Of a stretch of DNA of 64,000 nt, positions 1 through 64,000 are shown piece after piece. Origin of the DNA: Henriciella aquimarina (GTDB lineage Bacteria > Pseudomonadota > Alphaproteobacteria > Caulobacterales > Hyphomonadaceae); the NCBI RefSeq assembly GCF_002088975.1, contig NZ_NCST01000116.1, positions 124,001-188,000 on the forward strand, given 5' to 3'. Position numbers and translations under genes: made by a program. The notes under the pieces are model-generated. The model was not told the DNA's origin and made no database searches. It worked only from the letters and a program-made list of their open reading frames with translations. How positions within the stretch are numbered: the stretch's first letter is position 1; every line of letters starts with the position of its first letter.

Positions 1-270
1 AGGCAGGCGGCGGATGAGATCGCAATAGAGAACAAGCTTGTCTTCGCCGCGCAATTCGACCCACCAGGGCTGCCGGTTGTGCGCGCTGGGCGCGAGGATC
101 GCATAGGCCACGGCATTGAGACGCGGGTCGCCGAAGCCACCTTTCGCAGCAGCCCGCCAGGGCTCGCGAACCGGGTCGATGCTGCGTGTGGTCAGCCAGG
201 CCGCCGCGCCGCCGCCGGCGACCAGAATGGCCGCCCCGCCCGTCATCAGAAGTCCGCGTCGCGTTATCAT
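1..270 (-). CDS. Acg-type nitroreductase family protein, N-terminal part
   Basis: Only the first 90 codons lie in the window; the gene runs off the left edge. It opens with a twin-arginine-like signal (TRRGLL, then a hydrophobic Ala/Gly stretch to about residue 30), so export by Tat is likely. The segment APSAHNRQPW near residues 60-70 matches the FMN-binding start of Acg-like nitroreductases (family knowledge). The ATG at 270 is the natural start because the signal peptide begins there. Substrate unknown. Family call is fairly firm; specific function cannot be given. Confidence 0.6.
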   Translation of the reverse strand, partial: MITRRGLLMTGGAAILVAGGGAAAWLTTRSIDPVREPWRAAAKGGFGDPRLNAVAYAILAPSAHNRQPWWVELRGEDKLVLYCDLIRRLP

Positions 271-460
271 CGCCCTCCATCCGGCTTTCTCACCCTGGAT
301 TCCGGCGGCTCAACGCCTCGCTGTCAAGCTGGAATCGGGCGCGGCAGGAGACTGCCCCTGCGGCAAGCGCCTCATATCGACAGGCTGAGCGGACAGCTCC
401 ATGAGACCGGGCAGCGCTTGCCTCTTGAGAATTCCCGCCTGTCAGGGCAAATCACGGCGT

Positions 461-721
461 ATGAGTGAAACAGATACACCCCCCGATCGCCTGAGCCTCG
501 ACCCGCGCAGCTCCTATTATGATGAAGCGCTGATTTCGCGCGGCGTCGGCGTACGCTTCAAGGGTCAGGAGCGCACCAATGTCGTCGAATACTGCCTGTC
601 GGAAGGCTGGATCAAGGTCGTAGCCGGCAAGTCGCTCGACCGTAAGGGCAACCCGCTGACGCTGACCCTGAAGGGCCCGGTCGAGGTCTGGTTCGAGGAC
701 GTCGAAGACAAGAACGCCTGA
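461..721 (+). CDS. DUF3297 family protein
   Basis: A small cytoplasmic protein of 86 residues that starts MSETDTPP and carries the conserved block around SYYDEALISRGVGVRF, followed by KVVAGKSLDRKGNPLTL. This pattern fits the DUF3297 family, which is widespread in Proteobacteria and has no established biochemical role. An in-frame ATG exists at 401, but the residues before 461 look unlike the family, so I use 461. It stands alone, divergent from the nitroreductase on the left. A GNRA-capped hairpin lies just downstream at 741-760. Confidence 0.72.
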   Translation: MSETDTPPDRLSLDPRSSYYDEALISRGVGVRFKGQERTNVVEYCLSEGWIKVVAGKSLDRKGNPLTLTLKGPVEVWFEDVEDKNA

Positions 722-859
722 GACCGTGGGCCCTGTTTTTCGCGATAGGGAACTATCGCGACGAATTGACCTTTACGTTAGCGACAAGCTTGATTGTTGT
801 CCGCGTGTTCTTTAGGTGATCGCAAGACTTCAGGATCATTTAAGTATAGGAGCCAGCCT

Positions 860-1606
860 ATGAAGGTGCTCGTGCCCGTTAAGCGGGTGATCGATTATAA
901 CGTCAAAGTCCGCGTCAAATCCGATGAAAGCGGCGTGGACCTCGCCAATGTGAAGATGTCCATGAACCCCTTCGACGAGATCTCCGTCGAGGAGGCCGTG
1001 CGCCTGAAGGAAAAAGGCGCCGTGGAAGAAATCGTGGTCGTCTCGATCGGCCCGCAGCAAGCCCAGGAAACGCTTCGCACCGCGCTCGCCATGGGCGCCG
1101 ACCGCGGCATCCTGGTCAAGACCGACGACACGGTCGAGCCGCTCGCCGTCGCCAAGATCCTGAAAGGCGTCGTCGAGGAAGAGAGCCCGAATCTCGTCAT
1201 CCTCGGCAAGCAGGCCATTGATGACGACTCCAACCAGACCGGCCAGATGCTGGCCGCCCTGCTCGACTGGCCGCAAGCCACCTTTGCGTCCGAAGTCGTT
1301 CTGGAAGACGGCAAGGCCACTGTCACCCGCGAAATCGATGGCGGTCTGCAGACGCTTGCCCTGGAAACCCCGGCCATCGTCACCACCGACCTGCGCCTCA
1401 ACGAGCCGCGCTATGCGTCCCTGCCGAACATCATGAAGGCGAAGAAGAAGCCGATCGATGAAAAGGCCCCGGGCGATTATGGCGTCGAAACCGCCGCGCG
1501 CCTCAGCGTGGTCAAGGTCACCGAGCCGCCGCAGCGCGAAGCCGGTGAAAAGGTCGAGGACGTCGCCGAGCTCGTGTCCAAGCTGAAATCGAAAGGAGCA
1601 CTCTAA
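860..1606 (+). CDS. etfB: electron transfer flavoprotein, beta subunit
   Basis: Beta subunit of the heterodimeric electron transfer flavoprotein, which takes electrons from acyl-CoA dehydrogenases and passes them to ETF-ubiquinone oxidoreductase; it binds AMP. The 248-residue product begins [19 protein letters not shown] and has the typical DDDSNQTG segment (about residues 122-129). Length is normal. The start at 860 is preceded by AGGAG in a good position; upstream in-frame codons add a non-homologous tail. Its stop overlaps the etfA start by one base (TAATG), so the two subunits are translationally coupled. Confidence 0.96.
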
Positions 1607-2535
1607 TGGCTGTTCTGGTTATTGCCGATCACGACAATGAGTCGCTCTTCGATGCGACCCACAAGACCGTCACTGCGGCCCAGGCCTTCGGTGGCGACAT
1701 CGACGTGCTGGTCGCCGGCAAGGACGCCGGTGCGGTGGCTGAAGCCGCCGGCAAGATCGATGGCGTCCGCAAGGTGCTGCATGCCGAAGGCGAGGCTTAC
1801 GAAAAGCAGCTCGCCGAAGCGATGGAAGCGCTGATCGTGCCGCTGATGGATGGTTATGACGCGGTTTTCGCGCCGGCCACCACCATGGGCAAGAACTGCA
1901 TGCCCCGCGTCGCTGCCAAGCTCGACGTCATGCAGATCTCCGACATTTCCGGCATTGAGGGCACAGATACGTTCGAGCGCCCGATCTATGCCGGTAACGC
2001 CATCATGACGGTGAAGTCGTCCGACGCGAAGAAGGTCGTGACCGTTCGCGGCACCTCCTTCGATGCCGCCGGTGAAGGCGGTTCTGCCTCCGTCGAGACG
2101 ATCGACGCCCCGGCCGGCCCGTTCAAGTCGGCTTTCGTCGAAGAAAAGATCGTCCAGTCCGACCGCCCGGAACTGACGTCGGCCAAGCGGGTCGTCTCCG
2201 GTGGCCGTGCGCTCGGTTCGAAGGAAGAGTTCGACCGGCTCATCGTGCCGCTGGCCGACAAGCTCGGCGCCGCTGTCGGTGCCTCACGGGCTGCTGTCGA
2301 TGCCGGCTATGCGCCGAACGACTATCAGGTCGGTCAGACCGGCAAGATCGTCGCCCCGGAAGTCTACTTCGCCATCGGCATTTCCGGTGCCATCCAGCAC
2401 CTTGCCGGCATGAAGGACTCCAAGGTCATCGTGGCGATCAACAAGGATGAAGAGGCCCCGATCTTCCAGGTTGCCGATTACGGCCTGGTCGCCGACCTCT
2501 TTAATGCCGTGCCGGAGCTCACAGACGCGCTCTAG
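1606..2535 (+). CDS. etfA: electron transfer flavoprotein, alpha subunit
   Basis: Alpha subunit of ETF, which carries the redox-active FAD. The product is 309 residues, normal for the family. The C-terminal third shows the FAD-binding signature: [20 protein letters not shown] and then [19 protein letters not shown]. It follows etfB with a one-base overlap, and a strong hairpin terminator sits just beyond its stop. The pair would serve beta-oxidation together with acyl-CoA genes such as hbd at 3566. Confidence 0.97.
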
Positions 2536-2561
2536 GGCCGGCCCAAACGCGATTTCGAAAG

Positions 2562-2592
2562 AGCCCCGGGCCCGAAAAGGTCCGGGGCTTTT
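2562..2592 (+). terminator. intrinsic terminator after etfBA
   Basis: AGCCCCGG at 2562-2569 pairs with CCGGGGCT at 2582-2589; the inner bases GCC/GGT extend the stem around a CGAAAA loop, and four T follow. It lies 27 bases after the etfA stop and directly abuts the cobB stop codon at 2593 on the other strand, so it may serve both converging transcripts. Confidence 0.85.
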
Positions 2593-3345
2593 CTACATCA
2601 CCTTCAGCTCATCCATGACATCGCCCATCAGGGCGCCGATCTCGGTGTTCAGCACCATATGGGCATAAGGGTCGAGGTCAGTGGCTTCACGGTTGACGAT
2701 GACCAGTTTCGAGCCGGCCCGCCGCGCGAGCACGGGAATGCCGGCAGCCGGATAGACCACCAGCGAGGAACCCAGCACGATAAACAGGTCGGACGCCTCG
2801 GCTTCCGCACTGGCCCGCTCCATCTCCGCTTCCGGCATGGCCTGGCCGAAGGAGATGGTCGCGGTTTTCAGGAGCCCTGCGCAGTTCACGCAGACAATCT
2901 CCTCACCCGCCTCCCAGGGCGCGCGAAGTTCTTCCAGTTCGTGGCGCATGCCGCAATCGAGGCATTTGGCGTAAGACGCATTGCCATGCAGCTCGATCAC
3001 CTGATGGTCCGGCACGCCGGCATCCTGGTGAAGATTATCGACATTCTGCGTAATGACCGCGCTCACCTTGCCCTGTTTCACCAGCTCGGCAATCGCGTAA
3101 TGGCCAGCATTCGGATGCGCGCCGACCCAGCCGGCCGCGCCGTTGAAGACGCGGGTCCACGCTTCGCGGCGGGCATCGCGCGAAGCCACGAAGTCCTGGA
3201 AATAGATCGGCTGCATCTTGCTCCACACCCCGCCGGGGCTGCGGAAGTCGGGAATGCCGCTTTCGGTCGAAATTCCAGCGCCGGTAAAGATGACAACCCG
3301 TTCGGCCAGGTGGATCATCCGCGCCAGTTCTTGTGCATTGCTCAT
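2593..3345 (-). CDS. cobB: NAD-dependent protein deacylase, sirtuin family
   Basis: A sirtuin that removes acyl groups from protein lysines with NAD+ as co-substrate. The 250-residue product carries the NAD motif GAGISTESGIPDFRS (about 22-36), TQNVDNLHQDAG, the catalytic His in ELHGN, and two zinc Cys pairs (CLDC and CVNC). This is a full-length bacterial class III/U-type sirtuin. It converges on etfA and shares the terminator region. Placement next to etfBA and hbd is compatible with control of acyl-CoA enzymes by deacylation, but that link is inference. Confidence 0.93.
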   Translation of the reverse strand: MSNAQELARMIHLAERVVIFTGAGISTESGIPDFRSPGGVWSKMQPIYFQDFVASRDARREAWTRVFNGAAGWVGAHPNAGHYAIAELVKQGKVSAVITQNVDNLHQDAGVPDHQVIELHGNASYAKCLDCGMRHELEELRAPWEAGEEIVCVNCAGLLKTATISFGQAMPEAEMERASAEAEASDLFIVLGSSLVVYPAAGIPVLARRAGSKLVIVNREATDLDPYAHMVLNTEIGALMGDVMDELKVM

Positions 3346-3565
3346 GCCTGATCCTTATACGAGGTCAGGAAAAGCATCCAGACACCCGTCACAATCGCTC
3401 TCAGCTTACTGACCGTAAAAAAGGCGGTGAGGCAGATGTGCCCGCAGGGCAACAAGGGCCTGTTGTCTTTATGTGCGTCTGTTGACAAGACTTGATCTTT
3501 GACGCACCGCACAATCAATTTAGCTCCTTACGGATTGTACAGAGTTCGGCCTGTCGGAGGGCAGT
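3346..3565. other. intergenic region between divergent cobB and hbd
   Basis: A 220-base non-coding stretch that must hold promoters for both divergent genes. I see a TTGACA at 3482-3487 without a convincing -10 partner, and an inverted repeat GTGCGTC (3473-3479) / GACGCAC (3501-3507) that could be an operator. Nothing here is certain. Confidence 0.3.
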
Positions 3566-4444
3566 ATGAGCAATATCAAGACCGTCGGCATTGTCGGCGC
3601 CGGCCAGATGGGAAACGGCATTGCGCATGTCTGCGCCCTCGCAGGCTATGATGTCAGGCTGAACGACATATCGGACGAGGCGCTCGACAAGGGCATGGAG
3701 ATGATCGAGGCGAACATGTCGCGCCAGGTCTCCCGCTCGCTGATCTCGCCGGAAGACATGTCGACGGCCATCAAGCGCATTGCGCCGAACACCTCGCTTG
3801 AACCCTTTGGCGGCGTGGATCTCGCCATCGAAGCGGCCACCGAACAGCGCGAGATCAAGGAATCCATTTTCAAGTCGCTCTGCGAAGTGGTGCCGGAGCA
3901 TGCCTATCTGGCCACCAACACCTCCTCGATCTCGATTACGCGCCTGGCCGCCACGACGGACCGACCGGAGAAGTTCATCGGTCTGCACTTCATGAACCCC
4001 GTGCCGCTGATGAAACTGGTGGAAGTGATCCGCGGGCTCGCGACCGACCAGGAAACCTATGAAATGGCCGTCGGGGTCGCCAAGTCGCTCGACAAGACGA
4101 CGACCAATGCCGAGGACTATCCCGCCTTCATCGTGAACCGCGTTCTGGTGCCGATGATCAACGAGGCCGTTTATGCGCTTTACGAGGGCGTCGGCACAGT
4201 GGAAAGCATCGACACGGCGATGCGGCTCGGCGCGAACCACCCGATGGGCCCGCTGCAGCTGGCCGACTTCATCGGTCTCGATACCTGTCTCTCCATCATG
4301 CAGGTCCTGCATGACGGGCTGGCGGATACGAAATACCGGCCCTGCCCGCTTCTGGTTAAATATGTCGAGGCCGGCTGGCTCGGCCGCAAGGCCAAGCGCG
4401 GCTTCTACGACTATCGCAGCGAAACCCCCGTCCCGACGCGCTAG
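3566..4444 (+). CDS. hbd: 3-hydroxybutyryl-CoA dehydrogenase
   Basis: Oxidises or forms 3-hydroxyacyl-CoA with NAD(P)(H), in beta-oxidation or PHB/butyrate-type metabolism. The 292-residue product starts with the Rossmann motif GIVGAGQMGNGIAHVCA (about 8-24). The catalytic His lies in GLHFMNPVPLMKLVEV, and the C-terminal domain shows NRVLVPMINEA and the end motif GWLGRKAKRGFYDY. Length is typical of the single-function enzyme rather than the multienzyme FadJ/FadB type. GGAGG is well placed before the ATG at 3566. Confidence 0.92.
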   Translation: MSNIKTVGIVGAGQMGNGIAHVCALAGYDVRLNDISDEALDKGMEMIEANMSRQVSRSLISPEDMSTAIKRIAPNTSLEPFGGVDLAIEAATEQREIKESIFKSLCEVVPEHAYLATNTSSISITRLAATTDRPEKFIGLHFMNPVPLMKLVEVIRGLATDQETYEMAVGVAKSLDKTTTNAEDYPAFIVNRVLVPMINEAVYALYEGVGTVESIDTAMRLGANHPMGPLQLADFIGLDTCLSIMQVLHDGLADTKYRPCPLLVKYVEAGWLGRKAKRGFYDYRSETPVPTR

Positions 4445-4465
4445 GCAGTCTGGCTGCCCGGCGCC

Positions 4466-5083
4466 TCAACCCGGCCGCGCAACAAGGTCCGACAGCACAG
4501 GCAACCGCTCGACCGCCTCGGCAATCTTCGTAAGGGCCGGACTGTTCTCGAGATGCCAGGCTCGTCGGGGCGTCCAGCGCGTGATCACGGCCACGTAGAT
4601 ATCCAGCGCCGAGTAGCGCTCTCCCAGGAACCATGGCCCTTCCGCGGCGGATTCAAGGTCCCCGTAGAGACGATGCGCATAACCGTGAACAGCGTGGACG
4701 AAGGATTCCTGCGCGCCTTCGACGGGCACGAAACGCGAGGGCAAATCCACATAGGTGTAGGTCGGATAGATGTTCGCGACGATGAAGATGAGCCAGCGCA
4801 GGAAGTGCGCCCGCTCCGGCGCGCCAGCCGGCGGCACAAGATCATCGCGACCCGTGAGGTCTGCAAGCAGCAGCGTGATCGCGGCGCTTTCCGTCATCAC
4901 GGTGCCGTCATCGAGGATCAAGGTCGGAATCTGGCGCAGCGGGTTCACCTGCCGCAGCGCATCCTCCGCCCCGACATCGTCGAACAGGTCCCCGGTCGGG
5001 ATAAAGTCATAGTCGATGCCATAGAGGGCGAGCTGGTACTCGACGATATCGGAGCCCCAGTGCGGCATGCCATAGAGTTCCAT
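4466..5083 (-). CDS. glutathione S-transferase family protein
   Basis: A 205-residue GST-like protein, starting MELYGMPHWGSD, with a thioredoxin-fold N-terminal half containing NPLRQIPTLILDDG (cis-Pro region) and MTESAAITLLLAD (glutathione gamma-Glu contact), and a helical C-terminal half. Substrate is unknown. It lies 13 bases downstream of marC on the same strand, so the two are probably co-transcribed, and it converges on hbd. This is one of three GST-fold genes in the window. Confidence 0.82.
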   Translation of the reverse strand: MELYGMPHWGSDIVEYQLALYGIDYDFIPTGDLFDDVGAEDALRQVNPLRQIPTLILDDGTVMTESAAITLLLADLTGRDDLVPPAGAPERAHFLRWLIFIVANIYPTYTYVDLPSRFVPVEGAQESFVHAVHGYAHRLYGDLESAAEGPWFLGERYSALDIYVAVITRWTPRRAWHLENSPALTKIAEAVERLPVLSDLVARPG

Positions 5084-5096
5084 CAGGCGATTCCTC

Positions 5097-5726
5097 CTAG
5101 ATTTCCGTCGTGCGGATCAGCTCGATCACTGCCAGGATGACCGTATTGACCGCCACGGCGGCCAGGATCATCCCCATGATCCGGCTCACCAGCGCGGCGC
5201 CGGCCGGGCGGATCACCCTGAGGATCGGCGACGCGCAAAACATCAGGGCGAGTGCGCACAGCATCACGACCAGCATGATCCCGGCGGTCACCGCCTGCTG
5301 CTCGAGACTGAAGCGATTATTATCGGTCAGAACGACAATGGCGAGGATGGCCCCCGGCGACGCCAGGGACGGCATGGCCAGTGGAAAGACCGCCACAGAC
5401 CCGCCGCTGTTCTCACCTGAAAAGCCCAGCGTCTCCGACTCCGGCTTGGAATCGCCAAAGATCATGGTCAGCGCAAACAGCATCAGGACGATGCCGCCGG
5501 CAATCTGGAAGGCCGGAAGGCTGATGCCCAGCGCATTGATGAGAAACTGGCCCGCCACCAGAAAGAAGAGCAGCACGAGCGTCGCCGTAAAGGCGGCCTG
5601 AACCGCAACCTTCCAGTGTCGCGACCGGTCGATACCCGCAACGACCGCAATGAAGACCGGAATCGTCCCGATCGGATCGATCACGACCCAGAGCAAAATG
5701 AATTGTTCGAGCAAATTATGCGTCAT
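5097..5726 (-). CDS. MarC family integral membrane protein
   Basis: An inner-membrane protein of 209 residues with about six hydrophobic segments. It has the family N-terminus LLWVVIDPIGTIPVFIAVV and the central FPLAMPSLASPGAILAIVVL segment. MarC/YchE proteins were named for linkage to the mar locus, but a role in drug resistance is not established. The gene heads a likely two-gene unit with the GST downstream. It starts about 100 bases beyond the stop of the MarR-type gene, on the same strand. Confidence 0.88.
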   Translation of the reverse strand: MTHNLLEQFILLWVVIDPIGTIPVFIAVVAGIDRSRHWKVAVQAAFTATLVLLFFLVAGQFLINALGISLPAFQIAGGIVLMLFALTMIFGDSKPESETLGFSGENSGGSVAVFPLAMPSLASPGAILAIVVLTDNNRFSLEQQAVTAGIMLVVMLCALALMFCASPILRVIRPAGAALVSRIMGMILAAVAVNTVILAVIELIRTTEI

Positions 5727-5829
5727 CCGGCGCGGTCAGGCCTTGTCTGTCTGGTGGAACTCTACCGCAAATCGCCTTGGCGGTTGAAAATACAAGGCTC
5801 TGACGCGGGCAAACGCAGCGATAATCAGA

Positions 5830-6270
5830 CTATGAAAGCTCGCTGAGACCTTCCCGTAACAAATCGGGCGAACACGCTTCCAGGCTCTCGTCGATCTTCG
5901 CGTGCTCGGCTTCCCATATCGGGGCCGCCCTGACGAGCAGCGCGCCGCCCTCATCGGTCAGCACCAGCAAGCGGCTGCGCCGGTCGGCAGGACTGGGCCT
6001 CACCTCGACCAGGCCGCGCCGCTGAAGCGGTTTGAGATTGGCCGTCAGCGTCGTACGGTCCATGGCAAGAAGGCTCGCAACGGCGCTCATCGGCGGCGGC
6101 TCCGGCCGGTTCAGGGACATGAGGAGCGAGAATTGTCCGCTGGTAAGCCCAAGCGGGCGGAACGCCTCGTCAAACCGGCGCGCCAGCGCACGCGCGGCCC
6201 GCTGCGCAGCAAGACATAGGCAATGGTCGCGAACATGGAGGGTGGTTTCGTAGGGGAGCTGATTCGTCAT
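5830..6270 (-). CDS. MarR family transcriptional regulator
   Basis: A 146-residue winged-helix regulator. Visible parts are the dimerisation helix (CLCLAAQRAARALARRFDEA), the HTH (SAVASLLAMDRTTLTANLKPL) and the wing (VEVRPSPADRRSRLLVLTDEG). I use the ATG at 6270 because GGAG sits six bases before it; ATGs at 6282 and 6276 lie in or beyond that site. It is divergent from the GST at 6332, and an 18-bp perfect palindrome lies between them. By analogy with other MarR proteins it probably represses both itself and the GST/DUF1428 pair until a ligand binds. Confidence 0.9.
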   Translation of the reverse strand: MTNQLPYETTLHVRDHCLCLAAQRAARALARRFDEAFRPLGLTSGQFSLLMSLNRPEPPPMSAVASLLAMDRTTLTANLKPLQRRGLVEVRPSPADRRSRLLVLTDEGGALLVRAAPIWEAEHAKIDESLEACSPDLLREGLSELS

Positions 6271-6283
6271 TGACATCTCCATT

Positions 6284-6301
6284 TATGTTGATATCAACAT
6301 A
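6284..6301. promoter_or_regulatory. 18-bp perfect palindrome, likely MarR operator
   Basis: TATGTTGATATCAACATA reads the same on both strands; its core TTGATATCAA resembles the symmetric AT-rich sites bound by MarR dimers. It is 14 bases upstream of the marR-type start and 31 upstream of the GST start. On the minus strand a TTGACT (6310-6305) and a CATAAA 17 bases on would place it inside the promoter. The palindrome is seen directly; binding by the adjacent regulator is inferred. Confidence 0.75.
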
Positions 6302-6331
6302 TTTAGTCAAGGCAATCATACAGGCCTCCTC

Positions 6332-7012
6332 ATGCCGCTGGATCAGAGTGCTACGCTTGAGCTTTTCGCCTTCAACTGGGTTCCCGACATGGCCCGTGGC
6401 ATGGTCCGCGATCTCCGGCCGCGCTGGGCGATGGAAGAAGCTGGCCTGTCTTACCGCACGCATCTTCTGAATGCCGGCGAAGCACGCCCGGAGAGTTATT
6501 TCCTGAAACAGCCGTTCGGGCAGGTCCCCACCCTGGCGGATAACGGAATTGTGGTCTTCGAGTCTGGGGCCATCCTGCTTCACCTCGCCGAGAAGAGTGA
6601 CATCCTGATGCCGAAGACAGCAGCAGGCCGGGCCGCCACACAGAGCTGGCTGTTTGCGGCCCTCAACAGCGTGGAATCCTTCGTGTTCGAGCTGTTTTTC
6701 ATCAATGTGATGTATGCAGACGAAGAGTGGGCCAGACTGCGACAGCCCGGGGCCGAAGATTTCATGCGCCGACGACTGGCACCTGTCTCGGGCGCACTCG
6801 GCGACAAGGAGTACCTCACCGGCCAGTTCACCGTCGCCGATATCGCGATGGCCACCGTTCTGCGAGAGCTGGACCGTTATCTGCCACTCGCGGAGTTCCC
6901 CAATCTCGACGCCTATCTCAAACGCTGCCTTGCCCGGCCCGCCTTCCAACGCGCGCTGGACGCGCAACTGGCAGACCTCACCGCGCCAGCGCCTGAGACC
7001 TTCCCCGCCTGA
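6332..7012 (+). CDS. glutathione S-transferase family protein
   Basis: A 226-residue GST-fold protein. The N-terminal domain has the cis-Pro block PFGQVPTLADNG and the Glu-Ser pair VFESGAILLHLAE; the C-terminal helical domain contains LTGQFTVADIAMATVLREL, with the conserved Asp of the N-capping box. It is divergent from the MarR gene across the palindrome and is followed after 20 bases by the tandem DUF1428 gene, so the pair is probably one transcript. The context suggests detoxification of an electrophile; the substrate is not known. Confidence 0.86.
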   Translation: MPLDQSATLELFAFNWVPDMARGMVRDLRPRWAMEEAGLSYRTHLLNAGEARPESYFLKQPFGQVPTLADNGIVVFESGAILLHLAEKSDILMPKTAAGRAATQSWLFAALNSVESFVFELFFINVMYADEEWARLRQPGAEDFMRRRLAPVSGALGDKEYLTGQFTVADIAMATVLRELDRYLPLAEFPNLDAYLKRCLARPAFQRALDAQLADLTAPAPETFPA

Positions 7013-7032
7013 GCGCCCTGAAAGGACCTGCC

Positions 7033-7782
7033 ATGACATATATTGAAGGCTTTATCCTCGCCGTTCCTGAAGACCGCAAGGCGGACTTCATCGCACATGC
7101 CTCGGCGGCTTTTCCGCTGTTTGAGGAGTTCGGCGTTACCCGCCATGTCGAGTGCTGGGAAGATCATGTCGAGGACGGCAAGATCACCGACATGCGCCGC
7201 GCCGTCAAAGCAAAGCCCGGTGAGAAGGTCGTGTTCTCCTGGCTCGAATATCCGTCCAAAACGGTCCGCGACGGCGCCTATGAAAAGATGATGAGCGATC
7301 CGCGCATGGCGGACATGCCGGAAATGCCGTTTGACGGCCAGCGCATGATCTATGGCGGTTTTGAAGCGATCTCCGATATCGGTATCGGGCATGCGGACCC
7401 CTATGTGAGCGGCTCCGTCTTTGCGGTTCCCACAGCGAACAAGGCCGCCTTCACCGAATTCACGAAGAAAATGGCTGAGGTCTTCAAGGACCATGGCGCT
7501 CTCCGCCTGATGGATGCCTGGGGTGTCGACGTGCCTGTTGGAAAGGTCACCGACTTTCAGGGCGCTGTGCAGGCGAAAGAAGACGAAACGGTGTCGTTCG
7601 GCTGGATCGAGTGGCCGTCAAAGGCCGTGAATGACGAGGCCTGGCCGAAAATCATGGAAGACCCGCGCATGGCGGAAATCACGATGCCTGCCGATGGGGC
7701 GCGCATGATCTTTGGCGGCTTCACGCCGGTTGTGAACCTCTTCGCAAAGGTCAGCTCCGCCAGCGGAGCGTCACCGGCTTGA
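7033..7782 (+). CDS. tandem DUF1428 protein (two copies fused)
   Basis: A 249-residue protein made of two homologous halves, about 1-120 and 128-245. Each has a similar start (YIEGFILAVP / YVSGSVFAVP), a central WEDHVEDGKITDMRRAV / WGVDVPVGKVTDFQGAV block, and the ending DGQRMIYGGFE / DGARMIFGGF. DUF1428 proteins are usually single-domain, roughly 120-residue members of the dimeric ferredoxin-like (dabb/EthD-like) fold, so this looks like a covalently joined dimer. AAAGGA precedes the ATG by seven bases. It follows the GST gene and converges on the Rieske gene with a 32-base overlap. Function unknown. Confidence 0.85.
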   Translation: MTYIEGFILAVPEDRKADFIAHASAAFPLFEEFGVTRHVECWEDHVEDGKITDMRRAVKAKPGEKVVFSWLEYPSKTVRDGAYEKMMSDPRMADMPEMPFDGQRMIYGGFEAISDIGIGHADPYVSGSVFAVPTANKAAFTEFTKKMAEVFKDHGALRLMDAWGVDVPVGKVTDFQGAVQAKEDETVSFGWIEWPSKAVNDEAWPKIMEDPRMAEITMPADGARMIFGGFTPVVNLFAKVSSASGASPA

Positions 7783-8863
7783 TCGGGTTCTCGAAGGGGC
7801 GCTCCTCGGTGCGCGAGGCGGCCCACTCCTTCTTCAGCGTGCGGTACCATTTGGCCTGCACGTCGATGTCGTCGATCCAGATCATCGCCTTCTGATACTT
7901 CATACCCTCGTTCTGGAGATCGACGATATCGCCATCCTGGCGCAGGAATTTCCGTGCGGCCGGCTTGAAGACCGGGATGGCAAGGTTGAGCAGTGGGGCG
8001 CCGGTAAACCAGGTCACCTGCGTGATCCGCGTCTTCTTCTTGTAGACCGGCGTCAGACAGGTCAGCGTCAGCAGCCGCGCTTTCTCGTTCTCGACGATTT
8101 CCCAGCGATAGCCCGGCAGCTGGAAGATGATCTCGGTCGTCACCTTCCCGCCAAACACCGCCTTGTAGGCAAGCGAATTCGAGGAAGGCTGGTGACGATC
8201 AATCGCCCAGCCGCGCTCACGCGGCACGAAGGGCTTTTCCTTCAGCTTCAGCCCCGCGCTCGGCGGGCGCCACCACCATTGCGAATGCACGAAGGCGACA
8301 TGCGCCGGGTCCATCAGGCCGACGACAGCATCGTCCATATGCGCATTGAACTCTTCGGCGATGATGAATTTCGGCTTTGCGGGCAGTGGCCCGAAATCCG
8401 GCGGAGGCAGGTCCGGCTCGCCATGAAGGCGCGGATCGTCCGCGATAAAGACGAAGATCAGGCCATTGGCCTCATGCACCGGATAGCGGCGCACCTTGAA
8501 GCGGCTCGCCTCATAGGGCTGCTCTTCCAGCACGGACGGCATGTGGCGGCAGACTCCGTCAGTGCCGAAGCGCCAGCCATGATAGGGGCACTCAACCGTC
8601 GGCTCGCCTTCTGTATCCTTGATCTTGCCCGCCGAGAGCGGCACGAGCCGGTGCGGGCAGATATCCCGCAGCGCGAACGCCTCGCCCGCCTCTGTGCGGC
8701 CCACGACAATCGGCTGGTCCAGCATGATGAAGTGCTTCAGCCCGCCTGTCTTCAGCTCAGACGAGGGACAGGCGAGATACCAGTTATCGGTCAGCCAGCC
8801 TTCAGCGGTCATGCCCGGCTGGCTCTCTGTCTTGGCGTCGATGAGTGTCTCTGTGTCGGCCAT
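7751..8863 (-). CDS. Rieske-type ring-hydroxylating oxygenase, terminal component
   Basis: A 370-residue oxygenase alpha-type subunit. The Rieske [2Fe-2S] site is C69-P-H71 and C92-x2-H95. The mononuclear iron site is H188-x4-H193 (in DPAHVAFVH), with a further acidic ligand expected downstream. Size and layout resemble single-component-type demethylases/hydroxylases of the vanillate O-demethylase/phenoxybenzoate dioxygenase group. No dedicated reductase or ferredoxin is adjacent. AAAGGA precedes the start. The last 32 bases overlap the end of the tandem DUF1428 gene on the other strand. The substrate cannot be inferred. Confidence 0.88.
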   Translation of the reverse strand: MADTETLIDAKTESQPGMTAEGWLTDNWYLACPSSELKTGGLKHFIMLDQPIVVGRTEAGEAFALRDICPHRLVPLSAGKIKDTEGEPTVECPYHGWRFGTDGVCRHMPSVLEEQPYEASRFKVRRYPVHEANGLIFVFIADDPRLHGEPDLPPPDFGPLPAKPKFIIAEEFNAHMDDAVVGLMDPAHVAFVHSQWWWRPPSAGLKLKEKPFVPRERGWAIDRHQPSSNSLAYKAVFGGKVTTEIIFQLPGYRWEIVENEKARLLTLTCLTPVYKKKTRITQVTWFTGAPLLNLAIPVFKPAARKFLRQDGDIVDLQNEGMKYQKAMIWIDDIDVQAKWYRTLKKEWAASRTEERPFENPIKPVTLRWRS

Positions 8864-8970
8864 CGCGCTGTCCTTTATACCACTCGCCGCCCCTCAGATA
8901 GCCTTCAGTATCGCTCTGACAGCATGTCGCCGCTAGTCGGAAGCCTCAAGCCCCGCTATATGCCGCAGTC

Positions 8971-10776
8971 ATGATATCCCGTGACAAGATCCGCAATTTC
9001 TCCATCGTGGCGCACATTGACCACGGCAAGTCCACCCTCGCTGACCGGCTGATCCAGGTCACGGGCGGGCTCACCGACCGTGAGATGCGCGAGCAGGTGC
9101 TCGATTCCATGGATATCGAGCAGGAGCGCGGCATCACCATCAAGGCCCAGACGGTGCGGCTGAAATACACCGCGAAGGATGGCGAGACCTACATCCTGAA
9201 CCTGATGGACACGCCAGGCCATGTCGACTTCTCCTATGAAGTCTCGCGCTGTCTCGCGGCCTGCGAAGGCTCGCTGCTGGTCGTGGATGCCAGCCAGGGC
9301 GTCGAGGCGCAGACGCTCGCCAATGTCTACCAGGCCATCGAGCAGGACCACGAGATCGTGCCCGTGCTCAACAAGATCGACCTGCCGGCAGCCGATCCGG
9401 AGCGCGTGAAGGAGCAGATCGAGGACATTATCGGCCTCGACGCTTCCGACGCGATCGAGATTTCGGCGAAGAACAATATCGGCACCGAGGACGTGCTCGA
9501 AGCCATCGTCCACCGCCTGCCCCCGCCGCCGGAGGGCGACCCGGACAAACCGCTCAAGGCGTCCCTGATCGACGCCTATTACGATCCCTATCTCGGCGTC
9601 GTCGTCATCGTGCGTATTGTCGACGGCGTCCTGCGCAAGAAGCAGAAGATCCGCATGATGCGGGCGAAATCGACCTATGAGGTCGACAAGGTCGGCATTT
9701 TCGGCCCGAAGCCCACCGATGTCGAAGAGCTCGGCCCCGGCGAAGTCGGCTTCCTGACGGCCTCGATCAAGGAAGTGGCCGAAACCGCCGTCGGCGACAC
9801 GATCACCGACGAGAAGAAGCCGACCGACACCCCGCTTCCGGGCTATAAGGAAGTCGTGCCCATGGTTTTCTGCGGGCTCTTCCCCGTCGATGCCGGCGAC
9901 TTTGACGACCTGCGCAACGCCATGAGCAAGCTGCGCCTGAACGACGCCTCCTTCACCTGGGAGATGGAGACCTCTGCCGCGCTCGGCATGGGCTTCCGCT
10001 GCGGCTTCCTTGGCCTGCTTCACCTTGAGATCATTCAGGAACGCCTGTCGCGCGAATTCGACCTGGACCTCATCGCGACGGCCCCGTCGGTCGTCTACGA
10101 GATGACCATGACAGACGGTTCCGAAACGGAACTTCACAATCCGGCCGACATGCCGGACGTGGTCAAGATCGCCGAGATCCGCGAACCCTGGATCACCGCG
10201 ACGATCTACACGCCGGATGAGTATCTCGGCTCCATCCTGCAGCTCTGCCAGGACCGGCGCGGCATCCAGAAGGAGCTCTCCTATGTCGGCGGCCGGGCCA
10301 TGTGTAAGTATGAGCTGCCGCTCAACGAGATCGTCTTCGACTTCTATGACCGTCTGAAATCCATCTCCAAGGGCTATGCGAGCTTCGACTATGAGATCAT
10401 CGGACACCGCGCCGGCGACCTCGTGAAGATGTCGATCCTGGTGAATGACGAACCCGTCGATGCGCTTTCCATGCTGGTCCACCGCGACCGTGCCGAAGGC
10501 CGGGGCCGCCAGATGTGCGAGCGGCTGAAGGATCTCATCCCCCGCCAGATGTTCAAGATCCCGATCCAGGCTGCCATCGGGGGCCGCGTCATCGCACGCG
10601 AAACCATTTCGGCCCTGCGCAAGGATGTGACCTCCAAGTGCTATGGCGGCGACGCGACGCGCAAACGCAAGCTTCTGGAAAAGCAGAAAGCCGGCAAGCA
10701 GCGCATGCGCCAGTTCGGCAAGGTCGAGATCCCGCAGGAAGCCTTCGTCGCTGCTCTGCGCATGGATGACGATTGA
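8971..10776 (+). CDS. lepA: elongation factor 4 (LepA), ribosome back-translocating GTPase
   Basis: A cytoplasmic translational GTPase that acts on stalled ribosomes and in initiation. The 601-residue length is standard. GTPase motifs are AHIDHGKST (about 12-20), DTPGH (about 79-83) and NKID (about 133-136). The LepA-specific C-terminal domain is seen in [20 protein letters not shown] and in [20 protein letters not shown] near the end. The start is [19 protein letters not shown], which fits the family. It is divergent from the Rieske gene. Confidence 0.97.
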
Positions 10777-10810
10777 TCCCATATTAAGCGAGATCTGCTA
10801 GCTGACGCGG

Positions 10811-12688
10811 ATGCGCATTGCGATCAGTATCCTCGCCGTCATCGGCTTCTTCGCCATTGTCACGCTTGCGGCCATCCTCTTCGAGCCCAAGCGGATGGAC
10901 ATGTCGCAAGCGCTGGAAGGACCACGGCAGGCCAGCGCGATGCCCGCCATCGCGCCCTCCGACATTTCCGACTACGAAACAGGAAGCGAGAGCCGGCTCG
11001 CGGTCCTGATCACGGACGAGGCGTCCAACTGGCTGGGCCTGGCTCATGGCCTGAAGACCATCGGCGTCCCCTTCATCATCACCACCGATCACGACCGCGC
11101 GCTCCGTCACGATGTGGTGCTGGTCTATCCGATGGTTTCCGGCCGCCTTGTCCCAGCAGAAACCCTGCGGGCGCTGGCACGCTTTCCGCAGAATGGCGGC
11201 ACGCTGATCGCGGCCAATGTGCTCGGCGGCGGCCTTGCGCCTGTGTTCGGCTTTGAAGGCGTGAGCGAATCCAAGAGCCACACCCACCTGGTCTTCGACA
11301 CCCGCTACGCCATTACCTCGGACTTCGCCGAACTCGGACATGACAGGATCAGGATCGGCAGCGAGACAAGCATTGAGACGAATCCCGGCACCAATGCCTA
11401 CCTGTCACCGGCTGAACCGCCTGTCGCCCGTTATGAGGATGGATCGGCCGCCATTGTGAAACGCAGCTACAGCGACGGAACCGCCTATGCGCTCGGCATC
11501 GATCTCGGCCAGCTGCTGCTCAAGGGCTATAATTACAAGGAGACGAACATCTCCGAAGCCTATGCCAACCAGTATCAGCCCACCCTCGACACGCTGCTGC
11601 GGCTGATCTCCGCCATCTACCGGGAGGGCGACCCCGACAGCGTCATCCTGGGAACGGTACCGGATGGAAAGAGCCTGTCGGTAATGATGACCCACGATGT
11701 CGACTACCGCAAATCGGTCCGCAACGCCGTGCATTATGCGGAGATGGAAAAGGAAAAGGGCGTCCGCTCGACCTATTTCATCCAGACCAAATATATGAAC
11801 GACTACAATGACGAGACCTTCCTGGACGATGAGGGCATTGAGCACGTCCATGAGCTTGAGGCTCTCGGCGTGGAGATTGCCAGTCACGGCGTGTCCCATT
11901 CCCTGCAATTCGACAAATTCGATCTTGGTACAGGGACGGAAGCCATACCGGCCTACCAGCCCTTCGTCAGAACCGCCGAACTGACACAGAATGCCAGCAT
12001 CATGGGCGAGCTGCGCGTCAGCAAGTTCATCCTGGAAACGGTGACGGACAACAAGGTTCGAGCCTTCAGGCCGGGCTATCTGCGCATCCCGCAGAAGCTG
12101 CCCGAAGCTCTGCTGTGGTCCGGATATGCCTACAGCTCGTCGGTCACGGCGAATAAATCCCTGACACATTTCCCCTTCAAGCTCATGGCAAGTCGGGGGT
12201 TCGAAAAAGACCTCGAGATTTTCGAGTTTCCGATCACCATCGAGGATGAGTTGCCGCCATTGATGGGAGAGCGGCTGGAGGAGGCGAAAGCCATCGCCGA
12301 CCGGTTGGCCGCCTATGGCGCGACAATGGTTATCCTGAGCCACCCCGACATCCTCGATCACAAATTCGACTTTGCCGAAGGATTTATCGAGCATGTGAAG
12401 CCCTTCGCCTGGATCGGCACGATTTCGGAGTTCGGCGCCTGGTGGGCCGCCCGCGACAAGGTCGGCGTCGATGTCGTCGGCAATTCCGGTCAGAAGGCGG
12501 TAGAATTGTCCTGCCCCACCCGGATCGAGGGTTTGACCCTCCTCGTGCCCCGGCAATTTGGCCTGCCGGGGTCACCGACAGGCGGCGCCGTCACAACCGC
12601 AGAAGCGGGCTCGTGGCTGCTAGACTGCGAGCCAGGGGGGATGCGCATCCCCATCTCCGGCAATGCTGCCAGCACCTCGTCCCACTGA
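10811..12688 (+). CDS. membrane-anchored GATase-like/polysaccharide deacetylase fusion
   Basis: A 625-residue protein with an N-terminal membrane anchor (about 3-24), a domain resembling a class I glutamine-amidotransferase fold without an obvious catalytic Cys (about 60-190, e.g. DVVLVYPMVSGRLV), and a NodB-type deacetylase domain (about 285-560). Metal and catalytic residues are visible: D296 and D298 in MTHDVD, H359-x3-H363 in SHGVSHS, and a final SHPD block. The product should face the periplasm and act on an N-acetylated or O-acetylated glycan. PelA combines similar folds (family knowledge), but no pel genes are here. It begins 34 bases after lepA. Confidence 0.8.
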   Translation: MRIAISILAVIGFFAIVTLAAILFEPKRMDMSQALEGPRQASAMPAIAPSDISDYETGSESRLAVLITDEASNWLGLAHGLKTIGVPFIITTDHDRALRHDVVLVYPMVSGRLVPAETLRALARFPQNGGTLIAANVLGGGLAPVFGFEGVSESKSHTHLVFDTRYAITSDFAELGHDRIRIGSETSIETNPGTNAYLSPAEPPVARYEDGSAAIVKRSYSDGTAYALGIDLGQLLLKGYNYKETNISEAYANQYQPTLDTLLRLISAIYREGDPDSVILGTVPDGKSLSVMMTHDVDYRKSVRNAVHYAEMEKEKGVRSTYFIQTKYMNDYNDETFLDDEGIEHVHELEALGVEIASHGVSHSLQFDKFDLGTGTEAIPAYQPFVRTAELTQNASIMGELRVSKFILETVTDNKVRAFRPGYLRIPQKLPEALLWSGYAYSSSVTANKSLTHFPFKLMASRGFEKDLEIFEFPITIEDELPPLMGERLEEAKAIADRLAAYGATMVILSHPDILDHKFDFAEGFIEHVKPFAWIGTISEFGAWWAARDKVGVDVVGNSGQKAVELSCPTRIEGLTLLVPRQFGLPGSPTGGAVTTAEAGSWLLDCEPGGMRIPISGNAASTSSH

Positions 12689-12805
12689 CCTTTGGAGCAA
12701 GGCCGAGGCTTAGCCATCCCGTCTCTTTTCATTTCGCATGACGCACGGACAACCGATTACCGTCGGCGAAAACCGTCGCCAGAAGAGATAAAAGGGAGAC
12801 CCGCC

Positions 12806-13612
12806 ATGCCAGACACCGCCGCCCAGTTCGAAGAGCTGATCTATGAGGTCAGTGACCATATCGCGACAATCACGCTGAACGCGCCGGACCGGATGAACAC
12901 CATCTCCGGACCGATGCTGGACGGGCTGAGCCAGGCCCTCCTGAAAGCCGACGCCGATCCGGACGTGCGCTGCGTTATCCTCACCGGCGCGGGCCGGGCC
13001 TTCTGCGCGGGGCTCAACCTCGAGAGCGCGACCAAAGGCGAAGAGATGGGCTCCGGCGCCATCGGAACCGCCAATCTCGACCTGCGAAACACGCCGCCGA
13101 CCATCCTCTTCAACATGGACACGCCCACCATCTGCGCCATCAATGGCGGGGCGGCCGGCTATGGCATGGACACAGCCCTTGGCTGCGATATCCGCATCAT
13201 GTCGGACAAGGCGAAGATGGCCGCGGCCTTTACCAAGCGCGGCATCCTCCCCGAGAGCGGCGGCACATGGTTCCTGCCGCGCATGCTGGGCTGGGAGAAG
13301 GCCTGCGAACTGATCTTCACCGGCCGTACGCTGAAGGCAGACGAATGCCTCGCCGAAGGCCTCTGCGCGAAGGTCGTGGCCCATGACAGTCTCATGGACG
13401 AGGCCCGCGCGCTCGCCACCGAGATCGCGGGCAATGCGCCGCTGGCCGTTCAGGCCTCGAAGCGTCTGATGCGGATGGGGCTGTCGGAACCCTTCACCGA
13501 GCATGTCCACCACGTCTTCCTGCAGCTTCTGCCGCTTATGCGGTCGGAAGATGCCCGTGAAGGCATGATGGCCTTCCTCGAAAAGCGCGAGGCTGATTTC
13601 AAGGGCCGCTAG
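12806..13612 (+). CDS. enoyl-CoA hydratase/isomerase family protein
   Basis: A 268-residue crotonase-fold enzyme. Oxyanion-hole segments are GRAFCAGLNLES and NGGAAGYGMDTALGCDIRI, and a glutamate at the usual catalytic place lies in LPESGGTWFLPRMLG. The true start is the ATG at 12806 after GGGAG; the frame is open upstream but non-homologous. It could hydrate enoyl-CoAs or be a PaaG-like isomerase. Its stop codon shares CTAG with the stop of the convergent gene at 13609. It fits the acyl-CoA theme of etfBA, hbd and bdhA. Confidence 0.88.
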   Translation: MPDTAAQFEELIYEVSDHIATITLNAPDRMNTISGPMLDGLSQALLKADADPDVRCVILTGAGRAFCAGLNLESATKGEEMGSGAIGTANLDLRNTPPTILFNMDTPTICAINGGAAGYGMDTALGCDIRIMSDKAKMAAAFTKRGILPESGGTWFLPRMLGWEKACELIFTGRTLKADECLAEGLCAKVVAHDSLMDEARALATEIAGNAPLAVQASKRLMRMGLSEPFTEHVHHVFLQLLPLMRSEDAREGMMAFLEKREADFKGR

Positions 13613-15363
13613 CCCTCGTTATCGGCCGCAAGCGTCCAAAGCTGTCCGGCCTCGAAGGCAAGCGCCTTTGCGTCCTCATCGGCCTTCAATTCGCGCAAGG
13701 TGCGCAGGACCGTAGCAAGCTCCTGGCCCGAAAGGGCTGCGACATCGCCGTCGGTCTGGGTGAGGATGGTGAGCAGCGCTTCAGCACCGGCCCCATTTCG
13801 CCCGGCCGCGTCGATAGCGGCCAGCAGGCCCGGACCGATCGACCCGGCGGCCATGTCGGCCTGGGCCAGCGCCATGCGCGCATTGACCGGCACCGGCATG
13901 TCAAAACCCGACCAGAGAGCGAAAAGCCTCAGGGCAGCGGCCTGCTGGGCCGGCTCGATCGCGCGCTCGACCAGCACGCCTGCGATATCTCCGGCATCGG
14001 CCTCGCGCCGCTCACCGCCGAGAATGGAAGCATAGCCTTCCAGCAGTGCCATCTCGAAACGGGCCTTGTCGTCCAGCGTCTCCGGCTCGAGCGCATTCAG
14101 CCACTTGTCGGCGAGCGAGACATTGCGGGCTGAAAGTGCGGCAGCCGCAAACAGCCGCGCCTGGGTGGCCGTGTCCGCGCGCGCCGGAATGCTGTCCAGC
14201 GCGGCCTCGAACAGCCGGGCGCGCGCCGCGAAATCGGCCGGGCCGGATGCGGCTTCGCGCAGGGCCTGGGCAACGGCCAGCGCCTGTTCTTCAGCCAGGG
14301 AGACCTCGTCCACGCCCTCGGGCTCCAGCGCATCTTCCGAAAGATCGTCAGGGCGCACCGGTTCGATCCAGTCTTCGCTCATGGAGCGCAGATCGACCGG
14401 CCCTTCCGGGCGGCTGGCCGTCATCGCCGCCGGCGCCGCTTCCGGCTCGGGCGCTTTTGCCAGCACGACAAAGGCGGCTTCGACGGCATTGGACGGCTCA
14501 AACTCTTCGGCGGAGATCAGGGTGTCGTACAGGTTGCGATGCGTCTCACCTGAAAGCTCTCCGGCGCGGGCGGCAAGATCGGCGGCCGCCATCCTGAGGG
14601 CAAGCCGACGGTTTTCGTCGCGTGCGATCTGAGCCGCCAGGCCCGGGCGCTCTGCCGAGAGGCTCTCCTCGTCCGGCTCAAGATTCCCCAGATCCGACAG
14701 CGCCAGCTCAAGCCCCGAGCCATAGCGCGCGGCCGGACGGTCCTCCTGCTCGGCAAGGACGGCAAACGCCGTATTGGCAAACCAGGGATCGGCGCCCTCC
14801 TGCTCGCTGGCAATCTCGATCTGGAAATCGGCCGGCTCTTGGTTCGATAGGGCACAGAGCGCCCGCAGCTCCGCCCAGAACAGGCCCTCGCCTGTGGTCT
14901 GCTTCTGGGCACAGACAACCTCAAGCTCCCCGCGCGCCAGACGGGCATCCGAGCGGATGATGTCCGGATCAGTGCCTTCCGGGCGCTCCTCCATCTGCTC
15001 GCCCAGCCGGGCCGCCGCACTGCGCTCGCCGAGGGCTACGAGGAGGCGCAGGCGTTCCTGCTGCAGCGCATCGGCAAGGTCGCCCTCCGGCGCGGTCGCC
15101 GGAGACCGCAGCGCGCGGCTTAACAAGGCACGCTCGGCCGGTGAGAGCACCGACACGTCGATCCGCTCCATCAGGGCCAGCAGGTATTCCGGGTCGGAAC
15201 CTGTCCACAAACCATCCTGAAGCGGCGCTTCACCGCGCTCCAGATAACTCGCCCCCCAGGCATTCAGATCGCCGAGACCGCTGGACTGGATCTGCGCGGT
15301 GGCAGGCAGGGCCAGGCCCGCCAGGGCAAGGGAGATAAGCGCAACCTGCCTTCTAGAAGGCAT
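13609..15363 (-). CDS. exported alpha-helical repeat protein of unknown function
   Basis: A 584-residue protein starting with a clear signal peptide (MPSRRQVALISLALAGLALPATAQ, cleavage after ATAQ). The mature part is very rich in Ala, Glu and Leu, with repeating helical pairs such as LADALQQERLRLLVALGERSAAARLGE, suggesting a TPR/alpha-solenoid periplasmic protein. I do not recognise a named family. Its start overlaps by 11 bases the end of the 44-residue membrane protein upstream, so the two are probably translationally coupled. Two Cys are visible (VCAQ and ALCAL). Confidence 0.7.
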   Translation of the reverse strand: MPSRRQVALISLALAGLALPATAQIQSSGLGDLNAWGASYLERGEAPLQDGLWTGSDPEYLLALMERIDVSVLSPAERALLSRALRSPATAPEGDLADALQQERLRLLVALGERSAAARLGEQMEERPEGTDPDIIRSDARLARGELEVVCAQKQTTGEGLFWAELRALCALSNQEPADFQIEIASEQEGADPWFANTAFAVLAEQEDRPAARYGSGLELALSDLGNLEPDEESLSAERPGLAAQIARDENRRLALRMAAADLAARAGELSGETHRNLYDTLISAEEFEPSNAVEAAFVVLAKAPEPEAAPAAMTASRPEGPVDLRSMSEDWIEPVRPDDLSEDALEPEGVDEVSLAEEQALAVAQALREAASGPADFAARARLFEAALDSIPARADTATQARLFAAAALSARNVSLADKWLNALEPETLDDKARFEMALLEGYASILGGERREADAGDIAGVLVERAIEPAQQAAALRLFALWSGFDMPVPVNARMALAQADMAAGSIGPGLLAAIDAAGRNGAGAEALLTILTQTDGDVAALSGQELATVLRTLRELKADEDAKALAFEAGQLWTLAADNEG

Positions 15364-15487
15364 TATCGATCTCCACGCGCACCTCGCCCGGCTCCGGTTT
15401 GGAGGTCTCCACTTCGGAGCCCAGCCACCACAGAGCCGCCAGAACGCCCACAATCAGAATCGCGAAAATGATGAACCACTTGCGCAC
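15353..15487 (-). CDS. small single-pass membrane protein, 44 residues
   Basis: A GTG-initiated small gene preceded by GAGAGG at a suitable distance. The product is (M)RKWFIIFAILIVGVLAALWW plus a charged tail SEVETSKPEPGEVRVEIDNAF. One transmembrane helix spans residues 4-22, with positive residues first, so the C-terminus should be periplasmic. Its end overlaps the start of the 584-residue exported protein, which argues that both are real and made together. It is divergent from aroK. No family recognised; it is clearly membrane-bound. Confidence 0.62.
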   Translation of the reverse strand: MRKWFIIFAILIVGVLAALWWLGSEVETSKPEPGEVRVEIDNAF

Positions 15488-15564
15488 AGCCAAACCTCTC
15501 TTCCCGACACCCTTTGCTGCCGGAATCATTGCCCGCTTCGTACGAGCCTGTATAGGACAGTCAT

Positions 15565-16164
15565 GTGAAAACCGAAAAGTCCATGACCGCAAAGAGCAAC
15601 TACTCAGGAGACGCTGGCAGAATTGAGGCGGCAATTGCAGACCGCACCATCGCGCTTGTCGGCCTAATGGGGGCCGGTAAATCGACGGTCGGCCGCCGGC
15701 TGGCCGAAACCCTTGGCCGCGAGTTTCACGACAGCGACGAAGAAATCGAAAAGGCCGCCGGTCTGGCCATCTCCGACATCTTCACCCTTCATGGCGAAGC
15801 CGAATTCCGCCGGGGCGAACGCCGTGTGCTCGAGCGCCTCCTGAACGAAAAGCCGCATGTGCTGGCAACCGGCGGGGGCGCCTATCTCGACCCGGAAACC
15901 CGCGACCTCTTGCGCGAGAAGGCCATAACCATCTGGCTGAACGCCGATCTCGAGACCCTGTGGCGGCGCGTCTCCCGGCGCAGCCACCGGCCGCTGCTGC
16001 AGACTGAAAACCCGAAAGGCGTGCTCAGTCAGCTTCTGACGGAACGCACTCCGATCTATGAGCAGGCCGACCTCGTCGTGCGAAGCCAGGAGGGGCCCCA
16101 CAAGGCGACTGTCGATTCCATCCTCAAGGCGCTTGATGTCTGGTCGAAGGGCCGTCATGGCTGA
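15565..16164 (+). CDS. aroK: shikimate kinase
   Basis: Phosphorylates shikimate at the 3-OH with ATP, a step of chorismate and aromatic amino acid synthesis. The P-loop is GLMGAGKST (33-41). Shikimate-binding residues lie in DSDEEIE and TGGGAYLD, and the lid is RRSHRPLL. The product is 199 residues with a GTG start at 15565 (AGGA seven bases before); an ATG at 15583 is an alternative start that removes six residues. Its last eight bases overlap the aroB start. Confidence 0.95.
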
Positions 16165-17287
16165 CACGATGAGCGAACAGAAATCCGTCCGCGTCGCCCT
16201 CGGCGACCGCAGCTACGATATCCTGATCGGGGCGCGCCTCCTGGCTGAAGCCGGGCGCCACATCGCGCCGCTTGTCAAGCAGCCCCGCGCCTTCGTGCTG
16301 AGCGACGAAACCGTAGCCGCGCGCTATGCCGGCGCACTCGAAGAGAGCCTTGGCGCGTCGGGCCTGTCGATGAAGCTCAAGACTGTCCCGCCGGGCGAAC
16401 GCTCGAAGTCATGGGAGACGCTGGGCGGCGTGCTCGACTGGCTACTCGAGGCAGGCGCCGGGCGTGACGATGTCCTCATCGCGCTGGGCGGCGGGATTGT
16501 CGGAGACCTGACCGGCGTGGCCGCCTCGCTGATGAAGCGCGGCATGGGCTTCGTCCAGATCCCCACCACGCTGCTGGCCCAGGTCGACAGCTCGGTCGGT
16601 GGCAAGACGGCCGTGAATGCACGCCAGGGCAAGAATTTGATCGGGGCTTTTTACCAGCCGCGCCTCGTCCTGGCCGACACCTCGGTGCTCTCCACCCTGC
16701 CCGAGCGAGAGCGCCTCGCCGGCTATGCCGAGATCGTAAAATACGCGCTGATCGACGACCCGGCCTTCTTTGACTGGCTGGAACAGCATGGCCGGGATGT
16801 CGTCGCACTGGAGACCGAGGCGCTGGCACACGCCGTGGCGGTGTCCTGCGCGGCCAAGGCCCGCATCGTCTCGCAGGACGAGACAGAAGCGGGCGTGCGC
16901 GCCCTGCTCAATCTCGGCCACACCTTCGGCCATGCGTTGGAGGCGGCGAACGGGTTCAAATCCTCGCTGCTGCACGGAGAGGCCGTCGCCGCCGGCATGG
17001 CGCTGGCGCTGCGCTATTCCGTCCGCCAGGGCCTGATGAACGGCCAGGATGCGGCGCGGGCCGCCCACCTGCTTGAAACCGCGGGCCTCGTGACACATTT
17101 GAAGCGCCTTCCAGGGGGGCCTTATCCCGCAGACACGCTCACCGAAGCGATGAAGCAGGACAAGAAGGCCCGCGCCGGCCGTGTGCCGCTTATCCTGGCG
17201 CGGGGGCTGGGCCGCGCCTTTATCCAGCCGGACGCTGACCTTTCGGACGTCCGTGAATTTCTCAATGAGGAGCTTCAGCAGGGCTGA
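16157..17287 (+). CDS. aroB: 3-dehydroquinate synthase
   Basis: Converts DAHP to 3-dehydroquinate with NAD+ and a divalent metal, the second step of the shikimate pathway. The 376-residue length is normal. Visible are the nucleotide segment [27 protein letters not shown], and the metal ligands in [14 protein letters not shown]. The ATG at 16157 lies inside the last codons of aroK (8-base overlap), the usual aroK-aroB coupling; an in-frame ATG at 16169 is an alternative. The CNNM/CorC transporter starts four bases after its stop. Confidence 0.96.
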
Positions 17288-17290
17288 GCC

Positions 17291-18562
17291 ATGATTATCG
17301 GAACCGCTGTCGCCATCCTGCTTCTGCTTGGGATGTCGGCCTTTTTTTCGGGCTCGGAGACAGCCCTCACCGCAGCTTCCCGTAACCGCATCCATGCGCT
17401 GGAGCGTGAAGGCAACAAACGCGCCTCCGTGGTGAGTGCCCTGATCTCTGATCGTGAACGCCTGATCGGGGCGATCCTGCTGGGCAACAACCTCGTCAAC
17501 ATCCTGGCCTCCGCGCTCGCGACAAACCTGTTCGCGACCCTGATGCCGGGCGCCTATGGCGTTGCTGCGGCGACCGCTGTCATGACGGTCCTGGTGCTGG
17601 TCTTCGCCGAGGTCCTGCCGAAAACCTACGCGATTACCCGCGCCGACTCGATGGCCATGTCGGTGGGCAAGCCGATCTCGTGGCTGGTCGCCGCGGTCGC
17701 CTGGGTGACGGTGCTTATCCAGGCCGTCGTCAACGGGACCCTGCGCATGATCGGGGCTGGCGCGCCTGACGCCTCCTTTACGGCCGAAGAAGAGATCCGC
17801 GGCGCCATCGATTTCCACCACTCCGAAGGCGGGGTGGACGAGGCTGACCGTCATCGCCTTGTCGGCGCGCTCGACCTGAAGGACATGTCGGTCGAGGAGG
17901 TGATGATCCACCGCAAGAACATCACCATGATCGACTGTGCCCTGCCGTCCAGCGAGATCATCAAGCAGGCGCTGAACAGCCCGCATACGCGCATCCCGCT
18001 GTACAATGAGGACCAGGACGAGATCATCGGCGTCCTGCACATGAAGGATTTGCTGCGCGCGGTCGTCCAGACCAAGGGCACGATCGAGGATATCGACATC
18101 CAGGACCTGTTGCGCGAGCCGTGGTTCGTGCCGGAGACGACGCCGCTGCAGGACCAGCTCGATCTCTTCCTGAAAGAGCGCAACCACTTCGCGCTTGTCG
18201 TCGACGAGTATGGCGAACTGCAGGGCCTGCTGACGCTCGAAGACATTCTCGAGGAGATTGTCGGCGACATCCGCGACGAGCACGACGTTCCCATCCAGGG
18301 CGTACGCCCACAGGCCGATGGCTCGGTCATCGTCGAGGGCTGGGTGACGATCCGCGACATCAACCGTGCCACGGGCTGGACCCTGCCGGACGATGAAGCT
18401 GTCACGGTTGCCGGCCTGGTGATCCACGAAGCCCAGACCATTCCCGAGCCCGGCCAGCGCTTTGCTTTCCATGGCCATCGCTTCGACGTCATCCGCAAGA
18501 CACGCAACCAGATCACCGGCTTGCGCGTCGCCCCCGTTCCGGAAGAACCAGAGGAAGACTAG
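17291..18562 (+). CDS. CNNM/CorC (hemolysin C) family membrane protein
   Basis: A 423-residue inner-membrane protein with a CNNM transmembrane domain (about 1-195, opening with IGTAVAILLLLGMSAFFSGSE), a CBS pair (about 205-320, e.g. HTRIPLYNEDQDEIIGVLHM and ALVVDEYGELQGLLTLEDIL) and a C-terminal CorC/HlyC transport-associated domain (about 335-415). Members are linked to Mg2+/Co2+ efflux. It follows aroB by three bases and is likely the third gene of an aroK-aroB-corC unit, an arrangement common in this class. Confidence 0.92.
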   Translation: MIIGTAVAILLLLGMSAFFSGSETALTAASRNRIHALEREGNKRASVVSALISDRERLIGAILLGNNLVNILASALATNLFATLMPGAYGVAAATAVMTVLVLVFAEVLPKTYAITRADSMAMSVGKPISWLVAAVAWVTVLIQAVVNGTLRMIGAGAPDASFTAEEEIRGAIDFHHSEGGVDEADRHRLVGALDLKDMSVEEVMIHRKNITMIDCALPSSEIIKQALNSPHTRIPLYNEDQDEIIGVLHMKDLLRAVVQTKGTIEDIDIQDLLREPWFVPETTPLQDQLDLFLKERNHFALVVDEYGELQGLLTLEDILEEIVGDIRDEHDVPIQGVRPQADGSVIVEGWVTIRDINRATGWTLPDDEAVTVAGLVIHEAQTIPEPGQRFAFHGHRFDVIRKTRNQITGLRVAPVPEEPEED

Positions 18563-18649
18563 CTCTCCGGCCACAAAGCGCCTTTCCAGGGCCTTGATTC
18601 CGTCCAGGTTTCGCTCTTGGCTGACGGTCCAAGTGGAAGGGGATGCATC

Positions 18650-20035
18650 ATGCGGAGAACGGGATTTGCCTTGACGGCCATGGCAGCGCTGATTGGCGTA
18701 GCGGCCTGCGCAACAGATCAGGCGACATCGGAATCAGACGAGGTCGTTGTCACCGGCTCTGCCGGCGATGACGCCGCCCCGCCAGAATCCCCACCCCCGC
18801 CTCCACCGCCGCCCCCGCCTGCTGCGGCGCCATCCGACGCGATGGCCGAAGCGCCGCGGGAAAAGGCCGCGCCTGACGGTATTGCGCCGGGGCCTGAGCC
18901 GGACACGCCGGAGACACCCCTGCCGCAATCGGGGACGCTGACGGCGGGCGATTATGACGATGTCCTCAATCCGGGCCTCTACAAGGCCTATCTCGACGAC
19001 GCCCTGCAGGGCCCGCTGGGCCGGAAGAACCTGCCCTTCGTCGATGCCACCGACCGGATCGAGCTTGTCCTGACCGACCGGCTCGGCAAGCCGATGCCCT
19101 TTGCCGAAATTCTCGTTCAGGATAGCGACGGCCACACCATGTTCCCGCTCACGACCGGCGCGAAGGGCCGGGTCTTCCTCTATCCGCAATTCGACGCGCT
19201 GGGCGAAACGGTCACGCTCAAGGCGACCGCGCCGGAGGCCCGCGCGATCAGCCGGACGCTCGATCTTTCAGGCAACGACACGCCCGAGCGCGTAACACTG
19301 AGCTTCAAAACCGACGCATCCAAGGTCGAGAAACTGGACCTCCTGCTGACCATCGACGCCATCGGCTCGATGAGCGACGAGATGCGCTACCTGCAAAGCG
19401 AACTCCTCGCCATTCTCGACCGCGTCCGCGAAAGCCAGGGCGGGCTCGACATCCATGCCGGGCTGATCGTCTACCGCGATACCGGCGACCAGTATGTCGT
19501 GCGCGATTTCGATTTCACTGCCGATCTCGATGCTTTCATGGAGGACCTGAAAGCGCAGAAAGCCAATGGCGGCGGGGATTTCCCGGAAGCCATGCAGGAC
19601 GCGATGAAGGCCGGTCTCGGTTTTGACTGGCGCGAGGATGCGGTGAAGGTGAACATGCTGGTCGCCGACGCGCCGCCGCATGACGAGGACATTCAGGCCA
19701 CCTGGGACAGCGCGCTCTATTCGCGCACACGCGGCATCCATATCGTCCCGCTGGCCGCCAGCGGCGTCGATGATACGGCCGAGTTCCTGATGCGCGCGAT
19801 GAGCCAGATCACCGACGGGCGCTATCTCTTCCTCACCGATGACAGCGGCGTCGGAAACCCCCATGCCGAGCCGACAGTCGACTGCTATGTCGTCACCCGT
19901 CTGGACAGCCTCGTCGAACGCGTCCTGACCGAACTCGTCACTGGCCAGCGCATCGAGCCCGACGGCGACGAGGTCATCCGCGTGGTCGGGGACTATAAGG
20001 CGGGGATTTGCAAGGTGGACGAGGCGGAGAGTTAG
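18650..20035 (+). CDS. VWA-domain lipoprotein
   Basis: A 461-residue predicted lipoprotein (lipobox GVAAC). A long Pro/Ala-rich linker (about 45-105) is followed by a beta-rich domain and then a von Willebrand factor A domain (about 228-420). The metal site is the D-x-x-G-S-M-S type (D236, S240, S242). The VWA part reads like cell-surface VWA proteins with a DxxGSMxDE motif. The ATG at 18650 gives the signal peptide and has AAGGGGA upstream. Role unknown; a metal-dependent adhesion or scaffold function in the envelope is inferred. It faces an unknown lipoprotein gene at 20058. Confidence 0.82.
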   Translation: MRRTGFALTAMAALIGVAACATDQATSESDEVVVTGSAGDDAAPPESPPPPPPPPPPAAAPSDAMAEAPREKAAPDGIAPGPEPDTPETPLPQSGTLTAGDYDDVLNPGLYKAYLDDALQGPLGRKNLPFVDATDRIELVLTDRLGKPMPFAEILVQDSDGHTMFPLTTGAKGRVFLYPQFDALGETVTLKATAPEARAISRTLDLSGNDTPERVTLSFKTDASKVEKLDLLLTIDAIGSMSDEMRYLQSELLAILDRVRESQGGLDIHAGLIVYRDTGDQYVVRDFDFTADLDAFMEDLKAQKANGGGDFPEAMQDAMKAGLGFDWREDAVKVNMLVADAPPHDEDIQATWDSALYSRTRGIHIVPLAASGVDDTAEFLMRAMSQITDGRYLFLTDDSGVGNPHAEPTVDCYVVTRLDSLVERVLTELVTGQRIEPDGDEVIRVVGDYKAGICKVDEAES

Positions 20036-20057
20036 GCCTTACCTGCAGTGGCTCACC

Positions 20058-21332
20058 TCATTTTTGGGGCACGTAAACGTAACCACGGCGGTCGATCACA
20101 TAGTTGGGTTTTTGAAGGATCCATTGTGGGTCATAACCAGCGAACTCATCACCGACATAAAACTTGTGGTTCTGCGCACGCTCTTCTGGTGGCGCGGCAA
20201 CATCTGACTGTTCGAAAGTCTCGCTTTCGGGCCGACCAACAATATCTATTTCCCGCTGTATGGAGGAGCAGGCACCAAACCCCTTCCGTGAAGGGGAAGT
20301 ATCGATTCCACGCGCATACATCTTCGGTTGATCCGGCTGGGGAAACCGAGAGCGAGGAATCAGAGGAAAGACGTCACTATAATGGAACCCGCTCTTATCA
20401 GGCTCCTTCCAAGGAATGATATGGCCTCCACCAGTTCGGGCGAGGGTGCCGAGGAAGTATGAATCTTGATTGATAAAGGCTTTCAGCGACACCCCGTTGT
20501 GCTGTTCGGCGTAGCTATTCGACACCCGCTCGAACGCTGAATATTGTTTCCAATAGGCAATAAGAAATCTGTCTTGCGGCGCATCGGTCTCGTCGAGCAC
20601 ATCAGACAGGATTGCCGGATCAACAGGTACGCGGCCTTGAGCCCGGCAGGTTGGATCTACGAGCCCGAAGCCAGCGCCCCTACTTCTTGCCTCCTGCTGA
20701 ACTTCGACGGGTTCGTGCGTATAATTATACCCCCATGGCCCCGGCAGTGCGCCGATCTGCTCATAGTCCGCCTTCGCCTTTTCCCGCCAAGCCCGCCAGG
20801 CCGCTTCATCTGTTTTCGTGACACTCGACTCCACGAACTCGATCTTCGCGAGCGGGCTGTCATAGGCGTCATCGGTCTTGTAGCCCCAGCCGAAACTCAA
20901 ATCATTGACGTCCTCGATCCAGATGGCGAGCGGGCGCAGATCATCCGGGATGCGGCTTTCGCCAGCCTGTGGCCCATGCTTGATCGGCTCCCACTTCCAG
21001 TCCTCGCACATGTCGATGGTCACAAGGCCAAGCACATGGCCATCGCCGACCGGCTCAAACATGATCATGGGGTGATGTGTGATGAAAGCAGTCGGCGTCG
21101 TCCCCGGATTGGAAAATGTCACGCCGCCACAGCCCACGACATAATCGAAGCTGACCGGTTCGCCGGTTTCCTTCAGGATGAAGTCGGCCTTCATGCGGTA
21201 GAAGAAGGAGGGTGGGCGAGGGGCCGGCTCCGATGCTCTGGTGCTCCGGGCGTGATCTGCTGAGGGGGAGCAAGCCGCGAGGCAAAGGCCGGCAAGGGCG
21301 AGGAGCCCGGCAGTACGGCAAGTAATGAGCAT
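20058..21332 (-). CDS. lipoprotein of unknown function
   Basis: A 424-residue predicted lipoprotein (signal MLITCRTAGLLALAGLCLAACS). The mature protein has many aromatic residues and several Cys (VGCGG, DMCEDW, PTCRA, GACSS). No family is recognised. The 3' third of the gene (about 20058-20700) is visibly less GC-rich than its neighbours, and its codon choice is looser, which hints at transfer or weak selection. It converges on the VWA lipoprotein. Could be part of a lineage-specific surface set. Confidence 0.7.
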   Translation of the reverse strand: MLITCRTAGLLALAGLCLAACSPSADHARSTRASEPAPRPPSFFYRMKADFILKETGEPVSFDYVVGCGGVTFSNPGTTPTAFITHHPMIMFEPVGDGHVLGLVTIDMCEDWKWEPIKHGPQAGESRIPDDLRPLAIWIEDVNDLSFGWGYKTDDAYDSPLAKIEFVESSVTKTDEAAWRAWREKAKADYEQIGALPGPWGYNYTHEPVEVQQEARSRGAGFGLVDPTCRAQGRVPVDPAILSDVLDETDAPQDRFLIAYWKQYSAFERVSNSYAEQHNGVSLKAFINQDSYFLGTLARTGGGHIIPWKEPDKSGFHYSDVFPLIPRSRFPQPDQPKMYARGIDTSPSRKGFGACSSIQREIDIVGRPESETFEQSDVAAPPEERAQNHKFYVGDEFAGYDPQWILQKPNYVIDRRGYVYVPQK

Positions 21333-21440
21333 TGGCAGCTCCCGGCAGCGCCTCCTCTTTCTTTCAACCTGAAATTAATGCCGTGCTAAACCGGAAGGAA
21401 GAATTCTCGCGTCCTGCCGATCCACCGGCGTTCTGCCGCC

Positions 21441-22226
21441 CTACTGAGCCACCCAGCCGCCATCCATCTGCATCAGCGCGCCATTGATCTGGTCGGCGGA
21501 CGGGCTGGTGAGGAACACCGCCATGCCGCCGACCTGTTCGGCGGTGACGAATTCCTTGGTCGGCTGGGCGTGAAGGATGACATCCTTGACCACCTCGTCC
21601 TCAGAGATGCCACGTGCCTTGGCCGTGTCGGTGATCTGCGCATCGACGAGCGGGGTATGGACATAGCCCGGGCAGATCGCATTGCAGCGTACGCCCTGTT
21701 CGGCGCCTTCCAGCGCGACCACCTTGGTCAGCCCGGCAATGCCATGCTTCGCCGCGACATAGGCGGCCTTGTAGGGAGAGGCAACGAGCGCATGCGCGCT
21801 GGCGGTGTTGATGATGCGGCCCCAGCCCTTTTCCTTCATCGGCCCCATCACCATGCGGGTGGTATGGAAGGCGGCACTCAGATTGAGCGCGATGATCAGG
21901 TCCCACTTTGCGACCGGGAAGTCCTCGATCGGAGCGACATGCTGGACCCCGGCATTGTTGACGAGAATATCGACGCCGCCGAAATCCCGTGTGGCATAAC
22001 CGATCAGGCCCTCGATCGCATCCGGATCGGTCAGATCGGCACCCGAAAAACCCACCTTCACATCGAAGCGCTTTTCGAAGTCCGCCACCAGCGCCTCATC
22101 CTCACCCGGCTTGACCAGCCCGTTAAGGACGATATTCGCCCCTTCTGCCGCGAAAGCTTCAGCGATCGCCTTGCCGATTCCGCTGGTTGACCCGGTGACG
22201 AGCGCTGTTTTTCCGCGATGCAGCAT
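21441..22226 (-). CDS. bdhA: D-3-hydroxybutyrate dehydrogenase
   Basis: A 261-residue classical SDR that interconverts 3-hydroxybutyrate and acetoacetate with NAD(H), in PHB or ketone-body use. Cofactor motif is VTGSTSGIGKAIAEAF; NNAGVQHVAPIEDFPVAKWD and SAAFHTTRMVM are characteristic of 3-hydroxybutyrate dehydrogenases; the catalytic Ser-Tyr-Lys is in TASAHALVASPYKAAYVAAK. The C-terminus GALMQMDGGWVAQ fits the family. It is divergent from the DUF350 gene. With hbd and an enoyl-CoA hydratase nearby it supports a 3-hydroxybutyrate theme. Confidence 0.94.
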   Translation of the reverse strand: MLHRGKTALVTGSTSGIGKAIAEAFAAEGANIVLNGLVKPGEDEALVADFEKRFDVKVGFSGADLTDPDAIEGLIGYATRDFGGVDILVNNAGVQHVAPIEDFPVAKWDLIIALNLSAAFHTTRMVMGPMKEKGWGRIINTASAHALVASPYKAAYVAAKHGIAGLTKVVALEGAEQGVRCNAICPGYVHTPLVDAQITDTAKARGISEDEVVKDVILHAQPTKEFVTAEQVGGMAVFLTSPSADQINGALMQMDGGWVAQ

Positions 22227-22305
22227 GATTGCTCCAATGTTCTTGAGTGAGGCCTTCGGCTTGTTTAGGACAAGTCAGGACAAGACAACAGTGACCGAGG
22301 CGCGC

Positions 22306-22737
22306 ATGGGCTCAGTTTTGCAGTCGTTTCAGGCAGGTTTTCCGACATTCCTGATCTGGACCGGTACGGCCGGAGCGATGCTCATCCTCGCGGCGACTGT
22401 CTATATCCTGCTGACACCGTGGAAAGAGCTGGCGCTGGTGAAGGGCGGCAACGGCACCGCCGGCCTCGCGCTTGCCGGGGCGATTGTCGGGCTTGCCATT
22501 CCGCTAGCCTCCTGCCTGGCCTCCAGCGTCAGCCTGTTCGACCTCATGCTGTGGGGCCTTGTGGCGCTGATCCTGCAGCTTCTCGCCTATCGGCTGACCG
22601 ATCTCCTCTTGCGCGATCTGCCCAAGCGCATCGAAAATGATGAGGCCGGCGCGGCAATTGTCTTGATTTCAACAAAACTTGCGAGTGCTATGTTGCTGGC
22701 AGCCGGGTTGTGGGATCCGGCCCTGCAGAGATTTTAG
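22306..22737 (+). CDS. DUF350 family membrane protein
   Basis: A 143-residue inner-membrane protein with four hydrophobic segments and the family pattern LTPWKELALVKGGNGTAGLALAG followed by IPLASCLASSVSLFDLMLWG. The ATG at 22306 has GAGG five bases before; the upstream open frame is antisense to bdhA and is not used. DUF350 proteins have no established role. It begins a close three-gene run with a membrane-anchored protease (15 bases on) and pyrF. Confidence 0.82.
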   Translation: MGSVLQSFQAGFPTFLIWTGTAGAMLILAATVYILLTPWKELALVKGGNGTAGLALAGAIVGLAIPLASCLASSVSLFDLMLWGLVALILQLLAYRLTDLLLRDLPKRIENDEAGAAIVLISTKLASAMLLAAGLWDPALQRF

Positions 22738-22752
22738 GGAGACCTTCGGACC

Positions 22753-23586
22753 TTGCGTTTCGTTCCTGACTGGCTGGTCTACACGCTTGTGCTTCTCGCC
22801 ATCGTCGGCGGCGTGTTTTCCAATACGCCGGATCAGGACGCGCCACCCGCAACCCCGGACTCGATTGAGCGCGAAGGCGCGACCCTGCCGCCGCCCTCGG
22901 CCTTTGACGAAACCATCCTGGTGCGCGTCGAATCGCCCAAGGACGGGCTCGGCACCGCCTTTTCCATCAACACCGAAGGCCAGTATCTGACCGCGCGCCA
23001 TGTCGTCGAAGGCTGCGAGGATATCTCGCTGCTGGTCGCGCCGAACCGCTATCTGGATGTCGAGGAAGTCACGCTGTCGGAGAATAGTGATCTCGCCCTC
23101 ATCACCGCCCCGCCAAGCCTGGCCCCGGTTGCGCTCGATACCTCGGCCGACATGACCGTCGGCAGCTACGGCTTTCATGTCGGCTATCCGCAGGGCCGCC
23201 CGGGCGAAGCCGCCAGCCGGCTCATCTCCCGTTCGCGCCTGGTGACCAGCGGGCTGCGCTCGGGCGAAGAGCCTGTGTTGGCCTGGGCCGAGACCGGCCG
23301 CACCAGCGACCTCGATGGCTCGCTCGGCGGCCTCAGTGGCGGGCCGGTCTATGATGCCGATGGCAAGGTGCGCGGCGTGATCATCGCCGAAAGCCCGCGC
23401 CGTGGCCGCATCTACAGCGCCTCGCCGGAAGCGATTGCCCGCTTCCTCGAGGAGCAGGGCGTCGAACCGCTGGGCGACCGGCCGGTGCCGATCTCGCCGC
23501 AAAGCTATGGCGGCATGGCCGACCGTGCGCGGCAAAGCCTCCAGGTGGTCAAGGTCGCCTGCAGCGTCGACAGCAGCCATTCATGA
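22753..23586 (+). CDS. membrane-anchored trypsin-like serine protease
   Basis: A 277-residue protein with an N-terminal transmembrane anchor (about 8-24) and a chymotrypsin-fold domain. The triad can be placed at H83 (LTARHVVEG), D113 (ENSDLALI) and S195 (GGLSGGPVYD). No PDZ domain is present, so it is unlike DegP. It should be anchored in the inner membrane facing the periplasm. The start is a TTG with weak context; the anchor supports it. Its stop overlaps the pyrF start by four bases (ATGA). Confidence 0.82.
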   Translation: MRFVPDWLVYTLVLLAIVGGVFSNTPDQDAPPATPDSIEREGATLPPPSAFDETILVRVESPKDGLGTAFSINTEGQYLTARHVVEGCEDISLLVAPNRYLDVEEVTLSENSDLALITAPPSLAPVALDTSADMTVGSYGFHVGYPQGRPGEAASRLISRSRLVTSGLRSGEEPVLAWAETGRTSDLDGSLGGLSGGPVYDADGKVRGVIIAESPRRGRIYSASPEAIARFLEEQGVEPLGDRPVPISPQSYGGMADRARQSLQVVKVACSVDSSHS

Positions 23587-24464
23587 GCGCTTTCGCTGAC
23601 CGGCTGATCGCGGCAACGGACCGCCATGGACCGCTCTGCGTCGGCATCGATCCGCATGCCGGGCGGATCCCGGCGCTTTTCGGCGGCGATACGCCGGAAG
23701 GCGTCGAACGCTGGGGCCTTGCCCTGGTCGAGGCCGCGAAGGGCCGGGCCGGGGCGGTCAAACCCCAGATCGCCTTCTTCGAACGGCATGGCTGGCAGGG
23801 GCTTCGCGCCCTCACCCGCATCCTCGAAGCCGCCCGCGACGCCGGCCTGGTTGTCCTGATGGACGCCAAGCGCGGCGATATCGGCTCGACCGCCGAAGGC
23901 TACACCGCCGCCTTTCTGGCCAAGGACGCGCCTTTCCCGTGCGATGCGCTGACGGTGAACCCCTATATGGGCCTCGACACGCTGGAGCCGCATGTCCGCG
24001 CCGCCGAAGACGACGGCAAGGGCGTCATCGTCCTGGCGCGCACCTCCAATCCCGGCTCGGCGGATTTCCAGTCGAAAAGCCTCGACGGCGCACCGCTCTT
24101 CGAGCGGGTGGTGGAAGCCCTCGCCCCAATGATCGACCGGCTGAAAGGTGTGTGCGGCTGGTCCGGCCTGATGCTCGTCACCGGCGCGACCGGCCCGGAC
24201 GAAGCCCGCCGCCTGCGCATGCTGGCGCCGGACGCGCTGTTCCTCGTGCCGGGCTATGGCGCTCAGGGCGCAGGTGCGGCCGATGCGCTGGCCGGGTTCA
24301 GGCCAAAGGATAACCGGCTCGCCGGCGGGGTCGTCAGCGCCTCGCGCTCGGTCAACTTCCCGCCCGGTGCGGCCGAGGCCACGACCATTGAAGACTGGCA
24401 GACCATCGTCACCGCCGCGATCAACGCCGCTCAGGCCGATCTTCTGGCCGCAAGCAAGGTCTGA
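23583..24464 (+). CDS. pyrF: orotidine 5'-phosphate decarboxylase, type 2
   Basis: Makes UMP from OMP, the last step of de novo pyrimidine synthesis. The 293-residue length and the layout indicate the long type 2 form. The catalytic tetrad segment is D94-x-K96-x2-D99 in DAKRGDIGSTAEGY. Phosphate and substrate contacts are visible in TVNPYMGLDTLEP and LVPGYGAQGAG. It overlaps the protease gene by ATGA, an unusual partner, so its translation depends on that of the protease. Confidence 0.94.
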   Translation: MSAFADRLIAATDRHGPLCVGIDPHAGRIPALFGGDTPEGVERWGLALVEAAKGRAGAVKPQIAFFERHGWQGLRALTRILEAARDAGLVVLMDAKRGDIGSTAEGYTAAFLAKDAPFPCDALTVNPYMGLDTLEPHVRAAEDDGKGVIVLARTSNPGSADFQSKSLDGAPLFERVVEALAPMIDRLKGVCGWSGLMLVTGATGPDEARRLRMLAPDALFLVPGYGAQGAGAADALAGFRPKDNRLAGGVVSASRSVNFPPGAAEATTIEDWQTIVTAAINAAQADLLAASKV

Positions 24465-24573
24465 GCTTACCTTGCGTCTATCTCGACAAGCCCTCCAAAT
24501 GGCCTAGCATGCCCTCCGTCACTCAGGCTCACCCAGAATGGGCCGGGGGAGAAGGGAAACATCAGGAGGGATC

Positions 24574-26835
24574 ATGAAACCCGTGCGCATTCTCGCCGCG
24601 ACGGCCCTGTCGGCGCTCTGGCTCTCGGCCTGCGGCAACCCATCGGAGCCCGCCGAAGGCTCGACGGAGCTGTCGGATCAGGCCAATGGTGAAGCGACTG
24701 CAGAGACCCCCGAGTCCGGCACGGCCGATGTCGATACCGAGCGGCTCAGCAACGCGTCCGCGACGCCGGAAGACTGGCTGACCTATAATGGCGGCTATGA
24801 CGAGCAGCGCCATTCCGGCCTGACGCAGATCACCGAGGAAAATATCTCCGAGCTGTCGCCGACCTGGGTCTACGATCTCAAGACCGGCCGCGGCATCGAA
24901 TCGACCCCGGTCGTCGTCGATGGCGTCATGTATCTGACCTCCTCCTGGTCGGTCGTCTACGCACTCGACCCGGTCACAGGCGAGGAACTCTGGGTGCATG
25001 ATCCGGAAGTCGACAAATCGGTCGGCGTGGACGCTTGCTGCGATGTCGTGAACCGCGGCGTCGCCGTCTATGAGGGCAAGGTCTATGTCGGGGTCATCGA
25101 CGGTCGCCTGCAGGCGCTCGATGCCAAGACCGGCGAGGTGGAGTGGAGCAAGGTCACTGTCGACCAGTCCAAGCCCTACACCATTACGGGCGCCCCGCGC
25201 ATCGTGAAGGGCAATGTGCTGATCGGCAATGGCGGCGCCGAACTCGGCGTACGCGGCTATCTCTCCGCCTACGATGCCGAGACGGGCGACCTCACCTGGC
25301 GCTTCTACACCGTGCCGAACCCCAACAAGGAGCCGGATGGCGCCGTCTCCGATGACATCCTGGCAGAGCTCGCAAACGACACCTGGGGCGACGAAGGCGC
25401 ATGGACCACCGATGGCGGTGGCGGCACCGTCTGGGATTCAATCGTCTATGACGAGGTCAACGACCAGGTCATCTTTGGCGTCGGCAACGGCTCGCCCTGG
25501 AATGCCGACCTGCGCGACCCGGATGGCGGGGACGATCTCTTCCTCTCCTCCATCGTCGCCGTCGATGCCGACACGGGCGAATACAAGTGGCACTATCAGA
25601 CCACTCCGCGCGACAATTGGGACTATACCGCCACCCAGCACATCATGCTGGCCGACCTGCCGCTTGGCGAAAATGGCGAGACGCGCCGGGTCGCCATGCA
25701 GGCGCCGAAGAATGGCTTCTTCTATGTCGTGGATGCCAAGACGGGCGAGCTGATCTCCGGCAAGCCCTATGCGACGATCAACTGGGCCGAAGGCCTGGAT
25801 GAAGACGGCCGCCCGATCGAGAACCCGGAGGCGCGTAACAATGATCCGGCAACCTATAACGGCTTCGTCCAGGTGCCGGCGCCCTATGGCGCGCACAACT
25901 GGCATCCGATGGCGATGAATCCGGATCTCGGCCTTGTCTACATCCCGGTTCAGGAACTCGGCCAAGCTTACATCACCGATCCGCGCTTCAAATCCAAACC
26001 GTCCAAGTGGAACACCGGCATGGACTTCTCCGCCGGCATGCCTGTGCGCTACCCGGAAGGCACGGTCGAAGCGATGCGCGCGGCCACCAAGGGCGCACTG
26101 GTCGCCTGGGACCCGGTCAAGCAGGAAGCCCGCTGGACGGTCGATCATTCGGCGGCCTGGAATGGCGGTATCCTGTCGACCGCAAGCGGCATCGTCTTCC
26201 AGGGCCGCCTCGACGGCACCTTCGCGGCCTATGACGCCGCCACGGGCGAGGAACTCTGGAGCGAGCAGCTCAATTCCGGCGCCCTGTCCGGCCCGATGAG
26301 CTATGCTATCGATGGCGAGCAATACGTCACCATCACCACGGGCTGGGGCCATGCCTTTGGGCTTGCCGCCGGCATGCTGTTCAAGGATGCGGTGCCGCCG
26401 GCCGTCGGCAAGGCCATCACCTTCAAGCTGGGCGGTGAGGCCGAGATTCCGCCGCTCGACACCGACCTGATGGTCGAGCCGACGCCGAAAGCCGAACCGT
26501 TCGGCGATGAGGAGATGCTGCAGGCCGGGCTTGTCCACTATTCCCGCAACTGTTCGGTCTGCCATGGCGGGCTCGGCATCAGCTCCGGCGTCCTGCCGGA
26601 CCTGCGCTGGTCGTCCTACACCGCCAGCGCCGATGCCTGGAAGTCGGTCGTCATCGACGGCAATCTCAGCGACAATGGCATGGTCTCCTTTGCCGACGTG
26701 ATTACGCCGGAAGATGCCGAAGCCATCCGCGCCTATGTCGTCACCCAGGCGCATATGCGCGACACGCCCGCCGACGCGGATGCGGGCGGCGAGGAAGGCG
26801 CCAGCGGCGAAGAAGCCGAAACGCCGGAGGAATAG
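24574..26835 (+). CDS. PQQ-dependent quinohemoprotein alcohol dehydrogenase, lipid-anchored
   Basis: A 753-residue periplasmic oxidoreductase with an eight-bladed PQQ propeller and a C-terminal cytochrome c domain. Seen directly: a lipoprotein signal ending LWLSAC; the vicinal disulfide pair C155-C156 that packs on PQQ; the DNWDY active-site segment (347-351); and one heme c motif C660-x2-C663-H664. An acidic Ala/Glu tail follows the heme domain. Substrate (an alcohol or aldehyde) is not predictable. No pqq synthesis genes are in the window. AGGAGGG precedes the ATG at 24574. A strong terminator follows. Confidence 0.92.
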   Translation: MKPVRILAATALSALWLSACGNPSEPAEGSTELSDQANGEATAETPESGTADVDTERLSNASATPEDWLTYNGGYDEQRHSGLTQITEENISELSPTWVYDLKTGRGIESTPVVVDGVMYLTSSWSVVYALDPVTGEELWVHDPEVDKSVGVDACCDVVNRGVAVYEGKVYVGVIDGRLQALDAKTGEVEWSKVTVDQSKPYTITGAPRIVKGNVLIGNGGAELGVRGYLSAYDAETGDLTWRFYTVPNPNKEPDGAVSDDILAELANDTWGDEGAWTTDGGGGTVWDSIVYDEVNDQVIFGVGNGSPWNADLRDPDGGDDLFLSSIVAVDADTGEYKWHYQTTPRDNWDYTATQHIMLADLPLGENGETRRVAMQAPKNGFFYVVDAKTGELISGKPYATINWAEGLDEDGRPIENPEARNNDPATYNGFVQVPAPYGAHNWHPMAMNPDLGLVYIPVQELGQAYITDPRFKSKPSKWNTGMDFSAGMPVRYPEGTVEAMRAATKGALVAWDPVKQEARWTVDHSAAWNGGILSTASGIVFQGRLDGTFAAYDAATGEELWSEQLNSGALSGPMSYAIDGEQYVTITTGWGHAFGLAAGMLFKDAVPPAVGKAITFKLGGEAEIPPLDTDLMVEPTPKAEPFGDEEMLQAGLVHYSRNCSVCHGGLGISSGVLPDLRWSSYTASADAWKSVVIDGNLSDNGMVSFADVITPEDAEAIRAYVVTQAHMRDTPADADAGGEEGASGEEAETPEE

Positions 26836-26883
26836 GCGCGAACCGCTCAAATCCGCTTCAATCCGAATGCCTTATAAACTAAG

Positions 26884-26915
26884 CTCCCCGGAACGATCTT
26901 CCGGGGAGTTTTTTT
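26884..26915 (+). terminator. intrinsic terminator after the quinohemoprotein gene
   Basis: CTCCCCGGAA (26884-26893) pairs perfectly with TTCCGGGGAG (26899-26908) around a five-base loop, and seven T follow. The next gene's GTG start begins at the very next base, and the GGGGAG of the 3' arm is seven bases before that start, so the same sequence doubles as a ribosome binding site. Confidence 0.9.
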
Positions 26916-27443
26916 GTGCACATCCTGCTGAGTCTGCTCGGCATATTGCTGGCCCTCGCCGTCTGGTACTGGCGGATCAAGATGATCTCCGGGGCGGCGC
27001 GCGATGGCTACCGCTTCGCCAAACGTGTCTCCGGCCGGCGCGCTGGCGCCAAGGCGGGCCGTTCGTTCCGCGGCGGGCTCGGCGCAGTCAATGACCCGAG
27101 AGAGGCGGCCGCCATCATGATGCTGAATATCGCCCAGACCCGCGGGCCGGCCAACGACCGGCAGGAAGCCGCCATCCGCGCGGAAATGATCGACCATTTC
27201 GGCTTCAGCGACGCCGAAGCCCATGACTTGCTGCGCCAAGCCCGCCGACGCTCCGGCGCGCTTCCGGCCCGCACAATCATGGCCCGGATGAGCCAGGTCA
27301 TCACCAGCACGCCCGGCATGACCCGCAAGGAATACGACGATCTCTGCGCCATGCTGGAAAATGTCGCCGTCGCCGGCGGCGAAGTCAGCGAGGCGGAAGC
27401 CGACCTCATACAGATCTGGCGGCGCAAGGCCGGACTGAACTGA
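26916..27443 (+). CDS. TerB-like protein with N-terminal membrane anchor
   Basis: A 175-residue protein with a transmembrane helix (about 2-19), a basic Arg/Gly-rich stretch, and a helical TerB-like domain (about 60-170) showing DPREAAAIMMLNIAQTRG and two paired acidic blocks. TerB-like domains occur in tellurite-resistance and membrane-associated stress proteins; the exact role is unknown. The GTG start at 26916 gives the membrane helix directly after a terminator whose arm supplies GGGGAG. Later starts would remove the anchor. Confidence 0.72.
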   Translation: MHILLSLLGILLALAVWYWRIKMISGAARDGYRFAKRVSGRRAGAKAGRSFRGGLGAVNDPREAAAIMMLNIAQTRGPANDRQEAAIRAEMIDHFGFSDAEAHDLLRQARRRSGALPARTIMARMSQVITSTPGMTRKEYDDLCAMLENVAVAGGEVSEAEADLIQIWRRKAGLN

Positions 27444-27485
27444 ATCGCTGGCAAGTTCATCCGCACCAGACTAGAACCTGCGGCC

Positions 27486-28301
27486 ATGGACGCCGCCTAC
27501 GAAAAACGCCTGCGCAAGGACAATTGGGGAAACTTCTCCATCCTGCGCCACCGCGCCTTCGACGGTGTGCTGATCACGTCCAAGAATTCCGGCACGCACT
27601 GGGTGAAATACATGTTCTCGGTCGCGCTCGCCGACAGCTTCGGTGTCGAACGCCCGAAATACTTCTCCGAGAATGCCGTGCGGCCCTATATCGGCTGGCC
27701 GAAGGACAAACCGACCTTCCCGCAGCTGCCGCGGCTCGCCTTTGCCCACACCATCCCGCACCGCCTGGCCGACTGGGGCTGGGCGCGGACACTGGCCGGC
27801 CTGCCGCCCTATGTGCTGTTCGTGCGCCACCCGATGAGCATTCTGGCCAGCCATCACGCCAAGTGGAATCACGAACTCAATGTCGACTGGCTCGACTATC
27901 TGAAAGGCGACCCGTCAGGCGCCGTCTATCGCTGCGACCTCTACTGGCTGGCGCGTTTCTGGAACCGTTGGGGCGAGGTGATGGAACAGGCCGGCGACCG
28001 GATCTACCGCGTCCATTACGAGGACACCCGCGCCAATCCGCGCGCCATTCTCGGCGGCATGGCGGCCCACTGGAAGATCGCGCTGAAACCGGAAGCCCTC
28101 GACGCTGCGCTGAAAGCCGGCACCAAGGAGGCCATGGCGAAAAAGGTCGACCCCCAAGCCGAAGCCAATGTCCTGCAATTCCGCAAGACCCCGCTCGAAG
28201 AGCAATTCTCGGGCGAGGCGCTGGAAATTTACCGCGACAAGGTCAAGGCGCTCTTTCGCTATGATCTTGGCTACGACCTGCTGAACCTGCCCAAGGCCTG
28301 A
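27486..28301 (+). CDS. sulfotransferase-domain protein
   Basis: A 271-residue protein with the sulfotransferase PAPS signatures: a 5'-phosphosulfate loop TSKNSGTHWVKYMF (about 31-44) and the 3'-phosphate motif FVRHPMSILASHHAKW (about 116-131). It should transfer sulfate from PAPS to an unknown acceptor, possibly a lipid or glycan. No PAPS synthesis genes are nearby. It starts 42 bases after the TerB-like gene. The N-terminus MDAAYEKRLRKDNWGNF has no signal, so it is cytoplasmic. Confidence 0.8.
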   Translation: MDAAYEKRLRKDNWGNFSILRHRAFDGVLITSKNSGTHWVKYMFSVALADSFGVERPKYFSENAVRPYIGWPKDKPTFPQLPRLAFAHTIPHRLADWGWARTLAGLPPYVLFVRHPMSILASHHAKWNHELNVDWLDYLKGDPSGAVYRCDLYWLARFWNRWGEVMEQAGDRIYRVHYEDTRANPRAILGGMAAHWKIALKPEALDAALKAGTKEAMAKKVDPQAEANVLQFRKTPLEEQFSGEALEIYRDKVKALFRYDLGYDLLNLPKA

Positions 28302-28307
28302 ACCGGC

Positions 28308-28976
28308 TCAGCGCATCCAGGCTTTCCGCCCATCCGGGCCATAGGTGATCCCCCACGGCTCGGCCTCGGCTTCTTCCTGCATTGTCTGCATCAATGGGTG
28401 CGCCAGCACGGCATCCATATAGGCCTGGGCGCGGTCACTACGCGGCAGGTCATAAGTGCGAAAGCGGGTCACGACCGGCGCATAGACCGCATCCGCGGCC
28501 GACCAGTCCCCAAACAGGAACGGTCCGCCCTCCCCGAACGCCTCGCGCGTTTCCGTCCAGATCCGGTCGATCCGGGCGATATCGCTCTTCAGCGCTTCGG
28601 TCAGCTCCGGTGTGGCATGGCGCGAGCGGATATCCATCGGACAGGCCTTCCGAAGCGTCGGAAAGCCCGAATGCATCTCTGCGGAGATGGCGCGCGCTCT
28701 CGCCCGGGCCTTTGCCTCGGCGGGCCAGACATCCTTGTCCGGAAAGTGCTCGGCCAGCCATTCAATGATGGCCAGCGAGTCCCAGACCGTCTCGTCATCC
28801 CAGATCAGCAGCGGCACCTTCCGGGTCGGGCTGATCGCCGCGAGGCGCTCGGTCGTTTCCGGAAAGTCGAGCGGGACGATTTCTTCCTTCGCGTCCAGCC
28901 CGACATGACGGGCCATCAGCAGCGCGCGGATCGACCAGCTCGAATAGTTTATATTGCCGCTGATGAAGCGTCTCAC
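28308..28976 (-). CDS. glutathione S-transferase family protein
   Basis: A 222-residue GST. The N-terminal domain has NYSSWSIRALLMARHVGL, the cis-Pro block PTRKVPLLIWDDE and the WDSLAIIEWLAEHFP helix; the C-terminal part has FLFGDWSAADAVYAPVVTRF. The NYSSWSIRA start matches a zeta/maleylacetoacetate isomerase-like subset seen in alphaproteobacteria. It overlaps the YciI-like gene by four bases and is third in a gpsA-yciI-gst unit. It converges on the sulfotransferase gene. Substrate unknown. Confidence 0.87.
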   Translation of the reverse strand: MRRFISGNINYSSWSIRALLMARHVGLDAKEEIVPLDFPETTERLAAISPTRKVPLLIWDDETVWDSLAIIEWLAEHFPDKDVWPAEAKARARARAISAEMHSGFPTLRKACPMDIRSRHATPELTEALKSDIARIDRIWTETREAFGEGGPFLFGDWSAADAVYAPVVTRFRTYDLPRSDRAQAYMDAVLAHPLMQTMQEEAEAEPWGITYGPDGRKAWMR

Positions 28977-29269
28977 TCAGGCTTTCCCTCGCCGAACGAC
29001 CATTTGAACGGGACGATTTCCACGCTCTCGAACAGATCGGCCTTCACATAGGGATCGCTGGCGAACCAGTCTTTCGCATCCTGGAGGCTGTCGAACTCGA
29101 CAATGGAGGTGGACCCGATGAAGGTTTCACCATCCTCGGCGAAAACAGGGCCGCCGGCGCGCACCTTGTGAGCATGTTCTGCCGCCCATTCGAGATGGGT
29201 CGGACGGACCGACATGCGCAGATCCAGGGAATTGGCCTTGTCGCGGGCGTTAACGAGAAAAAGAGGCAT
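28973..29269 (-). CDS. YciI-like protein
   Basis: A 98-residue protein of the YciI/dimeric ferredoxin-like fold, starting MPLFLVNARDKANSLDLRMSVRPTHL. The conserved HLEWAAEH and AEDGETFIGSTSIVEFDS blocks are visible. YciI-like proteins are often small enzymes or enzyme partners; here the role is unknown. The start at 29269 has AAAGTC... GGTTTC context but is fixed by homology; the upstream frame is not family-like. It lies four bases after gpsA and overlaps the GST start by four. Confidence 0.84.
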   Translation of the reverse strand: MPLFLVNARDKANSLDLRMSVRPTHLEWAAEHAHKVRAGGPVFAEDGETFIGSTSIVEFDSLQDAKDWFASDPYVKADLFESVEIVPFKWSFGEGKPE

Positions 29270-29273
29270 GGTT

Positions 29274-30263
29274 TCAAAGACTTTCCTGTGTGAAGGGGCG
29301 AGAGAGCAGGGATTGCATGGCCGCGTCAAGACTGAGCCGGCCACTCAGTATATTGTCGACGGCCTCGCTGATCGGCATATCGGTTTGATGGCGGGCCGCA
29401 AGCTCCATCAGGGCTGGCGCCGTCGCCACGCCTTCCGTGACAGAATTGCGCTCTGCCAGGATATCCGCCGCAGACCGCCCCTCGCCCAGGGCCTTGCCGA
29501 AACTCATATTGCGCGACTGCACTGACGAGCAGGTCAGCACAAGGTCTCCCAGCCCGCATAGCCCGGCCAGGGTCGGCGCCTGCCCGCCGAGCGCCACGGC
29601 GAGCCGGGTCATCTCGGCAAAGCCGCGCGAGATCAACGCCGCATGCGCGGACCGGCCAAGCTCGAGCCCTTCGACGATGCCGCAGGCAATGGCGAGCACA
29701 TTCTTGACCGCCCCGCCGACTTCGGCCCCGATCAGGTCATTCGACCAGTAGGGCCGGAAGGTGGGCCGGCCAATCGCCTGCACCAGCGCTTCGCCAACCC
29801 TCTTGTCGGCGCAGGCGAGCGTCACCGCCGTCGGTAGGCCGCGAGCGACATCGGCCGCAAAGCTCGGCCCGGAAAGCACCGCTGGTGTCGCCTGGGGAAT
29901 GGACTCATGCAGCACATCGGTCATCAGGCTGAGCGTGGATTTCTCGATGCCCTTGGAGCAGAGCAGGACCGGCGTACCGGCCGCGATATGAGGCTTCAGT
30001 GTCTCGAAGGTGGCGCGGGCATGCTGGGCCGGGACGACCGAGAGGATGGCCTCCGAGCCGGCCAGGTCGGCGACGTCCGTGGAGGCCGGGATCGCCGGCA
30101 GGTCGACGCCGGAGAGGTAGACCGGATTGCCGCGCCCGGCCGACAGCGCTTCGGCCACCTCGGGCTCGCGCGCCCACATTTTCACCTCGCGTCCGGCTTG
30201 CAGGGCCGTATAGCCCAGTGCCGTTCCCCAGGCCCCGCTGCCCAGAATGCCTATTTTTTGCAT
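29274..30263 (-). CDS. gpsA: NAD(P)-dependent glycerol-3-phosphate dehydrogenase
   Basis: Reduces dihydroxyacetone phosphate to sn-glycerol 3-phosphate for phospholipid synthesis. The 329-residue product starts with [17 protein letters not shown] (Rossmann motif). The active-site Lys region is [21 protein letters not shown], and the C-terminus has [14 protein letters not shown] and [18 protein letters not shown] precedes the ATG at 30263. It heads a gpsA-yciI-gst unit; the frequent partner tsaD is absent here, and a divergent TetR gene sits upstream. Confidence 0.96.
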
Positions 30264-30340
30264 GACGCCTCTCAATGCCTTGAAATGAATGCGCTGAAGA
30301 ATTCGTTGATCATTCAGACAATTCCCTTAGGTTATTCGAC

Positions 30341-30955
30341 ATGAATGACAAAACCGACACCCGCACGCAAATTCTCGAAGCGGCCATGAACCGTATCGTA
30401 CATTATGGCTACGGGAAAACGACCATGTCCGAAATTGCCGGCGACTGCGGCATGTCGGCCGGGAATATCTACCGTTTCTTCGCCTCCAAGATCGACATTG
30501 CCGAGGCCATGGCGCGAAAGTTCAACACCGAACTCTACCAGGCCTATGCGGAAATCGCCCGCAGCGACGACCCCGCCCCGGCGCGTCTGCGCGCCTTCTT
30601 CGAGTATGGTCTCACCCATACGTACGACGCGATCGAGAAGGATGCGAAAATCCTGGAAGTCGCCGAAGTGCTGCGCGATGAGCGTCCGCTTTTCTTCAAT
30701 GAGGGACTGGCGCAGGAGCGCATCTATCTCATGCAGATCCTCGAAGACGGAATGGAAGCTGGCACGTTTGCGCCGATGCAGGATCCGGGCTTCATCTCGG
30801 AAATGATCCAGTCGGCCCTGATGAAATTCCGCTTCCCGCAGCTCTATTCCCTGCTGACGCAGGAAAAGCTCAAGCGCGAACTGAACGGCGTTCTGGATAT
30901 CCTGATCGCAGGCCTCAAGCATGGTGTGGAGATTACCGTCGAAACTAAACGCTGA
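30341..30955 (+). CDS. TetR family transcriptional regulator
   Basis: A 204-residue regulator with an N-terminal HTH (about 24-47: GKTTMSEIAGDCGMSAGNIYRFF) and a helical ligand domain. It is divergent from gpsA and upstream of a small peptide gene at 31061. The flanking intergenic regions hold related AT-rich TTCATT/AATGAA words (about 30285-30320 and 30970-30990) that could be its sites; this is weak. The ligand is unknown. Confidence 0.88.
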   Translation: MNDKTDTRTQILEAAMNRIVHYGYGKTTMSEIAGDCGMSAGNIYRFFASKIDIAEAMARKFNTELYQAYAEIARSDDPAPARLRAFFEYGLTHTYDAIEKDAKILEVAEVLRDERPLFFNEGLAQERIYLMQILEDGMEAGTFAPMQDPGFISEMIQSALMKFRFPQLYSLLTQEKLKRELNGVLDILIAGLKHGVEITVETKR

Positions 30956-30974
30956 ATATTTTTGAAATCGTTCA

Positions 30975-31003
30975 TTGATTATTTTTCATTGCCTTGCTAT
31001 ATA
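30975..31003 (+). promoter_or_regulatory. predicted sigma-70 promoter for the 38-residue peptide gene
   Basis: TTGATT (30975-30980) and TATATA (30998-31003) are separated by exactly 17 bases in an AT-rich stretch that stands out in this GC-rich window. Transcription would begin near 31010, leaving a leader of about 50 bases before the ATG at 31061. Confidence 0.55.
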
Positions 31004-31060
31004 GCGCGGCATGGGACGGACAAGGGCGTCCACCTCCCAGGAGCTTGAAGGATAAGAACA

Positions 31061-31177
31061 ATGACAATTTCCTCCCCGAACGAAGCCCGTCAGGGTTTCC
31101 TTGCCGCCCTTCTCAGCCTTCCGCTGGCCACCGGTCTGACCGGTCTTGTCATGCTGATGGCCGGGTCGGTCGTGTGA
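31061..31177 (+). CDS. 38-residue hydrophobic peptide
   Basis: A short gene with ATG at 31061 and GAAGGA eight bases before. The product starts MTISSPNEARQGFLAALLSL, continues PLATGLTGLVMLMAGSVV, and has one hydrophobic stretch from about residue 13 to the end. It is framed by a well-formed promoter upstream and a bidirectional terminator downstream, which supports a real transcript. No family is recognised. It may be a membrane microprotein or toxin-like peptide; this is inference. Confidence 0.55.
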   Translation: MTISSPNEARQGFLAALLSLPLATGLTGLVMLMAGSVV

Positions 31178-31208
31178 TCCGGTTGTCCTTGCGAACAGCC
31201 CGAGAGAA

Positions 31209-31251
31209 CAAAAAATAAAGCCTCGCCCAGCTTGAGCTGGCGGGGCTTTTT
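31209..31251. terminator. bidirectional terminator between the peptide gene and glmS
   Basis: A stem with left arm 31219-31233 (AGCCTCGCCCAGC) and right arm 31236-31247 (GCTGGCGGGGCT), with a TTGA loop and one bulged C, is followed by five T on the plus strand and flanked on the other side by an A-rich run that becomes a T tract for minus-strand transcripts. It can stop both the peptide transcript and glmS. Confidence 0.85.
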
Positions 31252-31269
31252 CACATCTGGACCGGGCGT

Positions 31270-33108
31270 CTATTCCACGGTCACGGACTTGGCGAGATTG
31301 CGTGGCTGGTCCACGTCGGTGCCTTTCTCGACCGCGACATGATAGGCAAGCAACTGCACCGGCACCGAATACAGGATCGGCGCAATGAACGCGTCACAGT
31401 CCGGCAGCTCGACACAATGAGCGGGCGCATCCCCGGCCGCTTTCACACCCCTCGAATCCGACAGCAGGATGACCTCGCCACGGCGAGCGGCGACTTCCTG
31501 AAGATTGGACAGGGACTTGTCGAACAGCGCGTCATAGGGCGCAACGAAGACAACCGGGGTTTCCTCATCAATCAGCGCGATCGGCCCGTGCTTCAACTCC
31601 CCTGACGCATAGCCCTCGGCGTGAATATAGCTGATTTCCTTCAGCTTCAGCGCCCCTTCCAGGGCAATCGGGTAATGCACGCCGCGGCCGAGATAGATGA
31701 CGTCGGTTGCCTTGGCGATATCGCGGGCGAGGGCTTCGATATCTTCATCAAGCGCCAGCGTCGTGGAGATCAGGCGCGGCAGCTCGGTCAGCACCTTGGC
31801 AAGCCGCGTCTCCTCATCTTGCGACAGCGCGTCCCGCGCGCGGCCCGCCGCAATGGCGACCGCGGCCAGCGCCGACAACTGCGCGGTAAAGGCCTTGGTC
31901 GAGGCTACCCCGATCTCCGGACCGGCCAGCGTCGGCAGGACGAGATCGGCCTCGCGCGCAATCGTCGAGGTCGGCACATTGACGACGGCGGCCGTCTTCA
32001 GACCATGCTCCTTGCAATAGCGAAGCGCGGCCAGCGTATCGGCGGTCTCGCCGGACTGGCTGACGAACAGCGCCAGGCCGCCCTCTTTGGGCAAGGCCGG
32101 CTCGCGGTAGCGGAATTCCGAGGCAATGTCGGTCTTCACCGGCAAACCCGCCATCTGCTCGAACCAGTATTCAGCCACGCGGGTGGCATAATGCGCCGTC
32201 CCGCAGGCGATCATGTAAAGGCTGGTGATCTTACTCCAATTGATCGCGTCGCCATTATTGCCAGGCAGTTCGACCGTCTGCTTCAACGCATTTACATAGG
32301 CTCCGATGGTGCGAGCCGTGGAGTCGGGCTGCTCGAAGATTTCCTTCTGCATGAAGTGGCGATAATTGCCCTTCTCGACCATGGCCCCGCCGCCCTGGAC
32401 CAGCGTCACGCCACGATCGACTTCCTCGCCATCCTCATTGAAGACGGTATAGGCCTCCCGGGCGAGCACACACCAGTCTCCCTCTTCGAGATAGACGACC
32501 TTGTTCGTAAAGGGAGCCACCGCCAGGGCGTCCGAGCCGAGATACATCTCCCCCTCGCCCACCCCGATGGCAAGCGGTGAGCCCTTGCGCGCACCGATCA
32601 ACAGGTCCGGGCGGCCCTCGAACAGGAAGGCCAGTGCAAAGGCCCCTTCCAGCCGGGCAAGACCAGCTTTTACCGCCTCCGTCTCGCTCATACCGGCCTT
32701 CAGATTGTCGGCAATCAGGTGAGCAATCGTCTCTGAATCGGTTTCCGTCTCGAACGTATGACCCCTCGCCTCGAGCTCTTCGCGCAACTCGCGGAAATTC
32801 TCGATAATCCCGTTATGCACGACCGAAACGCCGGCCGAGACATGCGGGTGGGCATTGCCGACCGTAGGCGAGCCATGGGTTGCCCAGCGTGTATGGCCGA
32901 TGCCCTGATTGCCGGAGAGCGGCCGCTCGGCGAGTTCAGCCTCGAGGTTTTTCAGCTTGCCGGGCGCACGGCGCCGGTCGAGCTTTCCAGTCTCGTCCAG
33001 CGTTGCGATGCCGGCACTGTCATAGCCGCGATATTCAAGCCGCTTCAGCGCATCCAGAAGACGCGGCGCGGCCGGTTCGGACCCAAGGATACCAATAATT
33101 CCACACAT
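31270..33108 (-). CDS. glmS: glutamine--fructose-6-phosphate aminotransferase (isomerizing)
   Basis: Makes glucosamine-6-phosphate from fructose-6-phosphate and glutamine, the entry to UDP-GlcNAc, peptidoglycan and LPS. The 612-residue product starts MCGIIGILG, with Cys2 as the amidotransferase nucleophile after Met removal. The GATase2 domain (about 1-220) shows GHTRWATHG and VVHNGIIEN; two SIS domains follow (about 285-590) with SQSGETADT and ASTKAFTAQ; it ends PRNLAKSVTVE. No glmS riboswitch-like leader is expected or seen. It lies near glmM, separated by a lipoprotein gene. Confidence 0.98.
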   Translation of the reverse strand: MCGIIGILGSEPAAPRLLDALKRLEYRGYDSAGIATLDETGKLDRRRAPGKLKNLEAELAERPLSGNQGIGHTRWATHGSPTVGNAHPHVSAGVSVVHNGIIENFRELREELEARGHTFETETDSETIAHLIADNLKAGMSETEAVKAGLARLEGAFALAFLFEGRPDLLIGARKGSPLAIGVGEGEMYLGSDALAVAPFTNKVVYLEEGDWCVLAREAYTVFNEDGEEVDRGVTLVQGGGAMVEKGNYRHFMQKEIFEQPDSTARTIGAYVNALKQTVELPGNNGDAINWSKITSLYMIACGTAHYATRVAEYWFEQMAGLPVKTDIASEFRYREPALPKEGGLALFVSQSGETADTLAALRYCKEHGLKTAAVVNVPTSTIAREADLVLPTLAGPEIGVASTKAFTAQLSALAAVAIAAGRARDALSQDEETRLAKVLTELPRLISTTLALDEDIEALARDIAKATDVIYLGRGVHYPIALEGALKLKEISYIHAEGYASGELKHGPIALIDEETPVVFVAPYDALFDKSLSNLQEVAARRGEVILLSDSRGVKAAGDAPAHCVELPDCDAFIAPILYSVPVQLLAYHVAVEKGTDVDQPRNLAKSVTVE

Positions 33109-33259
33109 GACTTACTCGACTGACTCAATTTGCGCTTCGGCACCAGCCTCTAGAGAGGCGCGAGGGCGCGCGTCACTGCAAATTGCATGTCGGAATGTGT
33201 CAGGGATCGGGAGGGAATAAGGAAATGCGGGGCCGTCCCCCGCATTTCCCGATACAGCT

Positions 33260-33814
33260 CTAGTAATTTTCAGGCGCCACCGTCTGCTGGGCCCCGCCGG
33301 TCGCAGCCCGGCAGCAGCGCACATCCATTTCCAGCACCTGGCTGTTGAATCGGCAGCGCTCGCCATTCAGCTCCCGCAGGAAGGACAGGCCGCCAGCCCG
33401 GGTAGTATAGCGGGTCTGCGTGCAGGCCACGAGAGTATAGTCCGCCGGGCAGGTGCCGGTATCAGACTGGTTGATGGTCTCTGTGATGCAGTCGAGATCG
33501 CCCATATTGAGCGCTTCGTTGGCCGTCTCGAGCGCCTGGTCGGCCGTTGATTGCGCTGCGGCGGCGGCCGCGCCCGCTTCATCGGCAGATGTCTGCGCGG
33601 CCGCAGCAAGCGAGCGGGCTTCCTCCACGCTCATCTGCGTGTCGGACAGCGCCGTCGAATTGCCGTCAATCTCGACCTTCAACCGGCAGATTGCTTCGGA
33701 CGCCTTGTCCGGGCTGGCACAATACTCGGCAATGGACTGGTCGGATGGCACCGACTGGCAGCTGGCAATCGCCAGCATCAGGCCGGCTCCTGCGATGAAC
33801 TTGGCGAGACCCAT
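33260..33814 (-). CDS. alanine-rich coiled-coil lipoprotein
   Basis: A 184-residue predicted lipoprotein (lipobox IASC; start MGLAKFIAGAGLMLAIASCQ at 33814 after AGGGAG). Residues about 55-100 form an Ala-rich heptad helix (SLAAAAQTSADEAGAAAAAAQ), like an alanine zipper that would trimerise. The C-terminal part is Cys-rich (DCITE, TGTCPAD, VACTQT, ERCRF, DVRCCRA) and probably disulfide-bonded in the periplasm. No named family. It sits between glmS and glmM, so a link to the cell wall is tempting but unproven. Confidence 0.78.
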   Translation of the reverse strand: MGLAKFIAGAGLMLAIASCQSVPSDQSIAEYCASPDKASEAICRLKVEIDGNSTALSDTQMSVEEARSLAAAAQTSADEAGAAAAAAQSTADQALETANEALNMGDLDCITETINQSDTGTCPADYTLVACTQTRYTTRAGGLSFLRELNGERCRFNSQVLEMDVRCCRAATGGAQQTVAPENY

Positions 33815-33950
33815 GGCTATCTCCCTTGTTGATGCGGGCCCAAACATGCAGCCCTGACCGCTTCATGCAAGGGGATTCCCGTCTTGGCATGTATTCGCGA
33901 ACTGTGGCATCTGCTTGCTTACGTGCCAGGCAGACTCATGGAGGCCCTCG

Positions 33951-35297
33951 ATGTCACGCAAATATTTCGGCACTGACGGTATTCGCGGGACAGCGAACAC
34001 GCCGCCGATGACACCCGAAATCGCCATGCGGCTCGGCATGGCCGCCGGCAAGTACTTCCGCCGCGGCGGCGCCCGGCGCCATTCGGTCGTGATCGGCAAG
34101 GATACCCGCCTCTCCGGCTACATGATCGAGCCCGCGCTGGTGGCCGGCTTCACCTCCGTCGGCATGGACGTCACCCTGTTCGGCCCCCTGCCGACGCCCG
34201 GGGTCGCCATGATGACGACATCGCTGCGCGCCGATCTCGGCGTGATGATCTCGGCCAGTCACAACGCCTTCGAGGACAATGGCATCAAGCTGTTCGGGCC
34301 GGACGGTTACAAGCTCTCCGACAAGATCGAGCTGGAAATAGAAAGCCGCATGGACCGGGCGCTGGACGACAAGCTCGCTGCGCCGTCCGATCTCGGCCGG
34401 GCCCGGCGGATCGACGACGCCCAGGCGCGCTATGTCGAGATCGTGAAGGCCACCTTCCCGCGCGGCATGCGCCTCTCCGGCCTGCGCGTCTGCGTCGATT
34501 GCGCCAATGGCGCCGCCTACAGGGTTGCCCCCACCGCCCTCTACGAGTTGGGCGCGGAAGTCTTTCCTGTCGGTGTCACGCCTGACGGCTTCAACATAAA
34601 CCGGGAAGTCGGCAGCACGGACACGCTCGCCCTGCGCGATGCGGTGCTCAAATACCGCGCCGATATCGGCATTGCCCTCGATGGCGATGCCGACCGCTGC
34701 ATCCTGATCGACGAGAAAGGCGAGGAAATCGATGGCGACCAGCTGATCGGCCTCATCGCCAAACACTGGCAGGAGCGTGACCTGCTCGCCCGCAAGGGCG
34801 TCGTGACGACGGTCATGTCCAATCTCGGCCTGGAGAAATACCTGAAAACGATCGGGCTGAAGCTCGAACGTTCCGGTGTCGGGGACCGTTATGTCGTCGA
34901 GAAGATGCGCCAGGGCGGCTATAATCTCGGCGGTGAACAATCCGGTCATATCGTACTGTCGGACTATACGACCACCGGCGACGGCCTGATCGCCGCGCTT
35001 CAGGCGCTGGCTGTGATGGTCGAGACGGGCAAGCCGCTATCCGAGGTCGCCTATGTCTTCGACCCGGTGCCGCAGAAGCTCGTCAATGTGCGTTATGCCT
35101 CCGAGGCCCCGCTGGACAATGAGACCGTCAAGGAAACGATCGCCGCCGTCGAAAAACGGCTCGGCCAGTCTGGCCGGCTCGTCATCCGAAAATCCGGCAC
35201 AGAGCCCCTGATCCGCGTCATGGCGGAGGCGGAAAATGCCGGCGACATGGAAAAGGCGGTCAACGAAATCGCCGATGCGGTGCGCGCCGCCGGCTGA
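33951..35297 (+). CDS. glmM: phosphoglucosamine mutase
   Basis: Converts glucosamine-6-phosphate to glucosamine-1-phosphate on the way to UDP-GlcNAc. The 448-residue product starts [16 protein letters not shown]. The phospho-serine is S103 in [13 protein letters not shown], the metal-binding loop is DGDADRC, and the phosphate-binding end is [18 protein letters not shown] precedes the ATG at 33951; the upstream part of the frame is not homologous. In most relatives ftsH and tilS lie just upstream; here a divergent lipoprotein gene does. Confidence 0.97.
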
Positions 35298-35357
35298 CCG
35301 TTTTCACCTCGCACGCGATTTGCATGGAGCCTCGCAGATATGTCTGGAGGTTCTGGC

Positions 35358-36128
35358 ATGACTGCATCGAATGGCCTTGTCGCCCTGACATCCGGCGGGC
35401 CGCACAGCTGGATCATGATCAACGCCCTGCGCGAGCGCTTTGGCGACTTTCCCGTCATCATGGAAGAGGGCGAACCGGCCTCGAAACTGTGGCGCCGCCG
35501 CCTGAAACTGCTGGGGCCGCTCAAGGTGGCGAGCATGCAGGCCGCCCGCCTGCCGATGAAACTCACCAAGCGCGGCACCGATGAGGTGATCTCCAGGATC
35601 ATCGCTGACGAAGGGCTGCAACCCGAGCCTGCCGAGGCCGCAGAGATCATCCCCGTGTCGTCGGTCAATTCCGAGGCCTGCCGTGAAGCGCTGCTGCAGA
35701 TAGGTCCGAAGGCCGTCTTCGTGGTGTCGACCCGCATGATCGGCAAGAAGACGCTGGCCAGCGTGGACGCGCCTTTCATCAACTATCATTCCGGCATCAA
35801 CCCGGCCTATCGCGGCATGTTTGGCGGCTATTTCGCGCTCGCCAACGGGGAGCCGGAACACTTTGGCGCCACTGTCCATCTCGTCGACGAGGGCGTCGAT
35901 ACAGGCGGGATCCTCTACCAGTCACACCTGCAGCCCGCCCCGCGCGACAACTTCCACACCTATCTCTGGCGTCTGGCCGCCGGCAGCCGCGACATCACCG
36001 TCAAGGCGGTGGAAGACGCCCTGTCCGGCAAGCTCAGCCCCATCCACGTCAACCTGCCATCCCGGCAATGGTTCGCGCCGACACTTGGCGGCTATCTCTG
36101 GGCCGGGCTCAGCCGCGGCGTGTGGTAA
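35358..36128 (+). CDS. formyltransferase-fold protein
   Basis: A 256-residue protein of the formyl transferase superfamily (GART/Fmt-like). The catalytic region is recognisable in the INYHSGINPAYRG block (Asn/His, then the conserved loop) and in GATVHLVDEGVDTGGILYQ with the key Asp. It is shorter than methionyl-tRNA formyltransferase and longer than PurN, so it may formylate an amino-sugar or amine. GGAGG sits seven bases before the ATG at 35358. It follows glmM by 60 bases and overlaps the end of tilS by 20 bases. The substrate is unknown. Confidence 0.82.
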   Translation: MTASNGLVALTSGGPHSWIMINALRERFGDFPVIMEEGEPASKLWRRRLKLLGPLKVASMQAARLPMKLTKRGTDEVISRIIADEGLQPEPAEAAEIIPVSSVNSEACREALLQIGPKAVFVVSTRMIGKKTLASVDAPFINYHSGINPAYRGMFGGYFALANGEPEHFGATVHLVDEGVDTGGILYQSHLQPAPRDNFHTYLWRLAAGSRDITVKAVEDALSGKLSPIHVNLPSRQWFAPTLGGYLWAGLSRGVW

Positions 36129-37320
36129 GCCCGTCCGGCGCTGACGCCCCGCAAAACTCTGCCGCAAATCCGGCGCCTGCCCGCAGACAGGCCGCCCAAT
36201 GCGCCAGGCGCGCTCCGATGATCTCGTGGAAAGCCTCATCCTCGGGCATGGTCTGGCGCACCAGGAAAGGGCGCTCCTCGATAGAGGCCGGGTGGTTGGT
36301 GCGGACATACCGCCCGTCCCACACGCCGTTTTCCCATTGAAGCTGCGCCTCGCCCGGGTCGCGGCCGACGAGCAGCATGTTTCCTCGCCGCTGAAGCCAG
36401 GCCCCGCCAAGCGTCTGGCGTGTCTCCGGCCCACCGCCCTGCAGCATTGCGACAAACTGCTGAAGCTTCGCATGATCGGGCGGGCTGTCGCTGCCGGAGG
36501 CTGCCTGCAGCGCCACTTTCACAAGCTGTCCGCAGGCCCGGGCGCTTTCGGGCAATCCCTCCATCTCCATCAGACCGGAGGCGTGGACCCGCGTGCATTG
36601 CTCAATGTCCCCGGCCAGTTGCATGTCCTCGCGCGCGCGCAGCAACAGCGCATCGCCCAGCACGGCCTCAAGCGCCCGGCCCTCCGGCAGGGCGCGGGCC
36701 AGCTTGCGCACGCGCACGCGTTCATAGTGCGCAGCCTCATTGCTCGGATCGCTGATCCAGGCCGCACCCTCAGCCTGCAGCCAGGTCTGCAAGGCCTCCC
36801 GGCGTGTCGCAATCAGCGGCCGGGCAAGGGTCAGGCCCCGTCCTTCCGGCCAGACAGGCGAGACCGAAACCGGCATTGGCCCGACCGCCCCGGTGAGCCC
36901 GGTCGGCCGCGCCAGCCGCATGAGAAAGGTTTCCTCGACGTCGCTCCGCGTATGCCCCAGCAGGAGAAGGCTCGCCTCGGCCTCACGAGCCGCCTCTGCC
37001 AACAGCCCATGACGCGCCCGACGCGCCGCTGATTGCCCGGCCTTGTCTATCGGTCTCCATTTCAGCGCGCGGGCCTCATGGCCCATCCGGCTAGCCAGAG
37101 CGACCACATGGCGGACTTCCTCGCCCGCTTCCAGGCGTAGGCCATGATCCACCGACAAAATGAGGAGGTGCCGCCCCGCATCTCTTGCCCAGCGGTCTGC
37201 AAATTTCAGGAGGGCGAGTGAATCGCTGCCGCCAGAAACACCAATGGCGACAGGGCCTATATGATGTCCTGCCGCCATCCGGTCGATCAGATGAGGAATA
37301 TGCCCGTCTAGCTGCTGCAA
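36109..37320 (-). CDS. tilS: tRNA(Ile)-lysidine synthase
   Basis: Adds lysine to C34 of tRNA-Ile(CAU), changing it to read AUA. The PP-loop is SGGSDSLALL (about 29-38), preceded by the usual helix LDGHIPHLIDRMAAGHH. The LLLGHTRSDVEETFLMRLAR block is typical of the family. The start is uncertain: a TTG at 37320 keeps the N-terminal helix and overlaps cpoB by 13 bases; the first ATG is at 37278. The product is about 403 residues. It ends a tol-pal run, as in many relatives, but ftsH does not follow. Confidence 0.9.
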   Translation of the reverse strand: MQQLDGHIPHLIDRMAAGHHIGPVAIGVSGGSDSLALLKFADRWARDAGRHLLILSVDHGLRLEAGEEVRHVVALASRMGHEARALKWRPIDKAGQSAARRARHGLLAEAAREAEASLLLLGHTRSDVEETFLMRLARPTGLTGAVGPMPVSVSPVWPEGRGLTLARPLIATRREALQTWLQAEGAAWISDPSNEAAHYERVRVRKLARALPEGRALEAVLGDALLLRAREDMQLAGDIEQCTRVHASGLMEMEGLPESARACGQLVKVALQAASGSDSPPDHAKLQQFVAMLQGGGPETRQTLGGAWLQRRGNMLLVGRDPGEAQLQWENGVWDGRYVRTNHPASIEERPFLVRQTMPEDEAFHEIIGARLAHWAACLRAGAGFAAEFCGASAPDGLTTRRG

Positions 37321-38270
37321 CCGGCCAGCTTGCGCTGCTGATCGGCGATGCGGTGGGTCACATCCGACACATCCGGATATTGCTGGTCCAGAATGTCGAG
37401 CGCATTGCACGCTTTTGCATTGTCGCCCAGCAGGCGCATGGAGCGGGCAAGCTTCACCAGCGCATCGGGCACGCGCTTGTCCTCGGGATAATTGCGGATC
37501 ATCGTGGTATAGGCTTGGCCGGACTCGGCATAGGCTTCCTGCTGGAAGAGCGATTCTGCCAGCCAGTACTGGGCTTCACCGGCCTGCGGATCGTCGCCGA
37601 AGCGCTGCAGGAAGGCCCGGAAAGCGGTTTCCGCCCCCTCGAAATCGAACTGCAGCAGGCGGGACTTGGCCTCGGCAAAGAGCGGACCGGCCTCACCAGG
37701 CAGATCGCTCGCCTGGAGCGTACCGAGCGAGCCCTGCTGCTGCGGATTTGCGCCATTGCCGCCGCCAAGCGCGGCCCCGTCATTGCTGCGGGACACCACA
37801 CGGCTTGCGTCTCCATTGTCGGCTGCCGACGCCGTCTCACGCGGCTCGGACGGTTCACCGGCCGGGCCCGCATTTCCGGTCTGGACGCCAGCGCCTTCGC
37901 CCGACATCACCATGCTTTTCAGCGTGTCGATCTGGTCTTCAAGCGTGCTGACCCGACTATTGAGGCGCTCATTCTCCTTGTTCAGGGACTCGATGGCCGA
38001 TCCGATACGCGAATCGTCTTCCTGAAGCCGGCTGGCTTCATCGCGCGACTGCGACAGCAGGAATTCCAGTGTCTCGAGTTTGCCATTAAGGTCGGCGACC
38101 TCATCCTGCAGCCGCTGCATTTCCAGGCCCTGCTGGGCGTTCTGCTGGCGCAGCTCGGTCATTTCTGCGGCCAGGCCACTCGTCGTGGCACCCCGCGATT
38201 GCGCCTGAACGGTCGGTGTCATGCAGGCGAAAGCAAGGAGTATTCCGGTTGCCGTGAGCAGTCGGTTCAT
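37308..38270 (-). CDS. cpoB: Tol-Pal system coordinator of cell wall constriction
   Basis: Also called YbgF: a periplasmic protein that links Tol-Pal to peptidoglycan synthases during division. The 320-residue product has a signal peptide (MNRLLTATGILLAFACMTPTVQA), a coiled coil (about 30-110: MTELRQQNAQQGLEMQRLQDE), a Gly/Ser/Asn linker, and C-terminal TPRs (about 195-315: FDFEGAETAFRAFLQRFGDD and YWLAESLFQQEAYAES). The start at 38270 gives the signal peptide. It is downstream of pal, separated by a terminator-like hairpin. Confidence 0.93.
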   Translation of the reverse strand: MNRLLTATGILLAFACMTPTVQAQSRGATTSGLAAEMTELRQQNAQQGLEMQRLQDEVADLNGKLETLEFLLSQSRDEASRLQEDDSRIGSAIESLNKENERLNSRVSTLEDQIDTLKSMVMSGEGAGVQTGNAGPAGEPSEPRETASAADNGDASRVVSRSNDGAALGGGNGANPQQQGSLGTLQASDLPGEAGPLFAEAKSRLLQFDFEGAETAFRAFLQRFGDDPQAGEAQYWLAESLFQQEAYAESGQAYTTMIRNYPEDKRVPDALVKLARSMRLLGDNAKACNALDILDQQYPDVSDVTHRIADQQRKLAGCSS

Positions 38271-38313
38271 ATCGTCAAAACTCCACAATTGCGCATTCCC
38301 ATATGCGCATATG

Positions 38314-38345
38314 AAAAAGCCGGGGCCAAATTATGGCGCCCGGCT
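38314..38345 (-). terminator. intrinsic terminator between pal and cpoB
   Basis: Read on the minus strand, AGCCGGGCGCC pairs with GGCCCCGGCT (one bulged C) around ATAATTT, followed by five T. It lies 26 bases after the pal stop and would end or weaken the tol-pal transcript before cpoB-tilS. A 14-bp palindrome CATATGCGCATATG adjoins it at 38300-38313. Confidence 0.78.
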
Positions 38346-38370
38346 CAATCATTACAGGTGACACACTGTC

Positions 38371-38931
38371 TTAGCTGGAGGCAGCGCCCGACATGATTTG
38401 CGTGAAACCGTTGCGGTTCAGGGCCCAGGCGGCCTGGTTGGATTCCGTCGCGATCGGACGTTCCTTGCCGTAGGACACCGTTTCGATGCGGGCCGGGTCG
38501 ACGCCGAGGCTTACCAGATAGTTCTTCACGGTGTTGGCGCGGCGCTCGCCGAGGGCGAGGTTGTATTCGCGCGTGCCGCGCTCATCGCAGTTACCGGCGA
38601 CGAGGATGCGCACACCTGGATAGGATTCCAGCCAGGCGGCCTGACGCTGCAGGATTTCCTGGTCGTCCTGGTCGAGGCGATACTGGTCGAGATCGAAATA
38701 GACACGGTCACCGACGTTCACGGTGAAGTCCTCGATCGAGCCGGCAGCGGGGCCGGCGTCCATGACGCGCTTCGGCTCTTCGATGTCGGACTCGTCGACC
38801 GGCTCAGTCTGAGCGGTATCGTTCGAAACCGGCGCCGTATCGGCCACAGGTTCGGGTTCGGGCTTTGAAGCACATGCTGCTGCGCCGAAAATCAGGGCAA
38901 TGGCAGCGCTGGACATTACAGTACGACGCAT
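38371..38931 (-). CDS. pal: peptidoglycan-associated lipoprotein
   Basis: Outer-membrane lipoprotein that binds peptidoglycan and TolB. The 186-residue product has a lipoprotein signal (lipobox AACAS), an acidic Pro/Glu-rich linker, and an OmpA-type domain (about 70-180) with VYFDLDQYRLDQDDQEIL and GNCDERGTREYNLALGERRA, including the conserved peptidoglycan-binding Asp and Arg. AAGGAG precedes the ATG. It is separated from tolB by 135 bases. Confidence 0.97.
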   Translation of the reverse strand: MRRTVMSSAAIALIFGAAACASKPEPEPVADTAPVSNDTAQTEPVDESDIEEPKRVMDAGPAAGSIEDFTVNVGDRVYFDLDQYRLDQDDQEILQRQAAWLESYPGVRILVAGNCDERGTREYNLALGERRANTVKNYLVSLGVDPARIETVSYGKERPIATESNQAAWALNRNGFTQIMSGAASS

Positions 38932-39066
38932 TTGATACTCCTTGCTATGGTCGTTCAGCGAGGGCGTTTAATCGCTGATTTTGTCAACTTCGTGGCTATT
39001 GAATCCCAACCTGTACAGCCCCCGACTTGTGGTATTTTCACCACAATTGCCACAGATCGCAAGGGA

Positions 39067-40422
39067 TCAATTCAAAAGAGGCGACCAAGCCGGGTCAGAT
39101 GCCTCTGTCGGGGTCGGAACCTGCCGCAAATTCCGGCCTGTCAGGTCGACTGACCAAAGTTTGCGCGGTCCGCCGGCATAAGGCTCCCGTGCGAAGATGA
39201 TGACGCGTCCGTTCGGCGACCAGGCCGGACCTTCATCCAGGTAGGATTCGGTCAGCAGGCGCTCGCCTTCCCCGTCAGTGCCGATGACCCCGATATGGAA
39301 CTTGCCGCGCAGCTGCTTGGTGAAGGCGATAAGGTCGCCGCGCGGGCTCCAGACCGGGGCGGAATAGGCGCCCGAGCCGAAGGTGATGCGGCAGACCGTG
39401 TCGCGCCCGCCCGACGGGCAGGTCAGCGGCGAGCCGTCGACATTCATGATGTAGAGCTGCGGGCTGCCGCCGCGGTCGGACGTAAAGACGACCTGACGCC
39501 CGTCCGGCGACATGGACGGTGAGACGTCGATGTTCGGATTGTCCGTCAGCCGGCGCATCTCCTGGGTGACAAGATCACGGATGTAGATGTCGGAGTTGCC
39601 ATTATTGGCCTTGGTCATCAGCACCGATTCGCCATCGCGCGAGAAGCGCGGGGCAAAGGTCTTGATGTCGCCGAGCACTTCCTGACGGCCATTCTGGATA
39701 TCGAAAAGATAGACGCGCGGCTCCTGATTCTCATACGACATGTAGGTAATCTGCTGGTTCGACGGCGAGAAACGCGGCGACAGGACCAGATTGTTGTCGG
39801 TGGTGAGATATTTCACGTTCGCGCCGTCGGAATCCATGATGGCCAGCCGCGTCTTGCGGGCATCCTTCGGGCCGGTCTCGGCAATATAGACGATGCGCGT
39901 ATCGAAATACGGGTCTTCCCCGGTCAGGCGCGAATAGATCGTGTCGGCAATCTTGTGCGCGATACGGCGCCAGTCTTCCGGCTTGGCGGTAAAGCGCCGT
40001 CCGGCCTGGCCTTCGAGGCGCATGACTTCCTCGCCATAGACATCCCAGAGCCGCACCGAGGCGCGGATGAACTCGACGCCCTCGACTGTGACGGTATCGA
40101 CTTCGCCGACAACCAGCGCATCGGTCTGGATGATCTTCCAGTCGGCAAAGCGCGGCTGGGTGTCGATCGACAGGTCGCGCTGGATATGCGCACTCTCAGG
40201 CGTGATGGTGAACAGGCCGGTGGAGATGAGGTCGTTCTGGACGACTTCGGTAATCTCGGCGGCGAGCTGGGAATCGGCCCCGCCGGAGACCTCGAAGGTC
40301 GGAATGGCAAGCGGGGTCGGCTTCAGCACCCCTTCGGAAATGTTCACCGTCACCTCGGCCTTCGCGGCCGGGATCAGGGCGAGCAGACCCGTCAGGACTG
40401 CAACAGTCATAAGTCTCAGCAT
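39067..40422 (-). CDS. tolB: Tol-Pal system protein TolB
   Basis: Periplasmic beta-propeller that contacts Pal and TolA. The 451-residue product has a signal peptide (MLRLMTVAVLTGLLALIPAAKA), an N-terminal alpha/beta domain (about 22-165), and WD/TolB repeats (about 170-445), e.g. SPRFSPSNQQITYMSYE, SPSMSPDGRQVVFTSDRGG and APVWSPRGDLIAFTK. Length is normal. It starts 27 bases after the tolA stop. Confidence 0.97.
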   Translation of the reverse strand: MLRLMTVAVLTGLLALIPAAKAEVTVNISEGVLKPTPLAIPTFEVSGGADSQLAAEITEVVQNDLISTGLFTITPESAHIQRDLSIDTQPRFADWKIIQTDALVVGEVDTVTVEGVEFIRASVRLWDVYGEEVMRLEGQAGRRFTAKPEDWRRIAHKIADTIYSRLTGEDPYFDTRIVYIAETGPKDARKTRLAIMDSDGANVKYLTTDNNLVLSPRFSPSNQQITYMSYENQEPRVYLFDIQNGRQEVLGDIKTFAPRFSRDGESVLMTKANNGNSDIYIRDLVTQEMRRLTDNPNIDVSPSMSPDGRQVVFTSDRGGSPQLYIMNVDGSPLTCPSGGRDTVCRITFGSGAYSAPVWSPRGDLIAFTKQLRGKFHIGVIGTDGEGERLLTESYLDEGPAWSPNGRVIIFAREPYAGGPRKLWSVDLTGRNLRQVPTPTEASDPAWSPLLN

Positions 40423-40449
40423 GTTTGGCTCCTCGCCTCGTTCACCTTG

Positions 40450-41379
40450 TTAGCGGCCCTCGAACCCGGGACCGAGATTGATATTCGCGACTTTCCACAA
40501 CTCATAATCGTCCCGCGGCAGCCGGTAGGGCTGGCATTTCCGGACGGCGCGCAAGGCGCGTTCGATGGCCAGCGACATGGACCGGTCGCCAATCGGGGCC
40601 CGTGACGGACGCACCAGATCCAGGTCTGTAACGTTTCCTTCCGCATCCAGTTCAGCTCGCAGGCTGATATTGAGCCGTTCCGGCTTTGGCTGGTCGGCCA
40701 CGCCATCCCAACACGGATAGACCTGGTTGTACAAAAGCTGCTCGATCCGGACCGTATTGGCCGAGCGGTCGCCAGCCCCCTTGCGCGGCTCCTGGGCCGG
40801 CGGGGTCTCGTCGAGCAGGCGCTTCTGCTCCTGCGGCGGCGGCTGGCTGGCACGCTTGGTCTCGCGCTCCGACTTGAAGGTCGAATCCGCATCATCGAGG
40901 AAGCTGTCGAGCGAGCTCTTCTCGCTCTTTTTCGGATTGGGCGGCTCGGGCAGGTCGGGTTTCGGCTTTTCCGGCTCTTCTTCCTCAGGTTCCGGTTCGG
41001 CCTCTTCCTCTTCCGGCTCTTCGTCGAGATCCGGCATCACCTCTTCGTCTTCCGGCTCAGGCGGGGCGGCCTCGCTGGCCGTGGCCACCTCATCCTCGGG
41101 CAGGTCGCGCGGATCAAGCTCCTCGACGACCGGCTCATCGCTTTCCTCTTCCGGCGGCGGGGTCGGCTCCGGCTCTTCCTCGGGCTCGGGCTCCGGCGCG
41201 TCTTCCGGCGGCTCGACCACCGGGGCGACATTCGTCAGCTCGCCCACATCGACCAGGTCAACCGGCACAATGACGAATTCATCCTCGCGCGCCGTCGTGC
41301 CGACATAGGGCCATGCGAGATAGCCCGCACCGATGACGGCGGCATGCAGGAGAAGAGAGGCGGGGAGGCCGCGGATCAT
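40450..41379 (-). CDS. tolA: Tol-Pal system protein TolA
   Basis: Energy-coupled link from TolQR to TolB/Pal. The 309-residue product has one N-terminal membrane helix (SLLLHAAVIGAGYLAWPYVG), a central very acidic Pro/Glu region (about 55-150) in place of the Ala/Lys helix of enteric TolA, and a C-terminal TonB-like domain (about 205-305: LLYNQVYPCWDGVADQPKPE). The acidic Pro-Glu linker is typical of the alphaproteobacterial form. It lies three bases after tolR. Confidence 0.93.
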   Translation of the reverse strand: MIRGLPASLLLHAAVIGAGYLAWPYVGTTAREDEFVIVPVDLVDVGELTNVAPVVEPPEDAPEPEPEEEPEPTPPPEEESDEPVVEELDPRDLPEDEVATASEAAPPEPEDEEVMPDLDEEPEEEEAEPEPEEEEPEKPKPDLPEPPNPKKSEKSSLDSFLDDADSTFKSERETKRASQPPPQEQKRLLDETPPAQEPRKGAGDRSANTVRIEQLLYNQVYPCWDGVADQPKPERLNISLRAELDAEGNVTDLDLVRPSRAPIGDRSMSLAIERALRAVRKCQPYRLPRDDYELWKVANINLGPGFEGR

Positions 41380-41382
41380 CGT

Positions 41383-41823
41383 CTATTGATTCGCCTTCGG
41401 GTCCGTGACGAGCGCGATATTGCGGAAGCCGGCGCGCTGCATGCGCGTCATCAGGTCCATCACGCCCCCATAATTGACGCCCTCATCGGCGCGCAGATAG
41501 ATCCGCTCCTCATAGCCCTCGCCGGCAATGGCCAGCAGGGTCGAGACGAGCTCGTCCGGCGCGACCTGGGTGTCCTGAATGAAGATCTCACCATTGGTCT
41601 TCAGCGAGACGGACAGGGGCTGCGATTTCGGCGCCTGGAGATTGTCCGCCGAAGCTTTCGGCAGGGACACCTCCACCCCGGTCGTCAGCAGCGGCGCGGT
41701 GATCATGAAGACGATCAGCAACACCAGCATGACATCGACCAGCGGCGTGACATTGATTTCGGCGGCCAGCCCGCGGCGCCCGCGCTTGCCGCCTCTCGAT
41801 CCGGATGCCCAGCTTCCTGCCAT
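41383..41823 (-). CDS. tolR: Tol-Pal system protein TolR
   Basis: Proton-channel partner of TolQ, of the ExbD/TolR family. The 146-residue product has one membrane helix ([17 protein letters not shown], with the conserved proton-path Asp in LVDVML), the preceding [11 protein letters not shown] block, and a periplasmic domain (about 60-140). It lies three bases after tolQ and three before tolA. Confidence 0.97.
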
Positions 41824-41826
41824 GGC

Positions 41827-42573
<747 letters not shown>

Positions 42574-42758
42574 GAAAATCCTCTTGTTCTGTGCATCAGT
42601 CGCTGCACGATCAGGCGCAGCCGGGTGGGGCCATGAATGGCAAGCTCCCCCCATATCCAATGAGAATCGGGCGGAAACTTGACGCCACTGGCAATCATGG
42701 CAGCGGGCGCAGCAATGAGGCGATCTGGTTAATGATTTGTCAGTAAACGCCCAGGCTT

Positions 42759-43202
42759 TCAGCGCTGGAAGACATAAGAGGCCAGCTTTTCGACCACATC
42801 GGGGATCGGACGGCGCGGACGGCCATCGGCATGGATCATCACGGCCGTAATATCAGCTTCCGCGATCACCTCGTCGCCGCGCAAGGCGGTCTGCTGGAAC
42901 AGCACGCGTACCCCCTTGGTGCCCATATAGCGCGAGCGAATCATCAGCTCATCATCGATCCGGGCGGCGCGCTTATAGTCGACATTCACATTGGTCAGCG
43001 TAAAGGCCGCCGGATCCGGGCGCGACAAGAGATCCTGATGCGAGACCCCTGCATCGCGCAGGAACTCCGAGCGCCCACGCTCGAAGAAGCGCAGATAATT
43101 GGCGTGATACACCATGCCGGTGAAGTCGGTGTCTTCATAATAGATCCGCACCCGCAGCCAGTGCTGACGCTCGGCATCGAAGGGGGAAGCCGCGCCCGTC
43201 AT
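42759..43202 (-). CDS. ybgC: acyl-CoA thioester hydrolase YbgC
   Basis: A 147-residue hotdog thioesterase of the 4-hydroxybenzoyl-CoA thioesterase group, usually first in tol-pal operons. The catalytic Asp region is YYEDTDFTGMVYHANYLRFFERGRSEFL. It starts two bases after the purH stop, so here it is joined to the purH transcript, while tolQ lies 185 bases further on. Confidence 0.95.
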   Translation of the reverse strand: MTGAASPFDAERQHWLRVRIYYEDTDFTGMVYHANYLRFFERGRSEFLRDAGVSHQDLLSRPDPAAFTLTNVNVDYKRAARIDDELMIRSRYMGTKGVRVLFQQTALRGDEVIAEADITAVMIHADGRPRRPIPDVVEKLASYVFQR

Positions 43203-43204
43203 CT

Positions 43205-44791
43205 CTAGTGCCGGAAATGCCGCATGCCGGTGAAGACCATGGCGAGCCCGGCCTCGTTGGCTGCCTCGATCACCTTGTCGTCACGGATCGAGCCGCCCGG
43301 CTGGATCACGGCCGTCGCGCCCGCAGACGCCGCCTGCAGCAGGCCGTCCGGGAAGGGGAAGAAAGCGTCCGAAGCGGCGACGCAGCCCTTGGTGCGCGGC
43401 TCGTCCCAGCCAGCGGCTTCAGCGGCATCCTCGGCCTTGCGCGCGGCTATGCGGGCCGAATCGACCCGGCTCATCTGGCCCGCCCCGATGCCGACCGTGG
43501 CGCCATCCTTGGCATAGACGATGGTGTTCGACTTCACATGCTTGGCGACACGCCAGGCAAAGAGCATGTCTTCCAGCTCTTTCTCGCTCGGCGCGCGCTC
43601 GGTGACGACACGAAGGTCGTCCTTCTCGACGCGGCCGAAGTCCCGGTCCTGCACGAGCAGGCCACCAGCCACCGCCTTTACGAACCGGCCCTTCGCTGCC
43701 GGATCCGGCAGGCCGCTGGTCAGCAGCAGGCGCAGATTCTTCTTCTTCTCGAAGACGGCGAGCGCGCCCTGGTCGGCCCCCGGCGCGATGACGACTTCGG
43801 TGAAGATCTTGGTGATCTCTTCGGCGGTTTCCTCGTCCAGCAGCCGGTTCAGCGCGACAATGCCGCCAAAGGCCGAGGTGGAATCGCAGGCCAGCGCCTC
43901 GCGATAGGCCGCCACCGGGGTTTCGCCCATGGCCACACCACACGGATTGGCATGCTTGATGATGGCAACCGCCGGCGTCTCGTCGCCCAGCTCGCCGATC
44001 AGCTCATAGGCCGCATCGGTGTCGTTGATATTGTTGTAGGAAAGCTCCTTGCCCTGCACCTGACGGGCCGTCGCCACCCCGGCGCGTTTCTCGCCGGTGC
44101 GATAGAAGGCAGCCGCCTGGTGCGGGTTCTCGCCATAGCGCAGCGCCTGGGCGAGGTGACCGCCAAAACCGATCCAGTCCGGCGCGGTCTCTTCAAGCTG
44201 TTGGGCATACCAGCCGGAAATCGCGGCATCATACGCCGCCGTGCGGGCATAGGTCTTGGCCGCCAGCTTGCGGGCATGGGCGCTGGAGACCTCGCCATCC
44301 TGATTGTCCATCTCGGCCAGCACCGAGGCGACATCGTCGGCATCGGTACAGACCGCCACGGAATGCCCGTTCTTGGCAGCCGCCCGCAGCATGGCCGGCC
44401 CGCCAATATCGATATTCTCGATACAGGTGTCGAAATCGGCCCCGGACACGACGGTCGATTCGAACGGGTAGAGATTGATGTAGACCAGATCGATCGGCTG
44501 GATGCCGTGGCGTTCGGCATCCTTTATGTGGCTTTCAAGGTCGCGGCGGTAGAGCAGGCCGCCATGTACCGCCGGGTGAAGCGTCTTGACCCGGCCATCC
44601 ATCATTTCCGGAAAACCGGTCAGATCGGCGACATCGGCGACCTCAAGGCCGGCCTCTTTCAAGGTCCGCGCCGTTCCACCTGTCGAAACGAGCTCAACGC
44701 CATGCGAGGCCAGCCGCTGGGCATATTCGACAAGGCCCTCCTTGTCCGAAACAGACAACAGGGCGCGGCGGATCTTGAACCGGTCGGACAT
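43205..44791 (-). CDS. purH: bifunctional AICAR formyltransferase/IMP cyclohydrolase
   Basis: Carries out the last two steps of de novo IMP synthesis. The 528-residue product has an N-terminal MGS-like IMP cyclohydrolase domain (about 1-150: [35 protein letters not shown]) and the AICAR transformylase domain, with the catalytic KHANPCGVA block and the C-terminal [20 protein letters not shown]. The ATG at 44791 is favoured; a GTG at 44803 adds four residues. It is preceded by the FlaA1-like gene and followed two bases on by ybgC. Confidence 0.98.
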
Positions 44792-44875
44792 GGTGGATGG
44801 CACTCTCTGGCAGGCGCTGAAGAACTGGCGCGTGGCGTAGCACGAGTCCGGACAAGGTCAACTCGTCAGCCTGTC

Positions 44876-46753
44876 TCAGGCGTGCGCGCGTTTCGGCTTA
44901 TATTCCGGAACGAGATGCGAAAGCATCTGGATCGCCGCATTGCGCTCGCGCTGACGGGCCAGTTCGAGCAGCTCCTCGAGCTTCTCGTCGAAATCATTGG
45001 CGAGCCTCTGGCGGGAGGCAACCTTGTAGATGCCCTCCACGGCGGTCGCGTTCACGTCCTCATGATTGTAGGTCAGCATCTCGTGCATCTTCTCGCCGGG
45101 CCTCAGGCCCGTCGTGCGGATCTCGATATCGCGGCCGGGCACCAGCCCCTTCAGCCGGATCATGGCTTCGGCCAGCGCCTTGATCTTCACCGGCTCGCCC
45201 ATGTCGAGCACATAGAGCGAAGCCGTGCCCGGCGTGCCATTATTGGTGGCCGACTGCAGGACGAGGGCCGAGGCTTCTTCCACCGTCATGAAGTAGCGGG
45301 TGACGTCCGGATGGGTCAGCGTCACCGGCCCGCCCGCGGCAATCTGGCGCTCGAAGAGCGGCACCACAGAGCCCGACGAGCCGAGCACATTGCCGAAGCG
45401 CACCATGGACACGGCCAAGCTTGAGGCTTCCGCCTGCCGGGCTACCGCGATCTCGGCCAGGCGCTTCGTCGCGCCCATCACATTGTCCGGATTGACCGCC
45501 TTGTCTGTCGAGACAAAGACCAGCTTGCGGGTGTCGTTCTGGATCGCGGCTTTCGCCACCTTCATCGCCCCGCCGACATTGGTCAGGATCGCCTCGCAGA
45601 CATTGTTCTCCATCAGCGGGACATGTTTCAGCGCGGCGGCATGGATCACGATATCCGGGCTGCACATCGAAGTAACACGCCCGATCCGGACATCGTCGCG
45701 CACATCGCCCAGTTCGATATTGATCCGGATGTTCGGAAACTCGCTTCGAAGCGCGAGATCGACCTCATAGAGATTGTATTCCGACGCATCGAGAATCGTC
45801 AGCGAGGCCGGGTTCATCCGCGCACACTGGCGCGCCAGCTCCGAGCCGATCGTGCCGCCCCCGCCGGTAACCAGAATATTCGCGCCTTCAACCAGGTCCG
45901 CCACCGGGCGGCTGTCGAGCACGCGTTCGCGCCGGCGCAACAGGTCGGCCGGGCGTATAGGCAGCATGGCCCCGCCCTCACCGGCGGCATCCAGCGTCAT
46001 GACCTCGGCCTTGTGATTGGCCGCCTCTTCGAGAATCTGCGTCATGTAGAGCCGGTCTTGAGCGACCCCGGCGACGGCGACGAGCGGCGTCTTGCCATAG
46101 CGCAGCGAGAGCACGTCCAGCACCTTGCCGAGATCCTCGATCCCGCCCATCACCGGCACGCCCCGGATGGCGCGGCCAAGCTCGACCGAGTCCGGCTCCA
46201 GAAGGCCGAGAATGCGGACCTTGGCGCCATCGTTTTTCTCGTTCAGCCGGCGCAGGATGATCGGGGCTTCGGTGGCCTTGGCGATCAGGACAGCCGCCGG
46301 AGCGCCGGGCCGGGCGCGCGACAGGAAGATCTGGAACGGACGCTGGGTCGACCGGCCGAGCGCGATCATCCGCCCCAGGAAAAGGAAACCGAGCCAGAGC
46401 GCATCCGCAATGAAGATCGCCGAACGCGGAAACCCGACCAGCCGGTTCCAGAGGAACATGATCGGCAGGAACATCAGCGTTGCAATGCACACACCCTGCA
46501 CGATCTTGACCGCATCGCCCCAGCCGGCATGGCGCCAGACCTGCCGGTGCACCCGCATCATGTAGAAGGCGGTCAGGGCCACCAGGGAAAAGGTCAGCGT
46601 CGCGACCACGCCTGACTGCCAGGCATCGGGCGGCGCGCCGTCGGTCGCGATCCAGCGGCTGCCCACCGCGATGGCCATGGCCGCGGCTGCCGCCAGCGTA
46701 TCAAAGCCGAGCGTCAGCGCCATGGCGCGGCGGGCTTCGTCGCGCGGGCTCAT
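44876..46753 (-). CDS. FlaA1/CapD-like nucleoside-diphosphate-sugar dehydratase
   Basis: A 625-residue membrane-bound SDR for surface polysaccharide sugars. There are four N-terminal membrane helices (about 10-130), a cytoplasmic Rossmann-like region, and a catalytic domain from about 285 with VTGGGGTIGSELARQCA, HAAALKHVPLMENNVCEA and VSTDKAVNPDNVMGATKR. Such enzymes 4,6-dehydrate and often 5-epimerise UDP-GlcNAc, the first step to sugars such as QuiNAc or bacillosamine. It overlaps the heparinase-like gene by four bases. Confidence 0.93.
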   Translation of the reverse strand: MSPRDEARRAMALTLGFDTLAAAAAMAIAVGSRWIATDGAPPDAWQSGVVATLTFSLVALTAFYMMRVHRQVWRHAGWGDAVKIVQGVCIATLMFLPIMFLWNRLVGFPRSAIFIADALWLGFLFLGRMIALGRSTQRPFQIFLSRARPGAPAAVLIAKATEAPIILRRLNEKNDGAKVRILGLLEPDSVELGRAIRGVPVMGGIEDLGKVLDVLSLRYGKTPLVAVAGVAQDRLYMTQILEEAANHKAEVMTLDAAGEGGAMLPIRPADLLRRRERVLDSRPVADLVEGANILVTGGGGTIGSELARQCARMNPASLTILDASEYNLYEVDLALRSEFPNIRINIELGDVRDDVRIGRVTSMCSPDIVIHAAALKHVPLMENNVCEAILTNVGGAMKVAKAAIQNDTRKLVFVSTDKAVNPDNVMGATKRLAEIAVARQAEASSLAVSMVRFGNVLGSSGSVVPLFERQIAAGGPVTLTHPDVTRYFMTVEEASALVLQSATNNGTPGTASLYVLDMGEPVKIKALAEAMIRLKGLVPGRDIEIRTTGLRPGEKMHEMLTYNHEDVNATAVEGIYKVASRQRLANDFDEKLEELLELARQRERNAAIQMLSHLVPEYKPKRAHA

Positions 46754-48477
46754 GCCGGTCTGTCCTTGAGAAAGGCCCAGCGCACGGCATTGGGCGGTTC
46801 CGACCCGTCACTGTCGGCATCGGCGCGCCCGCTCAGCACGATTTGCAGGCTCTGCTCGACCACACCGCGGCCGAGATAGATCGTCTTTTCAAGCCGGGCG
46901 GCTTCATGGCTGGTCTTGAAGCGCCAGACCGCCCCGCTCTCGGTTTCCAGCCTGATCGAGGAGGCGCCGGTATCGGCGCGCACGGTCGGGTGCAGATGGA
47001 AGCGCACGACATAGGGGATGGTCTCCTGCCGCTCGGCCGGGCCTTGAGAGACGGGCCGGGCCAGCGAATCCTCCCCGGTCAGGCGGCGCCCGTCGCCCGC
47101 CATGAAGAGCCGGCGGCGGTGCAACAGGCCGAAACGCTTCTTGTAACCGCCATGCTGGGCATCGAGCCAGATCTCTTCGGCCTCTTCCAGGCGCTTGGCG
47201 GAAATGCCGTCCGGACCTTCGGGAAAGGTCAGCCCTGTCTCGTCATTGCGGTGGAAGGGGGCGGAGTCCTCGCCCGCCAGGATCAGGGTCGAATGCGCGC
47301 TGGTGCGGCGCACGGCCGCCTGCCAGTCAATGTCGATTTCCGGGCTGTAGCCGCAGGAAGTGACCAGCCGGGCATCGCCATCATGCAGTTCGAAGCCGAG
47401 CGCGCCGGCATGGGCACCGTCGCCGAACGGTTCTTCGGGCGCACTGCCCGCATCCAGCAGCAGGCAGGTCGCGCCCTTGTGCAGTTTGTGAAAGCCGGAT
47501 TTCGGTGCCACGGTGAAGCGGCGCGGCGAGCTTCCGAGACAGGCAAGCGCGGCATCCACGGTTTCCGGCAGGCTTTCCTGGCCGTCATTGAACGGCGGCA
47601 GGGCGCCGTCTCCGGCACGGAAAAACCCGACCATGCCGCCGAGGCGCTGCATCCAGGAGGTCACGAAATCCGGAACGGTGCGTTCGGAGCGCTCGATGAG
47701 ATCCTTGAGCACGCAGAGATCGACCAGCACGCGTAATCCGCGCGCCGGCGCCCGCGTCACATGCCCGCCATCGGGCAGGATCTGCGCGGTGCATTCGCTG
47801 TCGAGACGCGCCATGGCTTCGTCGAAGCCCTTGCCCCGCTTCAGGCAGATAGCATTGGCCGCCAGCACCACCGCCATGCGCCAGCGCGCCGGCGGGTCGG
47901 TACAGTCATCATGCAGGGTCTCGATATGGCGGATCTGCCGGGCGAGCACCTCAAGGCGCTGGTGGATGACCACATCGCCGCCCTGTTCGAACAGGCCCGG
48001 CCCGCAGAGCATCCAGTTCCAGACCCGGTCGGCGGTACAGCCCGCCCGCCAGGCAAACCCGTTGAACCGGCCGTAATTGTCGATCCAGTCATCGACGAGG
48101 AAGCGCGCCCGGTCAGCCCCTGCCTCGCCCTGGGTGAAAACGTCGCCCAGCCAGTCGAACCGGTGGACCCGGTCGGCAAAATGTTTCGAGGGCAGCTCAC
48201 GCGACCAGGGCGGGCGTCCGTCCGTCATCTGCATCTTCGCCATGCCGATGCGCCAGATGTCGCGCATCAGGCTTTCGCCGCGCAGCTCGTCCGGCGGCGC
48301 AACAGCGCGGGGATAGATCCCGAACCCGTCAGGCGCGGTGCCGGCGATCTTCAGCCTGTGAATGGGGCTGGCCGTGGCTTCTTCGCCCGCCTTTCCGGTC
48401 AGCCGGGCCCAAAGCTCGGCATCCTGCTCCGGCGTGCGCCGCGAGGGCGGGGGTGTTTTTGCATACTCGACTGACAT
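46750..48477 (-). CDS. heparinase II/III family protein
   Basis: A 575-residue protein with an N-terminal alpha/alpha toroid (about 80-330, e.g. WLGDVFTQGEAGADRARFLVD) and a C-terminal beta-sandwich heparinase II/III-like domain (about 340-540, with LHDGDARLVTSCGYSPEI). No signal peptide is obvious. Relatives sit next to purH in many alphaproteobacteria and are of unproven function. It starts 22 bases after rpe and overlaps the sugar dehydratase gene by four bases. Confidence 0.86.
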   Translation of the reverse strand: MSVEYAKTPPPSRRTPEQDAELWARLTGKAGEEATASPIHRLKIAGTAPDGFGIYPRAVAPPDELRGESLMRDIWRIGMAKMQMTDGRPPWSRELPSKHFADRVHRFDWLGDVFTQGEAGADRARFLVDDWIDNYGRFNGFAWRAGCTADRVWNWMLCGPGLFEQGGDVVIHQRLEVLARQIRHIETLHDDCTDPPARWRMAVVLAANAICLKRGKGFDEAMARLDSECTAQILPDGGHVTRAPARGLRVLVDLCVLKDLIERSERTVPDFVTSWMQRLGGMVGFFRAGDGALPPFNDGQESLPETVDAALACLGSSPRRFTVAPKSGFHKLHKGATCLLLDAGSAPEEPFGDGAHAGALGFELHDGDARLVTSCGYSPEIDIDWQAAVRRTSAHSTLILAGEDSAPFHRNDETGLTFPEGPDGISAKRLEEAEEIWLDAQHGGYKKRFGLLHRRRLFMAGDGRRLTGEDSLARPVSQGPAERQETIPYVVRFHLHPTVRADTGASSIRLETESGAVWRFKTSHEAARLEKTIYLGRGVVEQSLQIVLSGRADADSDGSEPPNAVRWAFLKDRPA

Positions 48478-48499
48478 CGACTGCCCGATCTCGTTCAGT

Positions 48500-49168
48500 T
48501 CAAGTCACCATCTCGCCGCGCAAGGCCGCAATGTTCTCAGCATAGTTTGACGGGCCTCCCTTAAAAGCGGCTGAACCCGCCACGATCGCCGTCACACCGG
48601 CGGAAATCGCCGCCGGGGCCGTCTTAGGATTAAGGCCGCCATCGACCTCAAGTATAATATTGCGGCCACTCTCGTCGATTTTACGGCGAAATGCCTCGAT
48701 CTTGCGCAGCTGGCTGTCGATGAAGCTCTGCCCGCCAAAGCCGGGATTGACCGACATCACCAGGATCAGGTCGACATCGTCGATGATCGGATCGACCACA
48801 TCGGCGTGCGTGCCCGGATTGATCGCCACGCCGCGCTTCATGCCCGCCGCATGGATGGCCTGCAGGGTCCGGTGGATGTGGGGACCGGCTTCGGGATGGA
48901 CGGTGAGGATGTCGGCGCCGGCCTGTGCGAACGCGTCGATATAGGGATCCACGGGCGCCATCATCAGGTGGACGTCGAACGGTTTGTCGGTGTGCGGCCG
49001 CAGCTTTTCGATCACGGGCGGGCCAAACGTCAGGTTAGGGACGAAATGGCCATCCATCACATCGACATGGATCATGTCGGCGCCGGCCTTGTCTATGGCA
49101 CGGATTTCCTCGCCCAGCCGGGCAAAGTCAGCCGAAAGAATCGAGGGAGAAATCAGGACGTCGCGCAT
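48500..49168 (-). CDS. rpe: ribulose-phosphate 3-epimerase
   Basis: Interconverts ribulose-5-P and xylulose-5-P. The 222-residue TIM barrel shows [17 protein letters not shown] at the start, the metal-binding [17 protein letters not shown] and the second Asp in [11 protein letters not shown]. It begins a probable rpe-heparinase-dehydratase-purH-ybgC unit. A hairpin just upstream at 49178-49213 separates it from the glycine-zipper gene. Confidence 0.97.
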
Positions 49169-49177
49169 GATTACCGC

Positions 49178-49213
49178 CTAAAACCAAACCGCCGCCAGCA
49201 CAAGGCTGGCGGC
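49178..49213 (-). terminator. hairpin terminator upstream of rpe
   Basis: GCCGCCAGC (49191-49199) and GCTGGCGGC (49205-49213) form a nine-base stem with an ACAAG loop. Read on the minus strand it is followed by a T-rich run (GGTTTGGTTTTAG). It lies 48 bases after the glycine-zipper gene and ten bases before the rpe start, so it could end one transcript and leave the next to its own promoter. Confidence 0.55.
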
Positions 49214-49260
49214 ATCATTGGCTCTGTCAAAATTACGGGCTCAGGCCCCAGGCTGAGCGC

Positions 49261-49758
49261 CTAGTAGTAGCCTGCCGGCGCAACAGTGACGCGGTCGGCG
49301 CCGAAGGTCACGTTCACACGCGTGCCGGGCTGGATGAAAATATCAGCGCCCTGCACGATTTCCTTCACTTCGCCGGAATCGAATCGCACCGTGTAGGCGT
49401 AACCGCGGCGGGTGTTCATGCCCTTGCCGAGCTCATTGCCGGCCAGACCACCGAGAACGGCGCCGCCAACAGCCCCGGCTGTTTGCGCCTTGTCGCCGCC
49501 GCCAAGCTCGGAGCCGGCGAGACCGCCAAGCACCGCACCGGTGGCCACACCGAGGATTGAATTGTCAGGACGGATCTGGACTTCACGCACGGCCGTTACC
49601 GTGCCTTCGCGAACGGTCGAGGCGTAGCCAACACCGGTCGAGCTGACAGTGTTCGCGCCATAGCCACTGGCACAGCCCGCGAGCGCGAGCGTCAGGGCGG
49701 CAAAAGCGCCAGCCATCATCTTGCTCGGCGTCTTAACGGTTGCTGTTTCAGGTGTCAT
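49261..49758 (-). CDS. glycine-zipper outer-membrane lipoprotein
   Basis: A 165-residue lipoprotein of the SlyB/Rick_17kDa_Anti (17-kDa surface antigen) type. The lipobox is LALAGCASG. Two glycine-zipper helices follow (about 70-110: GVATGAVLGGLAGSELGGG and AVGGAVLGGLAGNELGKG), then a small beta domain (about 115-160) with RVNVTFGADRVTV. Members help outer-membrane integrity under stress. AAGGAG precedes the ATG at 49758. Confidence 0.88.
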   Translation of the reverse strand: MTPETATVKTPSKMMAGAFAALTLALAGCASGYGANTVSSTGVGYASTVREGTVTAVREVQIRPDNSILGVATGAVLGGLAGSELGGGDKAQTAGAVGGAVLGGLAGNELGKGMNTRRGYAYTVRFDSGEVKEIVQGADIFIQPGTRVNVTFGADRVTVAPAGYY

Positions 49759-49870
49759 TGGGTGCTCCTTTGCACATTGGACGCGTCCAGTATCAGATGT
49801 GACGGCTGAACCGTATATGAACCCGCACGGGCGAATTTATGGCAATACGCGCCGCAATCGGAAAAAGCGA

Positions 49871-51154
49871 TCAGGACTTTCCCGTAAGCCGCGAGATGAA
49901 GAAAATGTCATGACCGAACTGCCCATTCGGCAGGGTCAGCAGGTCACCCTCAGGTGTCAGCCCCGACGCAAAAGCCCCCGCCTCTCCCGGCGTGATCGGC
50001 ACGCGCTGGAGACCGGCCTCGTTCATGACCGCCTCGACGACGCCAGCCCCTTCCCGCTTGAGCGGCGTGCAGACGCAATAGACAAGCGTTCCACCGGGCG
50101 CGAGGAGACGCGCCGCCGCCTTCAGAAGCCGGGCCTGAACGTCCGGGAAGCGGGCAATATCGCCCGGTGACTTGATCCAGGCGCCTTCCGGATGGCGCCG
50201 CAGCGTGCCAAGCGCCGAACAAGGCGCGTCCAGCAGGATCCGGTCGGCCTTTGTCTCCGGCGTCCAGTCCTCGAGCTTCGCGGTCACGACCTCGACATTC
50301 GCCGACAGATCCGTCCGGGAAAGATTCTCTTCCACTCGTTTCAGACGCGCACCCGACCGGTCGAGCGCGACGACGCTGGCGCCCGTGGCCGCGAGCTGCA
50401 TCGTCTTGCCGCCCGGGGCGGCACAGAGATCGAAGACCGTTTCCCCGGGCTGCGCGTCCAGAAGCTGCGCCGGCAGGACAGCGGCGGCGTCCTGCACCCA
50501 CCAGTCTCCGGCCTCATAGCCCTCAATATCGCTGACCGTCCCGCTCGGCATGCGCAGGCTGCCCGCCCCGATCACCTCTGCACCGAGAGGCCCGGCAAGG
50601 GAGACCGCCCCCGCCGGCGCTTTCGGCGTGAGATGCAGCTCCGGCTCTTCGGTCTGGGCCGTTGCCATGGCGGTCGTAGCCTCGACGCCAAGGCTGGTCA
50701 TCAGCTCCACCGTCAGCCAATCCGGCCAGACGGCTGTTACCGGCGCGGCATCGAAGTGCGACCGGTCGGCGACCGCCTTGCGCAGCACGGCATTGAGAAA
50801 CCCGGCCGCCGACCGCGCGCGCGGCCAGGCCTTGGCGGCGCTGACGGTCTCGCTGACGACGGCATGCGGCGGGGTTTCCAGAAGCCAGGCCTGGGCTGCC
50901 CCGATCCGCAACAGGGCCCGGGCCGGTGGCGTCGCGGTTTCCAGCGGCCGCGACAGGAAGGGCGCAAGCCCCTTGTCGATACGGCCGAGCTGGCGCAGTG
51001 CGGCGCTCGCCATGGCGCGGGCAAAGCCGCGATCCGGGCCTTTCAGGGTAGAAAAGACCTCCGACGTCTCCATCGCCTCGTCGAGCGTGCGGCGATTGTC
51101 GAGCGTCTCGATCAGCAGGTTTGCGGCGGCGTGTCGGGCTCTGGCTCCACTCAT
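49871..51154 (-). CDS. rsmB: 16S rRNA (cytosine-967-C5)-methyltransferase
   Basis: Methylates C967 of 16S rRNA with SAM. The 427-residue product has an N-terminal NusB-like domain (about 1-140: [22 protein letters not shown]) and a SAM domain with [17 protein letters not shown], the [15 protein letters not shown] block (motif IV Cys) and the [13 protein letters not shown] block (catalytic Cys). It overlaps the htpX end by four bases. Confidence 0.95.
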
Positions 51155-52062
51155 CCCCAGGGCCCGGCGCGGTGGTCAGCCGGCTCGGCCGCGGCGAGAT
51201 TACCGGAGGGGGCGATATTCATCTCGGTGGCGAGCTTCCGCAGTGCCTCGATCCGGTTGGCCGTGGCCGGGTGGGTCGAGAAGAGATTGTCGCCCTTCCG
51301 CCCGGCGAGCGGGTTCATGATGTACATATGAGCCATGGCCGGATTGTCTTCGGCGCGCTGATTCACGGTGGCGCGCGCCCCGCGGTCGATTTTCTGCAGC
51401 GCCGAAGCAAGCCAGTGCGGATTACCGCAGATTTCCGCGCCGCGCCGGTCGGCTTCGTATTCGCGCGAGCGGCTGATCGCCATCTGGACAAGGCCCGCCG
51501 CCATCGGCGCGAAGATCATGATCGCGATGGCGCCGAGAATGCCGCCGCGCTCGCGGTTGCCGAAGAAGATCGCGAAATTCGCCAGCATGCCGATCGCCCC
51601 GGCAATCGTCGCCGTGACCGTCATGGTCAGCGTGTCGCGATGCTGCACATGGGACAGCTCGTGCGCCATGACGCCGGCGACTTCCTCGCGCGTCAGCATG
51701 TTCAGCAGGCCCATGGTGGCGCAGACCGCCGCATGGTTCGGGTCCCGGCCGGTGGCGAAGGCGTTCGGCTGCGGAGTATCGATGACATAGATGCGCGGCT
51801 GCGGCAGCCCGGCATGCTCGGCCAGGGCCTTGGTATCGCTCGCAAAAGTGCGCAGTACGGGCGAGCGCTCATCCTCGGCCACTTCGCGCGCGCCCTGCAT
51901 GCGCAGCACGATCTTGTCGGCATTCCAGTAGGAGAAGGCGTTCATCACGACAGCGACGCCAAAGGCGATTGCCATGCCGACCGCCCCACCGACCAGATAG
52001 CCAACCGCCATGAACAGTGCAGTCAGGGCGGCCAGCAGCATGAAGGTTTTTATTGTGCCCAC
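51151..52062 (-). CDS. htpX: HtpX family membrane zinc metalloprotease
   Basis: A 303-residue inner-membrane protease for damaged membrane proteins. Visible are two N-terminal helices (about 5-45), the zinc site H134-E135-x2-H138 in [13 protein letters not shown], two further helices (about 145-195) and the third ligand Glu in [12 protein letters not shown]. The start is a GTG at 52062 preceded by AAGGAG at a long spacing of 11. It overlaps rsmB by four bases and is divergent from the SdhAF4-like gene. Confidence 0.95.
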
Positions 52063-52150
52063 GGGGATTCGAACTCCTTGATAGACAGCCGCAACTTTTT
52101 AATCTCTCTCAGGCGATTATATGGAAAGCGTTAACGCATGTGGGAGTCAC

Positions 52151-52360
52151 ATGCAGCCGGATGACAGAAATATCATGACACGCAAATTGCCCCCCGAAGC
52201 CGAACGCGCCCTTGCCGAAGCCCAGGCCCGCCGTGAAGCCCAGCTCGAGAGGGAAAAAGAGCTCGAGACACAGCGCGAAGGCGAAAATGGCGGTCCGAAG
52301 CACCGCGAGCCGACCCGGTTTGGCGACTGGGAGCGCAAGGGCATCGCCTACGACTTCTGA
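52151..52360 (+). CDS. DUF1674 (SdhAF4-like) succinate dehydrogenase assembly factor
   Basis: A 69-residue protein with a charged helix (RALAEAQARREAQLEREKEL) and the DUF1674 C-terminal signature EPTRFGDWERKGIAYDF. DUF1674 proteins are related to eukaryotic SDHAF4, which binds the flavinated succinate dehydrogenase subunit (family knowledge); the bacterial role is inferred. Starts at 52121, 52151 and 52175 are in frame; 52151 has GGGAG four bases before and is used here. Confidence 0.85.
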   Translation: MQPDDRNIMTRKLPPEAERALAEAQARREAQLEREKELETQREGENGGPKHREPTRFGDWERKGIAYDF

Positions 52361-52503
52361 GCACGGTTAATTTTCGCCGCCTGCGTGAACGGGGCTCGCC
52401 CACCGGTTTAAGCCGTTTGCATCCCCGCTCAACGAGGCGTTTACTGGCTCCCTGGCCTTGCCGCTTGTGGCCGGCCACTATGTAGTTTCCGCCCGGGGAG
52501 GCG

Positions 52504-52923
52504 ATGGACATGTCAAAACGCAACCGTCTTGGCCTTCTCGCCAGCGCCTTTTTCCTGTTTGCCGCGCCAGCCATGGCGGACGGCTATGCGAACACATCAG
52601 TTCAGCGCGGGCCTGGCCCGCTTGAAGCACAAGCCGCGCCGCCGGCTGAAAACTGCGAACTGATGGGCGGGGACTGGTATTGCCCGCCGCAACCGACCGA
52701 AACCCTGAGGCCCGAAAAGCCGGAAGTCCGCTATGTGGAAAGATCTTGCTGTCGGCCTGCCCCGGCCGAAGCCGAGGGCCTGGTCATCGACGTCTCCGGC
52801 TTTGACGGCGGCGTGGGGAGCGGGGTCAGTGGCAATTTCCATCCTGTCGGCGGCCGCAGGGTTCTCCTGCGCCGCCCCGAGCGGCCGCGCCGCGTCTTCC
52901 CGTCACCGGGCAGACGGCCCTAG
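52504..52923 (+). CDS. small exported Cys/Pro-rich protein of unknown function
   Basis: A 139-residue protein with a signal peptide (KRNRLGLLASAFFLFAAPAMA) and a mature part with CELMGGDWYCPPQP, ERSCCRPAP, and a Gly-rich then Arg/Pro-rich tail (VGSGVSGNFHPVGGRRVLL). Four Cys suggest disulfides. No family recognised. GGGGAGGCG precedes ATG 52504 (a second ATG is at 52510). Its stop shares CTAG with that of the convergent epimerase-like gene. Confidence 0.62.
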   Translation: MDMSKRNRLGLLASAFFLFAAPAMADGYANTSVQRGPGPLEAQAAPPAENCELMGGDWYCPPQPTETLRPEKPEVRYVERSCCRPAPAEAEGLVIDVSGFDGGVGSGVSGNFHPVGGRRVLLRRPERPRRVFPSPGRRP

Positions 52924-53936
52924 ACCACACCCAGCCGGATCAGGCTTTCCGCACTCGCCTTGATCGCGTCCTCCGACGGGATCGGCATGATCCCGAGCAC
53001 ATTGCGCAACTTGTCATTGGAGAAGTTCCGCTTCTTGCCGAGTTCCGGCAGGATCTGCTTCAGCGGCGGATTGAGATTGGCCATCAGGCGGACAAGCCAG
53101 TTCGGCAGTTCGCCCTTCGGGATTTTCCGGTCCGGAAACGCCGTTCGCAGAACCTCGCCCATCTCCTGCATCCACATCACCCTGTCGCCCACAATGAAGC
53201 GCTCGCCAGCGGCTTCCGGCAGGATCATGGCGCGGGCATGCGCCTCGGCCACGTCGCGCACATCGATGATGCCGAAGCTCAGCTTCGGGAAGGCCGGCAA
53301 CTTGCCCTGCAGCGGCTGCGAGACGACCTGCAGGGATGAGGAGACATCCTCGCTCATGGCCGGGCCGAGCACGGCCACCGGATTGATGACGGCCAGTTCG
53401 AGGCCATGGCCCTCGCCGTTCAGATAGTCCCAGGCGGCCTTTTCGGCGATGGTCTTCGAGCGGGCATAGGCGGTATTGTCCTTGAGATTATCCGCGTCCG
53501 ACCAGTGCGCTTCGGTCAGCGGTGACGGGCGGTTGCCCCCCCAGCCATAGCCGATCGCGGCCATGGAAGAGGTCATCACGACGCGCTTCACGCCACTGGC
53601 TTTCGCCGCCTTGAGAACCCGTAAAGCTCCGTCCCGGGCGGGAACAATTAGGTCCTCAGCCCTTTTCGGCGTGTTGGCCGGAAAGGGCGAAGCGACATGC
53701 TGGACATAATCGACGCCCTCGACGGCCTTCGCCCAGCCGGCGTCACGAGACAGGTCCGCCTCGACAATCGGTACATTGATCGCGCGCCCGGCATAGGCCG
53801 ACAGCACCTCGTTGAGCCGCTTTGCCTTGCGCTCGGAGCGGGCCGTGCCACGCACCGCATACCCCCTGTCGAGCAGGTTCAGGATGAGGTGCGAGGCGAT
53901 GAAGCCGGTCGCACCGGTAACGAGGACAGTTTCCAT
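52920..53936 (-). CDS. NAD(P)-dependent epimerase/reductase, extended SDR
   Basis: A 338-residue extended SDR resembling dihydroflavonol-4-reductase/aldehyde reductase types. The cofactor motif is VLVTGATGFIASHLILNLL; the active-site region includes MTSSMAAIGYGWGG and the Tyr-x3-Lys in AYARSKTIAEKAAWDYL. GGAGG stands six bases before the ATG at 53936. Substrate unknown; an aldehyde or ketone reductase is the best guess. Confidence 0.85.
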   Translation of the reverse strand: METVLVTGATGFIASHLILNLLDRGYAVRGTARSERKAKRLNEVLSAYAGRAINVPIVEADLSRDAGWAKAVEGVDYVQHVASPFPANTPKRAEDLIVPARDGALRVLKAAKASGVKRVVMTSSMAAIGYGWGGNRPSPLTEAHWSDADNLKDNTAYARSKTIAEKAAWDYLNGEGHGLELAVINPVAVLGPAMSEDVSSSLQVVSQPLQGKLPAFPKLSFGIIDVRDVAEAHARAMILPEAAGERFIVGDRVMWMQEMGEVLRTAFPDRKIPKGELPNWLVRLMANLNPPLKQILPELGKKRNFSNDKLRNVLGIMPIPSEDAIKASAESLIRLGVV

Positions 53937-54029
53937 GGGGGCCTCCGGGCACAAGTCTGTCACCTGAAGGATAACAGACTTGTTCAGGGCCTGCCCGTTT
54001 TATCTGGGCACCGCGGTCCCGGTCTGCGG

Positions 54030-54809
54030 CTAGCGGAAGACGTCGCCGATCCTGTCTATCGACGTGCCTTCCTTCAGATCACGCAGATGGACATAGAGGA
54101 CCGCCACGCCGACGGCGGCAACCACGCCGGAAACCATGGCCAGCACGGCTTCAAGCAGGGCGTGCCAGAGGCTGAACGTGCCGAAGGTCGCATAGGTCTG
54201 TGTCGCGGCCATGGAGCCAAAGCTCAGAAGCCCGATGACGAGGCCGGCAACCGTGAAGGCGATGAAGGCCAGCACCATCAGCCCGAAAATCCGCCAGCGC
54301 TGGCCTTCGGTAAGGTCCATGCTTCGCCCGAACGCGCCAAAGATTCCGGTCCGCTCGGCCACGAAGGCCGGCACAGCCACGGCCCAGAAGGTCATCAGGA
54401 TCAGGCCCGGCACGATCAGCAGCATGAAAGCAATCGCATAGCCGAGGCTGAGCAGGATGGAGAGGGCCAGAAGCGGCAGGAAGAGGCCAAGCGCCGTCGA
54501 CAGCGAAGTATTGAAGCTGGACGGCCGGTTGGACATTGTCTCCACCGTCGTATGGACGGCGGCCGCCTGCAGGAGCAGCGGCAGCAGGCCGAGAAGGATG
54601 TTCGCCGCTATCATGCCGAAGGAGATATTCGGCATCGCACCGCCGGTGGTCACGGCCTGCTCGATCCACTGGGCCGTCAGCCAGGACAGGATGAGGTTCG
54701 GGATGCCGACGAAAACAAGCGCCAGAAGGGCCAGCTCGCTGAAGCGCTGGCCGATGACGCTGAAGGTCTTTTCGAAGACATAGCCGATATCGAGATTACG
54801 GTTTTCCAT
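54030..54809 (-). CDS. multi-pass membrane protein of unknown function
   Basis: A 259-residue inner-membrane protein with about six hydrophobic segments (e.g. ELALLALVFVGIPNLILSWL, LLPLLLQAAAVHTTVETM, LALSILLSLGYAIAFMLLIV). The block VPGLILMTFWAVAVPAFVAER is typical of the glycerophosphodiester-phosphodiesterase-associated membrane domain (YciC/DUF-like family). No enzymatic residues are evident. It is a single gene between the epimerase-like gene and the EamA transporter. Confidence 0.72.
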   Translation of the reverse strand: MENRNLDIGYVFEKTFSVIGQRFSELALLALVFVGIPNLILSWLTAQWIEQAVTTGGAMPNISFGMIAANILLGLLPLLLQAAAVHTTVETMSNRPSSFNTSLSTALGLFLPLLALSILLSLGYAIAFMLLIVPGLILMTFWAVAVPAFVAERTGIFGAFGRSMDLTEGQRWRIFGLMVLAFIAFTVAGLVIGLLSFGSMAATQTYATFGTFSLWHALLEAVLAMVSGVVAAVGVAVLYVHLRDLKEGTSIDRIGDVFR

Positions 54810-54892
54810 GCACAGCCCCCGGGGTTCTATTTAGGGAACGCAATCGAGCACAATTTGCCGCCACGAACAATCTGGGACGGCGCCTGAAACCC

Positions 54893-55867
54893 CTAATTAT
54901 CCTGCAGGACCGTCACCTTCTGAGCCTGCTTCTTGCGGTCGCGCCAGGTGATGTAAACGGCGGCGACAATGATGATGCTCGCCCCGATCCAGACATTCAC
55001 GCCTGGCAGCATGCCAACCACCAGAAGGTCGGCCACCGTCGCCATGGGCAGACGCAGATAGTCGAGCGGCGAGAGGAAGGAGGCATCGCCCACACTGACC
55101 GCGGAAATGTAGCAGTACTGGCCGACAAAGCCGGTCAGGGCCATGAAGATCATCCAGCCCCAGATCTCCAGCGACGGATTCGACCAGAAGATGAAGGCAA
55201 ACGGCAGAAGCAGCAGCGTCGACAGGACATTGGCATAGGTCAGCAGCGCAACCGCCGACAGTTCGGCACTCAGCGTCTTCACCAGCACGATGGAGAAGGC
55301 GAGGAAGAAAGCGCTGCCGAGCGCGAACAGGGTGCCGAGATCGAGGTTCAGCGTATCGAAGGCGCCCGGCTCCCAGAAGACAAAGATGCCCGGCAGCACC
55401 ATGATCAGCACGCCGACAAAACCGACGGCGACAGCGCCCCACCGGTGCACCCCGACGACCTCGCGCAGCACGATCGCCGCCAGAATGGTCACGAACATGG
55501 AGCGGGAGAAACTGATCGCATTGAACTGCGACAGCGAGAGGGTGAAGAAGTCCGACAGCGCCAGCATGGCCAGGGCAAAGCCGAGCGTGCCGAACAGCGA
55601 GCGGGCAAAGACAAGGCCGGGCCGTTTCGTCTTCAGGCTCGTCAGCCCGACCCGCAGGATGACCGGGACAGAAATCAGACAGGAAAAGAAGGACCGCCAG
55701 AAGGCGAGAAAAAGCGGGTGAACGTCCTTCGACAACTCCTTCGCCAGCACGATATAAACAGTGAAGCCGACACCCGAGAGCAGCATGTAGAGCGCACCAA
55801 GGGCATTGCCAGACAATCTCGGGCCACTAGTCTCCTCTGTGTCTTCGGAACCCGCTTGATCAGCCAT
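54893..55867 (-). CDS. EamA/DMT-superfamily transporter
   Basis: A 324-residue protein with ten predicted membrane helices in two EamA repeats, starting after a short hydrophilic N-terminus (MADQAGSEDTEETSGPRL). Helix 1 is ALGALYMLLSGVGFTVYIVL, and the second repeat ends with MLPGVNVWIGASIIIVAAVYITW. Substrate unknown (a metabolite exporter by family). Its ATG at 55867 shares CATG with the divergent gene at 55866. Confidence 0.86.
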   Translation of the reverse strand: MADQAGSEDTEETSGPRLSGNALGALYMLLSGVGFTVYIVLAKELSKDVHPLFLAFWRSFFSCLISVPVILRVGLTSLKTKRPGLVFARSLFGTLGFALAMLALSDFFTLSLSQFNAISFSRSMFVTILAAIVLREVVGVHRWGAVAVGFVGVLIMVLPGIFVFWEPGAFDTLNLDLGTLFALGSAFFLAFSIVLVKTLSAELSAVALLTYANVLSTLLLLPFAFIFWSNPSLEIWGWMIFMALTGFVGQYCYISAVSVGDASFLSPLDYLRLPMATVADLLVVGMLPGVNVWIGASIIIVAAVYITWRDRKKQAQKVTVLQDN

Positions 55868-56162
55868 GAAACCTTTTTCCCAACAGGACCTCGACGCAAT
55901 CGACCAGCTCTGGCGCAGTGTCCCTGCGGATCATGTCTGGACGGGGTGGTCGGCGGCCGGCGCCGAGCCGGATGAAGTGTGGCTGTATCGCACACGGGCC
56001 CATTGGCGCAAATTTCCCTTGCGCAAAAACGCAGACGGATTCGCCCTTTATGACGAGTGGGACCACAAGGTCGCCGAGGCCGCGAGTCTCGACGGCCTGC
56101 TCAAGGCCGTCGAGAGCATCCCCGGTCTGAATGAAAGCCAGAACGGCGAATCAGGCGCCTAG
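55866..56162 (+). CDS. small soluble protein of unknown function
   Basis: A 98-residue protein, MKPFSQQDLDAIDQLWRSVP at the start, rich in Trp (six) with a HWRKFPLRKNADGFALYDEW block. No family recognised. There is no Shine-Dalgarno, because its ATG overlaps the start codon of the divergent EamA gene by two bases (CATG). It may be translated from a leaderless mRNA. Its stop shares CTAG with the convergent SDR gene, so it is wedged between two genes with no spare base. Confidence 0.66.
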   Translation: MKPFSQQDLDAIDQLWRSVPADHVWTGWSAAGAEPDEVWLYRTRAHWRKFPLRKNADGFALYDEWDHKVAEAASLDGLLKAVESIPGLNESQNGESGA

Positions 56163-57040
56163 TCCTCGGCCAGCATGGCCTGGCGCATCTGCTCGGCCTG
56201 CTCTGCGGAAATCCCCAGCGCATCGAGCAGCGGCCCGGCATCGCTTTCATCCCAGCTATGGCGCGGCCCGACCGTCATGCCGCCATCGACGAGGAACTCC
56301 CCGCCGGTCATGAACTCCGCCTTGTCGGAGGCCAGGAAAGCCGCCATTTCGGCGATGTCGCTTGGCAGGCCGGTCCGCCCGGCCGGCTGCATCTTGCCGC
56401 CCTGCTGCTCGATCATCGCCGCCATCTGGTCGGCCTGCTCACGTGAGAGGCCCAGCGAACTCCCGAAGATCGAGGTCGCGATGAAGCCGGGCAGGATGGC
56501 ATTCACCCGGATCCTGTATTTCGACAGTTCGGCCGCGGCGAGCTTGGAAAAGTGCGCCACACCCTTCTTGCAGACGGAATAGGTGATCGGGGCATAGCCC
56601 GCCGAAATCGCCGAGATGGACGAGGTGTTCACCACCGATCCGCCGCCGCGCTTCTTCATGTAGGGCACGGCAAGCTTGGTGCCGACGAAGACCGATTTCA
56701 GCAAGAGGTCCACCGTCGCGCTGAAGCCGGCCTCGTCCAGGTCTTCCACCCCGGTCGGCGTGCCGCCATGACCGGCATTGTTCCAGAGGATGTCGAGCCC
56801 GCCAAACGCCTCTTCGGCGGTCTTGAACAACGCCTCGAACTCGTCGCGTTTCGTCACATCGCAATGGACGTAACGCACCGTGTCGGCGCCGAACCGCGTC
56901 TCCAGCGCCTTGCCCTTGTCGTCCTGCAGGTCCCCGGCAATGACGCGGGCGCCCGCCTCGACGAAAACCTCCACGCCAGCCAGCCCGATTCCGCTGGCTG
57001 CGCCTGTAATGATTGCTGTCTTTCCCGATAGATCGCCCAC
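56159..57040 (-). CDS. SDR family oxidoreductase
   Basis: A 293-residue classical SDR with cofactor motif AIITGAASGIGLAGVEVF, the NNAGHGG block, and the catalytic Ser/Tyr/Lys in NTSSISAISAGYAPITYSVCKKG. It has a long C-terminal tail after the usual DGGMTVGPRHSWDESD. The start is a GTG at 57040 after GGAGGAG. Its substrate is unknown. Confidence 0.87.
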   Translation of the reverse strand: MGDLSGKTAIITGAASGIGLAGVEVFVEAGARVIAGDLQDDKGKALETRFGADTVRYVHCDVTKRDEFEALFKTAEEAFGGLDILWNNAGHGGTPTGVEDLDEAGFSATVDLLLKSVFVGTKLAVPYMKKRGGGSVVNTSSISAISAGYAPITYSVCKKGVAHFSKLAAAELSKYRIRVNAILPGFIATSIFGSSLGLSREQADQMAAMIEQQGGKMQPAGRTGLPSDIAEMAAFLASDKAEFMTGGEFLVDGGMTVGPRHSWDESDAGPLLDALGISAEQAEQMRQAMLAED

Positions 57041-57270
57041 TGGTCTCTCCTCCGCTTAGGTTTATGCCACGAAGGGGGCGCCGCCGCCCGGTTCAAGTCA
57101 AGGCTGGCGTTGGGGAAAGGAGCAACCAGCAAGCGCTCCTTCTGCCAATGGATGTCACGCCCCAGACCGGGCCGCCCCACGGTTTATCCGTGGGGTCCAG
57201 CTTTCCCAGGTCTGCTCCAGGACAAATCTCCGGAGATGGGCACCACGGACAGGCCGTGGTGAAGCACTCA
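57041..57270. other. non-coding region with two matching hairpins
   Basis: A 230-base stretch between the SDR and peptidase genes without a plausible gene. It holds CCCCACGG-TTTAT-CCGTGGGG (57175-57195), CACCACGG-ACAGG-CCGTGGTG (57241-57261) and a 12-base palindrome ATCTCCGGAGAT (57226-57237). The two hairpins share CCACGG/CCGTGG arms. Neither has a T tract, so they are not ordinary terminators. The promoter of the SDR must also be here. Confidence 0.5.
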
Positions 57271-59487
57271 TCAATCCTCTGCCCCGTCAGGAAACAGCCG
57301 GCGATGCAGATAGGTATATTCGAGCGCCGTACGCCGCGCGGTTTCCTTCTGGTTGGCCGCCGCCGAGTGCCCGCCGTCGATGTTCTCATAGTAGAGGAAA
57401 GGCTTGCCGCTCTCCTCGAAGAGTTTCGCCATCTTGCGCGCATGGCCCGGATGGACCCGGTCATCCTTGGTCGAAGTCAGGAAAAAGGGCGTCGGATAAT
57501 CGGCGTCCGGATCGAAATTGTGATAGGGCGAGATCGTTTCCAGGAAGGCGCGCTCCTCGGCCACGTCCGGAGAGCCATACTCGTCCACCCACGAAGCGCC
57601 AGCCAGCAGCTGATCGAAGCGCAGCATGTCGAGCAGCGGCACCTGGATGACGACCGCGTCCCACAAATCCGGGCGCTGGGTCAGCATCACGCCCATCAGC
57701 AGCCCGCCATTCGAGCCGCCCATGATGCCGAGATGCTCGGTCGAGGTGATGCCCCGGCCGATCAGGTCTTCGCCAACGGCGATGAAGTCGTCATAGATCA
57801 CCTGGCGCTTGGTCTTGAGACCTGCCTGGTGCCAGTCCGGGCCGAACTCGCCGCCGCCACGGATATTGGCGAGCACATAGGCCCCGCCTTCGTCCAGCCA
57901 GAGCCGCCCGCGCACCGCCGAATAGGACGGGTTCAGCGAAACCTGGAAGCCGCCATAGCCATAAAGCAGCGTCGGGGTGGAGCCGTTCAGCGGCATGTCC
58001 TCACGGTGAATGATGAAATACGGGATCTTCGTGCCGTCGCTGGAGGTCGCGAAGAACTGCTCGACTTCGAGCCCCGTCGTGTCGAACTTGGCCGGCAGGC
58101 TTTTCAGCGGGCTGATCTCGCCGGTGGCCACATCATAGCGCAGGAGCGAATCCGGGGTCAGGAAGCCCTCATAATTGAGGAAGACCGTGTCGACATCCTT
58201 GTCGGCAAAAGCGATGCCCGACTGGCCCTTGCCCGGCAGGGCGATATCGCTCGTCGTCCAGCCGTCCGCACCGGGCTCGAGCCTCAGCACCTTGCCGACG
58301 ACATTCTCGTTGATCGACAGAAGTGCAGCGCCGTCAGCAACCGCGATGCCGTTGACGGCCTGGCTTTCATCCGGGTGGAAGACCAGCGAGACCTCCGGCA
58401 AGGCGCGGGTTTCGAGGAAGGTGTCGAGATCGAAGGCGACGACATCGCCGGACTTGAACGTCTTGTCCTGGCCTTCGGGCGCCCAGTCCTGCTGCAGCGA
58501 GACCATGAACTGGCCCTTATAGATGCCTTCCGGAGAGGATTTCGGCGGGACCGGCCATTTCACCGGCTCGCTCTCGCCATCCGGGAACCAGTAATAGCTG
58601 GAGGTGAAGAAGGTGTCGGCAACGACCGCGCCCTGAAGCCGCGTGCCGTCTTCCTTTTCGAGCACCATTGGAAACACGCCGACATCCTTGGGCTCGCCGC
58701 GCAGCACCTCTTCGGCCTCTTCGAGTGGCGTGCCGCGCGTCCAGCGTTTCACGATGAAGGGATAGCCGGACTCGGTCACCGTGCCCTCGCCCCAGTCGGT
58801 CGCGATCAGGACGGTATCGGCATCGACCCAGGACAGGCCCTGCTTGGCTTCCGGGGTGGTGAAACCGTCCTCGACAAATTGCTTGGTCTCAAGGTCGAAC
58901 TCGCGCTGGATCACCGCATCCTTGCCGCCGTCCGACAGCGACACCATGCAGAGCCATTTGCCGCCATCTTCCGGCTGAAAGCAGTTCGCGCCCTTATAGA
59001 CCCAGTTCTTGCCCTCTTCCTCGGCCAGCTTGTCGAAATCGACGATGGTCTCCCAATCGGGATTGTCGGTGGCATAGCTTTCCAGCGGCGTGCGCCGCCA
59101 CAGGCCGCGGACATTGGTCTCGTCCTGCCAGAAATTATAGACCCAGCCATCGCGGATCGTGCCATAGGGAATCCGCTCATCGGAGGTCAGCACGTCGAGC
59201 GCGTCCTGATAATAGGTGTCATAACGCGGATCGGAGCGGACATCCTCCAGCGTGCGCTCATTCTGGCCCCGCACCCAGTCGAGCGCGCGTTCGCCCTCGA
59301 CCTCTTCGAGCCAGAGATACGGATCGGTTTCGCCGGTCGGCAGGTCGATTGGCGCGTCTTTGGTCGCGGTTTCCTGGGGTGCGGTCACGTCGGCCTCGGC
59401 CTCCTCATCTGTCAGTTTGGTCTGTTGGCTGGACTGGCATGCCACCACCAGCAGAATGGCAGCCGCCGCTGTCATGGATATGCGCAT
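57271..59487 (-). CDS. prolyl oligopeptidase family (S9) peptidase, lipoprotein
   Basis: A 738-residue serine peptidase with a lipoprotein signal (ILLVVACQS), an N-terminal beta-propeller (about 60-450) and an alpha/beta-hydrolase domain. The triad is S592 in GGSNGGLLMG, Asp at 675 or 676 in KDDRV, and H707 in DGGHSAA. It should be anchored outside the cytoplasm and cut short peptides after proline. AAGGG lies eight bases before the ATG at 59487; an upstream ATG at 59526 lacks the signal shape. Confidence 0.93.
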   Translation of the reverse strand: MRISMTAAAAILLVVACQSSQQTKLTDEEAEADVTAPQETATKDAPIDLPTGETDPYLWLEEVEGERALDWVRGQNERTLEDVRSDPRYDTYYQDALDVLTSDERIPYGTIRDGWVYNFWQDETNVRGLWRRTPLESYATDNPDWETIVDFDKLAEEEGKNWVYKGANCFQPEDGGKWLCMVSLSDGGKDAVIQREFDLETKQFVEDGFTTPEAKQGLSWVDADTVLIATDWGEGTVTESGYPFIVKRWTRGTPLEEAEEVLRGEPKDVGVFPMVLEKEDGTRLQGAVVADTFFTSSYYWFPDGESEPVKWPVPPKSSPEGIYKGQFMVSLQQDWAPEGQDKTFKSGDVVAFDLDTFLETRALPEVSLVFHPDESQAVNGIAVADGAALLSINENVVGKVLRLEPGADGWTTSDIALPGKGQSGIAFADKDVDTVFLNYEGFLTPDSLLRYDVATGEISPLKSLPAKFDTTGLEVEQFFATSSDGTKIPYFIIHREDMPLNGSTPTLLYGYGGFQVSLNPSYSAVRGRLWLDEGGAYVLANIRGGGEFGPDWHQAGLKTKRQVIYDDFIAVGEDLIGRGITSTEHLGIMGGSNGGLLMGVMLTQRPDLWDAVVIQVPLLDMLRFDQLLAGASWVDEYGSPDVAEERAFLETISPYHNFDPDADYPTPFFLTSTKDDRVHPGHARKMAKLFEESGKPFLYYENIDGGHSAAANQKETARRTALEYTYLHRRLFPDGAED

Positions 59488-59596
59488 ATCGACGCCCTTT
59501 TGCGATGAATCATCTGTTTTTAACACCGTAACCCTACTCTCAATTGCAATATCGCAAACAGGGGCGGCGCATGAAGACCACTAGACGGCTTACACC

Positions 59597-60079
59597 ATGA
59601 GCGATCGAAACATCCTGATCCTGTGCACCGCCAATTCCGCCCGCTCGATCATGGGCGAGGTGATTGCCTCCTCGCTGCCCGGACTGAAGGGCTATAGCGC
59701 CGGGTCCACGCCGCGCGGCGAGGTCAATCCCATGGCGCTCGCCGTGCTCTCGGCGAAAGGCCACGATATCGGCGGGCTGCGCTCAAAGAGCTGGGAAGAA
59801 TACGCCGCACCCGGCGCCCCGCACATGGATGTCGTCATCACCGTCTGCGACAATGCCGCCGGCGAGGCCTGCCCCTACTGGCCGGGCCACCCTGTGCAGG
59901 TGCATTGGGGCCTGCCGGATCCCGCCAGTGTCGATGAAATGGCCAAGCAGCGCGCTGCTTTCGAGGACACCTATTCCAGCCTCCGGAAACGTCTCGAGAA
60001 ACTGGCCGCCCTCGACTTCGATCATCTGAACGAAACCGAACTGCGCGAGGCCGCGCAGGCCATCCATACACAGCGCTAA
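59597..60079 (+). CDS. ArsC-type low-molecular-weight phosphatase/arsenate reductase
   Basis: A 160-residue LMW-PTP-fold protein starting MSDRNILILCTANSARS. The active-site loop is C10-TANSA-R16, the C-x5-R form, but with TAN in place of the commoner TGN. A further Cys pair is present (VCDNAAGEACPYW), as in thioredoxin-coupled ArsC with C82/C89-like roles. There is no arsR, arsB or acr3 nearby. It could reduce arsenate or be a phosphatase. Confidence 0.82.
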   Translation: MSDRNILILCTANSARSIMGEVIASSLPGLKGYSAGSTPRGEVNPMALAVLSAKGHDIGGLRSKSWEEYAAPGAPHMDVVITVCDNAAGEACPYWPGHPVQVHWGLPDPASVDEMAKQRAAFEDTYSSLRKRLEKLAALDFDHLNETELREAAQAIHTQR

Positions 60080-60100
60080 GACCGGCCTGACCGCTGTGCT

Positions 60101-60607
60101 TCAGGCCAGGACGGTCCGCCAGAAATCAACCGATGTCTCGATCAGGGTAAGCGACTCGCGGATCGAGGCCGCCTGCTCCGCCCCCACCATGGAGGGGCGC
60201 ACCGGCTGGGTAAGGATCAAGTGACGCACCAGCCCAGCGGCCACGAGAAGGCCCTCCGGCAGGCCCGCCCGGTCTACCGACAGCCCGTCTGCGCCTGGGT
60301 GCATGACGCTGTTGCGCGCCTCGACAATCGCCTGGAACGCACGGTGATCGGCCGGTTTCAGCGGCGCGGTATAGGGCTGGGCGAGGTGATCCTTGTTCGC
60401 CACACGCGCCACCAGCTCGCTCGGCCCCGGCATGGCCGGCAGCTCTGCCCCGGCCTCGGCCAAGGCCAGCGTGGCGACCTGTTGCACCATCAGCACCGCG
60501 CCCGTCAGAAGCCAGGGCACCGACGTCTCATCTTCCGGCGCGAGCGCGGCGTGGACGGCGGTAAAGCGCGCCGTGTCGTCAATCTGCTGGATCAGCGGGA
60601 TAGCCAT
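60101..60607 (-). CDS. helical protein of unknown function
   Basis: A 168-residue mainly helical cytoplasmic protein starting MAIPLIQQIDDTARFTAVHA. The ATG at 60607 has AGGAGGGAGG upstream, the strongest ribosome site nearby; the longer frame is not used. Blocks such as EARNSVMHPGADGLSVDRAG and ESLTLIETSVDFWRTVLA stand out. No known family recognised. It lies 43 bases after the PH-like gene on the same strand. Confidence 0.68.
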   Translation of the reverse strand: MAIPLIQQIDDTARFTAVHAALAPEDETSVPWLLTGAVLMVQQVATLALAEAGAELPAMPGPSELVARVANKDHLAQPYTAPLKPADHRAFQAIVEARNSVMHPGADGLSVDRAGLPEGLLVAAGLVRHLILTQPVRPSMVGAEQAASIRESLTLIETSVDFWRTVLA

Positions 60608-60650
60608 GGCCTCCCTCCTAAGCCGGGCGGCGGGCGATGACCACCACCCG

Positions 60651-61034
60651 TCAGCTTCCGCAGGCCGCCGCAACCGCCGCTTCGATCGCCTCTGCGAAGC
60701 TTTCGGCCTTGTAGCAGCGCAGGCTGAAGATGCGCTCACGGGTCTCGATCTCGATGATGTTGGTGAACAGTGCCTTGCGCCAGTGCACGCCGGTGACCTC
60801 GACCAGCGGAATCGTGAAAGCGAGCGCTTTCGGATTGCTGTGGAAGTGCCGGTTCAGCGCATTCGCCTCGAAACGCAGCGCCTCCGGGCTCAGCCAGGCA
60901 TTGCCGCCGACCCAGAGCCCGCCCATCGCCTTGCTTGCCACCGCCCCGGTAAAACCGGCCATGCCCTTGGCCTTCGCCTCGGGGATGAGGGCGTTGGCCA
61001 TGCGCTTGTCGATGACATTCTTCGGCTTGCTCAT
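60651..61034 (-). CDS. PH/GRAM-like small protein of unknown function
   Basis: A 127-residue protein, MSKPKNVIDKRMANALIPEA at the start, whose second half (FTIPLVEVTGVHWRKALFTN, IIEIETRERIFSLRCYKAES) alternates strands as in bacterial PH/GRAM-like domains that end in a C-terminal helix. The fold assignment is an inference from the strand pattern. It is followed by the helical protein gene at 60607 and is divergent from the HxlR gene. Confidence 0.62.
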   Translation of the reverse strand: MSKPKNVIDKRMANALIPEAKAKGMAGFTGAVASKAMGGLWVGGNAWLSPEALRFEANALNRHFHSNPKALAFTIPLVEVTGVHWRKALFTNIIEIETRERIFSLRCYKAESFAEAIEAAVAAACGS

Positions 61035-61148
61035 GGCCTTGTCCGCGTCCTCATCGTCCGGCCCGGAATATCAGGCGCCAGATCGCCTCCTCATGCAAGA
61101 TCAAATAGAGGCTGGATTTGGAAGGCGAACCCATGCAGGCTTGCCCGC

Positions 61149-61607
61149 ATGATCCCGCTGTCGCGCAAATCCCCCGTCCCGCCTGCCCAGTGCAATCTCG
61201 CCAAGGCCGTCGACCTGATCGGCGACCGCTGGACGCTGCTCATCCTGCGCTCTGCGCTTTATGGCGTGCGCCGCTTCGACGATTTCCAGAGTGAGCTTGG
61301 CACCCCGCGCACCATCCTGTCGGGCCGGCTGAAGAACCTTGTCGAGCAGGGTCTGCTTGCCAGACGCACCTACAAGTCCGAAGGCCGCCGCGCCCGGCCG
61401 GAATATGTCCTGACCGACAAGGGCGAAGCGCTGCGACCGGTCCTCATCGCGCTGACGCAATGGGGCGACCACTGGCTGGACTGCGACGGCCAGCCGCCGA
61501 TCAGCTTCACCGACATGCAGAGCCGCCAGGCCGTACATACCGCCTTCGTGACCGATGACGGACGGGAAGTGCCGAGTGAAAATTTGCGGATTGTGCTGCG
61601 CCGGTAA
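61149..61607 (+). CDS. HxlR family transcriptional regulator
   Basis: A 152-residue winged-helix regulator. The conserved Cys at the N-terminus (AQCNLAKAVDLIGDRWTLLILRSAL) and the block FDDFQSELGTPRTILSGRLKNLVEQGLL are typical of HxlR. The wing has SEGRRARPEYVLTDKGEALRPVL. The ATG at 61149 gives the family's usual N-terminus. Divergent from the PH-like gene, which it may control. The C-terminal tail is longer than in minimal HxlR proteins. Confidence 0.87.
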   Translation: MIPLSRKSPVPPAQCNLAKAVDLIGDRWTLLILRSALYGVRRFDDFQSELGTPRTILSGRLKNLVEQGLLARRTYKSEGRRARPEYVLTDKGEALRPVLIALTQWGDHWLDCDGQPPISFTDMQSRQAVHTAFVTDDGREVPSENLRIVLRR

Positions 61608-61610
61608 GAC

Positions 61611-62162
61611 TTACCGCGCCCGGCCCCAGATGTGCAGCGGGTCGAAGGCGCCATCCTCGGCAGCCGCCCTGAGTTCCTCGATCTGGCGTTTGACCGGGCT
61701 CTCATCGCCGGAATGGCCGTCGACATAGATGGCTGCGTCCAGACGGCAGATGCGGCTGAACAGGTATTCCGCGCTCTCGACAAGATCGAGGAAATGGTCC
61801 GGCAGGCCGCGCCCGCGCTGCTTGGAGGCGTCCAGCGGCGGGCCATCGCGATAGATCCGGTATTTCTTGGCCAGCGCATCCTCACGCGACATGTCCCCGT
61901 CGCGCACGGCGCGCTGCATGACGAGCCAGCTTGCCGCCTGCATCAGTTTCGAGGTGAGTTCCATGCTCCAGGCCGCATAGGTGAGCCCCGCCTCGCGCGG
62001 CAGCTTCTGCGCCATGTCCCGGCCCGGCCCGTCGAGATAGGAGGCCGTCTCCTCGACCAGTGCCATGCCGTCAGCGAACACTTTTTCGAAGACACGTGTG
62101 GCTGTGAAATCCGGCAGATCGCCGAAGTCATCGTCATGGGACTCGTCGTAATTGGCAGCCAT
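61611..62162 (-). CDS. rcdA: RcdA-type cell-cycle adaptor (DUF1465)
   Basis: A 183-residue protein of the DUF1465 family, which includes Caulobacter RcdA, an adaptor that brings CtrA and other proteins to ClpXP. Visible features are FEKVFADGMALVEETASYLDG and SMELTSKLMQAASWLVMQRAVRDG, which match the RcdA helical core, plus the acidic C-terminal peptide used in adaptor contacts. It converges on the HxlR gene (stops four bases apart). A CtrA-like TTAA pair lies upstream at 62250-62263. Confidence 0.82.
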   Translation of the reverse strand: MAANYDESHDDDFGDLPDFTATRVFEKVFADGMALVEETASYLDGPGRDMAQKLPREAGLTYAAWSMELTSKLMQAASWLVMQRAVRDGDMSREDALAKKYRIYRDGPPLDASKQRGRGLPDHFLDLVESAEYLFSRICRLDAAIYVDGHSGDESPVKRQIEELRAAAEDGAFDPLHIWGRAR

Positions 62163-62249
62163 GTGGTCTCTTTCCGGGCCTTCGGTCGGGTGTGGTGCGC
62201 CGCAAACCGGCCAGGGCCGCGCGCGCAGGAAGTCTATTCGCCTGCAGGT

Positions 62250-62263
62250 TTAAGGGGTCTTAA
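62250..62263. promoter_or_regulatory. possible CtrA-like site, TTAA pair with 6-base spacing
   Basis: TTAA-GGGGTC-TTAA lies 88 bases upstream of the rcdA start. The consensus for CtrA in Caulobacter is TTAA-N7-TTAA, so the spacing here is one base short. In Caulobacter rcdA belongs to the CtrA-controlled set (family knowledge). Only the words are seen; a working site is a guess. Confidence 0.25.
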
Positions 62264-62275
62264 AGTTTCGGACTT

Positions 62276-62446
62276 TCAGGATTTGAAAATGTCGTCAGCC
62301 GCCGATTTATGCGCCTGCTTCTTCTCGATCTCCGCTTCGCAGGCCACGATATCGGCCTTCAACGCTTCGATCCTTTCTTTCAGCTCATCGACGGACATCT
62401 TCTCCAGGTCGAGCTTTGCGGGTCTCGGGGGGTCGTCGTCGAACAT
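62276..62446 (-). CDS. DUF1192 family small protein
   Basis: A 56-residue protein starting MFDDDPPRPAKLDLEKMSVD and continuing ELKERIEALKADIVACEAEI; it is a short acidic/basic coiled coil of the DUF1192 family. Its role is unknown. In alphaproteobacteria DUF1192 genes frequently lie beside the DUF1465 and quinone oxidoreductase/DUF1013 genes, the context found here. It is upstream of rcdA on the same strand (113 bases) and divergent from the quinone oxidoreductase. Confidence 0.82.
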   Translation of the reverse strand: MFDDDPPRPAKLDLEKMSVDELKERIEALKADIVACEAEIEKKQAHKSAADDIFKS

Positions 62447-62558
62447 TGATTGCGCGCCTCCATGCCTATAGGCCTGTGCCCCATAAGCAAGGACAGACGC
62501 GCGGGGAAATCAAGCGCCGATTTGGCAGCAACCCAGCCGCGATTACAGGAGAATGCCG

Positions 62559-63536
62559 ATGAGCGAGATGATGAAAGCCGTGATCGCCGCGGAAGGCGAA
62601 GCGCTCAAACTGGGCGAGGTCACGCGGCCACAGCCCGGCCCGCACGAAGTGCTTGTGAAGGTTGCCGCCGCCGGCCTGAACCGCGCCGACCTCGTCCAGC
62701 GAGCCGGCCATTACCCACCCCCGCCCGGCGCCTCCGACATCATGGGCCTGGAATGCGCCGGCACCGTCGCGGCGGTCGGTGAAAAGGTCACGAAATGGAG
62801 CGAAGGCGACCGCGTCTGCGCCCTGCTCGCCGGCGGCGGCTATGCCGAGTTTTGCGCAGTCGATGAAGGCTCGCTCCTGCCCGTGCCGGAGAACCTCACC
62901 CTGCAACAGGCGGCCGCGCTGCCGGAAGCGATGATGACGGTCTATGCCAACATCTTCATGCGCTGCGCCTTCCAGAAGGGCGAGACCATCCTGATCCATG
63001 GCGGCACGTCCGGCATCGGCTCCATGGCGATCCAGATGGTGAAGGCCGCGGGCGCCAGCGAAATCTGGACGACGGCCGGCTCGGCGGAAAAGTGCAAGGC
63101 CGCCGAAACGCTCGGCGCCACCCGCGCGATCAATTACAAGGAAGAGGATTTCCAGGAGGTCGTGAAGGATGGCGGCGGCGCCGATGTCATCCTCGACATG
63201 GTCGGCGGCGACTATGTGCAGAAGAACATCTCGGCGGCGCGCGTGAACGGGCGCATCTGCAACATCGCCTATCTCAAGGGCCCGAAGGTCGAGCTCAACC
63301 TGATGCCGCTGATGCTGAAACGGCTGATCCTCACCGGCACGACGTTGCGCGCGCGGCCCGTCGAGGAGAAGGCCGAGATCCGCGCGGCCGTCGAGGAGCG
63401 GTTCTGGCCGCTGGTCGCGCGCGGCGACATCCGCCCCGTCATCGAGCAGAGCTTCGATTTCAACGAGGCCGAAGCCGCTCACGCCCTGATGAGCAAGGGC
63501 GGCCATATCGGCAAGATCCTGCTAAGTGTGGGGTAA
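62559..63536 (+). CDS. NAD(P)H-quinone oxidoreductase (zinc-free MDR family)
   Basis: A 325-residue MDR reductase of the PIG3/QOR type. The N-terminal domain contains AGLNRADLVQRAGHYPPPPGAS, and the Rossmann domain ILIHGGTSGIGSMAIQMVKA; structural zinc Cys are absent. AGGAG is seven bases before the ATG at 62559 but only one base before the ATG at 62553, so 62559 is used. This gene is the usual neighbour of DUF1192 and DUF1013 genes in the class. Confidence 0.9.
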   Translation: MSEMMKAVIAAEGEALKLGEVTRPQPGPHEVLVKVAAAGLNRADLVQRAGHYPPPPGASDIMGLECAGTVAAVGEKVTKWSEGDRVCALLAGGGYAEFCAVDEGSLLPVPENLTLQQAAALPEAMMTVYANIFMRCAFQKGETILIHGGTSGIGSMAIQMVKAAGASEIWTTAGSAEKCKAAETLGATRAINYKEEDFQEVVKDGGGADVILDMVGGDYVQKNISAARVNGRICNIAYLKGPKVELNLMPLMLKRLILTGTTLRARPVEEKAEIRAAVEERFWPLVARGDIRPVIEQSFDFNEAEAAHALMSKGGHIGKILLSVG

Positions 63537-63583
63537 GGAAAAGGTGTGCACTGAAGGTCTGCGGCCTCACTACAAAGCCCATC

Positions 63584-63612
63584 TTCCCAATTCGGCGCTT
63601 AGCCTCTATAAT
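63584..63612 (+). promoter_or_regulatory. predicted promoter for trcR
   Basis: TTCCCA (63584-63589) and a perfect TATAAT (63607-63612) are separated by 17 bases. Transcription would start near 63619, leaving a leader of about 90 bases that contains the hairpin at 63650-63674. Confidence 0.55.
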
Positions 63613-63649
63613 CCTCAGCGTTAGGATTTTTTCCCTTCCTGGAACCTGA

Positions 63650-63674
63650 CCGCCCGGCCCGAAAGGCCGGGCGG
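63650..63674 (+). promoter_or_regulatory. stable hairpin in the trcR leader
   Basis: CCGCCCGGCC (63650-63659) pairs perfectly with GGCCGGGCGG (63665-63674) around CGAAA. No T tract follows, so it is probably not a simple terminator of the oxidoreductase gene. It ends 34 bases before the trcR ATG. Confidence 0.55.
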
Positions 63675-63708
63675 CTGCGTTTCAGGCGCTAACCAAACGG
63701 AGCCCAAA

Positions 63709-64000
63709 ATGGCCGATATTCTGATGCCCAAGGCGACGGCCGTCTGGCTGATCGACAACACGACGCTCTCCTTCGAGCAGATCGCCGACCTGTGCGGCCT
63801 GCACAAGCTCGAGGTGAAAGGCATTGCCGATGGCGATGTTGCCGAGAACATGCGCGGCGTCGACCCGATCTCTCGCGGGGAACTGACACGCGAGGAAATC
63901 CGCAAGGGCGAGGAAAACCCGGACTATCGCCTGCATGTCGCCGAATCCAAGATCGCGCACATCCCGCAGCCCAAGCGCAAGGGTGCCCGCTACACCCCGG
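63709..64000 (+). CDS. trcR: TrcR-type cell-cycle transcriptional regulator (DUF1013), N-terminal part
   Basis: The first 97 codons are present; the gene runs off the right edge. The start MADILMPKATAVWLIDNTTL and the HTH-like block SFEQIADLCGLHKLEVKGIA match DUF1013 proteins, which include Caulobacter TrcR, a factor acting with RNA polymerase and linked to the CtrA circuit (family knowledge). GGAG precedes the ATG. With rcdA and DUF1192 it forms a cell-cycle neighbourhood. Confidence 0.86.
   Translation, partial: MADILMPKATAVWLIDNTTLSFEQIADLCGLHKLEVKGIADGDVAENMRGVDPISRGELTREEIRKGEENPDYRLHVAESKIAHIPQPKRKGARYTP

Follow-up and report, generated by a model that had tools for sequence, protein, structure and literature searches.

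Four adjacent genes of Henriciella aquimarina – encoding a MarR-family repressor, a GST, a tandem DUF1428 protein and a Rieske oxygenase – raise the question of which of them form a regulated unit, and what such a unit would do. A preliminary description proposed a MarR-controlled block in which the oxygenase product is conjugated or bound by the GST and the DUF1428 protein. Here, we analyse the locus within the window (the whole 64-kb stretch of DNA under study) and compare it with a family sample of 105 genomes, 27 of which have a MarR ortholog, and with a class sample of 289 Alphaproteobacteria, with the regulator present in 32 and absent in 257; related genomes in these comparisons are not independent. 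We consider it likely that the MarR protein represses through a palindrome, that an electrophile or hydroperoxide derepresses a GST-DUF1428 detoxification pair, and that the Rieske gene is a neighbour.

Organization of the locus

The marR gene (5830-6282, minus strand) matches PF01047 at 39.9 bits (cut-off 24.6) and encodes a repressor with a C21-x-C23 pair; translation probably begins at the 6270 ATG, giving a predicted protein of 146 aa, because that codon agrees with the N-termini of orthologs. A 49-nt gap separates marR from the divergent GST gene (6332-7012, plus strand; GST_N, 49.5 bits) and contains a predicted operator, TATGTTGATATCAACATA (6284-6301, assigned to no strand), which is a perfect palindrome over 18 bp and includes a conserved core, GTTGATATCAAC, at 6287-6298. 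The tandem DUF1428 gene (7033-7782, plus strand) lies beyond the GST gene, and the Rieske oxygenase gene (7751-8863, minus strand) converges on it with an overlap of 32 nt (7751-7782). Both the divergence across the palindrome and the convergent overlap are as originally described. The overlap is not conserved, the aligned gene ends lying 6-276 nt apart in nine same-genus relatives that share both neighbours. The start of the Rieske gene faces lepA (8971-10776, a gene that we take to encode LepA) and lies over 2.5 kb away from the palindrome. A scan of 6200-6400 gave no sigma-70-like promoter.

As a striking chance event on its own the palindrome was discounted: a single perfect 18-bp palindrome is present in the 64 kb, compared with 0.5 on average across 20 mononucleotide shuffles. 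Such palindromes are thus not rare in themselves, and the weight rests on the position in the divergent gap and on conservation.

Conservation within the family

The motif GTTGA-N2-TCAAC adjoins the MarR ortholog in all 27 family genomes that have one (15 exact, 11 as GTTGATGTCAAC and one as GTTGAGGTCAAC), and was found beside none of the three distant MarR paralogs tested. DUF1428 lies within 3 kb of the ortholog in 23 of the 27 genomes and GST in 20, adjacency being counted by coordinates, such that pairs split between contigs can be missed. GST is missing from two same-genus loci that do have marR and DUF1428, which counts against the unit; at two others DUF1428 is present, and marR, GST and the palindrome are all absent. 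Overall, comparison of the sequences indicates that marR, the palindrome, GST and DUF1428 are a genuine unit.

Distribution and synteny of the Rieske gene

The Rieske protein has a Rieske [2Fe-2S] domain (81.5 bits), with CPH...CPYH and DPAHVAFVH motifs that were read by eye and whose roles we presume; searches gave matches at the Rieske-domain level only, and no substrate was assigned. Eight proteins between 3566 and 12688 were scanned (LepA being outside the scan), and none is a reductase or ferredoxin partner.

Membership of this gene in the MarR unit, as the four-gene pathway supposes, draws on its adjoining DUF1428 in all ten genomes of the genus in which the tandem DUF1428 is full-length, and on a second, differently arranged adjacency in genome G089, where a single DUF1428 gene follows in the same orientation, 32 nt beyond the Rieske gene. 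Set against these, a strong Rieske match is present in 104 of the 105 family genomes, whether or not the cassette is there, compared with 80 for DUF1428, and by coordinates the two adjoin in only 11 of those 80. Only eight of the 27 genomes with a MarR ortholog, all of one genus, have the Rieske gene within 5 kb of it, and six loci retain the HBDH-Rieske-LepA order without the cassette. The operator was absent at all 45 control Rieske loci (29 class and 16 family), and only the window's genome links Rieske and DUF1428 among nine class genomes that have both; the Rieske start, moreover, points towards lepA and away from the palindrome. Because of its near-universal distribution, its synteny without the cassette and its rare adjacency to DUF1428, we place the Rieske gene outside the MarR unit, most likely as an unrelated resident in a syntenic background. 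As a pathway member it was ruled out on distribution and synteny, and we regard the oxygenase-centred pathway as very unlikely. The search for co-occurrence in relatives thus bears out the association of marR, palindrome, GST and DUF1428 and leaves out the Rieske gene, and counsels caution in reasoning from proximity to operon.

Conservation across the Alphaproteobacteria

The exact 12-mer is present in 28 of 32 class genomes with the regulator and in 41 of 257 without it (p = 5e-16), a genome-level comparison that is inflated since MarR-bearing genomes are larger than the others; counted by genus, the figures are 22 of 26 and 40 of 198 (p = 1e-10). The marR loci themselves were covered for 29 of the 31 class matches outside the window, one of the 29 being cut by a contig end, and the remaining 28 testable loci all have a site with no more than two mismatches, 21 of them exact. 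At 21 of the 29 loci there is no GST or DUF1428 match within approximately 1.5 kb, and for many members of the class a gene of another family diverges from marR.

The last observation would suit a palindrome that serves marR autoregulation only, with GST-DUF1428 expressed independently. The positions of other sites argue against it. Among 29 of the 41 class DUF1428 matches, the site is present at 8 of 11 loci in MarR-bearing genomes and at none of 18 in genomes without the regulator (p = 4e-5; 5 of 8 and 0 of 14 when collapsed by genus, p = 0.002), three of the 11 being without a strict site. Three of the eight site-bearing loci, in three genomes, are on contigs other than that of marR, and in three more genomes of one genus the site precedes VOC17-DUF1428 pairs approximately 7 kb from marR. 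At three g44 loci included in the eight, DUF1428 also has another MarR paralog (38-39% identity) some 1.3 kb away, and this paralog may be the regulator there. We give autoregulation alone only the slimmest of chances.

Sites remote from marR tell a similar story: a DUF1428 or VOC gene follows 11 of the 21 that were examined, compared with 0 of 19 in genomes without the regulator (p = 2e-4). This control covers 19 of 48 sites by our count, and the sites of genomes G377 and G268 are outside the set examined. Adding further families to the pool raises the count in MarR-bearing genomes to 19 of 21, of which only the 11 of 21, from families fixed in advance, is taken as evidence, the BNR, SRPBCC (with ArsR-AHSA1), DUF899 and MFS families having been added after viewing the loci. 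Control of GST and DUF1428 by MarR, the part of the preliminary description that stands, is thereby favoured by operator conservation, joint absence and sites at unlinked DUF1428 genes, and the predicted link between regulator, site and target is well supported by comparison; the part that included the Rieske oxygenase does not stand.

VOC/glyoxalase-fold proteins are recurrent additional partners at the loci of relatives, and the repressor and site there adjoin VOC/glyoxalase, SRPBCC, DUF899 and BNR-repeat proteins and an MFS transporter. Because these partners include other small ligand-binding proteins, the whole resembles a modular regulon for detoxification, cut down to a single operon in the window's genome (G000), where the exact operator is present once and three further GTTGA-N2-TCAAC sites adjoin none of the pool genes searched. 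In plasmid neighbourhoods, which were not counted, GST adjoins DUF1428 in Roseinatronobacter, VOC adjoins DUF1428 in Aureimonas, and DUF1428 is without an adjacent GST in Devosia.

Proposed mechanism and significance

We propose that a MarR dimer bound to the GTTGATATCAAC palindrome in the gap would repress both marR and the GST-DUF1428 operon that diverges from it. The repressor would be freed when a reactive compound, for which an organic hydroperoxide, a quinone or a similar electrophile is the likeliest candidate, reacts with the invariant C21-x-C23 pair or binds close by. The Eta-like GST may then reduce the compound or conjugate glutathione to it, and the DUF1428 pseudo-dimer may bind or convert a related intermediate; the Rieske oxygenase would take no step in the pathway.

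The broader proposal is a regulon that spans the alphaproteobacterial class: a MarR thiol switch of the C-x-C type, acting through a fixed GTTGATATCAAC operator, would govern a modular pool made up of DUF1428, Eta-like GST, VOC, SRPBCC, DUF899 and BNR-repeat proteins, all small and serving detoxification. We put this at an even chance; if true, it would set the function of DUF1428/YbaA in electrophile defence. From a single-locus guess the analysis arrives at a regulator and operator that can be tested as a pair, with targets predicted across many genomes, and it links DUF1428/YbaA, an uncharacterised family, to detoxification based on glutathione and VOC proteins.

We found no description of such a class-wide C-x-C MarR/GTTGATATCAAC regulon in the open-access literature searched: the 12-mer is absent among the matches listed, none of which is by title on this regulator; none was found joining MarR with SRPBCC and VOC family operators in Alphaproteobacteria; and DUF899 is absent among the matches listed for MarR/glyoxalase regulons.

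Comparison with known systems

The best solved relative of the GST is the Eta-class AtuGSTH1-1 (Atu3701; 2ycd, 3lq7), a strong organic-hydroperoxide peroxidase, with 160 bits over residues 12-220 of 226. Its essential Arg34 corresponds to R26 and its Phe22 to F14, whereas Ser25 and Arg187 are replaced by V17 and E179; similarity and the catalytic arginine agree with the Eta class, and two of four active-site residues are missing. The DUF1428 protein belongs to PF07237 (251 bits in two stretches), and its model (pLDDT 83.9) has Shigella flexneri YbaA (2okq) as best PDB fold match; YbaA is of the same family (148.8 bits), as is E. coli ybaA according to the portion of a gene table available, but the window protein has two such ferredoxin-like domains fused in a single chain.

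Among regulators, the closest named model is that of Saro_0803, the Novosphingobium nov1 repressor, the best NCBIfam match of the window MarR although far under the cut-off (50.8 compared with 200 bits) and with a different target. In the literature passages searched it is a MarR released by resveratrol, and the letters of its operator were not found there. The MhqR regulon of Bacillus subtilis and Staphylococcus aureus, as the available extracts present it, likewise has a MarR repressor and a 9-9 bp palindrome, controls ring-cleavage dioxygenases at scattered positions along with further genes for electrophile detoxification, and senses quinones with an inactivation reported as not thiol-based. 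Both favour a reading that we hold as a tentative one, in which the window MarR is a classical ligand-binding repressor, with a pocket for a phenol, quinone or stilbene, and the C-x-C has a structural role; the regulon itself is common to this reading and to the preferred one. The MhqR operator given in those extracts, TATCTCGAA-aTCGAaATA, differs from the window palindrome, which does not qualify as an MhqR site, and they name neither GST nor DUF1428 in the regulon, unlike the window unit.

Against a purely structural role, C-x-C is invariant in all 56 orthologs (27 family and 29 class) and C23 occupies the OhrR/EstR sensing-cysteine position and also aligns with the LCF-motif Cys of 5hli, although invariance fits a structural role as well; structural cysteines, or plain MhqR-like ligand binding, are possible. 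The preferred reading, release by an electrophile or hydroperoxide, resembles OhrR/EstR of Xanthomonas and Agrobacterium, which in the source passages available share the sensing Cys at the equivalent position, a divergent target and an operator in the shared gap. The differences, within those passages, lie in the operators (TACAATT-AATTGTA and GTTATCGCGATAAC), in the target genes and in the extra cysteine, C21, two residues off. The window MarR scores 44.9 bits against the 200-bit cut-off of the OhrR equivalog in NCBIfam, and F37 and S48 stand where OhrR-type proteins have tyrosines, 14 and 25 residues beyond the Cys (a spacing derived from Cys16, Tyr30 and Tyr41 in the EstR passage), so the chemistry need not be that of classical OhrR.

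Gene arrangement in the window

The marR gene (5830-6282, reverse strand, with its true start probably at 6270) diverges from a GST gene (6332-7012, forward strand) across a 49-nt gap containing the palindrome TATGTTGATATCAACATA at 6284-6301; a tandem DUF1428 gene lies 20 nt past GST, and a Rieske oxygenase gene (7751-8863) is convergent with it, with a 32-nt overlap. The positions of genes and palindrome given in the preliminary description are correct, and the overlap is present in the window but not kept in the nine same-genus relatives compared. A perfect 18-bp palindrome is by itself not rare in 64 kb (one seen, 0.5 expected). Between HBDH and marR lie another GST and a membrane protein of the MarC family (4466-5083 and 5097-5726); MarC is common in this place within the genus, and the second GST is matched, among the family loci compared, in the window and L002 only, the latter being a locus of a Henriciella MAG that, among named relatives, comes nearest to the DUF1428 locus.

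A conserved candidate operator and its probable modular targets

The core of the palindrome, the 12-mer GTTGA-N2-TCAAC, lies close to the marR start at all 27 family orthologs (27 genomes, E 4e-41 or better), as GTTGATATCAAC in 15, GTTGATGTCAAC in 11 and GTTGAGGTCAAC in one; it is absent from three distant MarR paralogs tested and from two loci with DUF1428 but without marR. DUF1428 is within 3 kb of the MarR ortholog in 23 of the 27 genomes and GST in 20, and several genomes of genus g4 have a GST-VOC6-VOC17-DUF1428 operon, in which VOC6 is PF06983 and VOC17 is a glyoxalase-fold protein. Co-occurrence in relatives is thereby largely borne out for marR, the palindrome, DUF1428 and GST, but the Rieske gene stands apart.

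Among 289 Alphaproteobacteria, 32 genomes have a MarR ortholog (E 1e-30 or better), and the site, with two or fewer mismatches, is present at all 28 testable loci of the 29 covered besides the window's (21 exact). Genome-wide, 28 of the 32 genomes with the ortholog contain the exact 12-mer, versus 41 of 257 without it, a comparison in which the two groups are not alike in genome size and the marR-linked site supplies part of the signal, so that tests at DUF1428 loci and remote sites weigh more. At DUF1428 loci (29 of 41 class matches covered), the site is found at 8 of 11 from genomes with the ortholog and 0 of 18 from those without (by genus 5/8 versus 0/14, p 0.002). Site-bearing DUF1428 and marR adjoin in G383 and G209 and are on different contigs in G119, G239 and G339; in three genomes of one genus (G137, G266, G363) the site precedes a VOC17-DUF1428 pair that lies approximately 7 kb away from marR and close to another MarR paralog (38-39%).

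Remote sites lie directly before DUF1428 or VOC genes – families set before the count – in 11 of 21 cases (8 genera, positives from 5) where the ortholog is present, versus none of 19 examined where it is absent. With SRPBCC, ArsR-AHSA1, BNR-repeat and MFS genes, which joined the pool after inspection of the loci, the count is 19 of 21 (misses in G263 and G226). A point against this reading is that neither GST nor DUF1428 is within about 1.5 kb at 21 of the 29 class MarR loci, so that the targets are modular. In other Alphaproteobacteria (L338-L351), copies of the operator stand in front of sortilin-like BNR-repeat proteins, SRPBCC proteins and an MFS transporter. A plasmid of Roseinatronobacter, which belongs to another taxonomic order, has a GST beside a tandem DUF1428 (L092, 4305-5714) with an adjoining ArsR-SRPBCC pair.

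The Rieske oxygenase is most likely just a neighbour

The oxygenase had been proposed to act with the other three genes in one inducible aromatic or quinone pathway under MarR. A Rieske match at E 0.001 is present in all 105 family genomes searched, strong in 104, with E values no worse than 2.3e-77 and identities that are almost all 59-91% (46% in G088), and weak (5.7e-6) in G050; DUF1428 matches are found in 80 of the 105, and the full-length tandem form in 10 of 29 same-genus genomes. Six loci (L056, L060, L071, L077, L078, L080) have the order HBDH-Rieske-LepA without any cassette, and in a subset MarC, marR, GST and DUF1428 are located between HBDH and Rieske. Partial forms have marR and DUF1428 without GST (L028, L031), DUF1428 without marR or GST (L030, L032), or MarC alone (L059, L063). 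We infer the putative ancestral arrangement of the region from shared synteny rather than from a tree.

Rieske and DUF1428 are adjacent by coordinates in 11 of the 80 genomes, ten of the window's genus and G089, of another genus, where a single DUF1428 is 32 nt downstream of Rieske on the same strand (L184, 4629-6115). This sole adjacency seen outside the window's genus is the one independent point for a four-gene pathway. Of the 289 class genomes, 43 have a relative of the Rieske gene (E 1e-60 or better); nine of these also have DUF1428 (E 1e-20), and the two are linked in the window's genome only. Within the family the gene is within 5 kb of the MarR ortholog in 8 of 27 genomes, and co-occurrence with the MarR unit does not hold; the oxygenase most likely drops out of the MarR system. 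It is apparently a core family gene whose role merits separate study.

Proteins of the unit

C21-x-C23 is invariant in all 27 family MarR orthologs (the window's included) and all 29 class orthologs. A phmmer alignment pairs C23 with the LCF-motif Cys of 5hli (AbfR), a redox-active residue. EstR Cys16 is likewise reported to be redox-active and matches Cys22 of OhrR. The paired tyrosines of this mechanism are absent from the window MarR, so that thiol sensing by it is a reasoned but tentative proposal.

The nearest relative of the window GST is AtuGSTH1-1, which is reported to belong to the Eta class, to be highly active as an organic-hydroperoxide peroxidase and to have an essential Arg34; Arg34 and Phe22 are matched in the window GST, and Ser25 and Arg187 are without a match. 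The DUF1428 protein comprises two YbaA-like halves. Of five models built from a five-row alignment, the best (pLDDT 83.9, pTM 0.80; the other four 80.5 to 65.2) aligns with YbaA 2okq across some 112-116 columns and, along most of its length, with two-domain ferredoxin-like proteins, e.g. 2pgc, consistent with a fused pseudo-dimer.

Comparison with known systems

No report of this operator or of any DUF1428 function was found in the open-access literature searched. The MarR unit resembles the MhqR and OhrR/EstR systems in its way of working, but lies outside both by the operator and residue tests made; it is an ordinary kind of system, and a new, well-conserved example.
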